Made by a program: the position numbers and the translations under genes
From: Bacteroidetes bacterium 47-18
Lineage (GTDB): Bacteria; Bacteroidota; Bacteroidia; Chitinophagales; Chitinophagaceae
DNA: 64,000 nucleotides
Assembly: GCA_001897155.1 (NCBI GenBank)
Contig: MKSF01000008.1
Span: forward strand, 1-64,000
Reading direction: 5' to 3'
Shown: piece by piece, positions 1 to 64,000 of the stretch
Numbering within the stretch: the first letter of the stretch is position 1
How the letters are laid out: each line of letters opens with the position of its first letter
Notes under the pieces: model-generated
Told to the model about the DNA's origin: nothing
The model's database searches: none
Seen by the model: only the letters and a program-made list of their open reading frames with translations

Positions 1-66
1 ATTTTATTAGGGCTTCGACGGGGCTCAGCCTGACAGTTGAGGGATTTGTCACAGGGAGGGTGTCAT

Positions 67-176
67 TGTCACATTAAGCTTATCGGTGTCACATTGAGCC
101 TGTCGAAATGTGTGCTATGTGTATCAATAAACAACCCTGTCAATTTTCGACTTAGCTCAATATGACAGGGTTGTTT
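67..176. repeat. Composite palindromic REP/BIME-like element, copy 1
   Basis: Two stem-loops lie side by side. A small one at 90-112 has arms CACATT and AATGTG. A large one has perfect 14-bp arms at 129-142 and 163-176 (AAACAACCCTGTCA and its complement). A degenerate extra unit sits at 67-85 (compare 87-105). The same composite occurs in reverse orientation at 22987-23070. The element lies just past the 3' end of the minus-strand methyltransferase gene that stops at 232, so the large hairpin may also end that transcript. The repeat is seen directly; its class is inferred. Confidence 0.75.
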
Positions 177-231
177 ACTTTTTAGATAATCTCTTTTTAC
201 TCTTAATGGTCCGGTACGGGCACAACCGGGA

Positions 232-1626
232 TTATCCTATATCCATCCTGATGCGCCAGTGCTTGGGCAGGTAATTATTCATTCTTCCCGGCATCCATTT
301 TCCCCAGCCCAGGGGCAGCCCCTGATAGGTGGCCGTATGCCAGCCCTTTAGTCCCCTGTCTGTGGCCACAGGCTCCTTTTTCAGGAAAAGCAATGCTTCT
401 TCCCTGGTCAGCGCCACGGCCGGCAGGTCTTTCCGGAGATGAATGCTGAGCGCCAGCTCGTGAGACGGGATAACATCCCTGCCCGTTTCCTGTCCCAGCT
501 TCAGGCCGGCTTTCCTGATATATACCTTATCCCGGATCTGTTCAAAAAAATCGTAGTGGTGCGGAGGAAAGGCATATATCTCTTCCCGGATCAGCTCATA
601 ATGCCAGGCGCCGTCAATATACTGTTCCCAGGCCGTAGCAGGTATAAAAGGCTTCCTGGACGCGCGTTTCTTCCCGGGTTTCCTGCCTGCAGGGACAGCC
701 GCACCGTCATTTTTCTTAAAGACAGCGATAAAAAGGCCTTCACCTTTCAGCTTCCAGGGATAAAAATGATAGCCTTCTGCCCGGTGTGCGCTGCTGTATG
801 ATCTTACGATATTCCATTCGGGCGGAAAGGGTATGCTGACCGGTATTACGTCAAAATGCTCCGTTATCCAGTCACAGATGGCTTCATCCTCTTCCGGCGA
901 ATAAGAGCAGGTAGCATACACCAGGTAACCGTCCTGCTTCAGCGCAGCATAGCTGTCCGCGATGATGCGTTTTTGCCGCTCCGCGCACAATTTTACGTGC
1001 TGTACCGACCATTCGTCTATGGCAGCCTGGTCCTTGCGCCATAAGCCGGACCCGGTGCAGGGCGCGTCTATCAGCATGATATCAAACGTATTTTCCAGCG
1101 ACTTGCCTATCATCTCGGGATCATTCTGCAGTACCCAGGTATTGGCCTGTCCCCATCTGACCATATTTTCCACCAGGATCCCGGCCCGGCCCTGTATCAC
1201 TTCATTGGATACCAGGATATCATCAGCTGGCAAGAGGGATGCCAGCAGGGTGCTTTTCCCGCCGGGCGCGGCGCAGAGGTCCAGCACTTTGACAGGGCCG
1301 GTGCAGGCTTCCCTGATATAATCATACACATGGGCTACAAACATAGAAGAGGCTTCCTGGACGTAATAGGCACCCGCATGAAATAAAGGATCCAGTGTAA
1401 AGACCGGGCGCTCCGGGAGATAATAGCCGTATCCGCACCAGGGCACGCGTTCGTATGCCTGTTCCGGCTGGAAGGTCTTGTAAGGATTCAGGCGGATGCT
1501 GACGGGATATGCTTCCCGGTGCGCAGCCATTACAGCAGGATATTCGGAGCTGTCAATGCCGGCAAAGGGATTGTGCTCCTGTAACTGTAATATGGCGGCT
1601 ATGGTATCTATATACGTTTGTTCCAT
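232..1626 (-). CDS. RsmF-like 16S rRNA (cytosine-C5) methyltransferase
   Basis: A 464-residue NOL1/NOP2/Sun-family SAM-dependent RNA m5C methyltransferase. The SAM-binding motif I (LCAAPGGKS) is at about 117-125. The Pro-Cys motif IV (DAPCTGSG) carries Cys190, and the Thr-Cys motif VI (YATCSYSPEEDE) carries Cys240; in this family one Cys attacks the base and the other releases the product. The C-terminal ~160 residues after a Lys/Arg-rich linker resemble the extra RNA-binding domain of RsmF/YebU rather than RsmB, which suggests a 16S rRNA target, though the exact site is not predictable. It starts at an ATG (1626). It is 6 bp downstream of the acyltransferase gene and probably co-transcribed with it and comEC. 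Confidence 0.9.
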   Translation of the reverse strand: MEQTYIDTIAAILQLQEHNPFAGIDSSEYPAVMAAHREAYPVSIRLNPYKTFQPEQAYERVPWCGYGYYLPERPVFTLDPLFHAGAYYVQEASSMFVAHVYDYIREACTGPVKVLDLCAAPGGKSTLLASLLPADDILVSNEVIQGRAGILVENMVRWGQANTWVLQNDPEMIGKSLENTFDIMLIDAPCTGSGLWRKDQAAIDEWSVQHVKLCAERQKRIIADSYAALKQDGYLVYATCSYSPEEDEAICDWITEHFDVIPVSIPFPPEWNIVRSYSSAHRAEGYHFYPWKLKGEGLFIAVFKKNDGAAVPAGRKPGKKRASRKPFIPATAWEQYIDGAWHYELIREEIYAFPPHHYDFFEQIRDKVYIRKAGLKLGQETGRDVIPSHELALSIHLRKDLPAVALTREEALLFLKKEPVATDRGLKGWHTATYQGLPLGWGKWMPGRMNNYLPKHWRIRMDIG

Positions 1627-1632
1627 GCTTGG

Positions 1633-2514
1633 TTATAAATGCCGTACAACCGTTTCTGCCCCGGGTTGGTGCTTCCACCGCTTGTGCGTCCAGAGCCAGT
1701 TGTAAGGCTGTGATTGTATATCTTGCTGTAATTTCTGAAGGTAGGTCCGGGTGATCCATTCCGGTGGCATATGGCGGGCGTTGTCGGTCAGCAATTCCAG
1801 CCGTACGGTATAATAGCCGCGCTTTACCCGGTGAATGCCCGCATACACTACGGCGGCACCGGCCAGCATCGCCGCTTTTTCAGAGCCGCTGATAAAAGGC
1901 GCGGGCCTGTTCAGGAAGTGATACCAGTAGGCATCCTTTAGGTTTCCCGGGGACTGGTCAGCAATGAAGCCGATGATATGCTGCTGTCCGTTCAGAAGCC
2001 GGAGATGGGAGCGCATACGGTCGGCAGGTATCAGCATCGAGCCTGTCCGCCGACGTATCTTCAGCATGAGCCTGTCAAACGCCTTGTTATGAACGGGTAA
2101 ATAAATACCGGCGAACTGCTGGGGGCTGTTCAGGCTGGACGCAGCATTGGCCCATTCCCAGTTGAACCGGTGACCCAGCAAGGCATAAACATTCTTATGC
2201 TGCTCCGAGAGCCCGGCAAAAAGCTCCCAGTTGCCTGTAAACCTTTTCCGGAGCTCTTTTTCAGACATCGTAAGCAATTTTACCGTTTCCAGCCACTGGT
2301 CACAGAAAGCGCTGTAAAAAAGCCTGGCCGTATTTTTTATGGCTGCTTCCGGCTGCTCCGGGAATGCTGTCCTGAGATTCTCCAATACCACGCCTTTCCT
2401 GTAGCCCGCCACCCGGTACAGCAGGAAGCAGAGCAGGTCACTCAGCATATATAGCAATCTGAACGGTAATATCGCTATCAGGTAAGCGAATGCCAGTAGG
2501 AAATAATACATCAT
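1633..2514 (-). CDS. LpxL/HtrB-family lysophospholipid or lipid A acyltransferase
   Basis: A 293-residue inner-membrane acyltransferase of the lipid A late-acyltransferase family, which transfers fatty acyl groups to lipid A precursors or other membrane lipids. A hydrophobic N-terminus (about 3-35) is followed by the catalytic HX4E motif GHRFNWE (His115, Glu120) and the family motif ADQSP. I chose the ATG at 2514. The open frame extends to a TTG at 2565, but that would overlap comEC by 47 bp and add a non-hydrophobic head; with 2514 the gene begins 4 bp after the comEC stop, typical of an operon. A second, diverged member lies at 52752-53618. The substrate cannot be told from sequence. Confidence 0.88.
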   Translation of the reverse strand: MMYYFLLAFAYLIAILPFRLLYMLSDLLCFLLYRVAGYRKGVVLENLRTAFPEQPEAAIKNTARLFYSAFCDQWLETVKLLTMSEKELRKRFTGNWELFAGLSEQHKNVYALLGHRFNWEWANAASSLNSPQQFAGIYLPVHNKAFDRLMLKIRRRTGSMLIPADRMRSHLRLLNGQQHIIGFIADQSPGNLKDAYWYHFLNRPAPFISGSEKAAMLAGAAVVYAGIHRVKRGYYTVRLELLTDNARHMPPEWITRTYLQKLQQDIQSQPYNWLWTHKRWKHQPGAETVVRHL

Positions 2515-2518
2515 CTTA

Positions 2519-4549
2519 TTATTCGAGTACCAATGCGCCCTGTAGGACGACACTGTAGACGGCAAAGTTATAATTATTCAGAGCTTCTACCCATTTTTTT
2601 GATTTCCGGCGGGTAAAGCTGCCGTCAAGGACCACCAGCCGGGGATTGAACTGTGATGCCCACCGGTCGGGGTCGAAGGCCACGTGTTCCGGGATAATGA
2701 GGATATCAACAGCCTGGGGCCGGAGGTGTGTGGCGGTCAGTATCAGTGCCGTCCGGTCTTTCCAGCGGAAAAGCGTATTGGGTTCCAGCGGTAGCAGGGG
2801 ATGCTGCAGGGACCAGTGCAGGCCGGGTGCCAGCAGGAGGCGACCGGTAGCGGCATCTGCAGTATCCGGGGCATAAACATAGCCCTGGAAACCCTGCACT
2901 TTCTGGGTCAGCGAATACCCGTTGGAACGGTACACGACCAGCTTATCCTGGTCAGCCTGGCCGGCTGTTATGAAATACTGATCCAGCATCAGGATGCAGC
3001 TGCCTGCAATGCCTGCCAGCAGCATAGTTCGTGTTCTGCAGATGGACAGGTAACGGGCCCAGGACAGCAGCACGAAGGTCAATAATACCGCTGAAATGCT
3101 GTCTATGGCGAAATGCGATAAGGATCGGGGCGTAACATCAGCGAAAAAGAACACCAGCTTATTGAATAGCGTGGTAATGCCTGTAAGCAGGTTGCCCAGC
3201 CAGGCCATCTCTGTCCAGTAGCCTGCAGCCATGATCACCAGTCCGCCGGCCATCAGGATAAAGCTGTATATGCCGGCCGGCAGGTTCACCAATACGACCC
3301 ATAAAGGAAACTGGTGGAAATAATAGATAACGGCAGGTGTGACCCACACCTGTACGGCTATGCTTAATGCTATCCCTTCCCAAAGGCTGCGTAATACCCT
3401 GTTCCGGAAAAATATAAGGTTACGTATGGGCTGGTAAAAAGTAAAGATGGACAGCATGCACAGGAAAGATAATTGCATGCCCAGGTTGAATAGCCAGTAG
3501 GGTTGCAGTAACAGCATCAGGAACGCTGTTGCTGCAAGGGAATTAAGCGGTGCTTCTTCCTTTTCGGTAAACAGGGCTATCGAGGTCAGGCTGAACATAA
3601 TACCGGCTCTCACGGCAGACGGTGGAGAATTGGTCAGCAGTATATAGGTCCACACCAGGACAAGCGCCGTGACATACTTGATCCATTTGTACCGGGGATG
3701 CTTTAGCCATCGCAACAGGAAGAGCACCATGAACAGGAAGACCTGTATATGCATGCCTGAGATGGAAATGATGTGAACGATCCCGGTAGCGGCATAGGCC
3801 TTCCATATATCATCGTGTAGCAGGGCCCGTTCATTGAGCAGCATAGCGAGCACCACGGACTGTGTAGTGTGATCCTTTATGTTGCTACGGAGGATGTCTG
3901 TCAGGTGTGTTCTCCATCGAAGGAGCGCGGGGAGTTGCTGGTCCGTTTCTGTCTTCAGGATATCCTTATACGCATAAAAGCCCTGGAAATAGAGCTGCTG
4001 GTAAGCCGCATACCGTGCAAAGTCAAAGGCATGGGGATTCCCGCTGTTCTGAATGCGCACCAGTTGCTGGGGCAGGGTAACGGTGGTCCCGGCCCGGAGC
4101 AGGGGGATGCTGTCGTGCTTATACAGGTAAATGTTCACCTTCCCGCTTGCGGTGTACAGCGAATCTCCCTTATAATAGCCGGTTACCCGGCAGGGAAGGA
4201 GATAGGTCTTCTGCTTTTCTGCCGGGTCGTCTTCCAGCCTTACCCTGATCCTGTCAGCCTGTGCCAGGTGATGCCCTATAAAGCGGGGATCCTGCCAGGC
4301 ATCCCGATAAGCTGTGATGCTATACCCTATGCAGCAGCAGCCGGTCAGCAGGAAAGCAGTTCTGAAATAATAGACCGATGGGGAAAGCGCCCTGTAAAAA
4401 GCAGCCAGGCAGGCGCCAAGGAATGCTACTGCGCATAATATATGCACCCATTCCTGTCGCGGAGGCGTACGGCAGGTGTAAAGCAGGATACCGGTAATAT
4501 AGCTTACCAGTATGGGTATGGCGGGAAGGGTAGGCTTCAATAAAACCAT
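2519..4549 (-). CDS. comEC: ComEC/Rec2-family DNA uptake channel protein
   Basis: A 676-residue polytopic membrane protein. It has N-terminal membrane segments, a soluble OB-like DUF4131 region (about 90-200), and then the Competence domain with the signature SISGMHI (about 262-269) and a long series of membrane helices. ComEC carries single-stranded DNA across the inner membrane during transformation. The C-terminal ~140 residues show no metallo-beta-lactamase HxHxDH motif, so this is a form without the nuclease domain found in Bacillus ComEC. It begins a minus-strand unit with the acyltransferase and the rRNA methyltransferase. I am confident of the family; actual competence is not shown. 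Confidence 0.88.
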   Translation of the reverse strand: MVLLKPTLPAIPILVSYITGILLYTCRTPPRQEWVHILCAVAFLGACLAAFYRALSPSVYYFRTAFLLTGCCCIGYSITAYRDAWQDPRFIGHHLAQADRIRVRLEDDPAEKQKTYLLPCRVTGYYKGDSLYTASGKVNIYLYKHDSIPLLRAGTTVTLPQQLVRIQNSGNPHAFDFARYAAYQQLYFQGFYAYKDILKTETDQQLPALLRWRTHLTDILRSNIKDHTTQSVVLAMLLNERALLHDDIWKAYAATGIVHIISISGMHIQVFLFMVLFLLRWLKHPRYKWIKYVTALVLVWTYILLTNSPPSAVRAGIMFSLTSIALFTEKEEAPLNSLAATAFLMLLLQPYWLFNLGMQLSFLCMLSIFTFYQPIRNLIFFRNRVLRSLWEGIALSIAVQVWVTPAVIYYFHQFPLWVVLVNLPAGIYSFILMAGGLVIMAAGYWTEMAWLGNLLTGITTLFNKLVFFFADVTPRSLSHFAIDSISAVLLTFVLLSWARYLSICRTRTMLLAGIAGSCILMLDQYFITAGQADQDKLVVYRSNGYSLTQKVQGFQGYVYAPDTADAATGRLLLAPGLHWSLQHPLLPLEPNTLFRWKDRTALILTATHLRPQAVDILIIPEHVAFDPDRWASQFNPRLVVLDGSFTRRKSKKWVEALNNYNFAVYSVVLQGALVLE

Positions 4550-4616
4550 AGACTAAATTTTTAAGGACTTAGCTGGAATGTATTGCGTGGCCTAAATATA
4601 GGAAAATTTTAAAATA

Positions 4617-7211
4617 TTATTTCAGGAGCTTTTGCACCTGCAGCCACCTGGCCGGTCGCCTGGATGCCTTTACCTCCTTCAATATGCCGGTAATATTGCT
4701 GTAAACCAATTGCTTAAAAGAGACAATATCGTCCGGTAGCTGCTGCCCGTACTTGTAAGCATGATAGCTTGCCAATACCGCTGATGACCGGCTCGCATAC
4801 TGCTGGTCGGCTGCCTCAAACAGCATCTTATCTGTTTTATGGGACTGGTCTGTGAACAGCAGGTTGATCCAACGCTGGAGCTTATAGCCTGTTACAACGG
4901 CCTTGCTCCCTGTCGCGTTTTTCAGACGGTTTTTCAGCAGCAGGTATACCAGGTAAGGCAGGCTGAAGACGATCAGTATCAGCAGGCCTAATGCTGACAG
5001 TATCCATACGATGGTATTTTTGATCTTCCGGAGCTGCTGGTCTGCTTCGGACAGCGGCGGCGCTGACTTGTCCTGTTTGACCATCAGGTGTACCTCATCC
5101 ACGGGCAAGGGTTCCGGCAGTTGCTTTTGAATACTGTGCCTATCTGCCTGCGCTATCTTTTCAAACACGCGTGCATAGGATACGATGGTGGCGCTGTCTC
5201 CCGGTATGATATGGCTGATCGGGAGCGAGGCCGTGTCTTTTCTTACCGTGGCTATGGAAAGATCTACGGTCACTTTCATAGGGTCTACTGCCATAGGCTT
5301 GTCCATGATGACCAGGGAAGTGATCTGGAATACGCCTTTCTTAAGCAGGGTATCCACTTCCGTAAATGTGCCGAAAGAGGCGAAGGTGGCCTTTGCCGGC
5401 TGCAGCGGCGGGGTGCCGTCCGTCTGGTTGCTTTCCCTGGCATCTTCGTTGTCGATGGTGGTGTCAAAATCTATCCAGCCTATTCCGGGGAAGTACACCT
5501 GTACCCAGGCGTGCGCCTGGTCGGCATAATACCAGTACCAGCCCCTGTTCTTATCCGAGGAGCGGTCTTCGGTCAGGAAGCCTCCCACCACGCGGGACGG
5601 GATACCCAGGGACCGGAGCATGTATAGGGTGGCGGTGGCATAATAGGCGCAGTAGCCTTTCCGGCTTTCAAAGAGGAAATACGCCAGCTTGGAGCTTCCG
5701 GGCAGGTCCGGCTCGCCCGGGTTATCCGTGTACCGGAACAGCTTTTTGCCTTTTGCATCCCGCTCCAGGAAGAAATCCCTGATGGCGATGACCTTATCTA
5801 TATTGCTTTTTTTATGCGCCGTAACGGCGTGGGCCAGGGAGTCCACCCTCCGGAAAACATCGGATTCCGGCATATCCGTATAATACCGCATAAAAGCGGT
5901 ATCAACGCCTGAATAATCGGTATAGCTTTGCAGCTTCTTCGTCCTGATGGTCTGGAATGTCCTGATGATGGGATCATCCACGTTATATACGAAATAAGCG
6001 CTGTTCAGGTCCGACGAGAGGCTTTTGCCCCTGTAAGCGTTCGTATATTCGGTCCGGAAGGACGGCTCTACCGCTATCGGCTGTACAAAGAAAGCGGTGG
6101 CGGGCCCTACGAAAAAGCCGGGTGTCAGGTTCTTATTATATATCTCAAAGGCCACTTCCGATTTATAGGCATCCTTCCTGCCATATGCCAGCACGGAGGT
6201 ATCCTGCAGGATATGATACATCGGTATGCGGGATACATCCGGGCTGAAATAATCTTTATCCGGCGTAACGGAATCCCGTTCGAAGGTTTCCGTGCGGGCA
6301 TCGTAACGGGTGTAATAGAAGCTTACCAGGTACAGGGGATTCGGCGTGGTCCTGTCATCAAAGAAGTTATCAATATGCGCGGTAAACATCAGGACATTCT
6401 CTTTCTGGTTACTGCCTGCCATAGACAGCTTGTCGTTCAGGCTGTAGCCTCCTTCCCGCCCGTTGGTACCCTGCTCCTTTTTCAGCATATTGTGCGTTTT
6501 CCCGTCCCCGTCGCTGACGGCCAGTTGAATAAACCGCTGCTCAAAATTGAGGAAGCTGTTTTTGGAAGTGAACAGGAACAGCAGGAAGATCAGACCGCTC
6601 AGCAGGACGCTTCTTTTGGCAAGCGCTGTCCAGAACTGCCGGGGTGTGGTGTCCAGGTGATTGATGAATTCGGAAAAATAGATAGCGATAACGGCATAAA
6701 AGAATATAGGCGCCAGTCCTTTCAGCAATAAAAGCCATACCTCGTTATGCGTATGTTGCTGCAGCCATACCTCGTCTTCTCCCAGGTGGAATACATACAG
6801 CAGCATAAAGAGAACGGATAAGATGATACCGGCTTTCCTGACCCTCAGGATAGCCCAGCCGGTAAGCCAGCCGGCCGTGAACAGGACTGCGAAGACTGCG
6901 AACTGCACGGTCATGAAAAAGGTGTCAAACTCTCCTATGGCAGTGGCGTCTATGCCTTTATACAGGAAATAAAGCCCGGCTGCCAGTATAAGGAAAGTAG
7001 GAATGAACCGGAATCCCAGGGCGTAAAAGAGCACGGCACCGATGCATCCTACGGCAAAATAGCCGGTTTGCCGGACCAGGTCGGTGGTGGGGATCTCAAA
7101 CGAAACGTTCCAGTACTGCAGCAGGTGATACAGTACCGCTACGGTGGGCAGCACTATGAACAGGATCTTTGCCAGCACTTTATGAATGGAATGACCGGGG
7201 TAGGTTCGCAT
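4617..7211 (-). CDS. Transglutaminase-like membrane protein
   Basis: An 864-residue protein. Five to six membrane helices occupy residues 12-215. A periplasmic region is followed by a transglutaminase-like core with Cys521 (KGYCAYYA), His567 (HAWVQVYF) and Asp583 (GWIDFDTT), a plausible Cys-His-Asp triad. Another membrane helix near 735-762 precedes a cytoplasmic tail of ~100 residues. The layout recalls bacterial TgpA-type proteins, which act on envelope proteins or peptides; its substrate is unknown. A strong promoter match (7216-7247) ends 4 bp before the ATG at 7211, so the mRNA may be leaderless. It stands apart from comEC (67-bp gap) and diverges from the LUD gene. Confidence 0.82.
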   Translation of the reverse strand: MRTYPGHSIHKVLAKILFIVLPTVAVLYHLLQYWNVSFEIPTTDLVRQTGYFAVGCIGAVLFYALGFRFIPTFLILAAGLYFLYKGIDATAIGEFDTFFMTVQFAVFAVLFTAGWLTGWAILRVRKAGIILSVLFMLLYVFHLGEDEVWLQQHTHNEVWLLLLKGLAPIFFYAVIAIYFSEFINHLDTTPRQFWTALAKRSVLLSGLIFLLFLFTSKNSFLNFEQRFIQLAVSDGDGKTHNMLKKEQGTNGREGGYSLNDKLSMAGSNQKENVLMFTAHIDNFFDDRTTPNPLYLVSFYYTRYDARTETFERDSVTPDKDYFSPDVSRIPMYHILQDTSVLAYGRKDAYKSEVAFEIYNKNLTPGFFVGPATAFFVQPIAVEPSFRTEYTNAYRGKSLSSDLNSAYFVYNVDDPIIRTFQTIRTKKLQSYTDYSGVDTAFMRYYTDMPESDVFRRVDSLAHAVTAHKKSNIDKVIAIRDFFLERDAKGKKLFRYTDNPGEPDLPGSSKLAYFLFESRKGYCAYYATATLYMLRSLGIPSRVVGGFLTEDRSSDKNRGWYWYYADQAHAWVQVYFPGIGWIDFDTTIDNEDARESNQTDGTPPLQPAKATFASFGTFTEVDTLLKKGVFQITSLVIMDKPMAVDPMKVTVDLSIATVRKDTASLPISHIIPGDSATIVSYARVFEKIAQADRHSIQKQLPEPLPVDEVHLMVKQDKSAPPLSEADQQLRKIKNTIVWILSALGLLILIVFSLPYLVYLLLKNRLKNATGSKAVVTGYKLQRWINLLFTDQSHKTDKMLFEAADQQYASRSSAVLASYHAYKYGQQLPDDIVSFKQLVYSNITGILKEVKASRRPARWLQVQKLLK

Positions 7212-7215
7212 ATCA

Positions 7216-7247
7216 CAAATTTAAGGTATGTATAACCTAATATCAAA
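7216..7247 (-). promoter_or_regulatory. Bacteroidota sigma-A promoter of the transglutaminase gene
   Basis: Read on the minus strand, TTTG (7247-7244), a 20-bp spacer and TAAATTTG (7223-7216) match the Bacteroidota -33/-7 consensus (TTTG, 19-21 bp, TAnnTTTG). The -7 box ends only 4 bp before the ATG at 7211, so transcription would start at or next to the start codon. Confidence 0.6.
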
Positions 7248-7298
7248 TCTGCCCCAATTACTTTTTAAGTATCTTTGCGGAGAGATCGCCGCTGAATT

Positions 7299-7961
7299 AT
7301 GTCTACCTTCAAAACATCCTCTTCCAAAGAGAGCATCCTTAAAAAGATAAGAACCGCCTTACAGGAATATAAGGCGGAGATGCCATACCCGGATATGGGC
7401 AAGGTGGATTATGAGAAAGTGTACGCTCCCCCGGCGTACGAGGACCTGGCAACTGCTTTCGCGGAAGCGTTCGGGAAGGCCGGGGGGAAATTTGTCTTCT
7501 GCGCCAATACCCGGGAATTCATTCAGAACCTGGATACACTGGCTTCTGCCCATAGCTGGACACAGGTGGCCTGCTCCCATAAGGATCTTTTTACTTTCCT
7601 GGTCAATAACCGGGTAGGATACGTACGGGATATGGATCCCCACCAGGATAACTATGACGCCTGCATTACCGATTGCGAGGTGGCTGTTGCCCGTACCGGC
7701 AGCTTTATCTTCAGCTCGCGGCAGAATTACGGCCGTACGGCCCCGGTGTATTATCCCGTTCATATAGTGGTGCTGCAGCCGCACCAGGTGGTAAAGGATA
7801 TCAGCGACGGGCTGAAGCTGATGCGGCAGAAGTACCAGCAATCCTTACCTTCTATGATCAACCTGAATACAGGACCGAGCAGAACTGCCGATATTGAAAA
7901 AACATTGGTGACCGGTGTGCATGGTCCTAAAGAAATATACTGTTTCTGGCTAGAAAGCTAG
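7299..7961 (+). CDS. LUD-domain protein (LutC/YkgG type)
   Basis: A 220-residue protein of the LUD family, found in lactate-utilisation proteins LutB/LutC. It shows the usual layout: a helical N-terminus starting STFKTSSSKESILKKIRTAL, then a central region with DCEVAVARTGSFIFSS and a C-terminal VVLQPHQVVKDI strand. LutC normally works with LutA and LutB in oxidising L-lactate to pyruvate, but neither partner is next to it, so the assignment stays at family level. A -7-like box TATCTTTG is at 7270-7277, ahead of the ATG at 7299. The 3' end overlaps the convergent ribF gene by 35 bp. Confidence 0.8.
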   Translation: MSTFKTSSSKESILKKIRTALQEYKAEMPYPDMGKVDYEKVYAPPAYEDLATAFAEAFGKAGGKFVFCANTREFIQNLDTLASAHSWTQVACSHKDLFTFLVNNRVGYVRDMDPHQDNYDACITDCEVAVARTGSFIFSSRQNYGRTAPVYYPVHIVVLQPHQVVKDISDGLKLMRQKYQQSLPSMINLNTGPSRTADIEKTLVTGVHGPKEIYCFWLES

Positions 7962-8889
7962 CCGTATCTATGCCGGCTAAAAGCTGCCGTGCGTGCGCCT
8001 CGTCTTTTTTGAGCTGTGCGGTGAGCGCGTCCAGGCTGTTGAACTTCTCCTCCGGGCGCATATGCTCTATAAAATAGACCGTCAGGTTCCTGCCGTAAAT
8101 ATTTTCTTCAAAGTCAAAAATATGCACTTCGCAGGAGAGCTGTTGTTCGCTGCTTACAGTGGGGTTGGTGCCGATGTTCAGCATACCCTTATAGGCCTGC
8201 TCGTCATATTCCACCATCACGGCATATACCCCCTGGGCCGGTATGAGCACATCCGTATTATTAATGCTTAAATTGGCGGTGGGATAGCCTATGGTGCGTC
8301 CCAGCTGCCTGCCCTGCACAACATGGCCGGTAAGGGTATAATACCGTTCCAGCATATCGCCAGCTTCCCTTACCTGCCCGCGGCCGAGCGCGTGCCGTAT
8401 CTTGGTAGAGCTGACGGCGGCATCATCGATCAGCTGGGGAGCGATCTCTTCCACCACCACATCCCGGAGCACCTTTTTCAGCAGGTGGATATCGCCCTCC
8501 CTGCTATGTCCGAATTTGTGGTCATAACCAATAACGATTTTCCTGGGGTTGAAATACTTTATCAGGAAATCCTGGATATAGGCTTCCGCGTGCTGCATGG
8601 AAAAGTCACGGGAAAAGGGCACCACCACGATGTGGTCTATGCCCTCGTCAATGATCAGCTTATACTTCTCTTCGGGTGTGCACAGCAATCCCAGCGATAC
8701 CTCGGGGTTGATGACCTTTCTCGGATGGGGGTCGAAGGTGATGAGTACGCTTTCCCCGTTGATGGCTTTGGCCGCCCTGGAAAGCTCCTTCAATATCTTT
8801 TTATGGCCGTGATGTACGCCGTCAAAGGAACCGATCGTGATGACGGCATTCCTGAATTCCGGCAGTACATCTGTAAAATGAAATACCAT
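7927..8889 (-). CDS. ribF: Bifunctional riboflavin kinase / FAD synthetase
   Basis: A 320-residue RibF. It phosphorylates riboflavin to FMN and adenylates FMN to FAD in the cytoplasm. The N-terminal nucleotidyltransferase half carries GSFDGVHHGH (about 20-29); the C-terminal flavokinase half carries the GRTIGYPTAN motif, and the length is normal for the family. I chose the ATG at 8889 (MVFHFTDVLP); the frame runs on to a TTG at 8937 but those 16 residues match nothing in the family. No FMN riboswitch precedes it. The C-terminus runs 35 bp into the convergent LUD gene. Confidence 0.95.
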   Translation of the reverse strand: MVFHFTDVLPEFRNAVITIGSFDGVHHGHKKILKELSRAAKAINGESVLITFDPHPRKVINPEVSLGLLCTPEEKYKLIIDEGIDHIVVVPFSRDFSMQHAEAYIQDFLIKYFNPRKIVIGYDHKFGHSREGDIHLLKKVLRDVVVEEIAPQLIDDAAVSSTKIRHALGRGQVREAGDMLERYYTLTGHVVQGRQLGRTIGYPTANLSINNTDVLIPAQGVYAVMVEYDEQAYKGMLNIGTNPTVSSEQQLSCEVHIFDFEENIYGRNLTVYFIEHMRPEEKFNSLDALTAQLKKDEAHARQLLAGIDTASFLARNSIFL

Positions 8890-8976
8890 GGCTACGCTGT
8901 GTTGGCTGGTTATTGATTGCTTATCAAATCGTAGCAAAGATATTATTTATATGGTTAGGAAGAGGGTAATCTACTA

Positions 8977-10410
8977 TCAATTGCCCGTTACTTTTTTTCT
9001 GACAATAGTCTTTCCATCTACGACTTGCAGGATATAATCCGTATTATAGCTGTCTAATATTGTAGCATAAACCCGTTGATTTTTTTCAACATCGTTCAGT
9101 AATATCTTATCTGTCAGCCTTCTGCCTGATTGAAAATCGAAGCAGGTATAATAGTGATTTCCCTTGCGGGTTTTAGTAATGAAATATACCCTGTTATTGC
9201 TGATATTGAACGCTGCAACGGATTCTTTGATCTGAGCGGGAGATTCCAGCGGATTATCATATCTGGCAATATTAAAATAACTGACCTTTTTGTTGTCTAA
9301 AGGATAAATGGCGCTGTCTATGGAAAGCATGTACTTTTGGGCTGCACCGCAATAATGCAATCGGATTTCTGAATGGTCAAGCTTTGCATATACGGGAGGT
9401 AATTCCCGCTCTATTAGAGCAAGATATTCACACTTTTTCGTATTGGGATTTAAATAGAATCTGGATAAGTAGTAGTTTTTATTATTTCCGGCCTTAGGAA
9501 TTACTGATATATAAGCCGTATCTCCAGCTACAAAGAATTCGCTGCTGTGGATAGTGAAATAACTCTTTTCGGAATCATCTATTGTTTGGGTAGAAGTTCT
9601 GTTAAGCAAAAAAGTATTGAGATACTCGCCTTCTAATGTATATTGGAAAATAACCGGATATTCATAATATACGCCCATATTATTGACACGGCTGGCCATA
9701 GGAATAGTGGCGTATAAATGTATAACTTCGTTCTCTATACAATAATTGTAGATCTTTGCGCCGATAGGCGCCGCCTTGAGCCATTTCCGGATTAATTGCA
9801 GGGTTTCATCCTTTTTTACACTATCAAATAAAATGTCATAAGCTTTTAAAACAATGCTGTCCTGCACTTTATATGTTTTAACGCTCCTGTTGGCAATGTC
9901 TAGTCTCCGCAGGCCTATAACATCATTTAAGCTGTAGATATAATGCCCTTTCGCCATCAGCTTTTTGTCCAAATGGGATATGTAATCATATTTGTACTCT
10001 GCCCGATATATACTTGCATCAAAGCAGTTAAAAAAATGTACGATACCTTTGGTAAAGTCTTTGGATACACTACCTTCTTTCAATACCTCTTTATCCTTTA
10101 TGATTGTAAACAGTGACTGTGTACTATTAGCTGCAAATTTATTCGGGCTGTTAACAAACAATATTTTAAAAGATTCTTTATCAATACCATACAATGTTAA
10201 AAGTCTGTCCTTGTCTTTTTCTTTGGGTAATATAAACACCACGTCATAAATGCCGGTATCAATCTCCCGAACAGGGTACAGGGACTGCTTTTCCAGGGTT
10301 GTGTCTGCCGGATGAATATAGAAAGTATAAGTATACTTTTTAGCCGCGAGGGCATCGTTGCAACAAGCATAAAGAATAACAAAAAAGTAAAATACTCTAA
10401 ACTTCATCAT
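8977..10410 (-). CDS. Uncharacterised secreted protein, paralogue of the gene at 10466-11935
   Basis: I do not recognise a named family. About 477 residues with a clear signal peptide (KFRVFYFFVILYACCNDALA) if it starts at one of two adjacent ATGs (10410/10407). An upstream ATG at 10473 overlaps the previous gene by 8 bp and would add 21 residues. It aligns along its length with the neighbour: YDVVFILPKEKDKD against YDIFYVFSKEFSED near the start, and NTDYILQVVDGKTIVRK against DPNYILQVMNKNTIIRR at the end. The neighbour's CSAC is absent here. The strand-rich remainder suggests a repeat or propeller-like fold, but that is inference. The DNA is AT-rich. It is third in the operon. Confidence 0.7.
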   Translation of the reverse strand: MMKFRVFYFFVILYACCNDALAAKKYTYTFYIHPADTTLEKQSLYPVREIDTGIYDVVFILPKEKDKDRLLTLYGIDKESFKILFVNSPNKFAANSTQSLFTIIKDKEVLKEGSVSKDFTKGIVHFFNCFDASIYRAEYKYDYISHLDKKLMAKGHYIYSLNDVIGLRRLDIANRSVKTYKVQDSIVLKAYDILFDSVKKDETLQLIRKWLKAAPIGAKIYNYCIENEVIHLYATIPMASRVNNMGVYYEYPVIFQYTLEGEYLNTFLLNRTSTQTIDDSEKSYFTIHSSEFFVAGDTAYISVIPKAGNNKNYYLSRFYLNPNTKKCEYLALIERELPPVYAKLDHSEIRLHYCGAAQKYMLSIDSAIYPLDNKKVSYFNIARYDNPLESPAQIKESVAAFNISNNRVYFITKTRKGNHYYTCFDFQSGRRLTDKILLNDVEKNQRVYATILDSYNTDYILQVVDGKTIVRKKVTGN

Positions 10411-10465
10411 ACTATTTAGTTCAAAAAAGGAGATTTTAGTATGGTTGTATAACAGGCAGCCATAC

Positions 10466-11935
10466 TCATTCATTATGTACGTTTCTTCTTATAATGGTAT
10501 TCTTATTCATTACCTGTAAAATATAATTGGGATCATAAGGGTCTAAAATAATATTATAACATTTATTATCATTATCTGTTGAAAATATTTTAAACCTGTC
10601 CTTTATTAATTTTCCTGTTTTTAAATTTTTTACAGAGTAATAATAATCTTTATAATCGGTTGATATAACATATACCAGATTGTTTTGTACTGCGATATGG
10701 CTGATAACTTCTTTTATTTCAAAAACCGATTGTGGAGGAGAAGCGTATTTTAATACATCAATAGTTGTAGATATATTGCTATTGTCGGTAGTGTACAGCA
10801 GATTTTCCAGGGGCAGCATATAATATTTATAATTATTACTAAACACCGGGTTTATTATATTATACCCTATATAATCATAATTGGAAGGTAGCTGCCATTT
10901 TTCTATACCTGAATAATCACATCTTTTTGTTTTATTATCAAGATAAAACCTGGCAAAAAAATACTTGTTGTCCAATGCTGTACCATTATTTTCTTCAACA
11001 ATGGTAGTGTACAAAGTATCCTGTCTTATGTAAAATCCGAATGGAGCTATTAAAAATCTTTTATTTTCTTTGGATGCTGCCAGTTTATAATCTACATAAT
11101 ATTTCTCAAATATATGTGTACCTTTATATTCTCCGTTTATTCCCAGTTTGTAAATGGCATAAAAGCCTAATAAGGTTGTATCTAAGCCATTGGGATGCTC
11201 TTCTGCATAAGGCAATGTTGCACATATATAAATATCCTTATCCTCGCTGACAAAATATTGTTCCATTGTGGGCTCTATTTTGATGTTGCCTGATCTAAGC
11301 ATATTAAAGATCTTGCTTTGCTGCTCCTTAGAAAATATTAAATCATAAGTTTTTAATACCTGTTCTTTATCTATTTGATAGCTTATCTTATTTCCGGTTG
11401 TGAGATCCACCCTGTTGATGGAGCCTCCGAACATATTTTTAGAATATAAAAAATTATCCTTAACGAAGTAGTGAGATGCGCTTTTGTAAAATAAATCCCC
11501 ACTATAGTCTAAAGTATCGGCCTTATTGGAACTATACGAGTTAAAATAATTAACTAACTCGCTACCGAATTCGTTTTTGATAAGTCCTTTCTTTACGACA
11601 GTACTGTTTTTGATAACCAGGTAGGAAGACTGTCCATTGATGGTATGCGTATTGTAAATAGAATCATTAAAAATCAGCTTCGATTTTGTGGTGTCTATGC
11701 CCAGTGTAGCAATAATGAGCTGCTTATCTTCGGAAAACTCTTTGGAAAACACATAAAAAATATCATATTTATGTGGGTCAATAAATTTTACGTTCCCTAA
11801 AAAGGCTACACAGGCAGAACAATCCTGAACGTTTACATTAAACAGATAGGCATTTTTAACTTTAGTTTTATGTTGCGCAAAGGCATTAATACAGGATAAT
11901 GTTATAATGAATACAAGAAATAATACTCTATACAT
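10466..11935 (-). CDS. Uncharacterised secreted protein with N-terminal thioredoxin-like CxxC
   Basis: A 489-residue exported protein of no family I can name. Signal peptide at about 1-20 (YRVLFLVFIITLSCINAFAQ). The next ~100 residues look thioredoxin-like: Cys39-Ser-Ala-Cys42 after a short strand, then YDIFYVFSKEF, and SSYLVIKNSTVVKKG, which resembles the strand pair of TlpA-like proteins, although the usual cis-Pro is not evident. The long strand-rich remainder shows tyrosine-rich segments and no enzyme motif. The ATG at 11935 is preferred over the longer frame (to 11968) because it gives a proper signal peptide. It lies 88 bp downstream of the small Cys-rich protein gene with a hairpin between them, and just before its Cys-less paralogue. 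Confidence 0.72.
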   Translation of the reverse strand: MYRVLFLVFIITLSCINAFAQHKTKVKNAYLFNVNVQDCSACVAFLGNVKFIDPHKYDIFYVFSKEFSEDKQLIIATLGIDTTKSKLIFNDSIYNTHTINGQSSYLVIKNSTVVKKGLIKNEFGSELVNYFNSYSSNKADTLDYSGDLFYKSASHYFVKDNFLYSKNMFGGSINRVDLTTGNKISYQIDKEQVLKTYDLIFSKEQQSKIFNMLRSGNIKIEPTMEQYFVSEDKDIYICATLPYAEEHPNGLDTTLLGFYAIYKLGINGEYKGTHIFEKYYVDYKLAASKENKRFLIAPFGFYIRQDTLYTTIVEENNGTALDNKYFFARFYLDNKTKRCDYSGIEKWQLPSNYDYIGYNIINPVFSNNYKYYMLPLENLLYTTDNSNISTTIDVLKYASPPQSVFEIKEVISHIAVQNNLVYVISTDYKDYYYSVKNLKTGKLIKDRFKIFSTDNDNKCYNIILDPYDPNYILQVMNKNTIIRRNVHNE

Positions 11936-11963
11936 ATTACTGAATTTTATAAAGATGAGAGAG

Positions 11964-11988
11964 AGCATTGTTAGTGGCTAACAATGCT
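11964..11988 (-). other. Perfect 11-bp hairpin between the small secreted-protein gene and its downstream operon
   Basis: Inverted arms AGCATTGTTAG (11964-11974) and CTAACAATGCT (11978-11988) with a 3-nt loop. On the minus strand it lies between the stop of the small Cys-rich protein gene and the start of the CxxC protein gene. No T-tract follows on the minus strand, so it is not a classic terminator. An attenuating or mRNA-stabilising hairpin that raises the first gene over the next two is possible. Confidence 0.6.
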
Positions 11989-12023
11989 TTCCCTCAAAAA
12001 AATTATTTTATTAAATATTTTTC

Positions 12024-12332
12024 TTAATCGTCTGTAGGTTCGATAAGCTCATAAGCATTACCAGCCTCATCAATAAATACATTGAATGATACCAGGTCCA
12101 CCGGAACATCTCCTGACGGTGTTTTAAGAATAGCTTTATCTCCCGGTGCTGGTGTTGTCGCAGTGCCGCTACAATTAGAGCAATCAATACATATTTGAGC
12201 TGCGAAAAGACAAGAAAAATAAGTACCGCCGGGGGCGGCACCAGACCATTTAAACTGGCCGGCTTTGATCCATCCTGCGTTTGCTGCATAAGTTACTAAA
12301 GTCATTACTGAGCAAATTAATAATCTTTTCAT
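12024..12332 (-). CDS. Small secreted Cys-rich protein
   Basis: A 102-residue protein with a signal peptide (about 1-19, ending YAANA) and a mature part of ~83 residues carrying Cys41 and a C-x2-C-x2-C cluster (Cys48, 51, 54), then an acidic C-terminus (ELIEPTDD). I recognise no family. It superficially resembles small exported Bacteroidota proteins that come in tandem and are encoded with thioredoxin-like partners, but this is an analogy. First gene of a three-gene AT-rich minus-strand unit with the CxxC protein and its paralogue. A -7-like box TATTTTTG is at 12365-12358 on the minus strand; no convincing -33 element. The ATG at 12332 gives the intact signal peptide. Confidence 0.7.
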   Translation of the reverse strand: MKRLLICSVMTLVTYAANAGWIKAGQFKWSGAAPGGTYFSCLFAAQICIDCSNCSGTATTPAPGDKAILKTPSGDVPVDLVSFNVFIDEAGNAYELIEPTDD

Positions 12333-12542
12333 AAGGTAATATGATTTAAAAAATTAACAAAAATAGAAACTTATTGAAAATGCGCATTCTAGTTTCTTTT
12401 GCTAAGATATATATAATTTTTAATTTATGAAAATTTGGTTAATGTTTTATGAGTTCCACATTTCCAGCATTTCCAGTTGTAACAGCAGTGATTCAACTTG
12501 TTTAAAATCCTTAATTTTGCACCACTTTATAAGAAAAAAGAT

Positions 12543-13232
12543 ATGGGTCAGAATAAATTAGAAAGGTTTGAGGCTATCAGGTCCTTTCCGAATGTATTTC
12601 AGTTTCCGGAAGACCAGGCAGGCAACTGGAACCGGTTTTTTAAGAATGATCATCCTATAACGGTAGAGCTGGCCTGCGGTAAGGGTGATTATGCCGTAGC
12701 CATGGCGGAGATGTTCCCGGACAGGAACTTTATAGGAGTGGATATCAAAGGTAACAGGATGTATGTGGGAGCTAAAAAAGCATTGAAAGAAGGACTGGAC
12801 AATGTCGCTTTCCTGCGTACCCAGATACTGGACCTGGAGAAATACTTTGCAGTCAACGAGATCAGCGAAATATGGATCACCTTCCCGGACCCGTTCTTGA
12901 GGGCTTCCAAGACACAGAAGCGCCTGACTTCCCAGCGCTTCCTGTCCATTTACCAGAGACTGCTGCCGAAAGGCGCCAGGATCAACCTCAAGACCGATTC
13001 CACTGAATTGTATGAATTTACCCTGGAGGTCATTGAGGAGCAGGGATGCGCTATCATAGAAAATATCCCGGATGTGTATGCCAACGGTACACCGGAAGGC
13101 TTGCTGGCTATCCAGACGTTTTACGAGAAGATGCACCTGGAGGACAAGCGGATCATTAAGTTTGTCAGCTTTACCCTGCCGGATCATCCCATCACGCTTC
13201 CTGAAAAGAAAAAGAAGCCCGAAGCGGAATAA
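12543..13232 (+). CDS. trmB: tRNA (guanine-N7-)-methyltransferase
   Basis: A 229-residue TrmB, which uses SAM to make m7G46 in the variable loop of tRNAs. Motif I reads ELACGKGDY (about 42-50), followed by GVDIKG, and the family hallmark WITFPDPF (about 111-118) precedes RASKTQKR, the equivalent of the usual KKRH stretch. The open frame begins at a TTG (12498), but the ATG at 12543 gives a family-like N-terminus. A -7 box TAATTTTG at 12512-12519 lies between the two, supporting the later start. The Lys-rich C-terminus (EKKKKPEAE) is an unremarkable tail. Confidence 0.95.
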   Translation: MGQNKLERFEAIRSFPNVFQFPEDQAGNWNRFFKNDHPITVELACGKGDYAVAMAEMFPDRNFIGVDIKGNRMYVGAKKALKEGLDNVAFLRTQILDLEKYFAVNEISEIWITFPDPFLRASKTQKRLTSQRFLSIYQRLLPKGARINLKTDSTELYEFTLEVIEEQGCAIIENIPDVYANGTPEGLLAIQTFYEKMHLEDKRIIKFVSFTLPDHPITLPEKKKKPEAE

Positions 13233-13290
13233 TAATTTCCTGCCCGGCTTGATACGCCCGCATTTATTAACGCATATCCTTTTATAGCTT

Positions 13291-13731
13291 ATGAGCCGTT
13301 CCTTCCTTCAGTTTCCTGATGCCGCTCCTTTATTTATAACGAGCATCCCGGTACAGATCACCGATCTGAATTATGGCAATCATTTGGGAAATGACCGTAT
13401 GCTTGCCCTGCTCCACGAAGCAAGGGTAAGAATGCTGCAAACTCATGGTATGTCCGAAATGGAAGCTGGTGGCGCGTCCCTGATCATGGGCGAGAGCCTG
13501 GTGATATACAAGGGAGAAGCATTTTACGGGGATGTGCTGGATATTTCCATATGGGCAGATGATATCAGCGCCGCCTCCTTCGACCTGTTATATAAGGTTA
13601 CTACTGTCAGAGCCGGTACGGAAGTAGTGATAGCCCAGGCTAAAACCGTGATGATATGCTTTGACTATGCGGCTCGTAAGACCCGGCGTGTGACAGCGCG
13701 CTTGCTGGAATTGTTCGGTCAGGGAGGTTAG
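13291..13731 (+). CDS. Hotdog-fold acyl-CoA thioesterase
   Basis: A 146-residue protein of the 4HBT/YbgC-like thioesterase superfamily, which hydrolyses acyl-CoA thioesters in the cytosol. The region ITDLNYGNHLGNDRMLALLHEAR is characteristic: an N-H pair in the loop before the long hotdog helix, in the place where YbgC has its catalytic Asp. Later strands follow the hotdog pattern (GEAFYGDVLDISIWADDI; VVIAQAKTVMICFDY). The substrate cannot be predicted. It follows trmB by 58 bp on the same strand. The stop overlaps the convergent gene by 4 bp. Confidence 0.85.
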   Translation: MSRSFLQFPDAAPLFITSIPVQITDLNYGNHLGNDRMLALLHEARVRMLQTHGMSEMEAGGASLIMGESLVIYKGEAFYGDVLDISIWADDISAASFDLLYKVTTVRAGTEVVIAQAKTVMICFDYAARKTRRVTARLLELFGQGG

Positions 13732-14537
13732 TAATTATGGCGGTCATACTGGTATACATTTCCTTTAACGGCGCCTTGCCGGAGGTAGGTGATGGTCAAA
13801 AGGACGTCCATAGTTCTGTGTGATAGATGGTAAGCATTTATTACGGGAACATTACCCCCCGGTCCGTAAACAGCTACAGGGTACAACTGTGATGGACTGT
13901 ATTGCAATTGCCAATTGGCTTCCAGTCCCAAATAAAGCTGCGGCAATCTTTTAAAAGGATTGTTTCTGATATTTATTCCCAGAGCCCAATAGCGATACGT
14001 ATATCCGGAAAGCGCGATGTTTCTAAAGTCTGCGTCATACCCTCCTGTAGGAGAATCCTGCGACCCGCCTCTTGATCCGCTTCCGAACTGTATATCTGAA
14101 TCAAGGTAGGAGATATATCCGCCGGTGACCCCGGCAGATATCAGGAAATTACCTGGCAGTATCCCGCCATTTATAGTAGTACCCAGACGCACCGGCACAT
14201 AAAAGTTATTGTAGGAAGTAACATATTTTAATTGAACATATTGCCGCCTGTTCATTGAATTAGTAAATATTTGATTCTTCAGGACCACCCGGCTCACTTT
14301 GTACCCGGCAGCGGCTTCTATAAACCAGTGGTCATTCAGGTAAAAAAGATTACCAGCCTGTACGCCTGCTGCCCGCATAAAAGAGGCTGTGGTGAGTCCT
14401 TCCGGTTTCGGACGGGTTTTCTTTCCTGTAATGATATTGCTGCCGGTATGAATTTGTCCGTAGGGATTCCACATCTGCGCATAGCCTGTTAGGGTATGGG
14501 TAAGAAATATTATTAGCAAAGAAAAAAGTATTTTCAT
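13728..14537 (-). CDS. Putative outer-membrane beta-barrel protein
   Basis: A 269-residue protein with a clean signal peptide (about 1-20, ending TGYAQ). The mature part has alternating hydrophobic strands with aromatic girdle residues, such as WFIEAAAGYKVSRVVL, FYVPVRLGTTI and YRYWALGINIR. This pattern fits an eight-to-ten-strand outer-membrane barrel like those annotated as PorT-like in Bacteroidota. I see no catalytic motif and name no family. It is a single minus-strand gene, convergent with the thioesterase and followed upstream by a glycosyltransferase gene about 90 bp away on the same strand. Confidence 0.65.
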   Translation of the reverse strand: MKILFSLLIIFLTHTLTGYAQMWNPYGQIHTGSNIITGKKTRPKPEGLTTASFMRAAGVQAGNLFYLNDHWFIEAAAGYKVSRVVLKNQIFTNSMNRRQYVQLKYVTSYNNFYVPVRLGTTINGGILPGNFLISAGVTGGYISYLDSDIQFGSGSRGGSQDSPTGGYDADFRNIALSGYTYRYWALGINIRNNPFKRLPQLYLGLEANWQLQYSPSQLYPVAVYGPGGNVPVINAYHLSHRTMDVLLTITYLRQGAVKGNVYQYDRHNY

Positions 14538-14626
14538 TTAAAGTGCCACCCGGCCGGATTGTTCTGTATATAACAACTTTACCGGCTGATTTATTGTTCT
14601 TTATGCTTGCGTTCCAATAACTTTTG

Positions 14627-15667
14627 TTACAGGTCAGGAATCTCTGAACGGAAGGCCGGTGCCGTATAAGGCAATACAGGCGGCGCTGAAATATCCAGAT
14701 GTTCCTGGCCGGAACAGCTAAACCATTCCTTTTCCTGTAATGTACGGGCTATCAGCTCCTGCTCGGTCTGGCCGGGCGTAGGAATGAACAAGGCAGGCCG
14801 CTGCATACAGATAACATCCATAACGGTACTATAGCCGCTCCGGCTTATGACCATATCTGCATGTTGAAGATAGGTGTACATCTCTTGGCTGCCAGCCAGC
14901 GGAATATACCGGACATTGGCGGGAACATGGCCTGGTTGCTGCAGCGTGCCGCCTGTCATAATGAACTGTTGCCCGGGCAAGGCTTTCATCTGCTTTAAGA
15001 GTAATGCTTCCAGCTGGGTCCGCATCGGTTCGGGGCCGGACAGCACAGCCAGTACATAGGGTTGCCCCTGTAAGGGATGCGGGGAAATATATGCTTTAAG
15101 CTGGAACTGTGACAGCCAGCCGATGTACCGGGCCGGGATATTTAAACTGATCGGGTCACTGAGTATGCCCGCCAGCTGTATATGGGCGTCATCTGCGACC
15201 CAGCAGGCGTCAAACCGGTTGATGAGCTGCTGTGTCTTGTGCCTGATGATCCGGTTGCCCAGCCGGCTTCCCGTCTGTATATGCAGCTGATGCGTCAGCA
15301 GGATGCTTTGGGCAGCCGGGTGATACAGGCCGTAACGGTTATCTGAAAGAATAACATCAAATGCATGATGCTGCATCTGTTGCCGCAGCCATTGCTGCTC
15401 CCTGGTAATGGTCTGCTGCAGACGGGGAAGCTGCATCGCCATTTTCAGCATAAAGTGGCGGCCTTCCTGCGGATAGCTTATGCGGTATCCGTCCAGGTCG
15501 AGCGTGGTAACAAAGGGGCAGGAGGCGGTGAATAGCTGCTGCTGCAGCGTGTTGCCGGCAAAAAAGATATGGTGTCCCTGGCTGTGGTAATGCTGTGCAA
15601 GCGGGATGCACCGGCTGGTGTGTCCCAGTCCCCAGTCCATTGGCGCTATCAGTATCTTTTTCGCCAT
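14627..15667 (-). CDS. MurG-like (GT28-type) glycosyltransferase family protein
   Basis: A 346-residue GT-B fold protein. The N-terminus KKILIAPMDWGLGHTSRCIPLAQ contains the G-x-GH loop of MurG-like transferases. The C-terminal half has the GT28 acceptor-side pattern MYTYLQHADMVISRSGYSTVMDVICMQRPALFIPTPGQTEQ, close to the sugar-nucleotide-binding region of MurG. It is not MurG itself: the usual MurG acceptor motifs are missing. A role in polysaccharide or glycolipid synthesis is likely. Only 3 bp separate it from the upstream RsmB-like gene, so the two share a transcript. Confidence 0.8.
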   Translation of the reverse strand: MAKKILIAPMDWGLGHTSRCIPLAQHYHSQGHHIFFAGNTLQQQLFTASCPFVTTLDLDGYRISYPQEGRHFMLKMAMQLPRLQQTITREQQWLRQQMQHHAFDVILSDNRYGLYHPAAQSILLTHQLHIQTGSRLGNRIIRHKTQQLINRFDACWVADDAHIQLAGILSDPISLNIPARYIGWLSQFQLKAYISPHPLQGQPYVLAVLSGPEPMRTQLEALLLKQMKALPGQQFIMTGGTLQQPGHVPANVRYIPLAGSQEMYTYLQHADMVISRSGYSTVMDVICMQRPALFIPTPGQTEQELIARTLQEKEWFSCSGQEHLDISAPPVLPYTAPAFRSEIPDL

Positions 15668-15670
15668 ACG

Positions 15671-16816
15671 TTACAGCTTTTCGAATATGGCAGTGAATAA
15701 GGTATCGGCTTTATGCGCCACCCCGTCTATGATCTCCTGGTGCAGCAACCTGAGCTCCGGGTGCGCTGACAGTTGTTCCGTCACACCTTCGTTTTCGTGG
15801 TGCATTACCGAGCAGGTGATATAGACCAGCAGTCCGCCTTTCCTGATAAAAGGTATCGTATTGACCGCTATGGGATATTGCAGGTGTGCGAACCGGTCGA
15901 AATATTCGGCATTGAAAAAATAAAGCTGCTCCGGTGTGCGGCTCCAGGTCCCGGAGCCGGAACAGGGCACATCGCACAGCACCACATCATATTGCTTTTG
16001 GCCTAACTGCTTCCTGATAGCGGCAGGGTCAGTGGCATCTATCTCTTTGGTGTGAATGTCCTTAAACCCGTAATTGGCGCAGCGTCCCCGGAGGTTGAAC
16101 AGGATGCTTTTCCTGATATCCGAAGCGGTGATATGATACTGCGGGTCCAGGTGCTTCAGCTGCAGGGTCTTGCCCCCGGCGCCGCTGCATACGTCCCAGA
16201 AATAGGCCGGGCTGCGGTCCTGCCAGAAGCCGGACGCTGTCAGTAGGGCAAGCTGTGACGACCGGTCCTGTATCACATAATCTTCGGGGAACAGTATCTT
16301 GTCTATGGGTGCGCTGTTGGGCACGCGTATGCAGGTATATGCCGCCTGGTAACGGGCGGGAAAATCTTCTTTTTCATAGGGAATCTGATTCTGGTCCAGC
16401 AATTCCAGCACCAGGCCTTCATTCTGTACGATCCTGATAAAGACATCCGGCTGTGTCCAGTGGGATTTCAGCCAGGCAGCTTCATTAACGGAGGCGCTGA
16501 GCGGCACGCCTATCTCCGGCGCGTAGGCATCGGCGGGAACAGGCACATCGGGGTCGATCCCCAGCTTATGCGCCAGGAAGGCATTGCTGCTCCGGCACAG
16601 GTAATATCCCTGCCTGATGATCTCCAGCACTTCCGTTTCCGGATCCAGGAACAAGGCGCTCCTGTAATAGATATAGACGCCTTCCGCAATGGCCTTCCTG
16701 TCCCTCGATCCAATTTTAGGGTATTGCTTAAAATAGCCCTTAAGGTAGATGGCCAGCGGAACACTGCCGTCATATGTGCTGATGATATTGGTAATATGTT
16801 GTGTCAGGAAATTCAT
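15671..16816 (-). CDS. RsmB-like rRNA (cytosine-C5) methyltransferase
   Basis: A 381-residue RsmB/NOP-family RNA m5C methyltransferase. Its N-terminus (SRDRKAIAEGVYIYYR) resembles the RNA-binding part of RsmB. Motif I is DVCSGAGGK (about 208-216); the catalytic pair is Cys285 in DVPCSGSGTW and Cys335 in YITCSV. It probably methylates a single cytosine in 16S rRNA, but the site is unknown. I use the ATG at 16816; a TTG three codons upstream is less likely. It is the second member of this family in the window, with no RsmF-type C-terminal extension. It heads a two-gene unit with the glycosyltransferase. Confidence 0.88.
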   Translation of the reverse strand: MNFLTQHITNIISTYDGSVPLAIYLKGYFKQYPKIGSRDRKAIAEGVYIYYRSALFLDPETEVLEIIRQGYYLCRSSNAFLAHKLGIDPDVPVPADAYAPEIGVPLSASVNEAAWLKSHWTQPDVFIRIVQNEGLVLELLDQNQIPYEKEDFPARYQAAYTCIRVPNSAPIDKILFPEDYVIQDRSSQLALLTASGFWQDRSPAYFWDVCSGAGGKTLQLKHLDPQYHITASDIRKSILFNLRGRCANYGFKDIHTKEIDATDPAAIRKQLGQKQYDVVLCDVPCSGSGTWSRTPEQLYFFNAEYFDRFAHLQYPIAVNTIPFIRKGGLLVYITCSVMHHENEGVTEQLSAHPELRLLHQEIIDGVAHKADTLFTAIFEKL

Positions 16817-16880
16817 ACCCTGCAAAATTACGGTTCCTTTCGGGCATTAGCTATAAAAATAAAAAGGACCGGGTCATTAA

Positions 16881-16915
16881 AAAAGCCGCTGTACCCAACA
16901 GGCACAGCGGCTTTT
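16881..16915. terminator. Intrinsic terminator downstream of the PASTA gene
   Basis: Perfect 12-bp arms AAAAGCCGCTGT (16881-16892) and ACAGCGGCTTTT (16904-16915). Reading on the minus strand, it sits 24 bp past the PASTA gene stop and ends in T residues. It separates the ddl-PASTA unit from the RsmB-like gene. Confidence 0.85.
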
Positions 16916-16938
16916 AACCATTATATATGACAGGCAGA

Positions 16939-17733
16939 TCAGGGATTCTGACGGACCTTCAGGTCTATTCTTGTGCCCTGCTCTACGGCTACGGGCTCCT
17001 GGTTCTCATCAAAGCCTTCCGGCAGCTGGTAGATAATGACCGCGTTGGAAGAATCCGTGATCGTTCCTTCCCATACGACATCGAACTTCAGGTTGCTGGC
17101 GCTCAGGATGGACACGGCTACATCATAGGTAAGGTTCATCACATCCGGCACTACGATCCGGGTGCTTTTGAAGCCGCCGCCCACTTCCAGGTCTATCTTG
17201 CTGCCCTGTGGTATGGGAGTGCCGGGGGAAACGTGTGCCCCGTTAAAGCTCTGGGATACTACGGCGCCCAGCGCCATATCCGGCTTAACAACGGTATCTC
17301 CCAGCAGCAGCTTATTGCTTTTCAGCACTATCAGGGCGCTTCTCAGCGACAGGTTGATCAGGTTGGGCATGGAAGAGCTGGGCGGTGTGGTCTTATTGAT
17401 GGTCAGGAAAATGTGCCTGCCGGGCTTTACCGTGCTGCCGGGTACCGGCTGCTGGTCCAGGATGGATAAAGGCGGTAATTCCGGCTCGTAGGTGCTGTCT
17501 ATGACAATGCCGAAGCCTTCCTGCTCCAGCGACTGGAATACTTCGCTCAGTTGCTTGCCTTTCAGGTCCGGCACCTGCAATTCCTCTCCGTGACCTGTAA
17601 TGAAAGCCAGGGATGCAAAAAACACGAAATAGAGGACGATACAGACCCCTATAATGCTCAGCAAAGCCCCCATGAATGTTTTATAGAACGGTAATTTCTT
17701 GGGGGTCTCCTTATTTTCTATTGAACGCTTCAT
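16939..17733 (-). CDS. PASTA-domain membrane protein
   Basis: A 264-residue protein. A short cytoplasmic Lys-rich N-terminus and one membrane helix (about 20-45) precede three PASTA repeats, recognisable by VPDLKGKQLSEV, MPNLINLSLRSALIVL and VPDVMNLTYDVAVSIL. PASTA domains bind muropeptides in PknB kinases and some penicillin-binding proteins, but no kinase domain is present, so it may be a wall-binding adaptor. Its start overlaps the end of ddl by 23 bp, which points to translational coupling and a shared role in peptidoglycan synthesis. I chose the ATG at 17733 rather than the TTG one codon upstream. Confidence 0.88.
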   Translation of the reverse strand: MKRSIENKETPKKLPFYKTFMGALLSIIGVCIVLYFVFFASLAFITGHGEELQVPDLKGKQLSEVFQSLEQEGFGIVIDSTYEPELPPLSILDQQPVPGSTVKPGRHIFLTINKTTPPSSSMPNLINLSLRSALIVLKSNKLLLGDTVVKPDMALGAVVSQSFNGAHVSPGTPIPQGSKIDLEVGGGFKSTRIVVPDVMNLTYDVAVSILSASNLKFDVVWEGTITDSSNAVIIYQLPEGFDENQEPVAVEQGTRIDLKVRQNP

Positions 17734-18703
17734 CAACGATTATTTGGTAAAACTCTTTTAATGTCATGCCTGCGGCCCTTACCTGCTGGGGAATAAGGCT
17801 GTTATCGCTCTGTCCCGGCGTGGTATTCACCTCCAGGAAATACAGCTCGCCGTCATGCCTGTTCAGGATATAATCCAGCCTTACTATGCCAAAGCAGTTC
17901 AGCGCCTGGTAAATGGCGGCTGTTTTGTGCCGCATTTTGGTTAAAACATCCTTATCAAGGACAGCGGGTGTGATCTCATCCGTAACACCGGTAGTGTACT
18001 TGGCCTCGTAATCAAAAAACTCCTTTTTGGAGATGATCTCCGTTGGCGGGAGCACGGTCACCTTCCCGTTATGGCTATATACGCCGATGGAAAACTCCCT
18101 GCCCTCTATATATTCTTCTATGATCACCTGCTTATCTTCTGCGAAGGCTTTTTCAATAGCCGGTACCAGCTCTTCCAGGCGGGTAACTTTGCTGACGCCG
18201 AGGGAAGAGCCGCTTTCATTGGGCTTGACGAATACCGGGAGCTTGACCTGCTCCAGTATCACGCCCAGGGTATAGGGTATATTATGATAAATGACCACGG
18301 ACCTCGCAATATTGACGATATTATGCGTTTTCAGCACTTTATTGCAAAACCCTTTATTGAAGGTCAGGCTGGAAACAATATTGTTACATCCTGTATAGGG
18401 AATGCCCAGCATATCGAAGTAGCCCTGCAGCTTCCCGTCCTCGCCGGGTGTGCCGTGGATGCCTATGAATACCAGGTCAAAATGTATCTTACTGTCTTTA
18501 AGGGTGAGCGAAAAATCATTCTTATCCACATCGATCCTGTCTCCTTCCTTCGTTTCATACCACCATGCCTCCTTGGTAATGAGAATTTTATAGATGTTGT
18601 ATTTCTCACTGTCCAGGTTGCTTTCAATGGTTTTGCAGGACTTTATCGATACTTCGTATTCGCCTGAAAAACCGCCTGCCACCAATGCAATATTTTGTTT
18701 CAT
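17711..18703 (-). CDS. ddl: D-alanine--D-alanine ligase
   Basis: A 330-residue cytoplasmic ATP-grasp enzyme that joins two D-alanines for the peptidoglycan precursor. The N-terminus NIALVAGGFSGEYEVSIKS matches the first conserved block of Ddl (GGxSxExxVS). Others are GIHGTPGEDGKLQG, the ATP-binding stretch KLPVFVKPNESGSSLGV, EEYIEGREFSIG, and the C-terminal FLEVNTTPGQSDNSLIPQQ. The length is normal. A -7-like box TAACTTTG lies at 18749-18742 on the minus strand, about 40 bp upstream of the ATG. It is followed by, and overlaps, the PASTA gene. Confidence 0.95.
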   Translation of the reverse strand: MKQNIALVAGGFSGEYEVSIKSCKTIESNLDSEKYNIYKILITKEAWWYETKEGDRIDVDKNDFSLTLKDSKIHFDLVFIGIHGTPGEDGKLQGYFDMLGIPYTGCNNIVSSLTFNKGFCNKVLKTHNIVNIARSVVIYHNIPYTLGVILEQVKLPVFVKPNESGSSLGVSKVTRLEELVPAIEKAFAEDKQVIIEEYIEGREFSIGVYSHNGKVTVLPPTEIISKKEFFDYEAKYTTGVTDEITPAVLDKDVLTKMRHKTAAIYQALNCFGIVRLDYILNRHDGELYFLEVNTTPGQSDNSLIPQQVRAAGMTLKEFYQIIVDEAFNRK

Positions 18704-18951
18704 AAACCGCCGGTAATGCTGTTGTGAATTTTTTTAACAGCCAAAGTTAAGTTTAAAACCAAACTATTAGAAAATAACTAATTTATTTTTTAAAGCATAA
18801 AGTTAAAAATTTATCAAGAATTTATCCGTTCCGGGTACCGGGAGGCTTTACCCCGGTAATAAAACGGGCTGTATCCGTCAAATGAATGCGAATGGCAAAA
18901 TACCTTAAGGGCTGACCGCATATCGGCTTATTCCATAAAAAGATTATGCCC

Positions 18952-18959
18952 TAACTTTG
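18952..18959 (+). promoter_or_regulatory. -7 box of the mfd promoter
   Basis: TAACTTTG matches the Bacteroidota -7 consensus TAnnTTTG and ends 7 bp before the mfd ATG, so the transcript would be almost leaderless. No TTTG at the expected -33 position was found, so confidence is limited. Confidence 0.4.
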
Positions 18960-18966
18960 CAGCAGT

Positions 18967-21900
18967 ATGAATCTACAGAGCATCACGGGGATATATGCAA
19001 ATGATATTCACGTAAAGGAAATAGCGGCAGGTATCTCTCTACGGGAACCTAAGCTCAGGGTGAACATTAAGAATATGATAGGGAGCAATTTTACATTTCT
19101 CTCCCACGCCGTATGGAAAACAGCGCAGTCCAACCACGTATTTGTTTTGCCGGATAAGGAGCAGGCGGCCTATTTTCAGAATGACTTCGAGCATATTTCA
19201 GATGCCCTGGATATCTTCTACTTCCCGGACTCTTTCAAAAAGGAAGGCAACTTCCACCTGCTCAACAGCAGTAATATAATGCTGCGGACGGAAGCGCTTT
19301 CCAAGATACAGGACAATACCCACAGGAAAGTGCTGGTGACCAGCCCGGAAGGACTGTTTGAAAAAGTAGTGCATCATAAGGCGCTTACCGGGAATATGAT
19401 CCATATCAAATCGGGCGATAACCTGGATACGGATACCCTGTTATCCCGGCTGGTGGACCTGGGATTCAGGCACGAAAGCTTTGTCTATGAGCCGGGCCAG
19501 TTCGCGCTGCGTGGCGGCATACTCGATATTTATTCCTATGGTAATGAGCACCCTTACCGTATTGAGCTGTTCGGGAAGGAAGTGGACAGCATCCGCCTCT
19601 TTGACCCGGAAACCCAGCTATCGGTCAAAAAGCTGGTACAGGTGTCCATCATTCCCAATATAGAGACCCAGTTCAGCAGCAGGGACCGGATCTCCATCCT
19701 GGATTACCTGCCGGATAATACCGTATTCTGGTTCAGGGACTATGAATATGCTATGGAAAAGCTGCGCGTGCTTTCGGAAAAGCTGAAGGACCAGCTGGTC
19801 AGGGAGCGTTCGGAATTTGAAGCCTCGGAGGAGCAGTGGGTCAAAGAAATGCAGGTGGAGGACTTTGAAGATACGGACAGCTTTATAGAAAAGCTGAAAA
19901 GAAGGCACGTCATCAACTGGAGCGGCAAGGATATGACGCTGGACGATTATCCTGCCGCGACCATAGAATGGCAGTCCGAAGAGCAGCCGGTGTTCAACAG
20001 GAACTTCCAGCTCCTGATAGCCGACCTGCAGCAGCGCACCAGGAACAATTATACCTGCTACATCTTTGCGGAGAATGCCCGCCAGCTGGAACGGCTGCGG
20101 AGCATCTTTGAGGACGCCCAGGCCCTGGTGGACTTTGTGCCGGTTCCCATATCGGTGACCAAGGGCTTTATAGATCATAAATACAAGCTCGTCTGCTATA
20201 CGGACCACCAGATATTCCAGCGCTTTCATAAATACAAGGTCAAGCAATCCTATACCAAGGGAAAGGCCATTACGCTGAAGGCACTGAGAGAGCTGCAGCC
20301 GGGCGATTATGTCACGCACATAGACCACGGGGTCGGCCAGTTCAGCGGGCTGCAGAAGATAGAAGTGAACGGCAATATGCAGGAGGCCGTCCGTATCATT
20401 TACCGGGATAACGATGTGCTGTATGTCAACATCAACTCCCTGCACAAGATCAGCAAATATACGGGCAAGGAAGGTGTGACGCCCAGGATCAATAAGCTGG
20501 GCAGCGACGCCTGGGAAAAGCTGAAGAACAAGACCAAGAAGCAGGTAAAGGATATCGCTACGGACCTTATCAGGCTGTATGCCAAGCGTAAGGCCAGTCA
20601 TGGCTTCGCCCATGCGCCGGATACCTACCTGCAGGTAGAGCTGGAATCCTCTTTTCTGTATGAAGATACGCCGGACCAGAGCAAAGCGGTGGCGGATGTC
20701 AAGCGGGATATGGAAAGCCCGGCGCCTATGGACAGGCTGGTTTGCGGGGATGTAGGCTTCGGTAAGACCGAGGTGGCGGTACGTGCGGCCTTTAAGACGG
20801 TGAATGACAGCAAGCAGGCAGCCATCCTGGTACCGACCACTATCCTGGCCTACCAGCATTATAAAACGTTCAGCGACCGCTTAAAGGATTTCCCGGTCAA
20901 TATCGACTACCTGAACCGGTTCAAATCCGCTAAGGAAAAGAAGGAAACGCTTAAAAAACTCGAAGAGGGAAAAATAGATATCATCGTGGGTACGCATGCG
21001 CTGCTTGCCAAAGATGTAAAATTCAGAGACCTGGGACTGCTGATCATAGACGAGGAGCAGAAATTCGGGGTGGCGGCCAAGGAAAAATTAAGGGAGCGCA
21101 AGAGTAATGTGGACACCCTGACGCTGACGGCCACACCGATACCGAGGACTCTGCAATTCTCGCTGATGTCGGCAAGGGACCTGAGCATCATCAATACGCC
21201 GCCGCCCAACCGGCAGCCTATCCATACCGAGCTGATGGGCTTTAACGAGCTGGCCATCCGTGACGCTATTTATTACGAGGTGGAACGGGGAGGGCAGGTG
21301 TACTTTGTGCATAACAGGGTGCAGAGCCTGGACAGTATGGCCCGGAAGCTGAAAGACCTGTGCCCTGATGTGGAATTTGCGGTGGCGCACGGGCAGATGG
21401 AAGGTGCCAAGCTGGAAAAGGTACTGCTGGATTTTATCAATCATAAATTTGACGTCCTGGTCTGTACCAATATCGTGGAAAGCGGTGTGGACATTTCCAA
21501 CGCGAATACGATTTTTGTCAACAACGCGCACCAGTTCGGGCTCAGCGACCTGCACCAGCTGAGGGGTCGTGTGGGCCGGAGCAATAAGAAAGCTTTCTGC
21601 TACCTAATGGCCCCTTCGCTGCTCACCCTGCCGGAAACCAGCCGGAAGCGGCTGCAGGCCCTGGAGCAGTTCAATGAGCTGGGCAGCGGCTTCCAGATCG
21701 CTATGAGAGACCTGGATATCAGAGGAGCGGGCAATATACTGGGCGGTGAGCAGAGCGGCTTCATTACGGAGATCGGGTTCGATATGTACCAGAAAATACT
21801 GGCGGAAGCTATCAGGGAGCTCAAATCCACCGACTTTAAGGAAGTATTCGCGGAAGAGCAGGAGCGGGTAAAGGACTTTGTCAGCGATTGTACCATAGAT

Positions 21901-22338
21901 ACGGACCTGGAGATCATGATACCGGACAGCTATGTGGATCATATCACCGAGCGGCTGTCGCTGTACACACAGCTCGATAATATAGAGGATGATGCGGCGC
22001 TGGAGGCGTTCAGGCAGCAGCTGGAAGACCGGTTTGGCCCGGTCCCGGTGCAGGTGGAAGACCTGTTCACTACTATCAGGTGCCGGCGTATTGCCAAGCT
22101 GCTGGGCTTTGAAAAGCTGTTCCTGAAAAACAATACGCTCAGGCTGTACTTTGTCAGCGACCCGGAATCCTCTTACTTTGAAAGCGCTACCTTTAATAAT
22201 ATTATGAATTTCCTGCAGACCGGCACCAATAAGGCCAGGCTGAAGCAGGTAGGCAAAAATTTTATGCTGATCGTTTCCGATATGAAGAGCATGCAGGAGA
22301 TCTATGATTTCCTGGACCATATGCAGCATTATCAGTAA
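18967..22338 (+). CDS. mfd: Transcription-repair coupling factor
   Basis: A 1123-residue Mfd. It removes RNA polymerase stalled at DNA lesions and recruits UvrA. The order is as expected: a UvrB-like N-terminal module (RGGILDIYSYG near 180), the RNA-polymerase-interacting domain (GDYVTHIDHGVGQFSGL near 448-465), then the SF2 translocase with Walker A GDVGFGKTE (about 593-601), DEEQ (about 695-698), TATPIPRTL, and the RGRVGRS motif VI. The C-terminal TRCF domain with VEDLFTTIRCRR is present. The length is normal. It diverges from ddl; the pentapeptide gene follows 30 bp later. Confidence 0.97.
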   Translation: MNLQSITGIYANDIHVKEIAAGISLREPKLRVNIKNMIGSNFTFLSHAVWKTAQSNHVFVLPDKEQAAYFQNDFEHISDALDIFYFPDSFKKEGNFHLLNSSNIMLRTEALSKIQDNTHRKVLVTSPEGLFEKVVHHKALTGNMIHIKSGDNLDTDTLLSRLVDLGFRHESFVYEPGQFALRGGILDIYSYGNEHPYRIELFGKEVDSIRLFDPETQLSVKKLVQVSIIPNIETQFSSRDRISILDYLPDNTVFWFRDYEYAMEKLRVLSEKLKDQLVRERSEFEASEEQWVKEMQVEDFEDTDSFIEKLKRRHVINWSGKDMTLDDYPAATIEWQSEEQPVFNRNFQLLIADLQQRTRNNYTCYIFAENARQLERLRSIFEDAQALVDFVPVPISVTKGFIDHKYKLVCYTDHQIFQRFHKYKVKQSYTKGKAITLKALRELQPGDYVTHIDHGVGQFSGLQKIEVNGNMQEAVRIIYRDNDVLYVNINSLHKISKYTGKEGVTPRINKLGSDAWEKLKNKTKKQVKDIATDLIRLYAKRKASHGFAHAPDTYLQVELESSFLYEDTPDQSKAVADVKRDMESPAPMDRLVCGDVGFGKTEVAVRAAFKTVNDSKQAAILVPTTILAYQHYKTFSDRLKDFPVNIDYLNRFKSAKEKKETLKKLEEGKIDIIVGTHALLAKDVKFRDLGLLIIDEEQKFGVAAKEKLRERKSNVDTLTLTATPIPRTLQFSLMSARDLSIINTPPPNRQPIHTELMGFNELAIRDAIYYEVERGGQVYFVHNRVQSLDSMARKLKDLCPDVEFAVAHGQMEGAKLEKVLLDFINHKFDVLVCTNIVESGVDISNANTIFVNNAHQFGLSDLHQLRGRVGRSNKKAFCYLMAPSLLTLPETSRKRLQALEQFNELGSGFQIAMRDLDIRGAGNILGGEQSGFITEIGFDMYQKILAEAIRELKSTDFKEVFAEEQERVKDFVSDCTIDTDLEIMIPDSYVDHITERLSLYTQLDNIEDDAALEAFRQQLEDRFGPVPVQVEDLFTTIRCRRIAKLLGFEKLFLKNNTLRLYFVSDPESSYFESATFNNIMNFLQTGTNKARLKQVGKNFMLIVSDMKSMQEIYDFLDHMQHYQ

Positions 22339-22368
22339 TGCGCGGCGTTATAATAAATTCGTACAGAT

Positions 22369-22941
22369 ATGGAGCATTATACACAGGAAAAAGAGCTGGA
22401 TAATATAGACTATACAGCGGTACCCTGGACGAAGGGCGTTTACGAGACCTGCACGTTTAATAACTGCAATTTCACCGAAGCGGATATGAGCCGCTGCCGT
22501 TTTATAGATTGTACCTTCAACGGCTGTAACCTGAGCCTGGCGGTTATCAGGGATACCGCTTTCCTCGGTGTCAGGTTCAAAGACTGTAAAATGCTGGGCA
22601 TCAAATTCGATACCTGCAATCCCTTTGGCCTGGAGGTGGACTTTGAAGGCTGCCAGTTGAAGCATGCTTCTTTCTATAAGACAAGATTAAGAAAGACACG
22701 GTTTAAAAATGTGCAGCTGGAAGAGGCTGATTTTACGGAGAGTGACCTGACGCAGGCCGTATTTGAGCACTGTGAGCTGCACCAGGCCGTTTTTTACCAG
22801 GCCATACTGGAGCAGGCCGACCTGCGGACCGCACAGAACTATACTATTGACCCCGAAAGCAACCGGGTTAAGAAAGCGCTGTTCTCCCTTTCCGGCCTGC
22901 CCGGTCTGCTGGCTAAATACCAGATAAAGATACAGCCCTGA
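22369..22941 (+). CDS. Pentapeptide-repeat protein
   Basis: A 190-residue protein built mostly of A(D/N)LxX-type pentapeptides, for example TFNNCNFTEADMSRCRFIDC and a second block LEEADFTESDLTQAVFEHCE. Such repeats fold as a right-handed quadrilateral beta helix. Some family members (Qnr, MfpA) mimic DNA and protect gyrase, but this one lacks enough features to assign that; a cytoplasmic role is unknown. A spacer between the two repeat blocks resembles the two-part layout of Qnr-type proteins. It begins 30 bp after mfd and is probably co-transcribed. Confidence 0.85.
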   Translation: MEHYTQEKELDNIDYTAVPWTKGVYETCTFNNCNFTEADMSRCRFIDCTFNGCNLSLAVIRDTAFLGVRFKDCKMLGIKFDTCNPFGLEVDFEGCQLKHASFYKTRLRKTRFKNVQLEEADFTESDLTQAVFEHCELHQAVFYQAILEQADLRTAQNYTIDPESNRVKKALFSLSGLPGLLAKYQIKIQP

Positions 22942-22986
22942 ATAGCCTATATATAACATAAAAAGGAAGCTGCTTTTTTAAAAAGT

Positions 22987-23070
22987 AAACAACCCTGTCA
23001 TATTGAGCTCAGTCGAAATATTGACAGGGTTGTTTATTGATATCTATCACATTTCGACAGGTTCAATGTG
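22987..23070. repeat. Composite palindromic REP/BIME-like element, copy 2 (inverted)
   Basis: The reverse complement of the element at 67-176. The large hairpin has 14-bp arms at 22987-23000 and 23022-23035, and the small hairpin is at 23048-23070 (CACATT / AATGTG). It sits between the convergent pentapeptide and peptidase genes and could terminate both transcripts. The two copies share nearly all bases, including the hairpin loops. Confidence 0.8.
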
Positions 23071-23120
23071 ACAGTACAAGAGTTTTTTAACAGCCGCTCC
23101 TTCAGTCCGGGCGGGGTTGC

Positions 23121-24314
23121 TTATTTAATATTGATCTTCTTAGCGATCGCTTTAGGCAGACCGGCCTTATTCAGCAGGATAGCGGTCGATTTGAACTGTA
23201 CATATGCTTTGGTCACATACAGGTAGCCCTTATAATCGTTGCTGTCTCCCCAGGAATTCTTAACGATATAGTACTCCTTGCCATTCTGGTCTTTGGCAAT
23301 GCCGACAATGTGCATGCCGTGATCGTCCGTGGTGCTGTAACTGTTGAACGCATCCTGCCGCATCTGCTCTGTAAGCTGTCTTTCGGGCTGCGGACCGCTG
23401 AACATATTCTCCTTTTCTTCCTTGTTCATGTCTTCAAAATCTTTCTCCGGCACATAGGCTACGCCGTTCTTCCAGCTGAAATACTTCTCGCTCACATCCG
23501 TAGCCCAGTTGACCGTATAGCCGTTCTGCAGGGCATGGTCAATGATGTCTGTCAGCTCGGTCATTCTTACATTATATACCTGTCCCAGCGACCAGTTGTC
23601 CGGGATGGGCAGGATGAATTTCTGGTACAGCGGGTATTCGATAAAGGAAGACAATTCCACATAATCATCGGGATTGAGGCCTACTACTTTGGATGCAAAG
23701 GTCTGGGGTGTATACTCCTTTCCTTCCCATTTGAATTTTTCGGGTGGTGTGCCCAGGTAAGCGTCGATAATGCCTTTATAGGCGGTAAACCAGTTGGGGG
23801 TGAGCTTGCCTTTCTTAGGCTTGATGATCGTTTCCAGGAACGCTTCCCTTACGGAACCCATTTCACTGAAGTCGTTCAGCTTGGTGCCATAATTCAGGCC
23901 GGTATATACTTCTTCCGGCATAGCGCCGTAAAGGCGGTACATATCTATGGCGTCATGAAGCGAGCCGCCGTCGCCCAGCGCAGTGGCGCCATGCATTTTC
24001 ACATACTGCCTGCCCTTTTCCAGGTAGACATTTCTTGCGGAATACATATAGGAAAGGTTTACAGGCGCTTTCCCGGCTTTGATCATCTCGGATTCAAGGA
24101 AAGAGTTAGTGCTGTAGCTCCAGCAGGTGCCGGAAGAGCCCTGGTTCTTGACCGGCATCTTTTCGATATTGATTACCTCCGTAAACTGGAATTTGACTTT
24201 ACTGTCCTCGCTTTTGTTGTCCTTCAGCGCGTTTACAAGGTTGTCCTGGGCAAATGCTCCCTGCATACCGCTGCACACCAGGATGGCGGCAGCAAAAAAA
24301 TTACGTATATTCAT
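23121..24314 (-). CDS. C1-family cysteine peptidase (bleomycin hydrolase / PepC-like)
   Basis: A 397-residue papain-fold peptidase. A signal peptide (about 1-22, ending GAFAQ) suggests export, unlike cytoplasmic PepC. The active-site Cys64 lies in KNQGSSGTCWSYST, His335 in DDHGMHIVGIA, and Asn353 in VKNSWG. The long insertion between Cys and His is typical of the bleomycin-hydrolase branch, which acts as an aminopeptidase. The frame is open back to 24362, but the ATG at 24314 gives the signal peptide. A TAACTTCG sequence (one mismatch from TAnnTTTG) lies ~25 bp upstream on the minus strand. Confidence 0.9.
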   Translation of the reverse strand: MNIRNFFAAAILVCSGMQGAFAQDNLVNALKDNKSEDSKVKFQFTEVINIEKMPVKNQGSSGTCWSYSTNSFLESEMIKAGKAPVNLSYMYSARNVYLEKGRQYVKMHGATALGDGGSLHDAIDMYRLYGAMPEEVYTGLNYGTKLNDFSEMGSVREAFLETIIKPKKGKLTPNWFTAYKGIIDAYLGTPPEKFKWEGKEYTPQTFASKVVGLNPDDYVELSSFIEYPLYQKFILPIPDNWSLGQVYNVRMTELTDIIDHALQNGYTVNWATDVSEKYFSWKNGVAYVPEKDFEDMNKEEKENMFSGPQPERQLTEQMRQDAFNSYSTTDDHGMHIVGIAKDQNGKEYYIVKNSWGDSNDYKGYLYVTKAYVQFKSTAILLNKAGLPKAIAKKINIK

Positions 24315-24588
24315 TGTAATATAATAATTAAATAACAGTGACGAAGTTAATAAAAAGAGCATAAGAAGCGCATATTTGCCTGTTTTTTGCCGTGTAAATC
24401 ACTTCTACCGGGGGATACCATCCGTTCGGCACGGCTGTTGCAGCCCAAAACAGGGCTTTCATACCACGCCTGGAGCCTTTGTCCGGCCCTGCTATTCTCC
24501 TGGGAAGGAGGCAGCGGCCCCTGTGTAATATTATTATTTCTGTTATAAAAAGATTAACTTTGCCGTCCATTTATACTTGAAGCCGTCT

Positions 24589-25599
24589 ATGCGAAACAGC
24601 TTATTTATTTTAGGTATGCTCTATGCCGTAATAATGGTATCGTCCTGTACGGATGATGCAGGAAAACAGGTGGAGCAGGACCATAAAGCCTATCACAATC
24701 CTGCTGTGGAAAGCTATACCGCAGCCATACAGGAAGATTCCGCCAATGCCTCCCTGTATTATAAAAGGAGCCTGGCGCTCTATAATATCAATATGGAAGA
24801 GCTGGCTTTGAAGGACCTGGAGAAAGCGGTTGCGCTGGAGCCCCAGAACGATGTTTTCTGGGCGGCCAAGGGTGAGCTGCTGGATATCCTCGAAAAGCAC
24901 GACCAGGCAGTGCTGGCCTTTAAAAAAGCCTCCGAGATAAAGCCCAAAGAGCTGAAGTACAGCCTTTCCATCGCCAATTCCCTGCTGCTGGGCAATAAGG
25001 TGGAGCAATCCAGGAATATCGTGGATAAAATACTGCAGGCGGCTCCCAATTACCCCGATGCTTATTATTTACAGGCGAAGATAGAGGCAGCAGGCAGGGA
25101 TACGCTGAAAGCGGAGACCCTGCTGAAAAAAGCGTTGCAGATGGATCCTTATTACTATGAGGCCGCCCTGCTACTGGGGGAATATTACGCGGAACAAAAG
25201 AACAAAATGGCTGTGCGCCAGTATGAATATACCTACCAGTTGGAACCTTCCGATGTATATCCGCTCTTCCAGATCGGGTATTTTTATGAAACGGTCAATG
25301 ATACGCCCAGGGCGAAGGAAGCCTATATGAAATGTATCCTGGCCAACAGGGATTATACGGATGCCTATATACAGATGGGCAAGATCCTCCTGCAGCAGGA
25401 TTCGGCAGAAAAAGCCAAGAGGAACCTGCTCATAGCGGTGGCTACGGAACCGGCCAGCAGCAGCGCCCATTACTGGCTGGGAATGGCGTACGAGCAATTG
25501 CGCAATACGGACAGCGCCCGGTTTGAATACGCGAACGCGCTGGGCCTGAACCCGGGGAATACCAGGGCCAAAGAAGCCGCTCAGAGACTAAAAAAATAA
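24589..25599 (+). CDS. TPR-repeat lipoprotein
   Basis: A 336-residue protein. A lipoprotein signal peptide ends at the lipobox with Cys20 (IMVSSC). The rest is a string of about eight tetratricopeptide repeats, for example SLALYNINMEELALKDLEKAVALEPQ and ALGLNPGNTRAKEAAQ. TPR lipoproteins of this kind act as scaffolds at the periplasmic face of a membrane; the partner is unknown. I use the ATG at 24589 because the frame's first codon is a TTG at 24577. A -7 box TAACTTTG at 24555-24562 precedes it. Confidence 0.82.
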   Translation: MRNSLFILGMLYAVIMVSSCTDDAGKQVEQDHKAYHNPAVESYTAAIQEDSANASLYYKRSLALYNINMEELALKDLEKAVALEPQNDVFWAAKGELLDILEKHDQAVLAFKKASEIKPKELKYSLSIANSLLLGNKVEQSRNIVDKILQAAPNYPDAYYLQAKIEAAGRDTLKAETLLKKALQMDPYYYEAALLLGEYYAEQKNKMAVRQYEYTYQLEPSDVYPLFQIGYFYETVNDTPRAKEAYMKCILANRDYTDAYIQMGKILLQQDSAEKAKRNLLIAVATEPASSSAHYWLGMAYEQLRNTDSARFEYANALGLNPGNTRAKEAAQRLKK

Positions 25600-25708
25600 A
25601 AAAGACAGATCTGCTTTTATCCTTGGAAAATTATTATTAAATTAAATTTCAGATTATCTAACTTCGCATTTAAATATTAATTCAGAAATCAACTCATCGT
25701 TTTGTAGT

Positions 25709-26974
25709 ATGGATATTTTTACAAAATTATTAAGAGATAGAGGACCTATTGGTCAGTATCAAGAATTGGCTCACGAATATTTTGCGTTTCCGAAACTGGA
25801 AGGACCCATCAGCAACAGAATGAACTTTAGGGGAAAAGAAAAAATAGTGTGGAGTTTAAATAACTACCTGGGGCTGGCTAATCACCCCGAGATCAGGGAA
25901 GCAGATACCAAAGCGACGGAAGAGTTTGGCCTGGCCTACCCTATGGGTGCAAGGATGATGAGCGGTAATTCTGATTATCATGACCAGCTGGAAAAGGAAT
26001 TCGCGGCGTTCGTGGGAAAAGAAGATGCCATACTGCTGAACTTTGGATACCAGGGAATGCTGTCTGCGCTGGATGCTATCCTGGGCAGGCACGATGTGGT
26101 GGTGTATGACGCGGAATGTCACGCCTGTATCATTGACGGGCTGAGGATGCATCCAGGTAAAAGATTTAAATTCAATCATAATGACGTGGCTGATTGCGAA
26201 AAGCAGTTACAGCGCGCTCAAAAATTAATAGAAGGTACGCCCGGCGGTATCCTGGTGGTAACGGAAGGGGTATTCGGTATGAACGGTAACCAGGGACGTG
26301 TAAAGGAGATCGCTGCCCTTAAGGACAGGTATGAGTTCCGCTTATTTGTGGATGATGCTCATGGTTTCGGTACAATGGGTAAAAAAGGTGCCGGGATAGG
26401 AGAAGAGCAGGATTGTATCGAGGATATCGACCTTTATTTTTCCACCTTTGCCAAATCCCTGGCCGGTATCGGCGGCTTTATCTGCGGCAACCGGGATATC
26501 GTCTATTTCCTGCGCTATAATATGCGTTCCCAGATCTTTGCCAAATCGCTCCTGATGCCAATGGTCGTAGGCGGCCTTAAGAGAATGGAGCTGATCAGGA
26601 CCAGGCCGGAGCTGAAAGAGAAATTATGGTATAATGTCAATAAGCTGCAGGCAGGACTGAAAGAGCGTGGCTTCAATATCGGTACGACCAATTCCCCGGT
26701 AACGCCTGTGTACATGGAAAGCGGCGTTACGGACGCTACCAACCTGGTGGTGGACCTGCGTGAGAATTATAATATCTTCTGCTCGATGGTGATGTACCCG
26801 GTGATCCCGAAAGGTCAGCTGATCCTGCGCCTTATACCTACAGCGGTGCATACGGACGAAGATATACAGCAGACGCTGGATGCCTTTACCGCTGTAAGGG
26901 AAAAGCTGGAAAAAGGCTTATATCCTAAGGATATCCCGCACGTAAGCGTATTTAAAATGTCTAAATACCTGTAA
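25709..26974 (+). CDS. Alpha-oxoamine synthase-type PLP enzyme (serine palmitoyltransferase-like)
   Basis: A 421-residue fold-type I PLP enzyme of the Kbl/BioF/Spt group, which condenses an amino acid with an acyl thioester and releases CO2. Conserved residues are His138 (YDAECHAC), the DDAHGFG segment near 215-221, and the PLP lysine Lys249 (FAKSLAGIGG). BioF and Kbl are less likely because the gene stands alone. In Bacteroidota the likely roles are sphingolipid synthesis (serine palmitoyltransferase) or sulfonolipid synthesis (cysteate acyltransferase); I cannot choose between them. A TAACTTCG box lies at 25659-25666. Confidence 0.82.
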   Translation: MDIFTKLLRDRGPIGQYQELAHEYFAFPKLEGPISNRMNFRGKEKIVWSLNNYLGLANHPEIREADTKATEEFGLAYPMGARMMSGNSDYHDQLEKEFAAFVGKEDAILLNFGYQGMLSALDAILGRHDVVVYDAECHACIIDGLRMHPGKRFKFNHNDVADCEKQLQRAQKLIEGTPGGILVVTEGVFGMNGNQGRVKEIAALKDRYEFRLFVDDAHGFGTMGKKGAGIGEEQDCIEDIDLYFSTFAKSLAGIGGFICGNRDIVYFLRYNMRSQIFAKSLLMPMVVGGLKRMELIRTRPELKEKLWYNVNKLQAGLKERGFNIGTTNSPVTPVYMESGVTDATNLVVDLRENYNIFCSMVMYPVIPKGQLILRLIPTAVHTDEDIQQTLDAFTAVREKLEKGLYPKDIPHVSVFKMSKYL

Positions 26975-27000
26975 TACAAATAGCAGTAGCTATATACTGA

Positions 27001-27037
27001 AAAAGGCAGCTTCCGTCATTGACGGAAGCTGCCTTTT
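27001..27037. terminator. Bidirectional intrinsic terminator between convergent genes
   Basis: Perfect 18-bp arms at 27001-27018 and 27020-27037 (core GGCAGCTTCCGTCA and complement), flanked by A4 and T5 runs. It lies 27 bp past the Spt-like gene stop and 12 bp past the stop of the convergent gene at 27049. Confidence 0.92.
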
Positions 27038-27048
27038 TACAAGCCGGG

Positions 27049-27504
27049 TTATTTTACCTGCTTTTTGAATATATACCTGGTAATGAAAATACCTTTACCG
27101 TCTCCGTCTCCCGCGTCACTTTCCACACCACTGGCAATAAAAGCCAGCTCCCAGCCGTCATTGCCCAGCTCATTGATCTTAGCCGTAATAATAGCGTCAT
27201 TGGAAGCGATGTTCTGGAAATTGATACCTACACCGCTGTAAAAATTGAGCAGTTTGGTTTCTGTGATCTCTTCCACCCTGGCGTCCTTCCTTTTGACATT
27301 GCCCTGCTGGGATTTGCCGTCTTCCCGGTCCCTGCTGAGCTTGGAAATATCCACCTCCTGCTTGTTTTCCACGAGCATGGAACGTCCTATACCCATAGGA
27401 ACGATGGATTCTACAGAGGTAATAACCTTGTATTCGAATTTCTGAGCCAGGGCAGCCCCTGTTGCGGCTACTGCAAGCGCTGCAGTTAATAAAAGCTTTT
27501 TCAT
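27049..27504 (-). CDS. Small secreted protein, DUF4177-like
   Basis: A 151-residue protein with a signal peptide (about 1-20, AATGAALA) and a mature domain containing FEYKVITSV near the start and INELGNDGWELAFIASG near the end. That spacing and the NxLGxxGWEL motif resemble DUF4177, a small alpha-beta domain of unknown function. A charged insertion rich in Lys, Arg, Asp and Glu lies between the two. Nothing suggests an enzyme. It is the last of a minus-strand set of exported proteins and ends at a shared terminator. Confidence 0.65.
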   Translation of the reverse strand: MKKLLLTAALAVAATGAALAQKFEYKVITSVESIVPMGIGRSMLVENKQEVDISKLSRDREDGKSQQGNVKRKDARVEEITETKLLNFYSGVGINFQNIASNDAIITAKINELGNDGWELAFIASGVESDAGDGDGKGIFITRYIFKKQVK

Positions 27505-27586
27505 ATACCTGTAAATGTTTTGTTATAGGACTGCCGGCTGCCGGAGGGGTTTAACGGAGCGGCATATTTTTTATCACTGATGCATA

Positions 27587-28129
27587 TTAGCAGCCTTCAT
27601 AAATGATGCTGACCCTTACTTCCACCACTATGCTATTCCGCATTTTGAATATGATCTGGGTCTGGGCATCTACGTCATTGAGCACAAAGTAGCTTTCCGT
27701 TTTGGACGCTTTACCCTCATCTGTCCAGCCGGAATATACCTCAAAGCTGGTGAAATTCCTGTAGGTGTCGATCAGCTGGTCCCTGGTGCTGCCGATGCCC
27801 ATACCGGACCTGGTCCTGAATTTCGGGCTTTGGGTAGCCAGCGCGTATACTTTATACTTGGTGACATTATCGTTACCGGTATCGCCGTATTCATCTGACA
27901 GGCTGATTTCGACCAGCTCGTTATTGTATTTGACGATGGTAGTGCCGTTATAGTCATTCTTTTCCGTGGGCACGGCCAGCTTTTTGCCGGCAAGGGTTTC
28001 CGCTTCACCGGAGGTCATATGGATCTTAAACGGCCCGATCCGCATTGTGCTGATCTCCATATCTCCCTGCTGCGACCAGAGCGTGGTACCGAGCAGTATC
28101 ATCAGGGTACTTAAAAATAATTGTTTCAT
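27587..28129 (-). CDS. Hypothetical secreted protein
   Basis: A 180-residue protein with a signal peptide (about 1-19, MILLGTTLWSQ). The mature part alternates short strands (TTIVKYNNELVEISLSDEY; ESYFVLNDVDAQTQIIFKMRNSIVVEVRVSI). The stretch GMGIGSTRDQLIDTYRNF looks like the SmpA/OmlA-type motif of a small periplasmic beta domain. I give no function. It starts 3 bp after the stop of the large TPR-like gene upstream, so it belongs to the same operon as the alkaline phosphatase cluster. Confidence 0.68.
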   Translation of the reverse strand: MKQLFLSTLMILLGTTLWSQQGDMEISTMRIGPFKIHMTSGEAETLAGKKLAVPTEKNDYNGTTIVKYNNELVEISLSDEYGDTGNDNVTKYKVYALATQSPKFRTRSGMGIGSTRDQLIDTYRNFTSFEVYSGWTDEGKASKTESYFVLNDVDAQTQIIFKMRNSIVVEVRVSIIYEGC

Positions 28130-28132
28130 ATA

Positions 28133-30421
28133 TTATCTGTTTTTGGTAATGTATTTCCTGAAATAGCCGCACTCCCTGATCACATCCTGGTAATAGCGGG
28201 TGTGCTTGTATTGCTTTAATGCTTCAAAATGTGTGCCAGCTACAAAGTCTGGAATGCTTTTGTCATCCCTGTAATAGTAATCAAAGCCTGAGAAATACTC
28301 CTTGTCCTTCAGGAAGGTGCGTACATAATATTCATTACGTTCCACTTTGCTGAGCAGGTAATGTATGCGTGCTTTCTGCTCATCGGTCTCCGCCTGCTTC
28401 AGGGCCGTTTCATAATAATGCCTGGCGTGGCTCATGCTCATCCACAGGTCTTTATAGTGCTTGTCTATGTATGAATGTGAAGCTATGATGACCGGGTTGT
28501 TAATGGTGTAATTCCGTGTATTCCCGAAGTAGGACATGCTGTAAAAAGCATTGCCCAGGAGCGTGGCGTTATTGTAAACGTCCTTACCCTGCTTTAGATA
28601 AGCCTGCATTTCCTGTATCTTCTCCAGGTAGGTCACGCTGTTATAGGCAGTATGCTGTGTTTCTTCGTAGTCGCAATCATTACAGTCCTTTATTTTCCCG
28701 TTGAAGGGATTGGCGTCCAGTATAGTGACGACATTGTTCCGTGCTGCCTGCTTCATCAGTGTCACTGCTTCAGGTATATTATTATTCCAGGCCGCTACCA
28801 GTCCCTGCAGGTAGTAGATATCGCCTTTGGTATAGGTGTAATCTTTTATCAGCAGCTGCACCCAGTTGCTGTTGCTTTTCCGGTTCATCAGCCTGAGCAT
28901 ATTATCCTGCGCCTGCTTTTCAAAATAGTAGGATTGGGAAGGCGCGACCAGTTGCGCCATTTCCGGCTGCCCGGTTTTCAGGTAAAGCTTGTACAGGTAG
29001 GTACGCGCAAATTGCTTGGCATGATAATACCGGTTGGGTGAGCTTTCATTGTCCCATATATTTTCTTTATCCACCCGTTCGTAGACCCACTTCAGGTCTT
29101 CATACAGGCCGCTTTCCACCTGGCTGCTGATGTCAGTGAGGCTCAGCAGCTTATTGATGAACTGGAGTATCCTGTTCTGGTCTGCGAAGGCGGCCGATTT
29201 ATCGGTATGCTCCAGGGACTGCTGGTATTGCCGGGCGGCCAGTTTGTAGTCGCCGTTCAGCATATTCATATACCCGGTGATATTATACCACAGGGCGGGT
29301 GCAGTGGTCTTTTCCTCCCTGGCGATCTTGTCTATGATCGCCCACTCATCCTTTGCTATGATCTCTTTCAGCTCCTGCCTGAACGAGGCTATATCGGTAG
29401 CATTCTTACTGTTGAAACGCTGCTCGAGGCCGACCAGGTAGGTAGCCGCCAGGAATTCAAGGTTCCTGTGGTCAGGCTGGAGGGCATAGATCTCCTTAAT
29501 GGCGCGGAGCTCATCGCCATACAGTCCCAGCATCGTCCATAAAGCGATCTTTTCCGCGTTGTTTTTAGCCATTTTAAGGCTCCCGTGAAAATCCTTTTCC
29601 GCCTGCGGGTGGAAATTATATACCGCGAGGTGGCGCAATGCCGGTTCGTCCAGGTACACTTTACTGAACAGGTAATTGGATGTTTCGTAATCTTTCAGTT
29701 GGTAATAGGCCCCGGCCACATAGGACAGCGCACGGTAATAAAGGGTATTCACAGGCTGCGCGGCCGCTGTCTTGTCAAAGAAGTAAATGGCATTCTTTTT
29801 TTCATAGCTGTAGAAATGAGCTTTCATTACCTGGAACCACAGCCTGTTTTTTACAAAAGCGTCCCCTTTATATTTTTCATAAGCGCTCAGGGTCTGCTCT
29901 GTAATATCCTGGCCCACCTTTTCGTAATCCTTATTATCATCATAATACCAGCTATAGAGCTCACGGGTGGAGAAGGCCTCGATCGGCTTGGCGACCCGCA
30001 GGAAATAAATAAAGTCCCTTACCTTCCCATTCCTGAGCGAAATGCCGTTCTGCTGGTAGTTCTTATTACCCAGGTTGGCAAACAAGGCGCTTCGCAATGC
30101 CTGTGCGCTGTCATTATGCAGCAGCCTGTCCACGGTCTGCAACGGCAGCGCGCCTCCCAGGTATTCATACCAGTCATTTGTGTTCTGATCGGTAAACCGC
30201 CCGATATTATTGTTCAGGTCCGTGCCGTATATGAACTCGTTAGCGCCATAGAAAAAAGGGATGCTGCTGCTGTCCACATACTTCTCCGTTTTTACGGACG
30301 AATAGTAGTTGACGTAATCTTCCCAGTCCCCGCTGTCGGCGCAGGCTATGGCAATGCCTATGCTCGCGAGGACGCTGCTACTTAAAATGACGAGCCATTT
30401 TTTTGAAAATATCTTTTTCAT
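28133..30421 (-). CDS. Large exported helical-repeat (TPR/SEL-like) protein
   Basis: A 762-residue protein I do not recognise by function. It has an N-terminal signal sequence ending in a possible lipobox (GIAIAC, Cys27). Two blocks look TPR-like: one around YRALSYVAGAYYQLKDYETSNYLFSKVY, and another around GDIYYLQGLVAAWNNNIPEAVTLMKQAARNN. Tyrosine is frequent. The CNDCD pair of cysteines is isolated. The likely role is a surface or periplasmic scaffold. It overlaps the upstream lipoprotein gene by 44 bp, and a small secreted protein gene follows 3 bp later. From memory, related proteins with an AC(A/G)D start are widespread but uncharacterised in Bacteroidota. Confidence 0.72.
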   Translation of the reverse strand: MKKIFSKKWLVILSSSVLASIGIAIACADSGDWEDYVNYYSSVKTEKYVDSSSIPFFYGANEFIYGTDLNNNIGRFTDQNTNDWYEYLGGALPLQTVDRLLHNDSAQALRSALFANLGNKNYQQNGISLRNGKVRDFIYFLRVAKPIEAFSTRELYSWYYDDNKDYEKVGQDITEQTLSAYEKYKGDAFVKNRLWFQVMKAHFYSYEKKNAIYFFDKTAAAQPVNTLYYRALSYVAGAYYQLKDYETSNYLFSKVYLDEPALRHLAVYNFHPQAEKDFHGSLKMAKNNAEKIALWTMLGLYGDELRAIKEIYALQPDHRNLEFLAATYLVGLEQRFNSKNATDIASFRQELKEIIAKDEWAIIDKIAREEKTTAPALWYNITGYMNMLNGDYKLAARQYQQSLEHTDKSAAFADQNRILQFINKLLSLTDISSQVESGLYEDLKWVYERVDKENIWDNESSPNRYYHAKQFARTYLYKLYLKTGQPEMAQLVAPSQSYYFEKQAQDNMLRLMNRKSNSNWVQLLIKDYTYTKGDIYYLQGLVAAWNNNIPEAVTLMKQAARNNVVTILDANPFNGKIKDCNDCDYEETQHTAYNSVTYLEKIQEMQAYLKQGKDVYNNATLLGNAFYSMSYFGNTRNYTINNPVIIASHSYIDKHYKDLWMSMSHARHYYETALKQAETDEQKARIHYLLSKVERNEYYVRTFLKDKEYFSGFDYYYRDDKSIPDFVAGTHFEALKQYKHTRYYQDVIRECGYFRKYITKNR

Positions 30422-31427
30422 ACTGTTGATTGGTGAAGTTTAATTCGTCAAGGTCATACAGGATGACCTCTCCGGGCGCGGACCTGAGATGACTGCCCAG
30501 GTCAGCAAATATAGTTTCTAAATCCTTTTCAGATATATGCTCGTATTTGAGGAGGTCGCCTTTTTTGAAATAGGTGCCCCAGAAAATATGATTGGTGACC
30601 GCTTCATAAAAGGTATCGTCCTTTTTCCTGAACCCGGGACTGGCTTCCAGCTCTGTCCTGGACTTCTTGCTGTACAATTGCTGTATCTTCCCGTTCCTGC
30701 TGTGTATGAACCAGCTATAAACCGGTATGGCCACAGCGAGCGGCCTGGGATAGGAGCGCAAGCTTTTGTTATACTTATCCGCTATAGCCTTCTCATAGAT
30801 AGAGTTGCCCGTAGCGCTCTCTATGTCACCCATATTATAATACATCAGCACCGGCGTGTCCACGGGTGGTATCCCGGTGACCTTAAAATGCTTGACCTGG
30901 TGCAGCCTTACCGTAGAGCCAGTCCTGACGCCGGACAACTGCGCCAGCTTGTCTGTGAAGTCAAAGAAACGCTGACCGCTGCTGACGGTCCAGTCGCAAT
31001 CCAGTTGTACCTGCCGGATGCTGATATGGTGACGGTTGCTGATGCTGCTGACCAATTGCCAGGTGTTCCTGGCGAGGCTGTCCAGGGAGAGCGATCTGTC
31101 TTCCATCACCGCATTCCGGATAAATATAACAGGGACGATCTCCGTTCCGGCAGGCGCTGCTTGGCTGTCGAATGCGATGACTGCCTGGGGCACCGCCCGG
31201 GATGTGCCCTGCTCCTGTATGACATTGATGTCGAAATACCGGACATACAGGCGTTGTACTTTATAAATATCCAGGAGCTCCTGCTCGTAATCAGAGAGCC
31301 GGAATTGTGTCTTCCAGTAATAGAAGCTGATCTCCGGCTGAGCGGAAGGAGCGGCGGAATTGCAGCTCCAGCCCATCAGGCAGGGCAGCCAGCACAGGAT
31401 GATATATCTTATATTACCAGAGCTCAC
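30378..31427 (-). CDS. Uncharacterised lipoprotein, possible glycosidase-like TIM barrel
   Basis: A 349-residue predicted lipoprotein (lipobox GWSC, Cys22). It contains YVRYFDINV near 60, VQLDCDWT near 145, and VPVLMYYNMGDI; such DxD and MYYN motifs at strand ends recall TIM-barrel glycosidase-like families such as DUF3142. Catalytic acids are plausible but unproven. The start is a GTG at 31427, overlapping the previous gene by 14 bp; the next internal ATG would remove the signal peptide. It ends 44 bp inside the large helical-repeat gene, which supports tight coupling in this operon. Confidence 0.68.
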   Translation of the reverse strand: MSSGNIRYIILCWLPCLMGWSCNSAAPSAQPEISFYYWKTQFRLSDYEQELLDIYKVQRLYVRYFDINVIQEQGTSRAVPQAVIAFDSQAAPAGTEIVPVIFIRNAVMEDRSLSLDSLARNTWQLVSSISNRHHISIRQVQLDCDWTVSSGQRFFDFTDKLAQLSGVRTGSTVRLHQVKHFKVTGIPPVDTPVLMYYNMGDIESATGNSIYEKAIADKYNKSLRSYPRPLAVAIPVYSWFIHSRNGKIQQLYSKKSRTELEASPGFRKKDDTFYEAVTNHIFWGTYFKKGDLLKYEHISEKDLETIFADLGSHLRSAPGEVILYDLDELNFTNQQYEKDIFKKMARHFK

Positions 31428-32022
31428 GCAGGAATTGTTCTTTGTTAAAATATTCCGCCTGGCGCTTCAGCTCGCCGTACAGCGGATGATAGGCCAGCGT
31501 GCTCCCGTATTGTCGGTAGTAGCTTATGCCTGCTTCCCTGCCTTCCGTGAACAGGATGGCCAGTCCCTTATGCAGCAGCAGCACACTGTCACCGGTCTGC
31601 CCGAACTGCTCATCATACAGGCGTATGGCTTCCTGGTAATGCTCCCTGGCCCTGGCGGTATCTCCAAGCTCCCTGTCGTATATAAATCCTTCAAACATCA
31701 CATTCTCAGGGATGGCTTTCCGCTCATTGAGCTTTTGCAATGTTTCCAGCGCCTTATCTGACATGTTCAGCCGGAGCAGCGTATTCATTTTATTGATATA
31801 GGGGGCCATATAGGTGCTGTCCATTGCTATGGCCTGGTCCAGGTAGAACAGGCCTTCATATACCGCGGATGAATCCCTGGCCTGTGTAATGATCCGCATC
31901 GCTTTATCATTCAGCGCTGCCGGGTCCGGCGTGTCCTTATCCGCGGCTTGCCGGCTATCCCGGCAGGAGGCGGTGAGCAGGACTGTACAGAAGAGGTATA
32001 GGAGGGTGGTGATCTTTTGCAT
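31414..32022 (-). CDS. TPR-like lipoprotein
   Basis: A 202-residue protein with a lipoprotein signal peptide (LLTASC, Cys20), then a charged linker and about three TPR-like helix pairs, for example MAPYINKMNTLLRLNMSDKALETLQKL and AREHYQEAIRLYDEQFG. It has no enzyme motif and probably serves as a protein-protein adaptor. Its ATG overlaps the stop of the alkaline phosphatase gene by one base (TAATG), a classic coupled start. Position between the phosphatase and the glycosidase-like lipoprotein suggests one functional unit. Confidence 0.75.
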   Translation of the reverse strand: MQKITTLLYLFCTVLLTASCRDSRQAADKDTPDPAALNDKAMRIITQARDSSAVYEGLFYLDQAIAMDSTYMAPYINKMNTLLRLNMSDKALETLQKLNERKAIPENVMFEGFIYDRELGDTARAREHYQEAIRLYDEQFGQTGDSVLLLHKGLAILFTEGREAGISYYRQYGSTLAYHPLYGELKRQAEYFNKEQFLRELW

Positions 32023-33428
32023 TATAAACCTGTTAGTTTTAAAATCTGGTGGTGCACCTCGTCATTTTGTATGAAAGAAGGAAACCGGGGAAGGTCCTGT
32101 CCTATGACGGTAAGCTCCACATGGTCTCCCGAATGGTCCATATCGGCAAATTTACAGGAAGTATATTTTGCCAGCACTTCCCCGCTGTATTTATAGGGCA
32201 GCTTCCTGTAATTATAAACGCCTGTCTCCGAAAGATGTTCGTAATAGCCTAAAATATGCGAGGCCTCTTCGGTGGTGATCTCAAAGCCAAAGGCCTCCCG
32301 GAAACGGCTGATCACATCCGCGGGGCTGAACTGGCGGGTGATGCCGTTCAGCACCCAGTCGGTCGTATGCCTGAATTGCAGTATCTTCTCAAAATTACCA
32401 TCGGCTTCCTTGCCGTAGAACAGCCCGGGATTGGCATTGCCATGGTCTGTGGTGATGATCACCAGGGTATCAGGATGGGATTTGACGAACTCTTTGACCA
32501 CGCTGATGGCTGCATCAAAGGCCAGCTGGTCATAGAGGAGTGCGCCGATATCGTTGGCATGTGCCGCCCAGTCCACTTTACCGCCTTCTACCTGCAGCAT
32601 AAACCCGTTGGGGTTTTTGCTGAGCGTTTCAAGGGCGGCGGCCGTCATTTCAGCGAGCGTGGGAATCCGCTCTTTCAGGAGGTCGTCGTGCTGGTGGTCA
32701 AGGCTGTAAGGCAGCGCGTCCTCATCAAAGGTGCCCAGCAATTTCCGGTTGCCCTGGCTGCTGAATTGCTGCAGCTGCTTCTTTGTTTTGGCAACAAAAT
32801 AATGCATCTTTTCAAATGCCTTGTACATATCTTTCTTATCCTTCCGTTTCGAGGCGTCAAAGTATTTGCTGCCGCCTCCCAGCATTACATCCGGCTCCAG
32901 CTCCAGGTACAGCTCCGCGATAAGCGACTGGTCGTCACGGGACGGGGTGGCCACGCAAAAGCCCGCGGGTGTGGCATGCGTAACGGGTACCGTGGTGACA
33001 CAGCCGATGGATTTACCCGCGTCTTTCATTTTTTTCAGAATAGGAGTATTAAAGGTCTTATCGCTTTCATTATAATTCAGCGAGCCGTTATTGACCTTCC
33101 TGCCGCCGCCCCAGGCGGAGCTGCCAGCCGAGCTGTCGGTCACCATAGAGCTGGCCGAGCTGGTATCCATCAGCGCCTTATGGGCGATACCTCTTTTATA
33201 GGCATCGATCCACGTGCAATCCCTGCGGTGCAGCTTCCTGTGCAGCAGGTTGGCCATGGTAAGCGTACCGCTGCTCATGCCGTCACTGACCATAAAAATG
33301 ACATTCCTGTATTTGCCTTTGGGAGGTGTGCTTTTATCCTGTTCTTTATTCCAGGAGGTAAAAGGTGTCAGTAATGTGGCGCCCAATGTCAGGATAGAGC
33401 TGTTACGCAGGAAATTTCTTCTTTTCAT
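32022..33428 (-). CDS. Alkaline phosphatase, PhoA type
   Basis: A 468-residue metal-dependent phosphomonoesterase. The N-terminus KRRNFLRNSSILTLGATLL looks like a twin-arginine (Tat) export signal. The metal and nucleophile sites are MVSDG (Asp49), VTDSSAG with the phosphorylated Ser99, VEGGKVDWAAHAND and TTDHGNANPG. It should release phosphate from organic phosphates in the periplasm or at the surface. It heads a five-gene minus-strand operon with two lipoproteins, a large repeat protein and a small secreted protein. A pho-box-like sequence was not seen; a 10-bp dyad lies ~30-55 bp upstream. Confidence 0.93.
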   Translation of the reverse strand: MKRRNFLRNSSILTLGATLLTPFTSWNKEQDKSTPPKGKYRNVIFMVSDGMSSGTLTMANLLHRKLHRRDCTWIDAYKRGIAHKALMDTSSASSMVTDSSAGSSAWGGGRKVNNGSLNYNESDKTFNTPILKKMKDAGKSIGCVTTVPVTHATPAGFCVATPSRDDQSLIAELYLELEPDVMLGGGSKYFDASKRKDKKDMYKAFEKMHYFVAKTKKQLQQFSSQGNRKLLGTFDEDALPYSLDHQHDDLLKERIPTLAEMTAAALETLSKNPNGFMLQVEGGKVDWAAHANDIGALLYDQLAFDAAISVVKEFVKSHPDTLVIITTDHGNANPGLFYGKEADGNFEKILQFRHTTDWVLNGITRQFSPADVISRFREAFGFEITTEEASHILGYYEHLSETGVYNYRKLPYKYSGEVLAKYTSCKFADMDHSGDHVELTVIGQDLPRFPSFIQNDEVHHQILKLTGL

Positions 33429-33451
33429 AAAAAGATATGGCTTTGTGGTAT

Positions 33452-33484
33452 AAAAATAGTGTACTATTTCCCACAGTACACTAT
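33452..33484 (-). terminator. Perfect dyad with T-run after the nucleoside phosphorylase gene
   Basis: Arms AGTACACTAT (33475-33484) and ATAGTGTACT (33456-33465) with a 9-nt loop, followed on the minus strand by TTTTTA. It is best read as the intrinsic terminator of the nucleoside phosphorylase gene. The stem is GC-poor and also ends 28 bp upstream of the alkaline phosphatase ATG, so a protein-binding operator is a fair alternative. Confidence 0.6.
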
Positions 33485-33515
33485 AGCTGACCGATATTTA
33501 GCTGAAAATTAATAC

Positions 33516-34334
33516 TTACAGGGTGCCTACCAGCTCCGATACTATTTTTGCCAGCTTGGGAGCAGCATTATTGGCCGCTTCCAGCACCTCTTCATGGGTA
33601 ATGACATTCAGTTCCTCACGGATGCCAAGATCGGTAATGATGCTGGCGGCAAATACTTTCATACCGCCTCCGTGCATCGCTACGATCACTTCCGGCACGG
33701 TGCTCATGCCCACGGCATCGCCGCCTATCACGTGCAGCCAGTAGTATTCCGCCCTGGTTTCAAAGGTGGGTCCCTGCAGACCTATATACACGCCTTCCTG
33801 CACATCAATGTGCTGCTGCCGGGCAATCTCGTGAGCGCGTTGCAGCAGGGTATGATCATAAGGTTCGCTCATGTCGGGAAAGCGGGTACCCAGGCGGCTG
33901 TCATTCCTGCCTCTTAAAGGATGTTCGGGGAACAGGTTGATATGATCCCTGATAAGCATGATATCGCCAACCCTGAAGTCCTTATTCATACCGCCCGCGG
34001 CATTGGAAACGATCAGTGTTTCCACGCCCAGGGCTTTCATGATCCTTACCGGGAATGTGACCTCCTGCATATTGTAGCCTTCATAATAATGGAACCGGCC
34101 GTTCAGCAGCACGGTATCCTTACCATTCAGTTGCCCGAAGATAAGATTGCCGGCATGGCCTTCCACGGTACTGACCGGGAAGTTGGGTATGTCACTGTAA
34201 GGTATGGCTACGGGCTGCTCTATCATATCTGCGAGGCTGCCGAGGCCGCTGCCCAGTATGACGCCTACCGTAGGCCTGATGGTGATCCTGGATTGTATAT
34301 AAGCTGTTGTTTCCTGAATTAAATCGTAAAGCAT
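33516..34334 (-). CDS. Purine nucleoside phosphorylase
   Basis: A 272-residue trimeric-type (inosine/guanosine) phosphorylase, which splits purine nucleosides with phosphate into base and ribose-1-phosphate for salvage. Conserved blocks are VILGSGLGSLAD (phosphate site, Ser29), VEGHAGNLIFG, LIVSNAAGGMN, GPTFETRAEY and GGDAVGMSTVPEV. The length is normal. It follows a small membrane protein gene by 27 bp and ends before a T-rich dyad terminator. The hexameric DeoD form is excluded by the motifs. Confidence 0.95.
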   Translation of the reverse strand: MLYDLIQETTAYIQSRITIRPTVGVILGSGLGSLADMIEQPVAIPYSDIPNFPVSTVEGHAGNLIFGQLNGKDTVLLNGRFHYYEGYNMQEVTFPVRIMKALGVETLIVSNAAGGMNKDFRVGDIMLIRDHINLFPEHPLRGRNDSRLGTRFPDMSEPYDHTLLQRAHEIARQQHIDVQEGVYIGLQGPTFETRAEYYWLHVIGGDAVGMSTVPEVIVAMHGGGMKVFAASIITDLGIREELNVITHEEVLEAANNAAPKLAKIVSELVGTL

Positions 34335-34361
34335 GTGAGTGTTGAGTTGTTACAATAAAAA

Positions 34362-34934
34362 TTATAAGACCTGGTCGTCATGAGGAGGCGTAACGGCCGT
34401 GGCATTCCCTACGATGATGCTGTCCTGGGTTTTGGGAAGATCGTAAGGATAACGGTTATACAGGGTCTCAATATGTGTTTTGTCCTTCAGTGTCATTTCG
34501 CCTATCTTTTTCATGCTCCTGGTGGCAATGCCGAGTATCTTATTCTTCTTTCTTACGGATGCTATCATGCGGGTGATGATGAAAAGGAGCAGCGCTATGA
34601 TGCCAAAGAGCGCCTTGGTGCCCAGGTACAGCATCTCGAAGTCTTTTTCTCCGTATGTTTCAAGCGCGATGGTGTTATTGAAGCTGAGCTTATGCAGGAA
34701 GCTGAACGGATAGACCCTGTCGGTAAAGACGATCGCCAGCAGCGATATGACCACTAATACCCATACCAGTATTTCCAGCAGGATCAGGAACCAGGATTCC
34801 AGCAGGCGCTGGATGGAGCCGCTTTTCATGGAAGCTGCCATGGGCTCTATGAGCGCGAGCCTTTCCCGGGTGCATTTGTCGTGCGCATGAAAATTATTGA
34901 TAAGGTCTTTGTATAAATTAAAGTTAGTATCCAT
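34362..34934 (-). CDS. Hypothetical two-helix membrane protein
   Basis: A 190-residue protein. A soluble N-terminus (about 1-45, with KSGSIQRLLESW) precedes two strong membrane helices: about 47-68 (FLILLEILVWVLVVISLLAIVF) and about 105-125 (LGTKALFGIIALLLFIITRMI). A basic loop RKKNK and a soluble tail follow. I recognise no family, and no catalytic motif is present. It shares a transcript with the nucleoside phosphorylase gene (27-bp gap). The ATG at 34934 is the only start that keeps the N-terminal helix. Confidence 0.62.
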   Translation of the reverse strand: MDTNFNLYKDLINNFHAHDKCTRERLALIEPMAASMKSGSIQRLLESWFLILLEILVWVLVVISLLAIVFTDRVYPFSFLHKLSFNNTIALETYGEKDFEMLYLGTKALFGIIALLLFIITRMIASVRKKNKILGIATRSMKKIGEMTLKDKTHIETLYNRYPYDLPKTQDSIIVGNATAVTPPHDDQVL

Positions 34935-35017
34935 TTGCAGGTTTCGGTTAAAGTGTATAATCTGGTGTATTGATGTTGTAAATATAAAAAATATTGAACA
35001 TATAAAATCCTGTATTC

Positions 35018-36349
35018 TTATCTGAACTTCAGTCTCTGCCCCATAACCGTATCTATAACGGTCCCGTTTTCATATACAATATGGCCGTTCACAATGGTTT
35101 TTTCCACCTGCGCGGAAAACGTATGCCCGGAAAAGGGAGACCATCCGCATTTATACAGGATATTATCTTTTGTAACAGTGTACCCGCTGTCTGGATTGAC
35201 CAGCACGAGGTCGGCAAAATAGCCTTCCCTTATATAGCCTCTCTCTCTTACCTGGAAGCAGACGGCCGGTGCGTGGCACATCTTTTCCACTACTTTTTCA
35301 ATGCTGATAGCGCCGGCCTTCACATAGTCCAGCATCAGCAGCAGGGAGTGCTGTACCAGCGGTAAGCCCGAGGGAGCGGCGCCGTAAGGAGCCTGCTTCT
35401 CTTCCCAGGTATGCGGGGCATGGTCGGTGGCTATAATGTCCAGGGTATCGTCGAGCAGGCCTTTCCACAGGGCCGCTTTGTTATCAGCCGATTTGATCGC
35501 GGGGTTGCACTGTATCTGGTTGCCCAGGCGTGCATAATCATCGGCTGTAAAGTGCAGGTGATGCACGCATACCTCATTGGTGATCCGCTTATCTTTCAGC
35601 GGTGTTGTTTTATCGAACAGGCCGAGCTCCTTAGCGGTGGTGATATGCAGTATATGCAGCCTGCTGTTGTGCTTTTTTGCAAGCTCCACGGCAAGGGAGG
35701 AAGACGCGTAGCAGGCTTCCGTATCCCTGATGAGCGGGTGAAAGGACACATCTGCTGCGCCTGCATACTTCGCCTTATTGGCTTTGATGATCTGCTCGTC
35801 TTCACAGTGTGTGGCGATCAGCAACCCGGTCTCGGAAAAGATAGTATGAAGCGTGTGCTGGTTATCTACCAGCATATCGCCAGTGGAGCTGCCCATGAAT
35901 ATCTTGATGCCGCATACCTCGTGTATCTTCTTATTGGTGGCCAGCACTTCTTCGATATTATTGTTGGCGACTCCCATAAAGAAAGAGTAGTTGGCAACAG
36001 ATGTCTGCGAAGCGATCCCGTACTTCTCTTCCAGCCTTTCCTGGGTGGTAGCGGGAGGCTGGGTATTGGGCATTTCCATAAAGGAGGTGGTGCCTCCTGC
36101 TACGGCTGCCCTGCTTTCGGTAGCGATGCGGGCTTTATGTGTAAGGCCGGGTTCCCTGAAATGCACCTGGTCATCAATGACCCCGGGCAGCAGCCATAAT
36201 CCTTCGGCATTGATCTCCTTCGCGGCGAAAGGAACGGAAATATCATCGGCTATCTTTTCTATCCGGTCATTCCTGATCCACACGTCACAGACACGTTGCT
36301 GTCCCTCGTTCACGAGCGTTGCATTTCTTATAATGATATGGTTCGACAT
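35018..36349 (-). CDS. pyrC: Dihydroorotase (amidohydrolase family)
   Basis: A 443-residue amidohydrolase of the dihydroorotase/allantoinase group, which closes N-carbamoyl-aspartate to dihydroorotate in pyrimidine synthesis. It has the FREPG signature, the GIKIFMGSSTG segment carrying a candidate carboxylated lysine, THCED, LHILHIT and the ATDHAPH motif. Unusually, the first metal motif D-x-H-x-H reads Asp59-Asp-Gln61-Val-His63, so one zinc ligand is Gln. I recall the same VIDDQVHFREPG wording in other Bacteroidota enzymes annotated as dihydroorotase, so this is probably a lineage feature. A -7-like TACTTTTG sits at 36394-36387. Confidence 0.88.
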   Translation of the reverse strand: MSNHIIIRNATLVNEGQQRVCDVWIRNDRIEKIADDISVPFAAKEINAEGLWLLPGVIDDQVHFREPGLTHKARIATESRAAVAGGTTSFMEMPNTQPPATTQERLEEKYGIASQTSVANYSFFMGVANNNIEEVLATNKKIHEVCGIKIFMGSSTGDMLVDNQHTLHTIFSETGLLIATHCEDEQIIKANKAKYAGAADVSFHPLIRDTEACYASSSLAVELAKKHNSRLHILHITTAKELGLFDKTTPLKDKRITNEVCVHHLHFTADDYARLGNQIQCNPAIKSADNKAALWKGLLDDTLDIIATDHAPHTWEEKQAPYGAAPSGLPLVQHSLLLMLDYVKAGAISIEKVVEKMCHAPAVCFQVRERGYIREGYFADLVLVNPDSGYTVTKDNILYKCGWSPFSGHTFSAQVEKTIVNGHIVYENGTVIDTVMGQRLKFR

Positions 36350-36406
36350 AGGTAAAGGCAGGTATGGATTTATCTTTTGAATGATACAAAAGTAGCAAAA
36401 ACAAAC

Positions 36407-37048
36407 CTATCTTTTTCTTTTGAACTGCCGGGATTTTGATGTTGACGCAGCAGTGGTAAGCAGCAGCTTCTGTTGGTCTATCATTGGTGAGCTGGTATAA
36501 TCACCCGGCTGTAATCCCCGGATGGTGTAATGACCGATGCTGTAGCGGACAAGCCTGAGCGTGGGAAAGCCTGCGGCCGCTGTCATTCTCCTGACCTGCC
36601 TGTTTTTGCCTTCCGTCAGGGTAAGGCTGATCCAGCTGGTAGGAATGTTTTTGCGGAAGCGTATGGGCGGGTTTCTTTCCGGTAGCTCCGGTTCAGGGAT
36701 CAGCGTAGCCACTGCGGGTAAGGTATGGTGTGGCTGGCCGTTGATATGGATGGTCACGCCATCTCTGAGCTGCTGTAAGGCTTCAGGTGTGATGCTGCCT
36801 TCCACCTGTACGTAATAGGTGCGCTGGTGCATGAAAGACGGGTGCAGCAACCGGTGCGTGACGGATGTATCATTCGTCAGTAAGAGCAGACCTTCGCTGT
36901 CATAATCCAGGCGGCCTACAGGATATACATCTCCGGGTATGTCTGTTAAAAAATCTGCGAGCGTAGCTTTATCTCCTGCTGCGGAAAACTGGCTCATCAC
37001 CTGATAAGGTTTATAAAACCAGATATACGTATATGCCTTATGCTTCAT
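36407..37048 (-). CDS. rluE: 23S rRNA pseudouridine synthase, RluE-like
   Basis: A 213-residue RsuA/RluE-type synthase. It lacks an S4 domain and starts almost directly at the catalytic domain: [15 protein letters not shown], then [17 protein letters not shown] with the catalytic Asp48. [31 protein letters not shown] is the family C-terminal block. RluE modifies one uridine in helix 89 of 23S rRNA; the site is inferred from family membership. The C-terminal tail is basic (KSRQFKRKR). A modest hairpin lies in its upstream region. It is a single gene between dihydroorotase and a divergent lipoprotein gene. Confidence 0.88.
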
Positions 37049-37353
37049 AGTCGCTGAAAGTATTGCCAGGCAAGCGTTTTAAAAGATAAAGTCCCGACAG
37101 GACATCGAGACTTTTATTAATGGGTTAGTAAGGACGCATCTTTACAATACAATATTAGCAAGTATTTTTGTGTTGAGGAAATATTTTTTAATTAAAATTT
37201 CCACAAAGGCTGAAAAAGTGTGCATAATAAAAGCAGGTGCAGTGTATGAAAGTAAAGCGCCGCATCATCTGCGGATGAAATACGGCAGCGATAATTGAAA
37301 TAATTTTATCACCTTTGCATGAGAGGATCAGTACCTAAATATATCATTCCGGA
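37049..37353. other. Intergenic region with two small hairpins
   Basis: This 305-bp divergent gap between rluE and the lipoprotein gene holds no convincing ORF. A stem with 6-bp arms and an interrupted extension is at 37087-37113, in the leader of rluE. A CCGCA/TGCGG hairpin is at 37260-37274. A TTTGC motif lies at 37314-37318, but without TA at the right distance, so no full promoter match is claimed. Confidence 0.5.
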
Positions 37354-38199
37354 ATGAAAAAAATAATCGTAATCTATAGCATCCTGGCAGGTGCTGCACT
37401 ATTCACTTCCTGTGATAATCCTGCAGGCAACCATGATTTAAAACCTATTGTGTTGGGTGATTCTGCCTTTATTGTAACGGAAACGGATTCCCAGTATCTC
37501 GGCGATAATGTGGAAGACCTGGAGTATGGTAAAAGGAGCCAGGTCCGTACGGGTGCTGCAGGTGCCGATACGGCAACGGCATTGCCGCCCTCCGCCCGCC
37601 AGGCTGCCGATACCCCGGTGAAAAAGGATGTGCAGGCTGCAAGCCCTATTGCATCAGGCGGTCACGGCATTGCTATCGGGAACGGCTCTTCACTGGTGAT
37701 AGATGGTGTAAAGCTTAAAGAGTTCAAAGCGCAGGATGGTACTGTTGCGAACGACCTGGATTATCTCATCACTTCGGGTAAGTACAATCAGGCGGTTATC
37801 AGGCTGGATAAGGGTAAGATCAGCAAGGTGTCTTACAGGTACCAGTCGGGTGTATTATATACCATCAACAATACAGCCTTGAAATTATCATCGGTCGGCA
37901 ACTATACATCGGATTGGGAGCCGGTATCATTTAAGGGGAACGAGATAGGTGTTCCTAAAGTAGCGAACGTAAAGCCCGGCAGCGCTACCGCGGCACAGCT
38001 CAAAACTGCCGTTCAGAAAGAGCTGCAGTCAAGGAAATATAAATCTTCCGTTGTGCAGTCGGAAGTGAATAAGATAGGATCAAGATCCAAACCCACGCAG
38101 GCACCTTTCAGCACGGATATCACAGGCATTACGCTGAAGATAGCAGGAACTGATGCCAAAGGAAAATCGTTTGAGAAAAATATTAAACTGGAAATGTAA
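37354..38199 (+). CDS. Hypothetical lipoprotein coupled to a rhomboid protease
   Basis: A 281-residue predicted lipoprotein (lipobox LFTSC, Cys20). A low-complexity Ala/Pro/Asp-rich linker (about 65-105) follows. The C-terminal ~170 residues form a strand-helix domain with GHGIAIGNGSSLVIDGVKLKEF and LKTAVQKELQSRKYKSSVVQSEVN; I know no family. Its stop codon shares one base with the ATG of the rhomboid protease gene (TAATG), so the two are translationally coupled. A substrate or regulator relationship with the protease is possible but not shown. There is one clear start, the ATG at 37354. Confidence 0.72.
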   Translation: MKKIIVIYSILAGAALFTSCDNPAGNHDLKPIVLGDSAFIVTETDSQYLGDNVEDLEYGKRSQVRTGAAGADTATALPPSARQAADTPVKKDVQAASPIASGGHGIAIGNGSSLVIDGVKLKEFKAQDGTVANDLDYLITSGKYNQAVIRLDKGKISKVSYRYQSGVLYTINNTALKLSSVGNYTSDWEPVSFKGNEIGVPKVANVKPGSATAAQLKTAVQKELQSRKYKSSVVQSEVNKIGSRSKPTQAPFSTDITGITLKIAGTDAKGKSFEKNIKLEM

Positions 38200-38810
38200 T
38201 GACGCTGAACCTGGTCACTCTTATTATACTTATCACGGTGGTGCTGTCGTATATAGCTTTTTCCAACAGGGAGCTGCTGTACAAACTGCTGCTGTGGCCT
38301 TACCGTATGAAGCGGGAGCCGGCGGAATATTACAGGATGCTGACCTCCGGGTTTGTGCATGGTGATGTGCCGCACCTGGCGGTGAATATGATCACCTTTT
38401 ATTTCTTTGGCAATGCACTGCAGAGGATACTGACGAATACGCAGTTCCTCCTGTTATACTGCATCGCCATTATTGTGGCCAATATTCCTTCCGCTATCCG
38501 ACACAGGGACCGTTATGAGCGGATGGCGCTGGGCGCATCCGGTGGTGTGGCCGCCGTAGTGTTCGCGTTTATTTACCTGGCGCCCTGGGAACCCATCTAC
38601 CTGTTTTTTATACTTAAGATACCGGCTATTTTATTTGCAGTAGCCTATGTGATCTATTCTTACGTTATGAAGGGCAAGGATACGAGGATCGGTCATGAGG
38701 CGCATTTGTGGGGAGCGCTTTTCGGGTTCTTCTTTATGGCAGTAGTGGTAGATCCTACGCACGGTAAGCTTTTCATTGAGCAGATAAAGGCCATTCCCTA
38801 CTTCAAATAA
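38199..38810 (+). CDS. Rhomboid-family intramembrane serine protease
   Basis: A 203-residue polytopic protein with about six membrane helices. The catalytic dyad is Ser114 in LGASGGVAAV (GxSG) and His169 in HEAHLWGALFG. The conserved HLAVNM at about 59-64 fits the family's H-x2-x-N element near helix 2. Rhomboids cleave single-pass membrane proteins within the bilayer. It is translationally coupled to the preceding lipoprotein gene, and 23 bp separate it from ridA downstream. Confidence 0.92.
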   Translation: MTLNLVTLIILITVVLSYIAFSNRELLYKLLLWPYRMKREPAEYYRMLTSGFVHGDVPHLAVNMITFYFFGNALQRILTNTQFLLLYCIAIIVANIPSAIRHRDRYERMALGASGGVAAVVFAFIYLAPWEPIYLFFILKIPAILFAVAYVIYSYVMKGKDTRIGHEAHLWGALFGFFFMAVVVDPTHGKLFIEQIKAIPYFK

Positions 38811-38833
38811 TAATTTAATCAAGATTTTAGCAT

Positions 38834-39244
38834 ATGCAGCAATCGTTTTCAACCCATAAGGCGCCGCAGCCGGTAGGCCTGTATCCTCATGCCAAGAGAG
38901 CCGGAGACCTGCTTTTCCTGTCGGGCATAGGTCCCCGTACCACGGAAAACACCATTCCCGGTCTTGAGCTGGATAAGAACGGCAATTTCCTGGCATTCGA
39001 TTTTGAGGCCCAGTGCCGCAGCGTATTCGAAAATGTAAGGATCGTACTTGAAGAAAGCGGCAGCAGCTGGGATAAGCTGGTGGATGTAACGGTCTTCCTG
39101 GTGAATATGAAGCGTGATTTTCATACGTTCAACAAGCTGTATGCAGAATATTTTAAGGATAACCAGCCCTGCAGAACAACGGTAGAGATCAACAGCCTGC
39201 CTACACCGATCGCCATTGAGCTGAAATGCATTGCTACTATCTGA
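38834..39244 (+). CDS. RidA family enamine/imine deaminase
   Basis: A 136-residue protein of the YjgF/YER057c/UK114 (RidA) family. RidA hydrolyses reactive enamine/imine intermediates released by PLP enzymes. It carries RAGDLLFLSGIGPR at the start and the conserved substrate-binding Arg in NQPCRTTVEINSLPTPIAIELKCIA. The length is typical. It is likely co-transcribed with the rhomboid gene. Whether it is a true RidA or one of the Rid1-7 subgroups needs a tree. Confidence 0.9.
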   Translation: MQQSFSTHKAPQPVGLYPHAKRAGDLLFLSGIGPRTTENTIPGLELDKNGNFLAFDFEAQCRSVFENVRIVLEESGSSWDKLVDVTVFLVNMKRDFHTFNKLYAEYFKDNQPCRTTVEINSLPTPIAIELKCIATI

Positions 39245-39337
39245 TCCTCAGGCACGGCGTAAAAGGGGATAGTCCCGCAGTATAAAAAATGCGTACATCT
39301 CATTTTTGTCGTACCTTTGCGATTATACTTTCAATGC

Positions 39338-41134
39338 ATGAAAAAAATTCGTAATTTTTGTATTATAGCCCATATCGACCATGGTAAAAGCACCCTGGCA
39401 GACAGGCTGCTGGAGCACACCAAGACCATATCTGAACGCGATATGCAGAATCAGGTACTGGATGATATGGACCTGGAGCGGGAGAAGGGCATTACCATCA
39501 AGAGCAAAGCCATTCAGATAACCTACAATTATAAGGGAGAAGATTATACCTATAACCTGATTGATACGCCGGGTCACGTGGATTTTTCCTACGAGGTGTC
39601 CCGCGCGCTTGCCGCCTGTGAAGGCGCGTTGCTGCTGGTGGACGCATCGCAGGGCATACAGGCGCAAACCATATCCAACCTGTATCTTGCCATTGATAAC
39701 GACCTGGAGATCATCCCCGTTATTAACAAGGTAGATATGGACGGCGCTATGATCCCCGAGGTAACGGACCAGATCGTGGACCTGATAGGCTGTAAGCCTG
39801 AAGATATTATCCTGGCCAGCGGTAAAAGCGGCATTGGTATAGAAGATATACTGCAGGCTATCGCAGAGCGCGTACCGGCCCCGGCCGGCAGCCCGGACCT
39901 GCCTACGCAGGCCCTTATCTTTGATTCCGTTTTCAACCCGTTCAGGGGCATTATCGTTTACTTCCGCGTGCTGAACGGCAGCATCAGGAAAGGCGATAAG
40001 GTAAAATTTATCAATACCGGTAAGGAATACGAAGCTGACGAGGTGGGTAGCCTCGGGCTGGGCCTGATCCCCCGGAAAGAGATACTGACCGGTGACGTAG
40101 GTTATATCATCACCGGTATCAAAAATGCGCGGGAGGTAAAAGTGGGTGATACCATTACCCTGGTATCCAATCCCAGCACGGAAGCTATCAGGGGATTTGA
40201 GGATGTGAAGCCGATGGTGTTCGCAGGTATTTTCCCGGTATCGTCGGATGATTTCGAAGAGCTGAGAGACTGTATGGAAAAGCTGCAGCTCAACGATGCT
40301 TCACTGACCTTCGAGCCCGAAACCTCCCAGGCCCTGGGCTTTGGTTTCCGATGCGGTTTCCTGGGTATGCTTCATATGGAAATTATCCAGGAGCGCCTGG
40401 AACGCGAATTTAACCAGACGGTCATCACTACGGTTCCCAACGTGAGCTTCCACGCCTATACCACTCGGGAAAAAGATGTGAAGATCATCGTGAACAACCC
40501 CTCCGAAATGCCGGAGCCTTCCCGCCTGGACCGGGTGGAAGAGCCCTTCATCCGTGCGCAGATCATCACCCTGCCGGACTATATAGGCAATATCATGAGC
40601 CTGTGCCTGAATAAGCGTGGTATCCTGGTCAACCAGAACTACCTGACGCCTACCAGGGTGGAGTTGATATTTGAAATGCCGCTTGCGGAGATCGTTTTTG
40701 ACTTTTACGATAAGCTGAAGTCGTCCACCAGGGGATATGCCTCCTTTGACTATCACCCGCTGGATTACCGTCTCAGCGATATTACCAAGATGGATATACT
40801 GCTGAATGGCGAACAGGTAGATGCCTTAAGCGCGCTGATCCACAGGAGCCGCGCGCACGATTTCGGAAGGAAATTATGTGAAAAATTAAAAGAATTGTTA
40901 CCCCGCCAGCAGTTTATGATCGCTATCCAGGCTGCTATCGGTGCCAAGATAGTGGCCCGCGAAACGATATCGGCCATGCGTAAGGATGTTACGGCCAAAT
41001 GCTACGGCGGTGATATTTCCCGTAAACGGAAGCTCCTCGAAAAGCAGAAGGAAGGTAAGAAGCGCATGCGCCAGATAGGTTCTGTAGAGGTACCGCAGGA
41101 AGCATTCCTGGCTGTACTGAAGCTCAACGATTAA
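39338..41134 (+). CDS. lepA: Elongation factor 4 (LepA GTPase)
   Basis: A 598-residue translational GTPase that back-translocates stalled ribosomes or assists initiation. The G1 motif AHIDHGKST is at about 11-19; DTPGH (G3) and NKVDM (G4) follow. The LepA-specific C-terminal domain is complete ([24 protein letters not shown]). The frame begins 7 codons earlier, but the ATG at 39338 ([15 protein letters not shown]) is the family start. A TACCTTTG box is at 39312-39319. It ends at a strong terminator. Confidence 0.97.
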
Positions 41135-41154
41135 CAAGCATATACATATAAAAG

Positions 41155-41185
41155 ATCCCGGAGGCCCCGCTTCCGGGATTTTTTT
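41155..41185 (+). terminator. Intrinsic terminator of lepA
   Basis: Arms ATCCCGGA (41155-41162) and TCCGGGAT (41172-41179), then a run of seven T residues. It lies 20 bp beyond the lepA stop codon. Confidence 0.9.
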
Positions 41186-41226
41186 ATGCGTGCAGCCGGT
41201 AGCTGTATTAAGAAATTGCTGAATGG

Positions 41227-41258
41227 CTTGGTTTATAGGTGGTTATATTTTATTTTTG
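41227..41258 (+). promoter_or_regulatory. Promoter of the secreted protein gene at 41289
   Basis: CTTG (41227-41230; one mismatch from TTTG), a 20-bp spacer and a perfect -7 box TATTTTTG (41251-41258) precede the ATG at 41289 by 30 bp. Confidence 0.6.
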
Positions 41259-41288
41259 CATTATCTTTAATTTTTATTAACATCTATA

Positions 41289-42137
41289 ATGAGCAGATTT
41301 TTATTATTATTTGCAGTATCTTTTATGCTGACCGGTATCACAGCCCGTTCGCAGGTGGTTATTATATTCGGGGGGAAGGTGCCCGGGTATTTATCCAATT
41401 ACGAAATTGGTTATTCCTATTCGTTTACCGCTGTCAACCAGGTCCAGACCTTTACACTGCCTGATGGCAGCGTCCACGAATTCAAATCGAACCAGGTCCG
41501 TTCCCTGATGTCTCCCGGTGTGTATATCGGCTGGAGCCTGGCATTAAAAAAGCTCGGTATGCAGAAACGTTCTGCATTAGGGCTGAATATAGGTATGCAG
41601 GAGAATATGTTCCTGTGGTCGCATACTTCCAAAACCTGGGGCAAGACTTCCTGGGCGATAGATGGTACGGGCCAGGACGGCTTTTATGATGAAGAGACTA
41701 TCGGTATGTCCATGCAGATCGGCGTGCCCGTGAGCCTGGATTTTAAATTCGGGTTTGACGCGCTTAAATATAAAAATATCAGGTGGGCGTCTTCGGTCGG
41801 TATCGGGGTAATGCCGCAGTTCACGATGTCCGCAGGCATACCCAATTTTGAATCAGAAAGCTTCGCAATAGGTGTGACGCCTTTTATCAAGGGAGATATA
41901 GGCTTTTTCGCGGGTATCGCTATGAAGCTGAGGGCCCAGGTGGGCTTTGGTGTGATGCCGATGGCTGATTCCAGGAATTCCATGTTCGGCGGCATGTCGG
42001 GTGGTATCTTCGGGGAAAACAGCGGTGTGAAGCATGAATATAAAGTGAATGCACCTGTACAGGCTACCATCAGCTTTATCATTATGCCGTTTTCCTGGAC
42101 CTGGGGCGAAAAAGGCTGGTGGAATACTTACAGATAA
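41289..42137 (+). CDS. Hypothetical exported protein, possible outer-membrane barrel
   Basis: A 282-residue protein with a signal peptide (about 1-21, MLTGITARS). The mature part is Gly- and aromatic-rich with repeated amphipathic strands, such as YEIGYSYSFTAV, SPGVYIGWSLAL, VPVSLDFKFGFDAL and GFFAGIAMKLRAQVGFGVMP. This is typical of a small outer-membrane barrel or an outer-membrane-associated protein, and no enzyme motif is present. It has its own promoter (41227-41258) and a strong terminator after it, so it is a one-gene unit. Confidence 0.68.
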   Translation: MSRFLLLFAVSFMLTGITARSQVVIIFGGKVPGYLSNYEIGYSYSFTAVNQVQTFTLPDGSVHEFKSNQVRSLMSPGVYIGWSLALKKLGMQKRSALGLNIGMQENMFLWSHTSKTWGKTSWAIDGTGQDGFYDEETIGMSMQIGVPVSLDFKFGFDALKYKNIRWASSVGIGVMPQFTMSAGIPNFESESFAIGVTPFIKGDIGFFAGIAMKLRAQVGFGVMPMADSRNSMFGGMSGGIFGENSGVKHEYKVNAPVQATISFIIMPFSWTWGEKGWWNTYR

Positions 42138-42163
42138 TGATAATATGCCGTTCTTTATTTTGG

Positions 42164-42193
42164 AGGCTGCCCGTTAAGCGGGCAGCCTTTTTT
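42164..42193 (+). terminator. Intrinsic terminator of the gene at 41289
   Basis: Arms AGGCTGCCCG (42164-42173) and CGGGCAGCCT (42179-42188), a 5-nt loop and a T run of six. It lies 27 bp after the stop codon. Confidence 0.92.
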
Positions 42194-42364
42194 ATCAGGA
42201 TGTTACTAGTCTTACCCGCAGGAAACAAGCGGAGCATAAAGCCACAGTATAAAAATATCTTGTCATATTGCCTGAATATCGTAGCCATAGTCCTGTCATT
42301 AACGGTTCGGGCATTGCCGGAGATCAGGAATTCTTTGCACGGCAGTGCCATTAAGACTACTGTT

Positions 42365-42835
42365 CTATAATCCGCCTTTCAATTCAATATTTAACTGCCT
42401 GCCTTCCTCACGGGCTTTTTTATCCATTCCTGAGCCTGCTGCAATGCCGATTCCCATTCCTATGGGTAGTCCAATCGCCAATAATCCCATATTATTCATA
42501 AGCATCCCAAAAGTAATGCCGATGGGGAGCCCGAATGCAGTCATTCCCAGAACCAGCCATAAATTCCGGTAATAATTTTTGGGTACAATTTTATGCCTCT
42601 TTTCTATCAGCCTGCAAATTTTTGCCTGTTTTCTTAGTATCAGTCTTTTAAGATCATGGCCTGCTATCCTGTCGGAATTTAATTCTTCAATGTCTCTGTT
42701 AATAGAAGAAACAGTATTTTCAGGTAGATTCCGCCTGTTTAATTCTTTAACGAGCTCATTGAATTGAGCGGCAATTCTGTTCAACTTTTCGTTATTGGTT
42801 ATTGCCTCCCGTTTTGTTATTGCTGTTATGTTCAT
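42365..42835 (-). CDS. Small Gly-rich membrane protein
   Basis: A 156-residue protein. The first ~90 residues are charged and helical, with heptad-like spacing (LNRIAAQFNELVKELNRRNL), and look like a coiled coil. Two Gly/Met-rich membrane segments follow (LVLGMTAFGLPIGITFGML and LLAIGLPIGMGIGIAAG), separated by NNM, a glycine-zipper style hairpin. A basic tail ends it. I recognise no family. Similar small membrane proteins can be stress-related or toxin-like, but nothing here shows that. It is in an AT-rich orphan-gene region. Confidence 0.6.
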   Translation of the reverse strand: MNITAITKREAITNNEKLNRIAAQFNELVKELNRRNLPENTVSSINRDIEELNSDRIAGHDLKRLILRKQAKICRLIEKRHKIVPKNYYRNLWLVLGMTAFGLPIGITFGMLMNNMGLLAIGLPIGMGIGIAAGSGMDKKAREEGRQLNIELKGGL

Positions 42836-42924
42836 AATTTTCTGTTTTTCTGCCGGCTGTTAAAGGAAAGCACCGGCGTAAATGGGATGACAGATCCGAA
42901 TCAACCTTCTGTCGGAAATAAATA

Positions 42925-43719
42925 TTAAAACATAAATTCAATTTCTGTCCCCGATTGCCAGCCTGTTGCAATCCCTAAAATAATCCAAATGAATAAAAAT
43001 ACCTGTATAGCACTGAGCAATATGAAAAGAAATATCCTGTAACCAAATCCAAGCAATGAATAATCTTTCCGGAAAGTATTATAATAACCCCAAATAATAT
43101 AAAGCAAAACCCAATAGGGTGTGATGTTATGGATAAAATCAAAAAATTTTGGAGATAAGCCTGCGAATTCAATAAAAGAAACGATCAGAACCAGCGTGGT
43201 GATCAGAATGGTGCCTAAAAGCAATATGCCGCTTATGATAAAGTGTTCGCTGTAATTAAGTCTTTTCCGTTTGAATACCAGAAAGCTGTTCAAAGCGGTT
43301 AAAGGCACTAAGGCGAATATGAACAGCTTACCGTATTTAGATAATATTTCACCTATCGTTTTACCTGCTTCATTCATTGTTGGGGTCAGGGCCCTGCTCG
43401 GATCAATTTTCAATGCAATGCTGTTGTAATAATGGGTCAGTAAAATGTTGAATCCTATTAAGATCAGTATGAAATAAAAGACATTGTAATAATTCACACG
43501 TTTCCCTGAAATATACTCCAGCGCAGCTTTGCCCGGACGTATCAAGGCCTGCCTGGCTGTGAACAACATGCCTTTTTCTATATGGAGCGTTCCATGCAGG
43601 ACATCGTGAGCGATAAAGTGCTTAAATGTAATACGATGTGTATCGGCTTTTTGGCCACAGCCGGCACAGTATTTGCCTGTCAGTTCTTTTCCGCAGTTAA
43701 GGCATTTCTTATTTGTCAT
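42925..43719 (-). CDS. DUF3667 zinc-ribbon membrane protein
   Basis: A 264-residue protein. Four cysteines form a zinc ribbon at the N-terminus (C6-x2-C9, C18-x2-C21). The next ~60 residues contain HDVLHGTLHIEKGMLFTARQALIRPGKAALEYISGKRVNYYN, the DUF3667 block. Five or so membrane helices follow (about 78 onwards, FILILIGFNILL). DUF3667 proteins are frequent in Bacteroidota and have no proven function. The gene is AT-rich. No partner is apparent nearby. Confidence 0.82.
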   Translation of the reverse strand: MTNKKCLNCGKELTGKYCAGCGQKADTHRITFKHFIAHDVLHGTLHIEKGMLFTARQALIRPGKAALEYISGKRVNYYNVFYFILILIGFNILLTHYYNSIALKIDPSRALTPTMNEAGKTIGEILSKYGKLFIFALVPLTALNSFLVFKRKRLNYSEHFIISGILLLGTILITTLVLIVSFIEFAGLSPKFFDFIHNITPYWVLLYIIWGYYNTFRKDYSLLGFGYRIFLFILLSAIQVFLFIWIILGIATGWQSGTEIEFMF

Positions 43720-43815
43720 TGATTGTTACGATATATTGGGTTTTGAATTGCTGCCAGCGGTTCGGGTTTATGTCCGGGTGAAGATCGAAGCATAAAGGCG
43801 GATAATATAGTTCAA

Positions 43816-44511
43816 TTAAAAAGCTGCCGTTTCCGTCCTTGTCAGAAGTTTAGTTTTTTTTTTCGCTTGCGTGTCCGTATGTTGAAGAAATCCTTTCCAT
43901 CTTTCGCTTAGTGCCAGGCTAAATTTATTTATCGTTTCCTTTTGTGTTGCCGAACAGTTGTTACAGTTTGATTGGAGCTTTTTGATGTAGTTCCCAACAA
44001 CTGGCTTGTCGTAATTGTCTTCACTGATGATCCCAAACTCCAGCATTACAATGTCTGCCCAGGTCTCCAGGTCACTTTCAGTATGGCATTGTCTGCTGTC
44101 AAAGAAGGAAGCAAATTCTTCTGTGTTATTCAAGACATAATTGTAGCCTGCATTTCCAAGTCCTTCTGAAAAGTAGCCGTCCGATTTCTTTACTGATTTC
44201 GTTACGACTTTAAAGTAAAACGGTCTTAAAGATATGTCTTTTGCCGTTAAACCATCAAGCAGCGCCAGTGCTTCGTTATCGTTGTTTAAATTCCACTCAT
44301 GATCGAGATAAATATCTTTGGCAATTTCTGGTATTTCTGGATCTTTGACGAATACATCAAAGCCGCAATTATATTCGTCATTATTTATTTCGTTTTTGTC
44401 AACGGGAACCGGGTGGTCTTTTACCGTTGCATTGTCAATCAATCTTCGGTCCGCTGAACTGTTACAGGCAAAAAGTCCAAAAGTCAACAGTGTTATGAAT
44501 GTCAATTTCAT
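43816..44511 (-). CDS. Hypothetical lipoprotein
   Basis: A 231-residue protein with a lipoprotein signal (TFGLFAC, Cys16) and a Ser-Asp-Asn-rich start. A further five cysteines are scattered through the mature part, including NCNNC. The sequence is mostly alpha-helical in appearance (ESDLETWADIVMLEFGII; TINKFSLALSERWKGFL). A Lys-rich tail ends the protein. I recognise no family. The neighbouring genes on both sides are also orphan exported proteins in AT-rich DNA. Confidence 0.6.
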   Translation of the reverse strand: MKLTFITLLTFGLFACNSSADRRLIDNATVKDHPVPVDKNEINNDEYNCGFDVFVKDPEIPEIAKDIYLDHEWNLNNDNEALALLDGLTAKDISLRPFYFKVVTKSVKKSDGYFSEGLGNAGYNYVLNNTEEFASFFDSRQCHTESDLETWADIVMLEFGIISEDNYDKPVVGNYIKKLQSNCNNCSATQKETINKFSLALSERWKGFLQHTDTQAKKKTKLLTRTETAAF

Positions 44512-44625
44512 GATGCTGTATTAATTGTCTTGGCTGGCCACTGAACGGGCCGCCTTTTTTATTTTTTCGATGTTGCGTTGTGCGCTTTGTTGATGTTCCG
44601 CACCTGCCGCCAGATGTTATAAAAG

Positions 44626-45003
44626 CTAAAACAGGCCCCCGATCCTGTATTTGTCAACGGCCGGTTCTCCCCACAGGTTGTCCTTAACCATGTAAATCTT
44701 TTTGCAGTCTGTTAATTGATCACATATTGGGTCTGCCGGGCCCCAAGCGTAATTACAGGTTCCCATCCGTTGCCCGTCTTTGTCGAAAATAGTCATGCCT
44801 GCATCAAATGCGTTATGCATCCCGGTATAAACAGTCTGCCCATTGTATTTACATTCGCTGATAGATCCGTCTTTGTATATCTTGTACAGTTTTTTTAACG
44901 TCTTTTTGTTCTCAATTTCGTTCTTTTGGCAACTTGTTGCTACCAGTGTCAACATTGTTATCAATGTCAGAACGAAGCATAATATGGCGTTATTCTTTTT
45001 CAT
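44626..45003 (-). CDS. Small hypothetical lipoprotein
   Basis: A 125-residue protein with a lipoprotein signal (LVATSC, Cys25). The mature part has TVYTGMHNAFDAGMTIFDKDGQRMGTCNYAWG, followed by a disulfide-ready segment DPICDQLTDCKKIYMV. It looks like a small beta-rich domain, and I cannot place it. It is about 110 bp from the next orphan gene; a shared promoter is possible. It borders the long gene-free stretch that carries the MITE-like element. Confidence 0.62.
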   Translation of the reverse strand: MKKNNAILCFVLTLITMLTLVATSCQKNEIENKKTLKKLYKIYKDGSISECKYNGQTVYTGMHNAFDAGMTIFDKDGQRMGTCNYAWGPADPICDQLTDCKKIYMVKDNLWGEPAVDKYRIGGLF

Positions 45004-45611
45004 TGTCTTTTTATTTTAAATGTTGATACAATAAGTTTTGTCGATAAGGGAGGTATCTGCCGCAAAAGCTCAATAACGCAAAAGGATCACCTGTGACGGC
45101 ACTTTTGGATACGAAGCACTAATTTACCAAAAAATAAAATGTTAAATTAAAAATTTCATTAATTTTTAAAGAGCATTACCGGTTACTATACAGCAATTTT
45201 AACTTAAAGACCCGGTGCCCCTGGCCTGTCGCAGTATCAACCTGCCATTTTGAAATATGATCCTGAGTAATGCTCCGTTGTTGGTATTCTTCACCAACAA
45301 TCCGCCCGCCCCGGTAGGTGCTGACGAAATTATACCAACTGACTATCTATATAGGCAACAAATTCGTTATCAGTTATAAATTATTATAAGAGATTCCTCA
45401 CATCCGTTCGGAATGACCACCACACTCAGTTCCTTTATAGTAAAAGCGTTTTTTGACCCGCAGAGAGAACACCGTTCAACGAGGCGTATCGGTAATAAAA
45501 ACTTGTTGCCTGTAAGCAGATAGTCACTTTATACCAAGTGAAACGGCGCTTTGACCAAGTCAGGATATTTTTTAGCAGGCAATATTCTTCCTTTATGCAA
45601 AATAAGCAGGT
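45004..45611. other. 608-bp gene-free stretch
   Basis: No convincing full gene. It contains an AT-only hairpin (45147-45169), a start-less reverse open frame of about 47 codons (45199-45342) whose translation looks like a protein C-terminus, and a 191-bp element with terminal inverted repeats between 8-bp direct repeats. A short ORF at 45551-45742 is in the wrong frame relative to the SIMPL gene and is rejected. Confidence 0.6.
45331..45537. mobile_element. MITE-like element with terminal inverted repeats and 8-bp direct repeats
   Basis: TATACCAA occurs at 45331-45338 and again, same orientation, at 45530-45537. Just inside are inverted arms: TGACTATC then GGCAACAA (45340-45347, 45354-45361) on the left, and TTGTTGCC then GATAGTCA (45503-45510, 45519-45526) on the right, with diverged 6-8-bp spacers. 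The 191-bp interior has no transposase. This is the look of a miniature transposable element with its target-site duplication. The structure is seen; the class is inferred. Confidence 0.55.
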
Positions 45612-46316
45612 ATGAAGAAGATTGTTTTAGCAGCGGGACTGCTGCTCCCGTTCGCACTGCAGGCGCAGGTATCCAAAAATTTTATAGATCAGCCTTATAT
45701 CGAGGTCAACGGTATGGCGGATACGCTGATCACCCCCAATGAGATCTTTGTGGACATCACCATTTCGGAAAGCGATTCCAAGGACAGGAGATCCGTGGAA
45801 GAGCAGGAGCAGCGGCTTTTAAAAGCGCTGAAAACGCTGGGCATCAATACGGATAAGGACCTGGTGACCAAAAATTTCAGCAGTAAGTACGCTGTTTACG
45901 GGATGTCTGCCAAGGTGGTAAAGACCAAGACCTACCAGGTGAAGGTAAACAGCGGTATGATGCTGAGCAGGCTGTTCAGTGTCCTGGAAGAAAATAAGAT
46001 ATCCAATGCGAATGTTGCCAAGATCGGTCATACGGATATGGAAAAGATACGGATGCTGTGCAGGGCGAAAGCCGTCAGGAATGCGAGGGATAAGGCGGTG
46101 ACCATGACGGCCGTGCTGGGCCAGGATCCGGGTCCTGCGCTATTTATGAACAACTATTCCAATGTTACGGTTAGCGCGCCATTCTATAATAATACAGACA
46201 GCTACCTCTATAAAAGTAAGGTAAAGGCCGAGAACGGCAGTGCCGATATCGCCGAGATAGAATTTGAGCAGATCCGGGTACAGGAGCAGGCGGAAGTGAA
46301 ATTTATATTGAAATAA
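45612..46316 (+). CDS. SIMPL-domain (DUF541) protein
   Basis: A 234-residue exported protein: signal peptide (about 1-19, LLPFALQAQ), then the SIMPL/DUF541 fold with YIEVNGMADTLITPNEIFVDITISE at the start, the helix EEQEQRLLKALKTLGI, and KIRMLCRAKAVRNARDKAVTMTAVLG. These proteins are periplasmic with a conserved oligomeric beta domain; the Brucella homologue BP26 forms a channel-like ring, but function is unclear. It lies alone downstream of the gene-free stretch. Confidence 0.88.
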   Translation: MKKIVLAAGLLLPFALQAQVSKNFIDQPYIEVNGMADTLITPNEIFVDITISESDSKDRRSVEEQEQRLLKALKTLGINTDKDLVTKNFSSKYAVYGMSAKVVKTKTYQVKVNSGMMLSRLFSVLEENKISNANVAKIGHTDMEKIRMLCRAKAVRNARDKAVTMTAVLGQDPGPALFMNNYSNVTVSAPFYNNTDSYLYKSKVKAENGSADIAEIEFEQIRVQEQAEVKFILK

Positions 46317-46528
46317 GCTCCGTCCTTTTTTCCTGCAGGCTCCTTGTGGGCGGGAGCTGCCGGGGCGCCGTTTCAAGCTGGTTACTTCCGGTTGTTCCGG
46401 CCTCCTGCCCACTCGGTAGCGCTGACCCTGCTTATTCCTGCTATCATCCATTGCGCCGACATGCAGCGTATCAAACGCATTCGTTTACCGCTGCTTGCCT
46501 GGTATTCCCTGTCTGTTAAGTCCCACAG

Positions 46529-47107
46529 CTATCTGGTTAGCACTATATACAGTTCTTTACCGGCCCTTGGCGGGATGCTGTTGTTGCAGGGTTCCAGGCT
46601 TACCTGCCTGAATACCGGCGTAAAAAGCGCAGTATATTCTTCGGGGCTGCCCCCGAAAGGCGGGCCCGGCTGCTCAAAGGTCCTGTTGAACAGCAGGCCG
46701 GTCAGTTGACCGTTTTCCCGGAGCAGCCGGTGGGCCTGCTGCACGTAGGCGGGCCGCAGGTCGGGAGAAAGACTGCAGAAAAAGGTATGTTCCACTATGA
46801 TGTCATACTGTCCTTCCAACCGGAAAAAATCTTCATGCAGCACGCGGATGCCGGTATCGCTGAACCGTTCCCGCAGCTCTGCGGCTTTGGCGGCCACGAT
46901 CTCCGCTACCGTAATACGGTTGAATCCCATGTCCCATAGCGCTTTAGCTTCATAGGCATTCCCGCAGCCGGGAATAAGGATGCTGAGCGCTTTGTCGTCT
47001 AGCGACCGGAAGTGCTGTAGGATGGCCGGCGCAGGGCCGCCAATATCCCAGCCGGTTTGTCCTTTCTGCCACCGCTCCTGCCAGTAATGCTCGTCAAATG
47101 CAGTCAT
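46529..47107 (-). CDS. TPMT-family SAM-dependent methyltransferase
   Basis: A 192-residue methyltransferase of the thiopurine S-methyltransferase family. The signatures are HYWQERWQKGQTGWDIG at the start, ILIPGCGNAYEAKALWDMGF (SAM-binding motif I), the acidic LHEDFF, and VEHTFFCSLSPDLRPAYV, with GPPFGGSPEEY downstream. Bacterial members methylate thiol or tellurite/selenite compounds; the true substrate here is unknown. It diverges from gcvP; its ATG is 120 bp from the gcvP start, and the gcvP promoter sits in that gap. Confidence 0.88.
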   Translation of the reverse strand: MTAFDEHYWQERWQKGQTGWDIGGPAPAILQHFRSLDDKALSILIPGCGNAYEAKALWDMGFNRITVAEIVAAKAAELRERFSDTGIRVLHEDFFRLEGQYDIIVEHTFFCSLSPDLRPAYVQQAHRLLRENGQLTGLLFNRTFEQPGPPFGGSPEEYTALFTPVFRQVSLEPCNNSIPPRAGKELYIVLTR

Positions 47108-47161
47108 TGTTTTATAGATTTTATCTATGAAATTATCGGGGTCCAGACGTTTTGTCTATCT

Positions 47162-47192
47162 TTTGAGAATCGTAAAATTAAGCGTAATTTTG
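47162..47192 (+). promoter_or_regulatory. Bacteroidota sigma-A promoter of gcvP
   Basis: TTTG (47162-47165), 19-bp spacer and TAATTTTG (47185-47192) match the consensus on both elements. It lies inside the open frame upstream of gcvP and therefore fixes the real gene start downstream, at 47229. Confidence 0.75.
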
Positions 47193-47228
47193 CACATCTT
47201 TTTTACACTTATTTATACTTCTGAAGAT

Positions 47229-50108
47229 ATGAATCTTTTTGCGCAACAACAGCAGGAGTTCTCTCGCCGTCATATCGGCCCGAATGAAGCTCAGACCCAG
47301 GAAATGCTTGAGGTGATCGGCATTTCTTCTATCGATGCATTGATCGATAAAACCGTTCCAGGTGCTATCCGTTTGCCGAAGCCGCTTAATCTGCCGGCAT
47401 CCTTAAGCGAAGCGGACTACCTCCGTGCCTTAAAGACCTTATCTTTAAATAATAAAGTGGCCCGCAATTATATCGGTCAGGGCTATTACGGCACGCTGAC
47501 CCCCAGCGTGATCTTACGCAATATGTTCGAGAACCCGGGCTGGTACACCGCGTACACGCCTTACCAGGCGGAGATCGCCCAGGGCCGCCTTGAATCCCTG
47601 CTGAACTACCAGACCATGGTCAGCGACCTGACGGGATTACCCATTGCGAACGCTTCCCTCCTGGATGAAGGAACGGCGGCGGCAGAAGCGATGAGCATGT
47701 TCTTCCACGCCGTTAATAAAGGAAAGGCCACCAGGACAAAGTTATTCGTGGACAACGAGGTATTCCCCCAGACCAAACAGGTTTTATATACACGTGCTTT
47801 ACCTTTAGATATCGAGATCGTATATGGTGATTATAAGACCATAGAGCTGACTCAGGATTTCTTCGGCGCTATCGTGCAGTATCCGAATGCAGTGGGTGCC
47901 GTGGAGGATTATACCGGCTTTATAGAAAAAGTTCACGCGATCGATGCCAAAGTAGCTGTAGGCACAGACCTGCTGGCGCTGACGCTCTTAGCTTCCCCCG
48001 GCGAAATGGGCGCGGATGTTGCGTTCGGCAACTCGCAGCGCTTTGGTGTGCCTTTAGGCTTCGGAGGACCGCACGCCGCTTTCTTTACCACTAAAGAAGA
48101 GTTTACCCGCCAGATCCCCGGCCGGATCATCGGTGTTTCCATAGATGCGGAAGGCAAGCGCGCCTTACGTATGGCCTTACAGACACGTGAGCAGCATATC
48201 AAACGCGAAAAGGCGACCTCCAATATCTGTACCGCCCAGGCATTACTGGCCAATATGGCTGCCATGTATGCGGTATATCACGGTCCTGAAGGATTGAAAA
48301 ATATCGCGAAACGCGTGAACATCATAGCCAATGCCGTTGCTGCCGCGTTGAAGGAAGCCGGCCAGACCCTGGTCAGCGAATCCTTTTTTGATACCGTGGT
48401 CATCAAAACGGATAAGGCGCAGGCTATCCGTGAAAAAGCAGAGGCCTTCGGCATCAACTTCCGTTATTTTGAGCAGGATGGCGCCGCTTATGTAGGTATC
48501 GCCATAGACGAAACTGCCAGCCAGGAAGATGTGGCGGATATCGTCAATGCCGTCAACCTCGTAGAGGGAGCGGTTGCTGTTGACCTGGATGAGGCGCATA
48601 TACTGGAAGGTGTCCCTGCCGGCCTGGTACGGACCTCAGCGTTCCTTACACATCCTAATTTCAATTCTTATCATAGTGAATCGCTGATGATGCGTTACCT
48701 GAAATCTTTGGAAAACAAAGACCTGGGACTGAATACATCTATGATCACCTTAGGCAGCTGTACCATGAAGCTGAATGCTGCTACGGAAATGATCCCGTTG
48801 TCATGGGCGCATTTCAGCAGCATCCATCCTTTTGCTCCTGCAGACCAGGTAAAAGGCTATGTGCAGATGGCTACCGAGCTGGAAAGATACCTGTCTGAAA
48901 TTACCGGCTTTGACGCCTGCAGCCTGCAGCCTAATTCCGGCGCTTCCGGCGAATATGCCGGCCTGCTGGCGATCAGGGGCTACCACGAATCCCGTGGTGA
49001 AGGACACCGCAACGTGATCCTGATCCCCATCTCCGCGCACGGTACCAATCCCGCTTCTGCTGTGATGGCAGGCTATAAGGTGGTAGTGGTAAAAGCCCTG
49101 GAGAACGGGAATATCGATGTGGAGGACTTAAAGGCCAAAGCTGAGCAATACAGTAAAGACCTGGCGGGTGTGATGATCACCTATCCTTCTACCTATGGTA
49201 TCTATGAAGAGAGCGTAAAAACGATCATTGACATCATACACAGCAACGGTGGTCAGGTATATATGGACGGTGCCAATATGAACGCCCAGGTAGGTCTTAC
49301 GGCTCCCGGCTTCATCGGCGCGGACGTTTGTCATCTGAACCTGCACAAAACTTTCGCTATCCCTCACGGCGGCGGCGGTCCGGGTGTGGGTCCTATCTGC
49401 GTGAAGGCTCACCTGCAGCCCTTCTTACCGGGTAACTTCAGATTTGAAGGCGGTCACGACGGCTCCGTATCTTCTGCGTTATATGGTTCGGCTTCTATCC
49501 TGCTGATCTCCTACGCCTATATCAAGATGCTGGGTGCTGACGGCCTGAAGAAAGCAACACAATATGCTATCCTGAATGCCAACTATATGAAATCCCGCCT
49601 GGAGAAAGATTATGATATCTTATATTCCGGCGCCAACGGTACCTGTGCGCACGAGTTCATTGTGGACCTGCGTCCTTTGAAGAAAAGCGCGGGTGTGGAA
49701 GCGGAAGATGTGGCTAAGCGCCTGATGGATTACGGTTTTCACGCGCCAACCATGTCCTTCCCGGTAGCCGGCACTATTATGATCGAGCCTACGGAATCGG
49801 AAGATAAAGGAGAGCTGGATCGTTTCTGTGATGCCTTACTGGCTATCCGTGAGGAGATCAGGGCTGTTGAGAACGGCAGCATCGCTTATGAGGACAGTGT
49901 GCTGAAGCATGCGCCGCATACCCAGGCTGTGGTGATCAGCTCTGATTGGAACCGGAAGTACAGCAGGGAAGAGGCTGCTTACCCGCTGCCTTTTGTAGCT
50001 GCCAATAAATTCTGGCCTACGGTTTCCCGTATCAACAATACCCATGGTGACAGGAACCTTATCTGTACCTGTGAGCCTGTGGAAAGCTATATGGAAGCGG
50101 AAGCGTAA
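47229..50108 (+). CDS. gcvP: Glycine dehydrogenase (decarboxylating), P protein
   Basis: A 959-residue full-length P protein of the glycine cleavage system. It decarboxylates glycine and passes the aminomethyl group to lipoyl-H protein. Both halves are present in one chain: the N-terminal [29 protein letters not shown] and the catalytic half with the PLP lysine near 707 ([17 protein letters not shown]). The start [18 protein letters not shown] is chosen over the longer frame at 47127, because the promoter (47162-47192) lies within that extension. It stands alone; gcvT and gcvH are not in the window. A G-U-containing terminator follows. Confidence 0.97.
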
Positions 50109-50133
50109 GAGCTTTAAAATAATATATGTCAAG

Positions 50134-50164
50134 GAGGCTGGCCCCAAAGGTCAGCCTCTTTCTT
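50134..50164 (+). terminator. Intrinsic terminator of gcvP
   Basis: Arms GAGGCTGGCC (50134-50143) and GGTCAGCCTC (50149-50158), pairing over 10 bp with one G-U, followed by TTTCTTT. It lies 25 bp after the stop codon. Confidence 0.85.
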
Positions 50165-50425
50165 TGATTCTTTTTCATTTTTTACCCGCGCTTTGCAGCA
50201 GGAAATATTTCATTCTTAGGTGGCTACTCTACCTTTTTCGACAGCTATTTTTGTTGTAAGTGATTTTGCATAACATTCTTTGTAGCTGTTCCGGAATTTT
50301 ATGTTATGTTTCGGCAAATAAACCGATCATACATAGGTATTGTAATTAAATTTATATTGTTTTTATCTTATGTATTGTATGTAGCAATTATGTAAAAATC
50401 TATATATTGCATAGTAAAAAACTGA
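50165..50425. other. AT-rich upstream region of the Abi gene
   Basis: 261 bp between the gcvP terminator and the Abi ATG. Base composition drops sharply towards the Abi gene. A -7-like TATTTTTG at 50246-50253 has no TTTG at the right distance. No ORF or clear inverted repeat was seen, so the Abi promoter is not fixed. Confidence 0.5.
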
Positions 50426-51295
50426 ATGGGAAATATAGCTACGAATATTGATACCCAGATTGAAACTCTTAGAAACAGAGGAATGCTCATTTTGGATAAC
50501 GAAAAGGCAAAAGAGCATTTGTTGGATATAGGATATTATCGATTAGGATTCTATTGGCATTATTTTGAAATAGACGATAATCATAATTTTCAGGAGCAAA
50601 TTCACTTTGACGACATTATCAAATTGTACTACTTAGATATTGACCTAAAGAACGTACTTTCTAAGTATATTTATAGAATAGAGGTACATTTTAGAACACA
50701 GGTAGTTTATTGGGTTTCCAATAAGTATAAGACCCATCCCGCTTGGTTTAATGTAGATAGTATTGTAGATAAGTCTTTCATAAAAGATTTTAACAGCATA
50801 TATACTAACTTAAAAATGTATAACAAGGCTTTAAAAAAGCATCATGAAAAATATACTAATGATATTTACGCTCCTGCTTGGAAAACCTTTGAGTTTCTTA
50901 CTTTCGGACAGGTTTTTAAATTTTTTTGTAGTTTAAAAGATAATGACCTTAAGGATGAGATAGCTAACCAATATGGCTTTAGAGATTATACCCTATTGAT
51001 AAATTTTTTTAAGGCCATTATTAACATTCGGAATATTTGTTCTCACAACGGAGTGCTTTTCGATTTTAATCAACCTATTGGTATTCATAGAATACCTAAT
51101 AAAAAATATAGGTTTAAAACAAGGAATACTACGAATTTAAATGCGTCTATTCGTTTGATCTTGTTTATTTTAAGTAAAATTTCTAAGAATAGGGCGGATG
51201 AGCTGGAGAATAATATAAAATCTATAGTTACCAACGCTAGCCAGAATACTTCGTTAAATACTATAATTAGGAATCATATTTGTTTGGATATTTAG
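50426..51295 (+). CDS. Abi_2 (AbiD/AbiF) family HEPN protein, putative phage-defence or toxin protein
   Basis: A 289-residue protein of the Abi_2 family. The N-terminus shows the family's first block: IDTQIETLRNRGM, then LLDIGYYRLGFYWHYF (about 32-47). The middle contains LKNVLSKYIYRIEVHFRTQV, and the C-terminal half has the HEPN RNase signature R202-N-I-C-S-H207 (R-x4-H) in IRNICSHNGVLFDF. HEPN proteins of this family are abortive-infection or toxin RNases and have been linked to Cas13 ancestry. The coding DNA is far more AT-rich than its neighbours, pointing to horizontal gain. A structured RNA gene with its own promoter begins at its 3' end. Phage-defence function is inferred. Confidence 0.85.
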   Translation: MGNIATNIDTQIETLRNRGMLILDNEKAKEHLLDIGYYRLGFYWHYFEIDDNHNFQEQIHFDDIIKLYYLDIDLKNVLSKYIYRIEVHFRTQVVYWVSNKYKTHPAWFNVDSIVDKSFIKDFNSIYTNLKMYNKALKKHHEKYTNDIYAPAWKTFEFLTFGQVFKFFCSLKDNDLKDEIANQYGFRDYTLLINFFKAIINIRNICSHNGVLFDFNQPIGIHRIPNKKYRFKTRNTTNLNASIRLILFILSKISKNRADELENNIKSIVTNASQNTSLNTIIRNHICLDI

Positions 51296-51314
51296 CAAAT
51301 AGCTCGTATCTTTG
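51283..51314 (+). promoter_or_regulatory. Consensus promoter of the small RNA gene downstream of the Abi gene
   Basis: TTTG (51283-51286), a 20-bp spacer and TATCTTTG (51307-51314) match the Bacteroidota -33/-7 consensus exactly. The -33 element lies within the final codons of the Abi gene (stop at 51293-51295). There is no ORF downstream on this strand, so it should serve a non-coding RNA. Confidence 0.72.
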
Positions 51315-51320
51315 CTATCA

Positions 51321-51409
51321 CAAGTGCCTCTCTATACATTCTGCTATAGACAAGCACTATAAAATAAGAATCTTATATCCCGACCATTTTTATGCGTTGG
51401 GATTTTTTA
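51321..51409 (+). ncRNA. Putative structured small RNA paired with the Abi protein (AbiF RNA-like)
   Basis: About 90 nt from a predicted start near 51321 to an intrinsic terminator. Hairpin 1: AGTGC (51323-51327) pairs with GCACT (51354-51358); a 3x3 internal loop (CTC/CAA); then TCTATA (51331-51336) pairs with TATAGA (51345-51350) around an 8-nt loop. A second short hairpin is ATAAG/CTTAT (51364-51376). The terminator stem is at 51377-51403 with T6. Such a promoter-hairpin-terminator unit next to an AbiF-type gene matches, from memory, the AbiF-associated RNA motif. No database search was possible. Confidence 0.68.
51377..51409 (+). terminator. Intrinsic terminator of the Abi-linked small RNA
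   Basis: Stem ATCCCGAC (51377-51384) with GTTGGGAT (51396-51403), 8 bp including one G-U, extended by CAT/ATG across a bulge, loop TTTT, then T6. It overlaps the last codons of the convergent gene ending at 51390. Confidence 0.75.
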
Positions 51410-52016
51410 TTTGTCTATGTTTAAACAGCAGTTTGCCTAACCACCATATTATACCCACGCTGATACCGGCAGCAAGCATACCTGCCATAACTACCCAGTT
51501 ACCTGTTAACGCGTTTTTCCGGGCAATATAAAAATCCCAGGCTTCCGTCTGTACTGCCGGTATATCTGATGACGGCTTGTCTGACACCTGAAGTGTGCCG
51601 GTAGTAGCATTATAGATAAAGTAAGTATGGTCGTAGGTCTGGCCGGTCACCGTATCTCCTGTCATATCCAGATGCGATACTTCATCTATAATGGTCTGGC
51701 CTTTATATTCGATATACGCCTGCTCCGGGAGATCAATGAATAACAGTCGGCTATCCCTGCTCAATGGTATATACCAGGTATCACCGATACCTATGTCCGT
51801 ATCTTTGAGCCCCGAGATAATGACCGCGGCTGTGAGATAGAAAAAATACAGGCTGAATAAGCCGGTAAAAGGCGCAGCAGTTGCAAAGAATAGTCTTCGG
51901 GGCCTGGTCTGTTTACTGCCGGTACAGTACACGAGGATGCTCCCGACAAGGGCAATCGCCGTACTTAATATAAAAGTACCGACCAGGTGTATCAGTACTA
52001 CGAAGCCGGTGCCCAT
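51390..52016 (-). CDS. Hypothetical membrane protein
   Basis: A 208-residue protein. Membrane helices at about 5-30 (FVVLIHLVGTFILSTAIALV), about 45-68 (FTGLFSLYFFYLTAAVIIS) and about 172-192 (NWVVMAGMLAAGISVGIIWWL) surround a soluble domain of ~100 residues. That domain shows strands such as SRLLFIDLPEQAYIEYKG. I know no family. Its 3' end overlaps the terminator of the Abi-linked RNA. Start is the ATG at 52016. Confidence 0.66.
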   Translation of the reverse strand: MGTGFVVLIHLVGTFILSTAIALVGSILVYCTGSKQTRPRRLFFATAAPFTGLFSLYFFYLTAAVIISGLKDTDIGIGDTWYIPLSRDSRLLFIDLPEQAYIEYKGQTIIDEVSHLDMTGDTVTGQTYDHTYFIYNATTGTLQVSDKPSSDIPAVQTEAWDFYIARKNALTGNWVVMAGMLAAGISVGIIWWLGKLLFKHRQIKNPNA

Positions 52017-52064
52017 GATCGCTGAATTGATTTTAAAGGAATTTTGTAAAGGGGCATAAGATAT

Positions 52065-52622
52065 TTATGGCTGGCTGATTCTTTCCGGTTCATAAATAAG
52101 CTGTACTACCCCGGACCGGAATACGCGGCTGCCGGTCAGCCGCAGTCCTATCCTGTGCTGTACGTGCTCAAATAAAGGCTTGCCCTGGCCCAGCACCACA
52201 GGATGTACGGACAGCCGGTAGCTGTCAATAAGGTCCAGCTTTATAAAGGTATCTATAAGACCGGCACCGCCATACAGCCAGATATCCTTACCACCCTGCT
52301 GCTTAATGGCTGCAACCCGGCTGCTGATATCCGAATGGATGAAGGCCGCGCGGTTATCCTGCCTTTCCTGCCTGGAAAAGACGTATTTATCTTTGCTGTG
52401 TACCGCTTTCCAGAACTGCTTTTCCGCGTGCGCCACATCATTGCCCGGCTGGAAGTTTCCCCAGGCATCATAGCTCACACGGCCGTAAAATATGGTATCA
52501 ATGCTGTCGATAAAAGCATCGAAATCCATATCATCATCCAGTATACACCAATCCGTTTCACCGGAGGGACCCTCAATAAAGCCGTCCAGCGTTACCGCCA
52601 GGTCCAGAATTACTTTTTTCAT
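52065..52622 (-). CDS. Dihydrofolate reductase-like (RibD C-terminal family) protein
   Basis: A 185-residue DHFR-fold protein of the RibD C-terminal family, not a classic FolA. It has KVILDLAVTLDGFIEGPSGETDW at the start, IDTIFYGRVSYDAWG, KDIWLYGGAGLIDTFIKLDLIDSYRLSVHPVVLGQGKPLF, and the GGAGL nucleotide-binding turn. These proteins are NADPH-dependent reductases of unknown substrate. It is a single gene, separated by 48 bp from the downstream membrane protein. Confidence 0.88.
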   Translation of the reverse strand: MKKVILDLAVTLDGFIEGPSGETDWCILDDDMDFDAFIDSIDTIFYGRVSYDAWGNFQPGNDVAHAEKQFWKAVHSKDKYVFSRQERQDNRAAFIHSDISSRVAAIKQQGGKDIWLYGGAGLIDTFIKLDLIDSYRLSVHPVVLGQGKPLFEHVQHRIGLRLTGSRVFRSGVVQLIYEPERISQP

Positions 52623-52751
52623 TGCTGATCATATTATCTCCTGTAAAGTTGCGGAAATATCCGTAAAAGTACAGGAGTCCCGGCAACTAAATTACGGAAT
52701 ACAGCGCAGGACACGGAAACTTATTTCGGCACCCATGCACAACAGGCTGTG

Positions 52752-53618
52752 CTATCTCTTCCAGCGTTTATGGGTCCATAGCCATCCTTCCGGCTGCTCC
52801 ATGATATTCTGCTCCAGTTGGCGGGCATAAGCAGTAGTAAGCCGCCCTTTCCCGGCACTATCCCCCGGAGCGTCCAGCGGCTGGCATGCCACCTCGTACA
52901 GGCCTCTTTTCAGCCGGGTCAGTTTCAGGTAGACCACTTCGGCTTTTACCTTTTGGGCTATCTTTTCCAACCCGTTGAATACCTGGGTGCTTTGGTGGAG
53001 GAACCTGATCTTCTCGTCTTCCCTGCTGTACACAGGACACTGATCTGCGATAAAAAGATAAAGGCCGGTCCGGGCGTTGGGAGACAGCAGGTGCCTGGCA
53101 ATATCCTTTGAGGTGATCAGCCGCATTCCAAACCGGGACCGTATAGTGGCCATGAGCCGGTCCATGACCGTCGAGGACTGGGTCTGGTAAACGGCTGTGA
53201 CGGGGATACCCTTTACTTTGGGAAGGATATTCAGTATCTCCCAGTTGGTCATATGTCCCAATCCTGCCAGGACGGTCCTGCCTTCGCTGATATGCCGGGT
53301 AATAATGTCAAAATCCTTAAAGACGACCTTTTGCTGCCACCGGGAGGGAGGAGCGGAGATGCTCTTAAAGATTTCTACAAAATTGTCCGACAGGTTATTA
53401 TAGAAGGCGCGGGAGATATCTTTTACCTGGTTGTATCTCAGGTGGGGAAATGACCTGGAAATATTCTGAATTACCACATCCCTGCGGTAGCCTACGATAT
53501 GGTACATGCAGCCCGAAAGCAGGCGGGAGCAGATATAGAGCAGCCGCATAGGACACAGGCTCAATATAAACAGGGCGGCATAGAGGAAATAGAAGACGGT
53601 TGCTTGGAGTATGTTCAT
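52752..53618 (-). CDS. Second LpxL/HtrB-family acyltransferase
   Basis: A 288-residue inner-membrane acyltransferase of the LpxL/HtrB family. A hydrophobic N-terminus (about 5-45) precedes GHMTNWE with the catalytic His122 and Glu127, then ADQCPV as in the other copy. Its sequence differs from the member at 1633-2514 but keeps the WLWTHKRWKR end. In Bacteroidota two such enzymes can add different secondary acyl chains to lipid A, or one may serve other lipids. It is a single gene; the substrate is not predictable. Confidence 0.88.
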   Translation of the reverse strand: MNILQATVFYFLYAALFILSLCPMRLLYICSRLLSGCMYHIVGYRRDVVIQNISRSFPHLRYNQVKDISRAFYNNLSDNFVEIFKSISAPPSRWQQKVVFKDFDIITRHISEGRTVLAGLGHMTNWEILNILPKVKGIPVTAVYQTQSSTVMDRLMATIRSRFGMRLITSKDIARHLLSPNARTGLYLFIADQCPVYSREDEKIRFLHQSTQVFNGLEKIAQKVKAEVVYLKLTRLKRGLYEVACQPLDAPGDSAGKGRLTTAYARQLEQNIMEQPEGWLWTHKRWKR

Positions 53619-53814
53619 TGTTTTGTAAAGCAGGGGGCGGTTGCCGGCAGCACTTTAATATAAGACAGTCTGAGCTGCGTACACCCCTATAAACGCGGGT
53701 TAATTCCCGGCAGGGCAGCGGCAGACCGTGCTTCCCGGAGGCATTACGGTCCTGTCCGTCCGGGCGTGAACTGTGATTATTTTTGTATCATTGCACTGAA
53801 ATGAACGCATCCAT

Positions 53815-54441
53815 ATGAAAGTGTATCTTATTTTGCGCAGGGTAATGACGTTGCTGGCAGGACTGCTTCTTATGCCGGGAGCGCGTGCTGCGGCCCAGTC
53901 TTACAGCGACAGTATATATGCGTGGCAGCATCATTATAAAGCGGAATTCCTGGTGACGGAAAAAAGCCCGCTGACCGCCGCAGATACCGGCTTTATCCGT
54001 TTTTATCCGCCGGACCCCGCCTGGAAGCTGCCGGCGCGCTTTACATTACGGGAAGACCGGCGCGACCTGCTCCTGCCTACCTATAATCATACGTCCAAGC
54101 CTTTCCGGGAATACGGATACCTGGATTTTGAGATCGGCGGCACCGGGTACAGGCTCTTTGTGTACCAGAACGTAAATTATATGACCACGGACAGCCTGCA
54201 TTTATTCCTGCCTTTTACAGACCTTACGAACAGCGAAACCACCTATGGCGGCGGACGTTACATCGACCTGTCCGTTGCGGATATCAGGGATGGCCATATA
54301 CTGCTGGATTTTAATAAGGCCTACAATCCTTATTGCGCATTTGCCGGAGGATATTCGTGTCCCGTTCCGCCCCCGGAAAACAGCCTGCCTGTCGCTGTAG
54401 CCGCAGGAGAGCAGCAGTTTGCCGGTACGGTCAGGGAATAA
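53815..54441 (+). CDS. DUF1684 family exported protein
   Basis: A 208-residue protein with a signal peptide (about 1-27, GARAAAQS). The mature domain matches DUF1684: WQHHYKAEFLVTEKSPLTAADTGFIRFYPPD at the start, and NSETTYGGGRYIDL, DFNKAYNPYCAFAGGYSCPVPPPEN near the end. Function is unknown. A -7-like box TATTTTTG (53778-53785) precedes the ATG by 30 bp. It is convergent with glmS, with a shared terminator between them. Confidence 0.86.
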   Translation: MKVYLILRRVMTLLAGLLLMPGARAAAQSYSDSIYAWQHHYKAEFLVTEKSPLTAADTGFIRFYPPDPAWKLPARFTLREDRRDLLLPTYNHTSKPFREYGYLDFEIGGTGYRLFVYQNVNYMTTDSLHLFLPFTDLTNSETTYGGGRYIDLSVADIRDGHILLDFNKAYNPYCAFAGGYSCPVPPPENSLPVAVAAGEQQFAGTVRE

Positions 54442-54485
54442 AGAGCAGGCTGTAACTCCGCTTACTTATATAGTGCTCCATATCA

Positions 54486-54517
54486 TAAACGCAACCCCCG
54501 GAAAGAGGTTGCGTTTA
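54486..54517. terminator. Bidirectional terminator between DUF1684 and glmS
   Basis: Arms TAAACGCAACC (54486-54496) and GGTTGCGTTTA (54507-54517) with a 10-nt loop. The T run after the stem is short on both strands. Confidence 0.75.
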
Positions 54518-54545
54518 ATAATTATACATCGTTCAGTTATATGCT

Positions 54546-56387
54546 TTATTCTACAGTGACCGATTTGGCCAGGTTGCGGGGCTGGTCCACATTGGCGCCT
54601 CTCATAACCGCGATATGGTAGGAGAGGAGCTGCAGGGGTACCACCGTCAGCAGCGGGGTCAGTATCTCTTCCGTAGAAGGTATCTCGATGGCATAATCCG
54701 CCATGGCTCTGATCTCTTCATCTCCTTCATTGATCACTGCTATGATCTGGCCTTTACGGGCCTTTACTTCCTGGATGTTGGAGACGATCTTTTCGCGGGC
54801 GCTTTCATTGGTTGCCAGCACTACTACCGGCATCTGCTCATCGATCAGGGCTATCGGGCCATGCTTCATCTCTGCGGCGGGATAACCTTCCGCGTGGATG
54901 TAGGATATCTCTTTCAGCTTTAACGCGCCTTCCATAGCCACGGGATAGTTGTAGCCCCTGCCGAGGTACAGGAAGTTCTCTGCATTATGGAATTTATAGG
55001 CTATTTCCCTGATAGCATCGTTTTGCTTTAATATTTCTTCTATCTTTTTGGGGATGCTTTCCAGCTCAAACAGGATCCTCCTGAGATAGGAGGTGGAAAT
55101 AGAGCCTTTTTTCTCTGCTATCTGCAGCGCCCATAAGATCAATAATACCACCTGGGTGGAAAAAGCCTTGGTGGAAGCCACACCGATTTCCGGTCCTGCG
55201 TGCGTATAGGAGCCTGCATGAGTCGCGCGGGCGATAGAGGAGCCTATCACGTTACAGATACCATACACCAGTGCCTGGCGTTCTTTGGCGATCTCAATGG
55301 CTGCCAGGGTATCGGCTGTTTCTCCCGACTGGGAAATGGCCAGCACCACGTCATCGTTATAGATAATAGGATTGCGGTACCTGAATTCGGAAGCGAATTC
55401 CACTTCTACCGGGATCCTGGAAAGGTCTTCAATGAGATATTCACCCAAAAGGCCTGCATGGTAGGAAGTGCCGCAGGCGGTAATGATATACCTGTTGGCC
55501 TTAAGTATCCTGTTCAGGTATTCTTCCACGCCGCCGAGCTTGATCCAGCCGTCTTCCGCGTTGACGCGTCCGCGTATGGAATCTACCAGCGCACGGGGCT
55601 GCTCATAGATCTCTTTCAGCATAAAATGGTCGAACCCGCCTTTCTCGATCGCTTCCAGGTCCATCTGCAGCTCCTGTACGAAAGGTGTCATCTGCACATT
55701 ACCCAGCGTGTGGATGGTGAAATCCCCGTTGCGGTGCAGCACCGCGTATTCCTTGTCGTCCAGGTAGACCACATTCTTGGTGTATTCTATGATGGGGGAG
55801 GCGTCTGAAGCGACAAAAAATTCATTCTTGCCGATCCCTACCACCAGCGGGCTGCCTTTCCTGGCCGCGATCAGCACATCAGGGTTATCTATGTCCATTA
55901 CGACAATGGCATAGGCGCCTATGATCTCATTGAGCGCGGTCCGGATGGCATCTTCGAGGTTGAGATTGCCCTGTATCTTTACTTCCTCTATAAAGTTAAC
56001 CAGCACTTCGGTATCCGTTTCTGATTTGAAGTGGTAGCCTTTTTTGGTAAGCTGCTCCTTTAAGGTAGCATAGTTCTCTATAATTCCATTGTGTATGAGC
56101 GCCAGCTTTCCCGAGTTGCTAAGGTGCGGATGGGCGTTCGTATCATTGGGTACCCCATGCGTAGCCCACCTGGTATGTCCTATACCTATGGTGCCGCTGG
56201 TATTTTTGCCCTTTGTAAAGGCATCCAGCTCAGATACTTTTCCTGCTTTTTTATACAGGTTAAAAGTATGGTCGGAAAGCAATACCACGCCGGCGCTGTC
56301 ATAGCCCCTGTATTCTAACCTGGCCAGTCCTTTCATTAATATGGGATAGGCGTCTCTTGTTCCTATATATCCTACTATGCCACACAT
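54546..56387 (-). CDS. glmS: Glutamine--fructose-6-phosphate aminotransferase
   Basis: A 613-residue GlmS. It makes glucosamine-6-phosphate, the first step to UDP-GlcNAc for peptidoglycan and LPS. The mature N-terminal nucleophile is Cys2 (MCGIVGYIG) in the glutaminase domain. Two SIS domains follow, with SQSGETADTLAAIE, and the C-terminal signature QPRNLAKSVTVE. Length is normal. No glmS ribozyme is present, as expected in Bacteroidota. It ends a minus-strand unit with the DUF4270 gene (39-bp gap) and the glycogen-synthase-like gene. Confidence 0.97.
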   Translation of the reverse strand: MCGIVGYIGTRDAYPILMKGLARLEYRGYDSAGVVLLSDHTFNLYKKAGKVSELDAFTKGKNTSGTIGIGHTRWATHGVPNDTNAHPHLSNSGKLALIHNGIIENYATLKEQLTKKGYHFKSETDTEVLVNFIEEVKIQGNLNLEDAIRTALNEIIGAYAIVVMDIDNPDVLIAARKGSPLVVGIGKNEFFVASDASPIIEYTKNVVYLDDKEYAVLHRNGDFTIHTLGNVQMTPFVQELQMDLEAIEKGGFDHFMLKEIYEQPRALVDSIRGRVNAEDGWIKLGGVEEYLNRILKANRYIITACGTSYHAGLLGEYLIEDLSRIPVEVEFASEFRYRNPIIYNDDVVLAISQSGETADTLAAIEIAKERQALVYGICNVIGSSIARATHAGSYTHAGPEIGVASTKAFSTQVVLLILWALQIAEKKGSISTSYLRRILFELESIPKKIEEILKQNDAIREIAYKFHNAENFLYLGRGYNYPVAMEGALKLKEISYIHAEGYPAAEMKHGPIALIDEQMPVVVLATNESAREKIVSNIQEVKARKGQIIAVINEGDEEIRAMADYAIEIPSTEEILTPLLTVVPLQLLSYHIAVMRGANVDQPRNLAKSVTVE

Positions 56388-56426
56388 ATATGTATTATTT
56401 TAATCTTGTATAATCTTTAAAGTTAA

Positions 56427-57818
56427 CTATTTTACCGAATAGATGATATTAAATTTAGGTTTATAAACGTCTCCAGAGCCCGGTCCGCCCAGTATGCCCC
56501 TGTAAAATCCCGGGTGCGCGGTGGTAGGATAGACTCTCAGCGTCAGGGAGGTAGCGCCTTGATCCAGTTGCTTCTGGAGCTCGCGCGGTATATTGATCTT
56601 ATACCTGACAAGCGTATTGCCGTTGGCAATGACCGTATCAGGCCATCCTCCTATGTATTCAAAACCCGGGCGTCCCACCTTGTCGAGCACGTCATGCTCA
56701 TTGCCATCGGCGTCCAGCGCCTTGACGATGAGCTGTACGGGATGTATGAACTTATTGGAAGCGCCGGGATCCAGCAGCGTCAGCTCCAGCTCTGCCTTAT
56801 GGATAACGGATTTGGGCAGGCTTTGCGGTATGGCTATCCTGATATCGGTCTTGATACCCGGGGCGCCCTGCAGGATGACACTGTCTATGTTGGAAGCCTG
56901 GCGGTAGGCGCTGGCCGGATAGCCGTTATAATCCTTCCTGATGCTGTTGAACCACGCGCAGTTGTTATTGGCGAAGCTGAATACCGCTTTCTTGGGTGTG
57001 GCATCAGAGGTGGTATGATAATAAAAGGTGAGGTTGGCAGTACTGCTTTCTCCTGTCCTGCTGCCGTCCAGCAGGGTGAACAGCCCGAACATATTACCGG
57101 GCTGGGGAGCAGCGGCGGCAATATAAAACCCGGGGAAGTATTTTTTGAATTCGGCAGATGCCGGGAAATATACATCGGGGTCCAGGGCGGCGATCTCATT
57201 CGTAAAGGCGCTGCTCAGCCGGATACGGAGCACATCCGTGAAGGTATCCCCGTTGGCAAGGACGGATGGGTTGAGCATCTCCCTGTACGTTACGGTCCTG
57301 CTGCCCAGCGGCGAACGGTCATACCCCAGTGAATCGTGGGCATATAACGCCTTATCCAGGTTATATTCAAAAGCGTCCGTTATGCGATAAGCATTGAAGG
57401 TGATCGACTGGGTGGTATCTCCGTACACGTATCGCCTGCCGGTAGTAGATATATAGTAAGGGAGGGACACTACGCTGCTGTCCATAACGGCATCCGAAGG
57501 AAAGGCGAAGAGCACGTTGGGCAGGGAGACCTGGAAGTACAGGCCGGCCACGCTTTTACCGAAAAAAGGGTCATCGATCTTGCCTATGGAGCCCACCAGG
57601 TGCGTATAGTCGTTGGTAACCAGGGAGTCGTCATAAAGGGACTGCAGGGTGATGGCATCCGTGCCGGTTTCAAATGTATGAATATTATCCACCTGCGGAA
57701 TGGCATCTGTGGTGCCTATATTCCTTTCCTTACAGGAGATGCCTCCTATGACCAAACACGAAAAAAAGCCTGCATACAAGGCTAAGGCTTTTTTTCTTTT
57801 AATACTATTTGTTGTCAA
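56427..57818 (-). CDS. DUF4270 lipoprotein
   Basis: A 463-residue predicted lipoprotein (lipobox GGISC, Cys28) of the DUF4270 family. The family signature is seen in VGSIGKIDDPFFGKSVAGLYFQVSL near the N-terminus and the strand-rich remainder. The only in-frame start is a TTG at 57818, 12 bp after the glycogen-synthase-like gene; a stop codon lies just upstream in frame. DUF4270 function is unknown; in Bacteroidota it often sits between a glycogen-synthase-like gene and glmS, as here. Surface location is likely. Confidence 0.85.
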   Translation of the reverse strand: MTTNSIKRKKALALYAGFFSCLVIGGISCKERNIGTTDAIPQVDNIHTFETGTDAITLQSLYDDSLVTNDYTHLVGSIGKIDDPFFGKSVAGLYFQVSLPNVLFAFPSDAVMDSSVVSLPYYISTTGRRYVYGDTTQSITFNAYRITDAFEYNLDKALYAHDSLGYDRSPLGSRTVTYREMLNPSVLANGDTFTDVLRIRLSSAFTNEIAALDPDVYFPASAEFKKYFPGFYIAAAAPQPGNMFGLFTLLDGSRTGESSTANLTFYYHTTSDATPKKAVFSFANNNCAWFNSIRKDYNGYPASAYRQASNIDSVILQGAPGIKTDIRIAIPQSLPKSVIHKAELELTLLDPGASNKFIHPVQLIVKALDADGNEHDVLDKVGRPGFEYIGGWPDTVIANGNTLVRYKINIPRELQKQLDQGATSLTLRVYPTTAHPGFYRGILGGPGSGDVYKPKFNIIYSVK

Positions 57819-57830
57819 TTTTTTATATTT

Positions 57831-58661
57831 TTAATTTATACTTACGGCCAGATGCTCATAGACACTATAAAGCGGGTTGATGTCATCCTTCCAGGCTTCA
57901 TCATAAGGTATCACCTGTTTGTTCCTGGTAGCTGAAATGGATCCTACCGCAGGATCCAGATCTTCTCCCCCGTGGAGTATGGCATCCGCATATTTACAAG
58001 CGCCCAAATTTAACGCTAAATTCGTACCATTATTATAAACATCCACATCTTTATCTTTCACCGCCACGCTGTTTAGCAACATTTTACCAAAATCGGGGTG
58101 CAGCGCATTCTCAAACTGCTCTTTCTGGGCTGTATAAATGACCTTGGAGTTGGCGAATACCGGTTCTTTCTTATACGATGTTTTCAGGAAGAGCGGGATC
58201 AGGGAGGTCATCCAGCCATGGCAATGTATCACATCAGGCGGCCAGCCGAATTTTTTTACGATCTCCAGGGCGCTTTTCCCGAAAAAGATCAGTCTTTCGG
58301 CATTGTCCTCGAAAAAATTGCCTTCGGCATCGTTAAAAGTGAACTTGCGTTTAAAGAAATCCTCGTTATCCATGAAGTAGACCTGCAATCTCGCATTGGG
58401 AAGGCTGGCTACCTTGATCAATAAAGGGTGATCCTCTTTATCCACTACTACATTGATACCGGAAAGTCTCACTACTTCGTGCAGCCTGTGCCTTCTTTCG
58501 TTAATCACGCCGAATCTTGGCATAATCACTCTTACTTCGATACCGGAATCAAACGTTTTAACCGCGAGTTTATTTAATATAGCAGAAAAGTCCGTTAATT
58601 CCAGATAAGGAGACAATTCGTTTGCAATGATTAAAACGCGTTTTTTTACTTGTGCAGACAT
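57831..58661 (-). CDS. Truncated glycogen/starch synthase-like protein (GT5 N-terminal domain only)
   Basis: A 276-residue protein that matches only the N-terminal Rossmann half of GT5 glycogen synthases: RVLIIANELSPYL, VRVIMPRFGVI, the DNEDFFKRKFTFNDAEGNFFEDNAERLIFFG block, and PPDVIHCHGWMTSLIPLFLK. The C-terminal nucleotide-sugar domain is absent (family proteins are ~480 residues), and the K-x-G-G-L motif near the N-terminus is replaced by ELTDF. It may therefore be catalytically dead or have a new role. It heads the unit with DUF4270 and glmS. Confidence 0.85.
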   Translation of the reverse strand: MSAQVKKRVLIIANELSPYLELTDFSAILNKLAVKTFDSGIEVRVIMPRFGVINERRHRLHEVVRLSGINVVVDKEDHPLLIKVASLPNARLQVYFMDNEDFFKRKFTFNDAEGNFFEDNAERLIFFGKSALEIVKKFGWPPDVIHCHGWMTSLIPLFLKTSYKKEPVFANSKVIYTAQKEQFENALHPDFGKMLLNSVAVKDKDVDVYNNGTNLALNLGACKYADAILHGGEDLDPAVGSISATRNKQVIPYDEAWKDDINPLYSVYEHLAVSIN

Positions 58662-58976
58662 GTATAAATGAATTTTAAACTTATTTATGCATAACCCGGC
58701 AGCAGGCCTGTATGATTTTATGCTGTTTTGAAAAAAAATTTTGCCAATTCAGCAAAACCTCTATTTTTGACATCAGAATACAGAATTACATTACCTGTTA
58801 CCTGCGATATACTCTAATACCAAAACTTAGATTTTTAATCAAAATAACCTTGCCCTGGTTATTCACATCAATAGTCCTATATGAGTTTTGTGCAGCCCGT
58901 CTCTATGCATGAAGATGAGGGGCTGCGTCAACTGATTTCAGACGCTTCGATTTGCAAAGGTACGAAATTTTATAAA
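58662..58976. other. Divergent regulatory region between the glycogen-synthase-like gene and panC
   Basis: 315 bp, AT-rich. Two promoter-like sites: on the plus strand TTTG (58740-58743), 18-bp spacer and TATTTTTG (58762-58769); on the minus strand a -7-like TACCTTTG (58962-58955) without -33 match. Neither lies close to its gene, so both genes may have leaders of roughly 200-300 nt. No ORF is credible here. Confidence 0.5.
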
Positions 58977-59819
58977 ATGTTCATTTTTCATCATATTAAT
59001 GATTTATCCTCCTACCTGGAGGAGCGCAGGCGCCACGGTGCCGCCGTAGGTTTTGTACCCACTATGGGCGCGTTGCATGAGGGTCATCTCTCCCTGGTGG
59101 ATAGGGCAAAGTCGCACACGGATGTGGTGGTATGCAGTATTTTTGTAAATCCTGCCCAGTTCAATAATTCCGCCGACCTGGAGAGCTATCCCCAGACCAT
59201 TGATGAGGATATTTACAAGCTGGAAATGCATGGGTGCGATGTCCTTTTCCTGCCGTCTGTGGCCGAAATGTACCCGGATGGTGTGGCAGAGCGGATTGAT
59301 GTGGATCTCGGTCCGGTGGCGGAAAAGCTGGAGGGCCTGTTCAGGCCGGGCCATTTCCGTGGCATGGCCACGATCGTAGATAAGCTGCTGGCCGTTGTCA
59401 ATCCCCGGTGCCTGTTCATGGGGCAGAAGGATTACCAGCAGAGCCTGGTGGTGAAAGAGCTGCTGGACCGCACGCGCAGGGATGTGGAGCTCCATATAGT
59501 GCCTACCATGAGAGAGCCGGACGGGCTGGCTATGAGCTCCCGGAATATGCGGCTTACGGAAGGTGAGCGCCAGCAGGCCAACCTGATTTACCAGTGCCTG
59601 GTATCCATCCAGGCGCAGGCGGGTATCAAGCCGTTTAAGATAGTGCAGAAGGAATGCGCTGACCTGCTGGAGAAAAAAGGCATAAGGCCGGAATATATCC
59701 TGCTTTGCAACGCAGATACGCTGGAAGCGCTGGATGATTATGACAGGTCGCAGCCTATGATAGCGCTTATCGCGGTGTTTATAGGAGAAATAAGGTTGAT
59801 AGATAATTTGGTATTATAA
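58977..59819 (+). CDS. panC: Pantothenate synthetase
   Basis: A 280-residue PanC. It condenses pantoate and beta-alanine with ATP to give pantothenate. Motifs are PTMGALHEGHLSL (about 28-40, ATP-binding HxGH), SIFVNPAQFNNSADLESYP, FRPGHFRGMATIVDKLL, and MSSRNMRL. I use the ATG at 58977 because it gives the standard length and start (FIFHHINDLSSYL); the frame is open another 32 codons upstream. It is followed by rpsP, whose promoter lies within its last codons. Confidence 0.95.
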   Translation: MFIFHHINDLSSYLEERRRHGAAVGFVPTMGALHEGHLSLVDRAKSHTDVVVCSIFVNPAQFNNSADLESYPQTIDEDIYKLEMHGCDVLFLPSVAEMYPDGVAERIDVDLGPVAEKLEGLFRPGHFRGMATIVDKLLAVVNPRCLFMGQKDYQQSLVVKELLDRTRRDVELHIVPTMREPDGLAMSSRNMRLTEGERQQANLIYQCLVSIQAQAGIKPFKIVQKECADLLEKKGIRPEYILLCNADTLEALDDYDRSQPMIALIAVFIGEIRLIDNLVL

Positions 59820-59838
59820 AATTCCCTGCTTACATTTG
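59807..59838 (+). promoter_or_regulatory. Promoter of rpsP
   Basis: TTTG (59807-59810, inside the end of panC), 20-bp spacer and TACATTTG (59831-59838) match the Bacteroidota consensus exactly. The rpsP ATG is 42 bp downstream. Confidence 0.72.
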
Positions 59839-59880
59839 CAGTCTTAAATCTATTTATTCACGCAAATAATTTCAATTATT

Positions 59881-60399
59881 ATGGCGGTAAAACTCAGAAT
59901 GCAACGCCATGGGTCCAAAAAGCGCCCATTTTATTTTATCGTAGCAGCTAACAGCACTGCTCCCCGCGACGGTAAGTTTATCGAGAAGATCGGTACTTAT
60001 AATCCCCTGACCGTTCCGGCTACTATCCGTATCGACCGTGATAAGGCCTTAAGCTGGTTAAACAAAGGTGCACAGCCTACCAACACGGTTCGTCGTATTT
60101 TATCCTTCAAAGGCGTATTGTACATGAAGCACCTGATGCGTGGTGTCTCCTTGGGCTTATTTGATGAAGCCGCTGCAATGCAGAAATTTGAAGCCTGGAA
60201 TGCAGACCACGAAAAGCTGGTTGTGGCGAGGGAAGAGAATAACCGTAAGCAAAAAATCGAAAAACGTCAGAAGGCTGAACAGGAATCTGTACGTTTAGTA
60301 AACGAAAAACAGGCTGCAAAAGCCGCTGCTGCTGCTGAAGCTACTGCCACTGAAGACAATACAGAGGCTCCTGCTGAAGACGCTCCTGCTGCTGAATAA
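59881..60399 (+). CDS. rpsP: 30S ribosomal protein S16 with C-terminal extension
   Basis: A 172-residue S16. The first ~80 residues are the conserved core (VKLRMQRHGSKKRPFYFIVAANSTAPRDGKFIEKIGTYNPL). S16 helps assemble the 30S body. The C-terminal ~90 residues add a charged helical stretch (REENNRKQKIEKRQKAEQES) and an Ala/Glu-rich tail, absent from most S16 proteins (80-100 residues) but, from memory, common in Bacteroidota. It has its own promoter, and a strong terminator separates it from rimM. Confidence 0.95.
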   Translation: MAVKLRMQRHGSKKRPFYFIVAANSTAPRDGKFIEKIGTYNPLTVPATIRIDRDKALSWLNKGAQPTNTVRRILSFKGVLYMKHLMRGVSLGLFDEAAAMQKFEAWNADHEKLVVAREENNRKQKIEKRQKAEQESVRLVNEKQAAKAAAAAEATATEDNTEAPAEDAPAAE

Positions 60400-60460
60400 T
60401 GCACCGTTTAGTTTACCAGACTGTCATTTGATATTTTTCAAATATTTTGGTTTTCACTCA

Positions 60461-60496
60461 AAAAGCCTTCTCAATCATCATTGAGAAGGCTTTTTT
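60461..60496 (+). terminator. Intrinsic terminator between rpsP and rimM
   Basis: Perfect 14-bp arms AAAAGCCTTCTCAA (60461-60474) and TTGAGAAGGCTTTT (60481-60494), loop of six, then further T residues. Only 25 bp separate it from rimM, so it could also act as an attenuator between the two genes. Confidence 0.92.
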
Positions 60497-60521
60497 AATG
60501 TTATTGTTTATTTGAGCTCCT

Positions 60522-61055
60522 ATGTACCAGACCATTGAATCATTTTCCCAGATCGGCAGGCTGTCCTCCACCCACGGGCTGGACGGGAGCATCGCGCTCG
60601 TGCACCGGCTTAAAGGTAAAAAGCCCTTTCAGCAACTGCCTTTCGTTTTTATTGAGCTGAGGAACAAAAGCTATATCCCCTTCCGGGTCACTTCAGCCCG
60701 GGTGCTGTCGGAAATGGATGCCATTATCCGGTTGGAAGGCATTGATACCATTGAGCAGGCCAAAAGGATCGCCGGGAAAAATGTATTCCTGCCTTCCGGT
60801 GAATATGACCGCCTGCAGCCCGCGGAACAGACGCTTGATTTCAAAGGCTTTGTACTGTACGATCAGTATGATAAAAGGACAGGCGTGGTGGATTCGGTGA
60901 TAGAATATCCCGGGCAGCTTATGGCGAATGTGATACTGGTCAACGGCAATGAAGCGCTGGTCCCCATAGTGGAACAACATATTATAAACATTGATGCAAG
61001 GAAGAAAGAGCTAACTTTGCATATACCCGACGGGCTTATTGATATATACCTGTAA
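60522..61055 (+). CDS. rimM: Ribosome maturation factor RimM
   Basis: A 177-residue RimM, an assembly factor for the 30S head that binds S19. The N-terminal domain has FSQIGRLSSTHGLDGSIALVHR and the PRC-barrel domain carries the region from FKGFVLYDQYDKRTGVV onwards, with ALVPIVEQHIINIDARKKELTLHIPDGLID close to the end. It follows rpsP, the usual neighbour, but a terminator lies between them. It continues into sufE with an 11-bp gap. Confidence 0.93.
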   Translation: MYQTIESFSQIGRLSSTHGLDGSIALVHRLKGKKPFQQLPFVFIELRNKSYIPFRVTSARVLSEMDAIIRLEGIDTIEQAKRIAGKNVFLPSGEYDRLQPAEQTLDFKGFVLYDQYDKRTGVVDSVIEYPGQLMANVILVNGNEALVPIVEQHIINIDARKKELTLHIPDGLIDIYL

Positions 61056-61066
61056 ACAGCAATCAA

Positions 61067-61489
61067 ATGACCATTAACGAAAAACAGGATGCCATTATAG
61101 AGGAATTTGCCTTTTATGATGAGTGGATGGATAAGTATGAATACATTATACAGCTGGGTAAGGAGCTGGACCTGATAGAGGAGCAGTATAAAACGGATGA
61201 CAACCTGATCAAGGGATGCCAGTCAAGGGTATGGCTGCACGCCACCTGTGACGATGCCGGGAAGGTGCACTTTACGGCAGACAGCGACGCCATCATCACC
61301 AAGGGCTTGGTAAGCCTGATGATCAGGGTGCTGTCAGACCAGCCGGCAAAGGATATCGTGAACGCTGATATCTATTTTATTGACAGGATCGGCCTTAAGA
61401 GCCACCTCTCGCCTACACGCAGCAACGGGCTGCTCTCTATGCTGAAACAAATGAAAATGTATGCGCTGGCTTTTGCCTCGCGTCAATAA
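61067..61489 (+). CDS. sufE: SufE-family cysteine desulfurase partner
   Basis: A 140-residue SufE-like protein. It accepts persulfide sulfur from the desulfurase SufS for Fe-S cluster assembly. The acceptor is Cys51 in NLIKGCQSRVWL, a strong match, and the helical C-terminus (SNGLLSMLKQMKMYAL) fits. The SufBCDS genes are not in the window. It lies between rimM (11 bp) and a SufT-like gene (15 bp), so the three appear to be one transcript. Confidence 0.93.
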   Translation: MTINEKQDAIIEEFAFYDEWMDKYEYIIQLGKELDLIEEQYKTDDNLIKGCQSRVWLHATCDDAGKVHFTADSDAIITKGLVSLMIRVLSDQPAKDIVNADIYFIDRIGLKSHLSPTRSNGLLSMLKQMKMYALAFASRQ

Positions 61490-61504
61490 TTTACCGGAGT
61501 AATT

Positions 61505-61810
61505 ATGAACCTGTACGACAAAATAATCGCTGCGCTCAAAACCGTTGTAGACCCGGAAATGGCCCCCGTGGACGTGTATGAGCTGGGCCTCATCTACGAG
61601 ATCAATATCGGGGCGAACGGCCATATCAGGATCACTATGACCCTTACCGCCCCGGCCTGTCCCGTAGCGGGAGAGATCGTCCAGCAGATCCAGGAGCGGG
61701 TGGGCGCTATCGAAGAGGTCAGCGACGTCCATGTTCAGCTTACCTTTGATCCGCCCTGGACCCGGGATATGATGAGCGATGAAGCCCGTTTTGAGCTGGG
61801 ATTTATGTAA
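61505..61810 (+). CDS. SufT-like MIP18-family (DUF59) protein
   Basis: A 101-residue protein of the MIP18/DUF59 family, which aids Fe-S cluster transfer. Signatures are TVVDPEMAPVDVYELGLIYEINI and TAPACPVAGEI, with Cys in the family's usual place, and FDPPWTRDMMSDEARFELG at the end. In Bacteroidota this gene often accompanies suf genes; here it sits 15 bp after sufE, consistent with that. PaaD-like members act in other pathways, but no such genes are near. Confidence 0.9.
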   Translation: MNLYDKIIAALKTVVDPEMAPVDVYELGLIYEINIGANGHIRITMTLTAPACPVAGEIVQQIQERVGAIEEVSDVHVQLTFDPPWTRDMMSDEARFELGFM

Positions 61811-61892
61811 AGACCGTCAGGGATTTTTCTTATCCATACAGGTGTATTTCCTGTCTTTTTTAGCTTTACATTTGCTGAAATATTATATTTCA

Positions 61893-62261
61893 ATGAAGGC
61901 TTTTCTCACAATTGTCTTGCTGGTGCTGTCCAACATCTTCATGACCATCGCCTGGTATGGTCACCTGAAGCTCAAGGAATATTCGTGGTTTTCCAACCTC
62001 AGCCTTTTTAAGGTGATCCTGTTCAGTTGGCTGATCGCCCTGTTTGAATACGCGGTGCAGGTGCCGGCCAACAGGTTGGGATTTGAGGGCAACGGCGGTC
62101 CTTTCACTATCTGGCAACTGAAGGTCATACAGGAGGTCATTACGCTGGTCGTATTTACCCTGTTTACCCTGATAGCCTTTAAGGGTGAAACGTTCCGGGT
62201 CAATCACCTGATCGGCTTTGTTTTCCTGGTGCTGGCAGTATATTTCCTCTTTAAAAAATAA
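61893..62261 (+). CDS. DUF486 (DMT-like) small membrane protein
   Basis: A 122-residue polytopic protein with four membrane helices. It matches DUF486, a small drug/metabolite-transporter-like family: TIVLLVLSNIFMTIAWYGHLK, WLIALFEYAVQVPANRLGF, FTIWQLKVIQEVITL and LIGFVFLVLAVYFLF. I use the ATG at 61893; the longer frame overlaps the preceding gene by 32 bp and is not in the family. A -7 box TACATTTG (61867-61874) precedes it by 18 bp. Transport function is not shown. Confidence 0.85.
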   Translation: MKAFLTIVLLVLSNIFMTIAWYGHLKLKEYSWFSNLSLFKVILFSWLIALFEYAVQVPANRLGFEGNGGPFTIWQLKVIQEVITLVVFTLFTLIAFKGETFRVNHLIGFVFLVLAVYFLFKK

Positions 62262-62272
62262 CCGGTATCTGC

Positions 62273-62311
62273 TTCAAACGCTCCCCGTGAAGATCATGAG
62301 GAGCGTTTGAA
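62273..62311. terminator. Hairpin between convergent DUF486 and GH3 genes
   Basis: Arms TTCAAACGCTCC (62273-62284) and GGAGCGTTTGAA (62300-62311), 12 bp, with a 15-nt loop. A T-run is lacking on either strand, so termination would be weak or factor-aided. Confidence 0.6.
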
Positions 62312-62333
62312 TAGTGGCGGCAATGGCTGCGGC

Positions 62334-63827
62334 TTACTGAAGAGCTATAAGGGCATCGGCCACTTCCCGGTCATTGGTGAGGCGGGGTGTCTTGTTCTGG
62401 CCGCCCAGCTTCCCGATAGATTTCATATATGCGATGAAAGAGCCTTTCTTCAAAGGTGTTATTTTGAGCGGCTGCAGGATATTGCCGGTGATGAGGTCGT
62501 CATAATAGATGTTCTTAAGACGCATCTCGTTGTCTATATCCAGGGCGAAGCCCTGCAGATCGCCGGGCATACCCTCAAATTCTATCAGCCATTCATGGTA
62601 AGGCAGCCCGCTTGCGGGCTGTATATAGGGCGCCACCGTAAATTCCGTGATCTTTACGTTATGCTTGTCAGATACCGATTTGATGGCGTGCTCCACCTCT
62701 TCTCCTATGACATGCTCCCCGAAAGCGGAAATATAATGCTTGATCCTCCCGGTAACTACCAGCCTGTAGGGGTCCTTGCTGACAAACTTTACCGTATCGC
62801 CGATGCTGTAGCCCCACAGCCCGTTCACGCTATTGATGATAAGCGCGTAATTAACGCCGGTCTCTACCTGCTCGAGCGATAGCCGGGTCGGGTTTTCATT
62901 GAAATATTCGCTTGTAGGGATGAATTCATAAAAGATGCCGGAATTGGCCACCAGCAGCAGGCCTTCTTCCTCCCGGGTGTCCTGGAATGCGAAGAAGCCT
63001 TCGGAGGCGGGATAGGTCTCTATGGTGTCTACCGGCCTGCCCAGGCTTTCGAACAGCTTCTTTTTATAAGGCTCGAAATTGACGCCCCCATGGGCGATAA
63101 CGGCCAGGTTCGGGAATATGTCCGCTATCTTTTTGCCTTCGCCTTTGGCTATCAGCCAGTCGAAATACATCTGGATCCATGGCGGTATGCCGCTGATGAG
63201 GGTCATATTCTTGTCGAAGGTCTGCTCCACTATTTTTCCGAGCTTCTCTTCCCAGTCCTCAATGCAATTGGTGGTAAAGTCCGGTAGCTGGTTCTTGCGC
63301 AGGTATCCCGGCACCAGGTGGTTGGAAATGCCGCTGAGCCTCCCGGTGGGGATGCCGCCCACACGTTCCAGCACAGGGCTCCCGGTCAGGAAGATCATTT
63401 TTCCGTCCGCGAATGCCGCATTGCCCGATTCGTGCATATAGCAGAGCAGGGCATTTTTGGCGGACCCTACCAGGTTGGGAATGCCGTCCTTGGTGATGGG
63501 AATGTATTTTACACCGCTTGTAGTGCCTGAGGTCTTGGCAAAATACAGCGGCTTGCCTTTCCACAGCACATTTTGCTTGCCTTCTTTGATAAGCTCGATA
63601 TAGGGTTTGAATGCTTCATAGTCCTTGACAGGCACGTGCTGCTTAAAATCTTCGTATGTAGCAATATTTTCAAAGTGATGGTCTTTACCGAACAGGGTGT
63701 TCTTTCCCACTTTGACCAGGTGCTGAAAGATCTCCTTCTGATCGGCGACAGCGGTTTTGCGAGCCTTTTTTATTCTCTTGCTGACAATGGCAGCATAAGG
63801 CTTTGCTAAAAATGATTTTATTTTCAT
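62334..63827 (-). CDS. GH3-family acyl-acid amido synthetase-like protein
   Basis: A 497-residue protein of the GH3 family (firefly luciferase/ANL superfamily). The P-loop is FAKTSGTTSGVKYIPIT (about 110-127). Other motifs are SGIPPWIQMYFDWL, VIAHGGVNFEPYKK, TYPASEGFFAFQDT and GYSIGDTVKFVSKDPYRLVVTGRIKHYISAFGEHV, the last being the conserved hinge region. Plant GH3 enzymes attach amino acids to hormones; bacterial substrates are largely unknown. It is a single gene, convergent with DUF486. A -7-like TATCTTTG is at 63874-63867 on the minus strand. Confidence 0.9.
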   Translation of the reverse strand: MKIKSFLAKPYAAIVSKRIKKARKTAVADQKEIFQHLVKVGKNTLFGKDHHFENIATYEDFKQHVPVKDYEAFKPYIELIKEGKQNVLWKGKPLYFAKTSGTTSGVKYIPITKDGIPNLVGSAKNALLCYMHESGNAAFADGKMIFLTGSPVLERVGGIPTGRLSGISNHLVPGYLRKNQLPDFTTNCIEDWEEKLGKIVEQTFDKNMTLISGIPPWIQMYFDWLIAKGEGKKIADIFPNLAVIAHGGVNFEPYKKKLFESLGRPVDTIETYPASEGFFAFQDTREEEGLLLVANSGIFYEFIPTSEYFNENPTRLSLEQVETGVNYALIINSVNGLWGYSIGDTVKFVSKDPYRLVVTGRIKHYISAFGEHVIGEEVEHAIKSVSDKHNVKITEFTVAPYIQPASGLPYHEWLIEFEGMPGDLQGFALDIDNEMRLKNIYYDDLITGNILQPLKITPLKKGSFIAYMKSIGKLGGQNKTPRLTNDREVADALIALQ

Positions 63828-64000
63828 TTATGATTTGATTTCCTCACCCACAATAGATTGTCCTTACAAAGATATTTATTTTTAGGCCACGCTACAGGTT
63901 TAAGCGTGTAATTGTATGCATATTTAACTAAAGACTGTGTAATTTAAGCCTTATTTATTTGTAACTTCGCAAGTCTGTTTTACAGGAAAAATATCATAGA
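63828..64000. other. Right edge of window
   Basis: 173 bp upstream of the GH3 gene. Besides the minus-strand -7-like box at 63874-63867, a plus-strand TAACTTCG near 63962-63969 (one mismatch from TAnnTTTG) hints at a promoter for a gene beyond the window. No coding signal is visible. Confidence 0.4.

Follow-up and report, generated by a model that had tools for sequence, protein, structure and literature searches.

The three AT-rich genes at 8977-12332 in the Bacteroidetes bacterium 47-18 genome stand between genes of housekeeping look and fit no described family, and the question raised by this locus is what a small exported cysteine-bearing protein has to do with the two large exported proteins encoded behind it. 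A preliminary description had suggested that the small protein is an export product or redox substrate and that the large proteins are its handlers. This interpretation was examined within the 64,000-nt stretch of contig MKSF01000008.1 that was analysed (the window) and across related genomes, and overall it was partly supported.

An AT-rich trio without a known family

The three genes are encoded on the minus strand in the order small gene, A, and B. The small gene (12024..12332, minus strand) encodes a protein of 102 residues, which has a signal-peptide-like start (ending AANA) and four cysteines in its mature part (C41, C48, C51, and C54), and which was aligned with relatives from six lineages. 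Large protein A (10466..11935, minus strand) is predicted to be exported, as is its paralogue B (8977..10410, minus strand), which is without the CxxC motif of A. The full open reading frames are longer, opening at 11968 for A (11968-10466, 500 aa) and at 10473 for B (10473-8977, 498 aa); the likely starts were placed at 11935 and 10410, respectively, because the position of the signal peptide sets them. The paralogy of the two proteins was borne out by their alignment (27% identity, E-value 9.1e-48), while the lengths of about 480 residues first given to them were corrected to 489 aa for A and 477 aa for B. A and B were the only two copies of the large protein detected in the 3.87-Mb genome, and a plasmid search with A gave no match.

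The GC content of the cluster was 0.342 compared with 0.487 in the rest of the window, in agreement with the preliminary description, and its flanking genes, named from sequence, are (i) riboflavin kinase-like (7927-8937); and (ii) tRNA methyltransferase-like (12498 on). Neither the small protein nor A or B had a fitting family in Pfam or NCBIfam, and A and B were without a Pfam match even at an E-value of 5. A relationship of B to CotZ was rejected as chance (16.7 bits, with a cut-off of 90). Elsewhere in the window, an AT-rich (GC 0.32) Abi_2-like gene (PF07751, E-value 2e-37) was detected between housekeeping genes at 50426-51295 on the plus strand and is likely an acquired gene of the abortive-infection type.

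A rare family of large proteins in Chitinophagales

Single-sequence searches found just two further copies of the large protein, both in a Taibaiella chishuiensis genome; it was profile searches, with profiles A1, A2, and A4 built stepwise in this analysis, that opened the family to a total of 22 large proteins from 12 genomes; most share 12-28% identity with A. By profile search, genus g33 carried three loci in each of two genomes, genus g13 had one genome with two tandem pairs and another with two copies, other genomes of the same family had single copies, and three further families of Chitinophagales also had members. Short weak matches (G407, G244, G697, G111, G162, G080, G254, and G093) were left out of membership, as were the matches of profile A6 outside the order, a search that covered 385 genomes across the phylum and gave no convincing member outside Chitinophagales. 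The large-protein family is rare, with 16 of 396 family genomes matching at an E-value of 0.01, several of these weakly.

The large proteins had been described as being of unknown family, and this held: no Pfam match was found at an E-value of 0.1 for 17 members, none of the 22 matched a PADLOC model of a known anti-phage defence system, and scans with Pfam, NCBIfam, PADLOC, and PHROG returned only chance-level matches. Of 18 loci compared, 16 had a cassette, or a large gene standing alone, that was GC-poorer than its flanks; AT-richness thus extends beyond this window and goes with the family. The trio is one member of an undescribed Chitinophagales cassette composed of small gene, hairpin, and large gene. 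The cassette and both of its protein families were absent from the libraries and literature searched, a search outside of which most subscription literature lay.

Small cysteine-pair genes directly precede the large genes

In a co-occurrence comparison of the kind called for by the preliminary description, scored by one automatic rule, a small secreted cysteine-pair gene was found directly upstream of 14 of the 22 large genes and of 1 of 163 flanking genes (Fisher P-value 1.2e-14, which overstates the significance because the 14 include three orthologous pairs). At these 14 loci, the small proteins are 101 to 209 residues long, carry a C-x(5-7)-C pair, and are encoded on the same strand as the large gene, with a gap of 54-123 nt when starts are set by signal peptide. 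The linkage was seen in six lineages and was retained across four families of the order though sequence similarity was nearly gone. As to the large genes without a small gene of their own, two are second in a cassette (B and the second large gene of L088), one (G012:C63) runs into the end of its contig, and five are alone (two Taibaiella copies and one each in G034, G284, and G288). A small-protein profile, when run against nine carrier genomes, recovered the known partners and none beyond them above noise, such that no small gene was detected without a large gene. Weak matches of the small protein in six other genomes were chance-like, as none of the three reading frames examined was a small secreted gene. 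No metal transport genes adjoined the cassettes in the neighbourhoods of the large genes.

Several loci had features of their own. The sole background match of the co-occurrence test lies within the window (43816-45003, minus strand), where a 125-aa lipoprotein-like small secreted cysteine-bearing protein, with a weak DUF6970 match below the cut-off, is encoded directly upstream of a 231-aa lipoprotein-like gene with no Pfam match, in another AT-rich stretch (42-46 kb). The Taibaiella large proteins with no adjoining small gene (L018:8825-10234 and L019:9796-11205) are lipoprotein-like, with LSSC and LIAC lipoboxes, and have CVSC in one copy and GVSC in the other; these orphan copies may differ in anchoring and role. 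Both G787 loci have two small genes ahead of the large gene, and the 333-nt gap between the two large genes of this genome (L088:7174-7508) has many repeats or hairpins of its own and no small gene.

The small and large genes were also found to duplicate together, with the nearest relatives in agreement for both genes in the G112 tandem copies, in G787, and in the G032/G193 paralogues. The similarity matrices of the small and large proteins were correlated (0.41, P-value 0.004, orthologues dropped), a relationship that partly reflects common descent. Within co-duplicated pairs, the normalised similarity was 0.30 for the small compared with 0.50 for the large proteins in one case and 0.24 compared with 0.40 in another.

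When the small proteins were compared, the C-x2-C-x2-C motif noted at the outset was present in the window (C48-C51-C54) and proved private to this protein; what is conserved instead is a cysteine pair spaced 5-7 residues apart, present in every small partner and in many relatives formed by their only two cysteines. Closer relatives share a P-x-x-G-x-x-V-x-I-Y type stretch after the pair, and beyond these two features the similarity between lineages is close to nil. Common ancestry of all small proteins is likely as judged by place and pattern, which do not prove it, and the 209-residue partner in G834 may belong to another family that has the cysteine motif in common. At this locus (L087:3515-6153), the motif is C-x6-C, and a further secreted cysteine-rich protein (238 aa, 11 Cys) is encoded upstream of the partner. 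The AF2 model of the window's small protein had a pLDDT of 41.

A hairpin in every gap between small and large gene

Between the small gene and A, a hairpin was identified at 11956..11996 on the minus strand (TGAGGGAAAGCATTGTTAG CCA CTAACAATGCTCTCTCTCA; MFE -24.7, z -6.6), with 20 nt between its end and the likely start codon of A. A strong hairpin was present in all 14 small-to-large gaps (stem score 9 to 17), and its sequence was mostly unrelated from locus to locus, with likeness detected only between orthologues. The position was more constant: at 13 of the 14 loci, 15-28 nt lie between the end of the hairpin and the start codon of the large gene. No hairpin was detected in the A-B gap (z -1.1) or in the small-small gap of L088 (z 0.7). 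For comparison, 59 background gaps between co-directional genes, 40-130 nt long, were scored, and 21 of them had a stem of at least 9. Stems that ended 13-30 nt from the next start occurred in 13 of 14 family gaps versus 8 of 59 background gaps (P-value 2.9e-8; 1.1e-6 with orthologues dropped), where the 13-30 nt bracket was picked after the data were seen and background starts were those of the longest open reading frames. The space from hairpin to start is too short for a promoter; thus, read-through transcription of the large gene, or its retention on a processed mRNA, is the most economical account. Most of the hairpins have no long T run such as a strong terminator would show, and the simplest reading of the element is that it would give an excess of small over large protein.

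Predicted domains of the large proteins

The AF2 model of A (five sequences; mean pLDDT 72.6, pTM 0.59) predicted a signal helix, a region of thioredoxin strand and helix order, a poorly modelled linker, and an all-beta region. Based on this model and on profile comparison, residues 28-133 (11537..11854, minus strand) were assigned to a TlpA/thioredoxin-like domain, and based on the model and a fold search, residues 150-489 (10469..11488, minus strand) were assigned to a beta-propeller. Compared with TlpA-like domains encoded in the same genome, the profile of the N-terminal domain aligned over 90 columns, CxxC falling on CxxC (score 33.4), while ten column shuffles and the reversed profile scored at most 11.6. 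Against classical thioredoxins, the match was confined to 15 columns around the CxxC (score 14.0, best shuffle 15.6). The earlier expectation of a thioredoxin-like domain is consistent with both the modelled strand and helix order and the TlpA-like profile match. Neither outcome that the preliminary description had named as refuting it, a small gene never linked to the large ones or a predicted structure lacking such a domain, was observed. For the C-terminal region, the best fold match was 3s9j, a Bacteroides DUF4221 protein (Z 15.1, 270 residues, rmsd 3.8), and XusB, a Bacteroides siderophore-binding propeller lipoprotein, was also among the matches (Z 11.3). Since the whole-model fold search covers mainly the propeller (residues 139-489), the absence of thioredoxin chains from it is uninformative on the N-terminal domain. 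The large proteins are predicted to consist of an N-terminal TlpA/thioredoxin-like domain followed by a C-terminal beta-propeller.

The thioredoxin-like CxxC of the preliminary description was located by alignment to CSAC at residues 39-42 of A (11810..11821, minus strand), which the model places at the start of helix 1 just past the signal peptide. The motif is found in A and 17 others of the 22 large proteins, and it is lost in B, where DTTLEK stands at the place of CSAC. The full motif is likewise missing from one Taibaiella copy (GVSC), G288, and G800, and the cis-Pro position opposite the CxxC is occupied in A by Ser103. That CxxC persists in partners so divergent speaks for a thiol chemistry that acts on the cysteine pair. 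With four members lacking it and no cis-proline, thiol chemistry cannot be general, and a role in binding is favoured for part of the family.

Relationship to known systems

Both folds are already known, as is their combination, from human NHLRC2 (PDB 6gc1), in which a Trx-like domain is followed by an NHL six-bladed beta-propeller in the same domain order as in A. NHLRC2 ranked 5 and 7 in a Foldseek search with the A model and aligned along the whole length at low TM-scores (0.32); a PDB sequence search gave no match. The two differ in that NHLRC2 has CCINC and a cis-proline, whereas the family described here has x-CxxC-x (CSAC in A, other CxxC in relatives) and Ser. The Trx-like domain of NHLRC2 is of the TlpA-like (Trx8) kind, and the bacterial homologues of the protein showed no conserved neighbours (PMC6107167), in contrast to the small exported cysteine protein that precedes the large gene here. 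Thioredoxin_8 (PF13905)/TlpA-like domains are alike by the CxxC-on-CxxC profile match, yet the present family is without a Pfam match at an E-value of 0.1, has Ser for cis-Pro, is fused to a propeller, and has lost CxxC in four members. The DUF4221 propeller (3s9j), though the best fold match, is 14% identical to the C-terminal domain of A, which has no Pfam match, and the matched 3s9j chain range has no thioredoxin-like domain. In Bacteroides, NVEALA-type small cysteine proteins adjoin 6-bladed propeller lipoproteins. These pairs, a tentative parallel, resemble the present ones in that a small exported cysteine-bearing protein is found beside a large propeller protein, and differ in that the thioredoxin-like domain and intergenic hairpin are features of the pairs described here, whose small and large proteins are without a Pfam or NCBIfam match. 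In the literature searched, no paper named NVEALA and none dealt with the present family.

Possible roles of the gene pair

Our preferred reading, held tentatively and at somewhat less than even chances, is that the genes encode a main exported product, the small protein, and a less abundant, dedicated extracytoplasmic redox or binding partner of it, the large protein. The small protein with its conserved cysteine pair would be what the cassette mainly yields, and the hairpin would hold the large partner at a lower level through transcription attenuation or protection of the small-gene mRNA. The beta-propeller may bind the small protein or the target of the small protein, and the TlpA-like CxxC domain may make, break, or rearrange its disulfide. 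In this genome the partner has been duplicated, with A having kept CxxC and B, which lost it, probably binding only. The export, stoichiometry, physical partnership, and redox chemistry of the pair are what we infer from (i) the linkage and co-duplication of the two genes; (ii) the CxxC in 18 of 22 large proteins and the cysteine pair in all small partners; and (iii) the hairpins in all 14 gaps. The four members with no full CxxC, the Ser at the cis-Pro position, and the five lone large genes weigh against it, and the small protein as redox substrate is put forward here, as in the preliminary description, as what may follow from these patterns.

The same features were weighed against other explanations. 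The patchy distribution, the AT-rich cassettes set between housekeeping genes, the tandem copies, the faster divergence of the small proteins, and the CxxC loss in four members would also suit a secreted bacteriocin-like or signalling protein that the large propeller protein neutralises or senses by binding, with the thioredoxin-like domain mainly a scaffold. We consider this unlikely, as 18 of the 22 partners retain CxxC despite their great divergence, the family libraries scanned gave no match to a known toxin or immunity protein, and no genes for a killing or sensing partner were seen. Rather improbable is an arrangement of two merely linked transcription units of unrelated functions, in which an ordinary terminator follows the small gene and the large gene has control of its own; about a third of background co-directional gaps (21 of 59) also have a stem of 9 or more and five large genes stand alone, but the hairpin and the large start are no more than 15-28 nt apart at 13 of 14 loci, too little for a promoter, most hairpins have no long T run, and four families have kept the linkage where hardly any sequence similarity is left.

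TlpA-like proteins elsewhere reduce the thiols of metallochaperones (TlpA/ScoI), and this precedent, together with the C-x2-C-x2-C of the window's small protein and XusB among the fold matches, points to metal or cofactor handling, in which the small protein would carry metal or haem via its cysteines and the TlpA-like/propeller protein would keep its thiols reduced or load the metal. This is the least probable of the explanations considered, as the motif is not conserved, many relatives have two cysteines only, 5-7 residues apart, and metal transport genes were not found beside the cassettes. More broadly, it is conceivable, though doubtful, that the pairs form a new two-part extracytoplasmic family in Chitinophagales, in which a fast-evolving secreted cysteine protein and a dedicated thioredoxin-propeller partner, their ratio set by a hairpin conserved in place and not in sequence, act in antagonism or signalling between bacteria.

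If the preferred reading of product and dedicated partner is correct, the cassette would define two linked protein families that have no Pfam or NCBIfam model. Small exported cysteine proteins of a class annotated as hypothetical would gain a partner and, with it, a role open to testing. The cassette would also be a simple example of how a hairpin can set the balance of secreted product and handler, and it places the Trx-plus-propeller architecture, whose function in human NHLRC2 is not understood, in the context of a bacterial operon.
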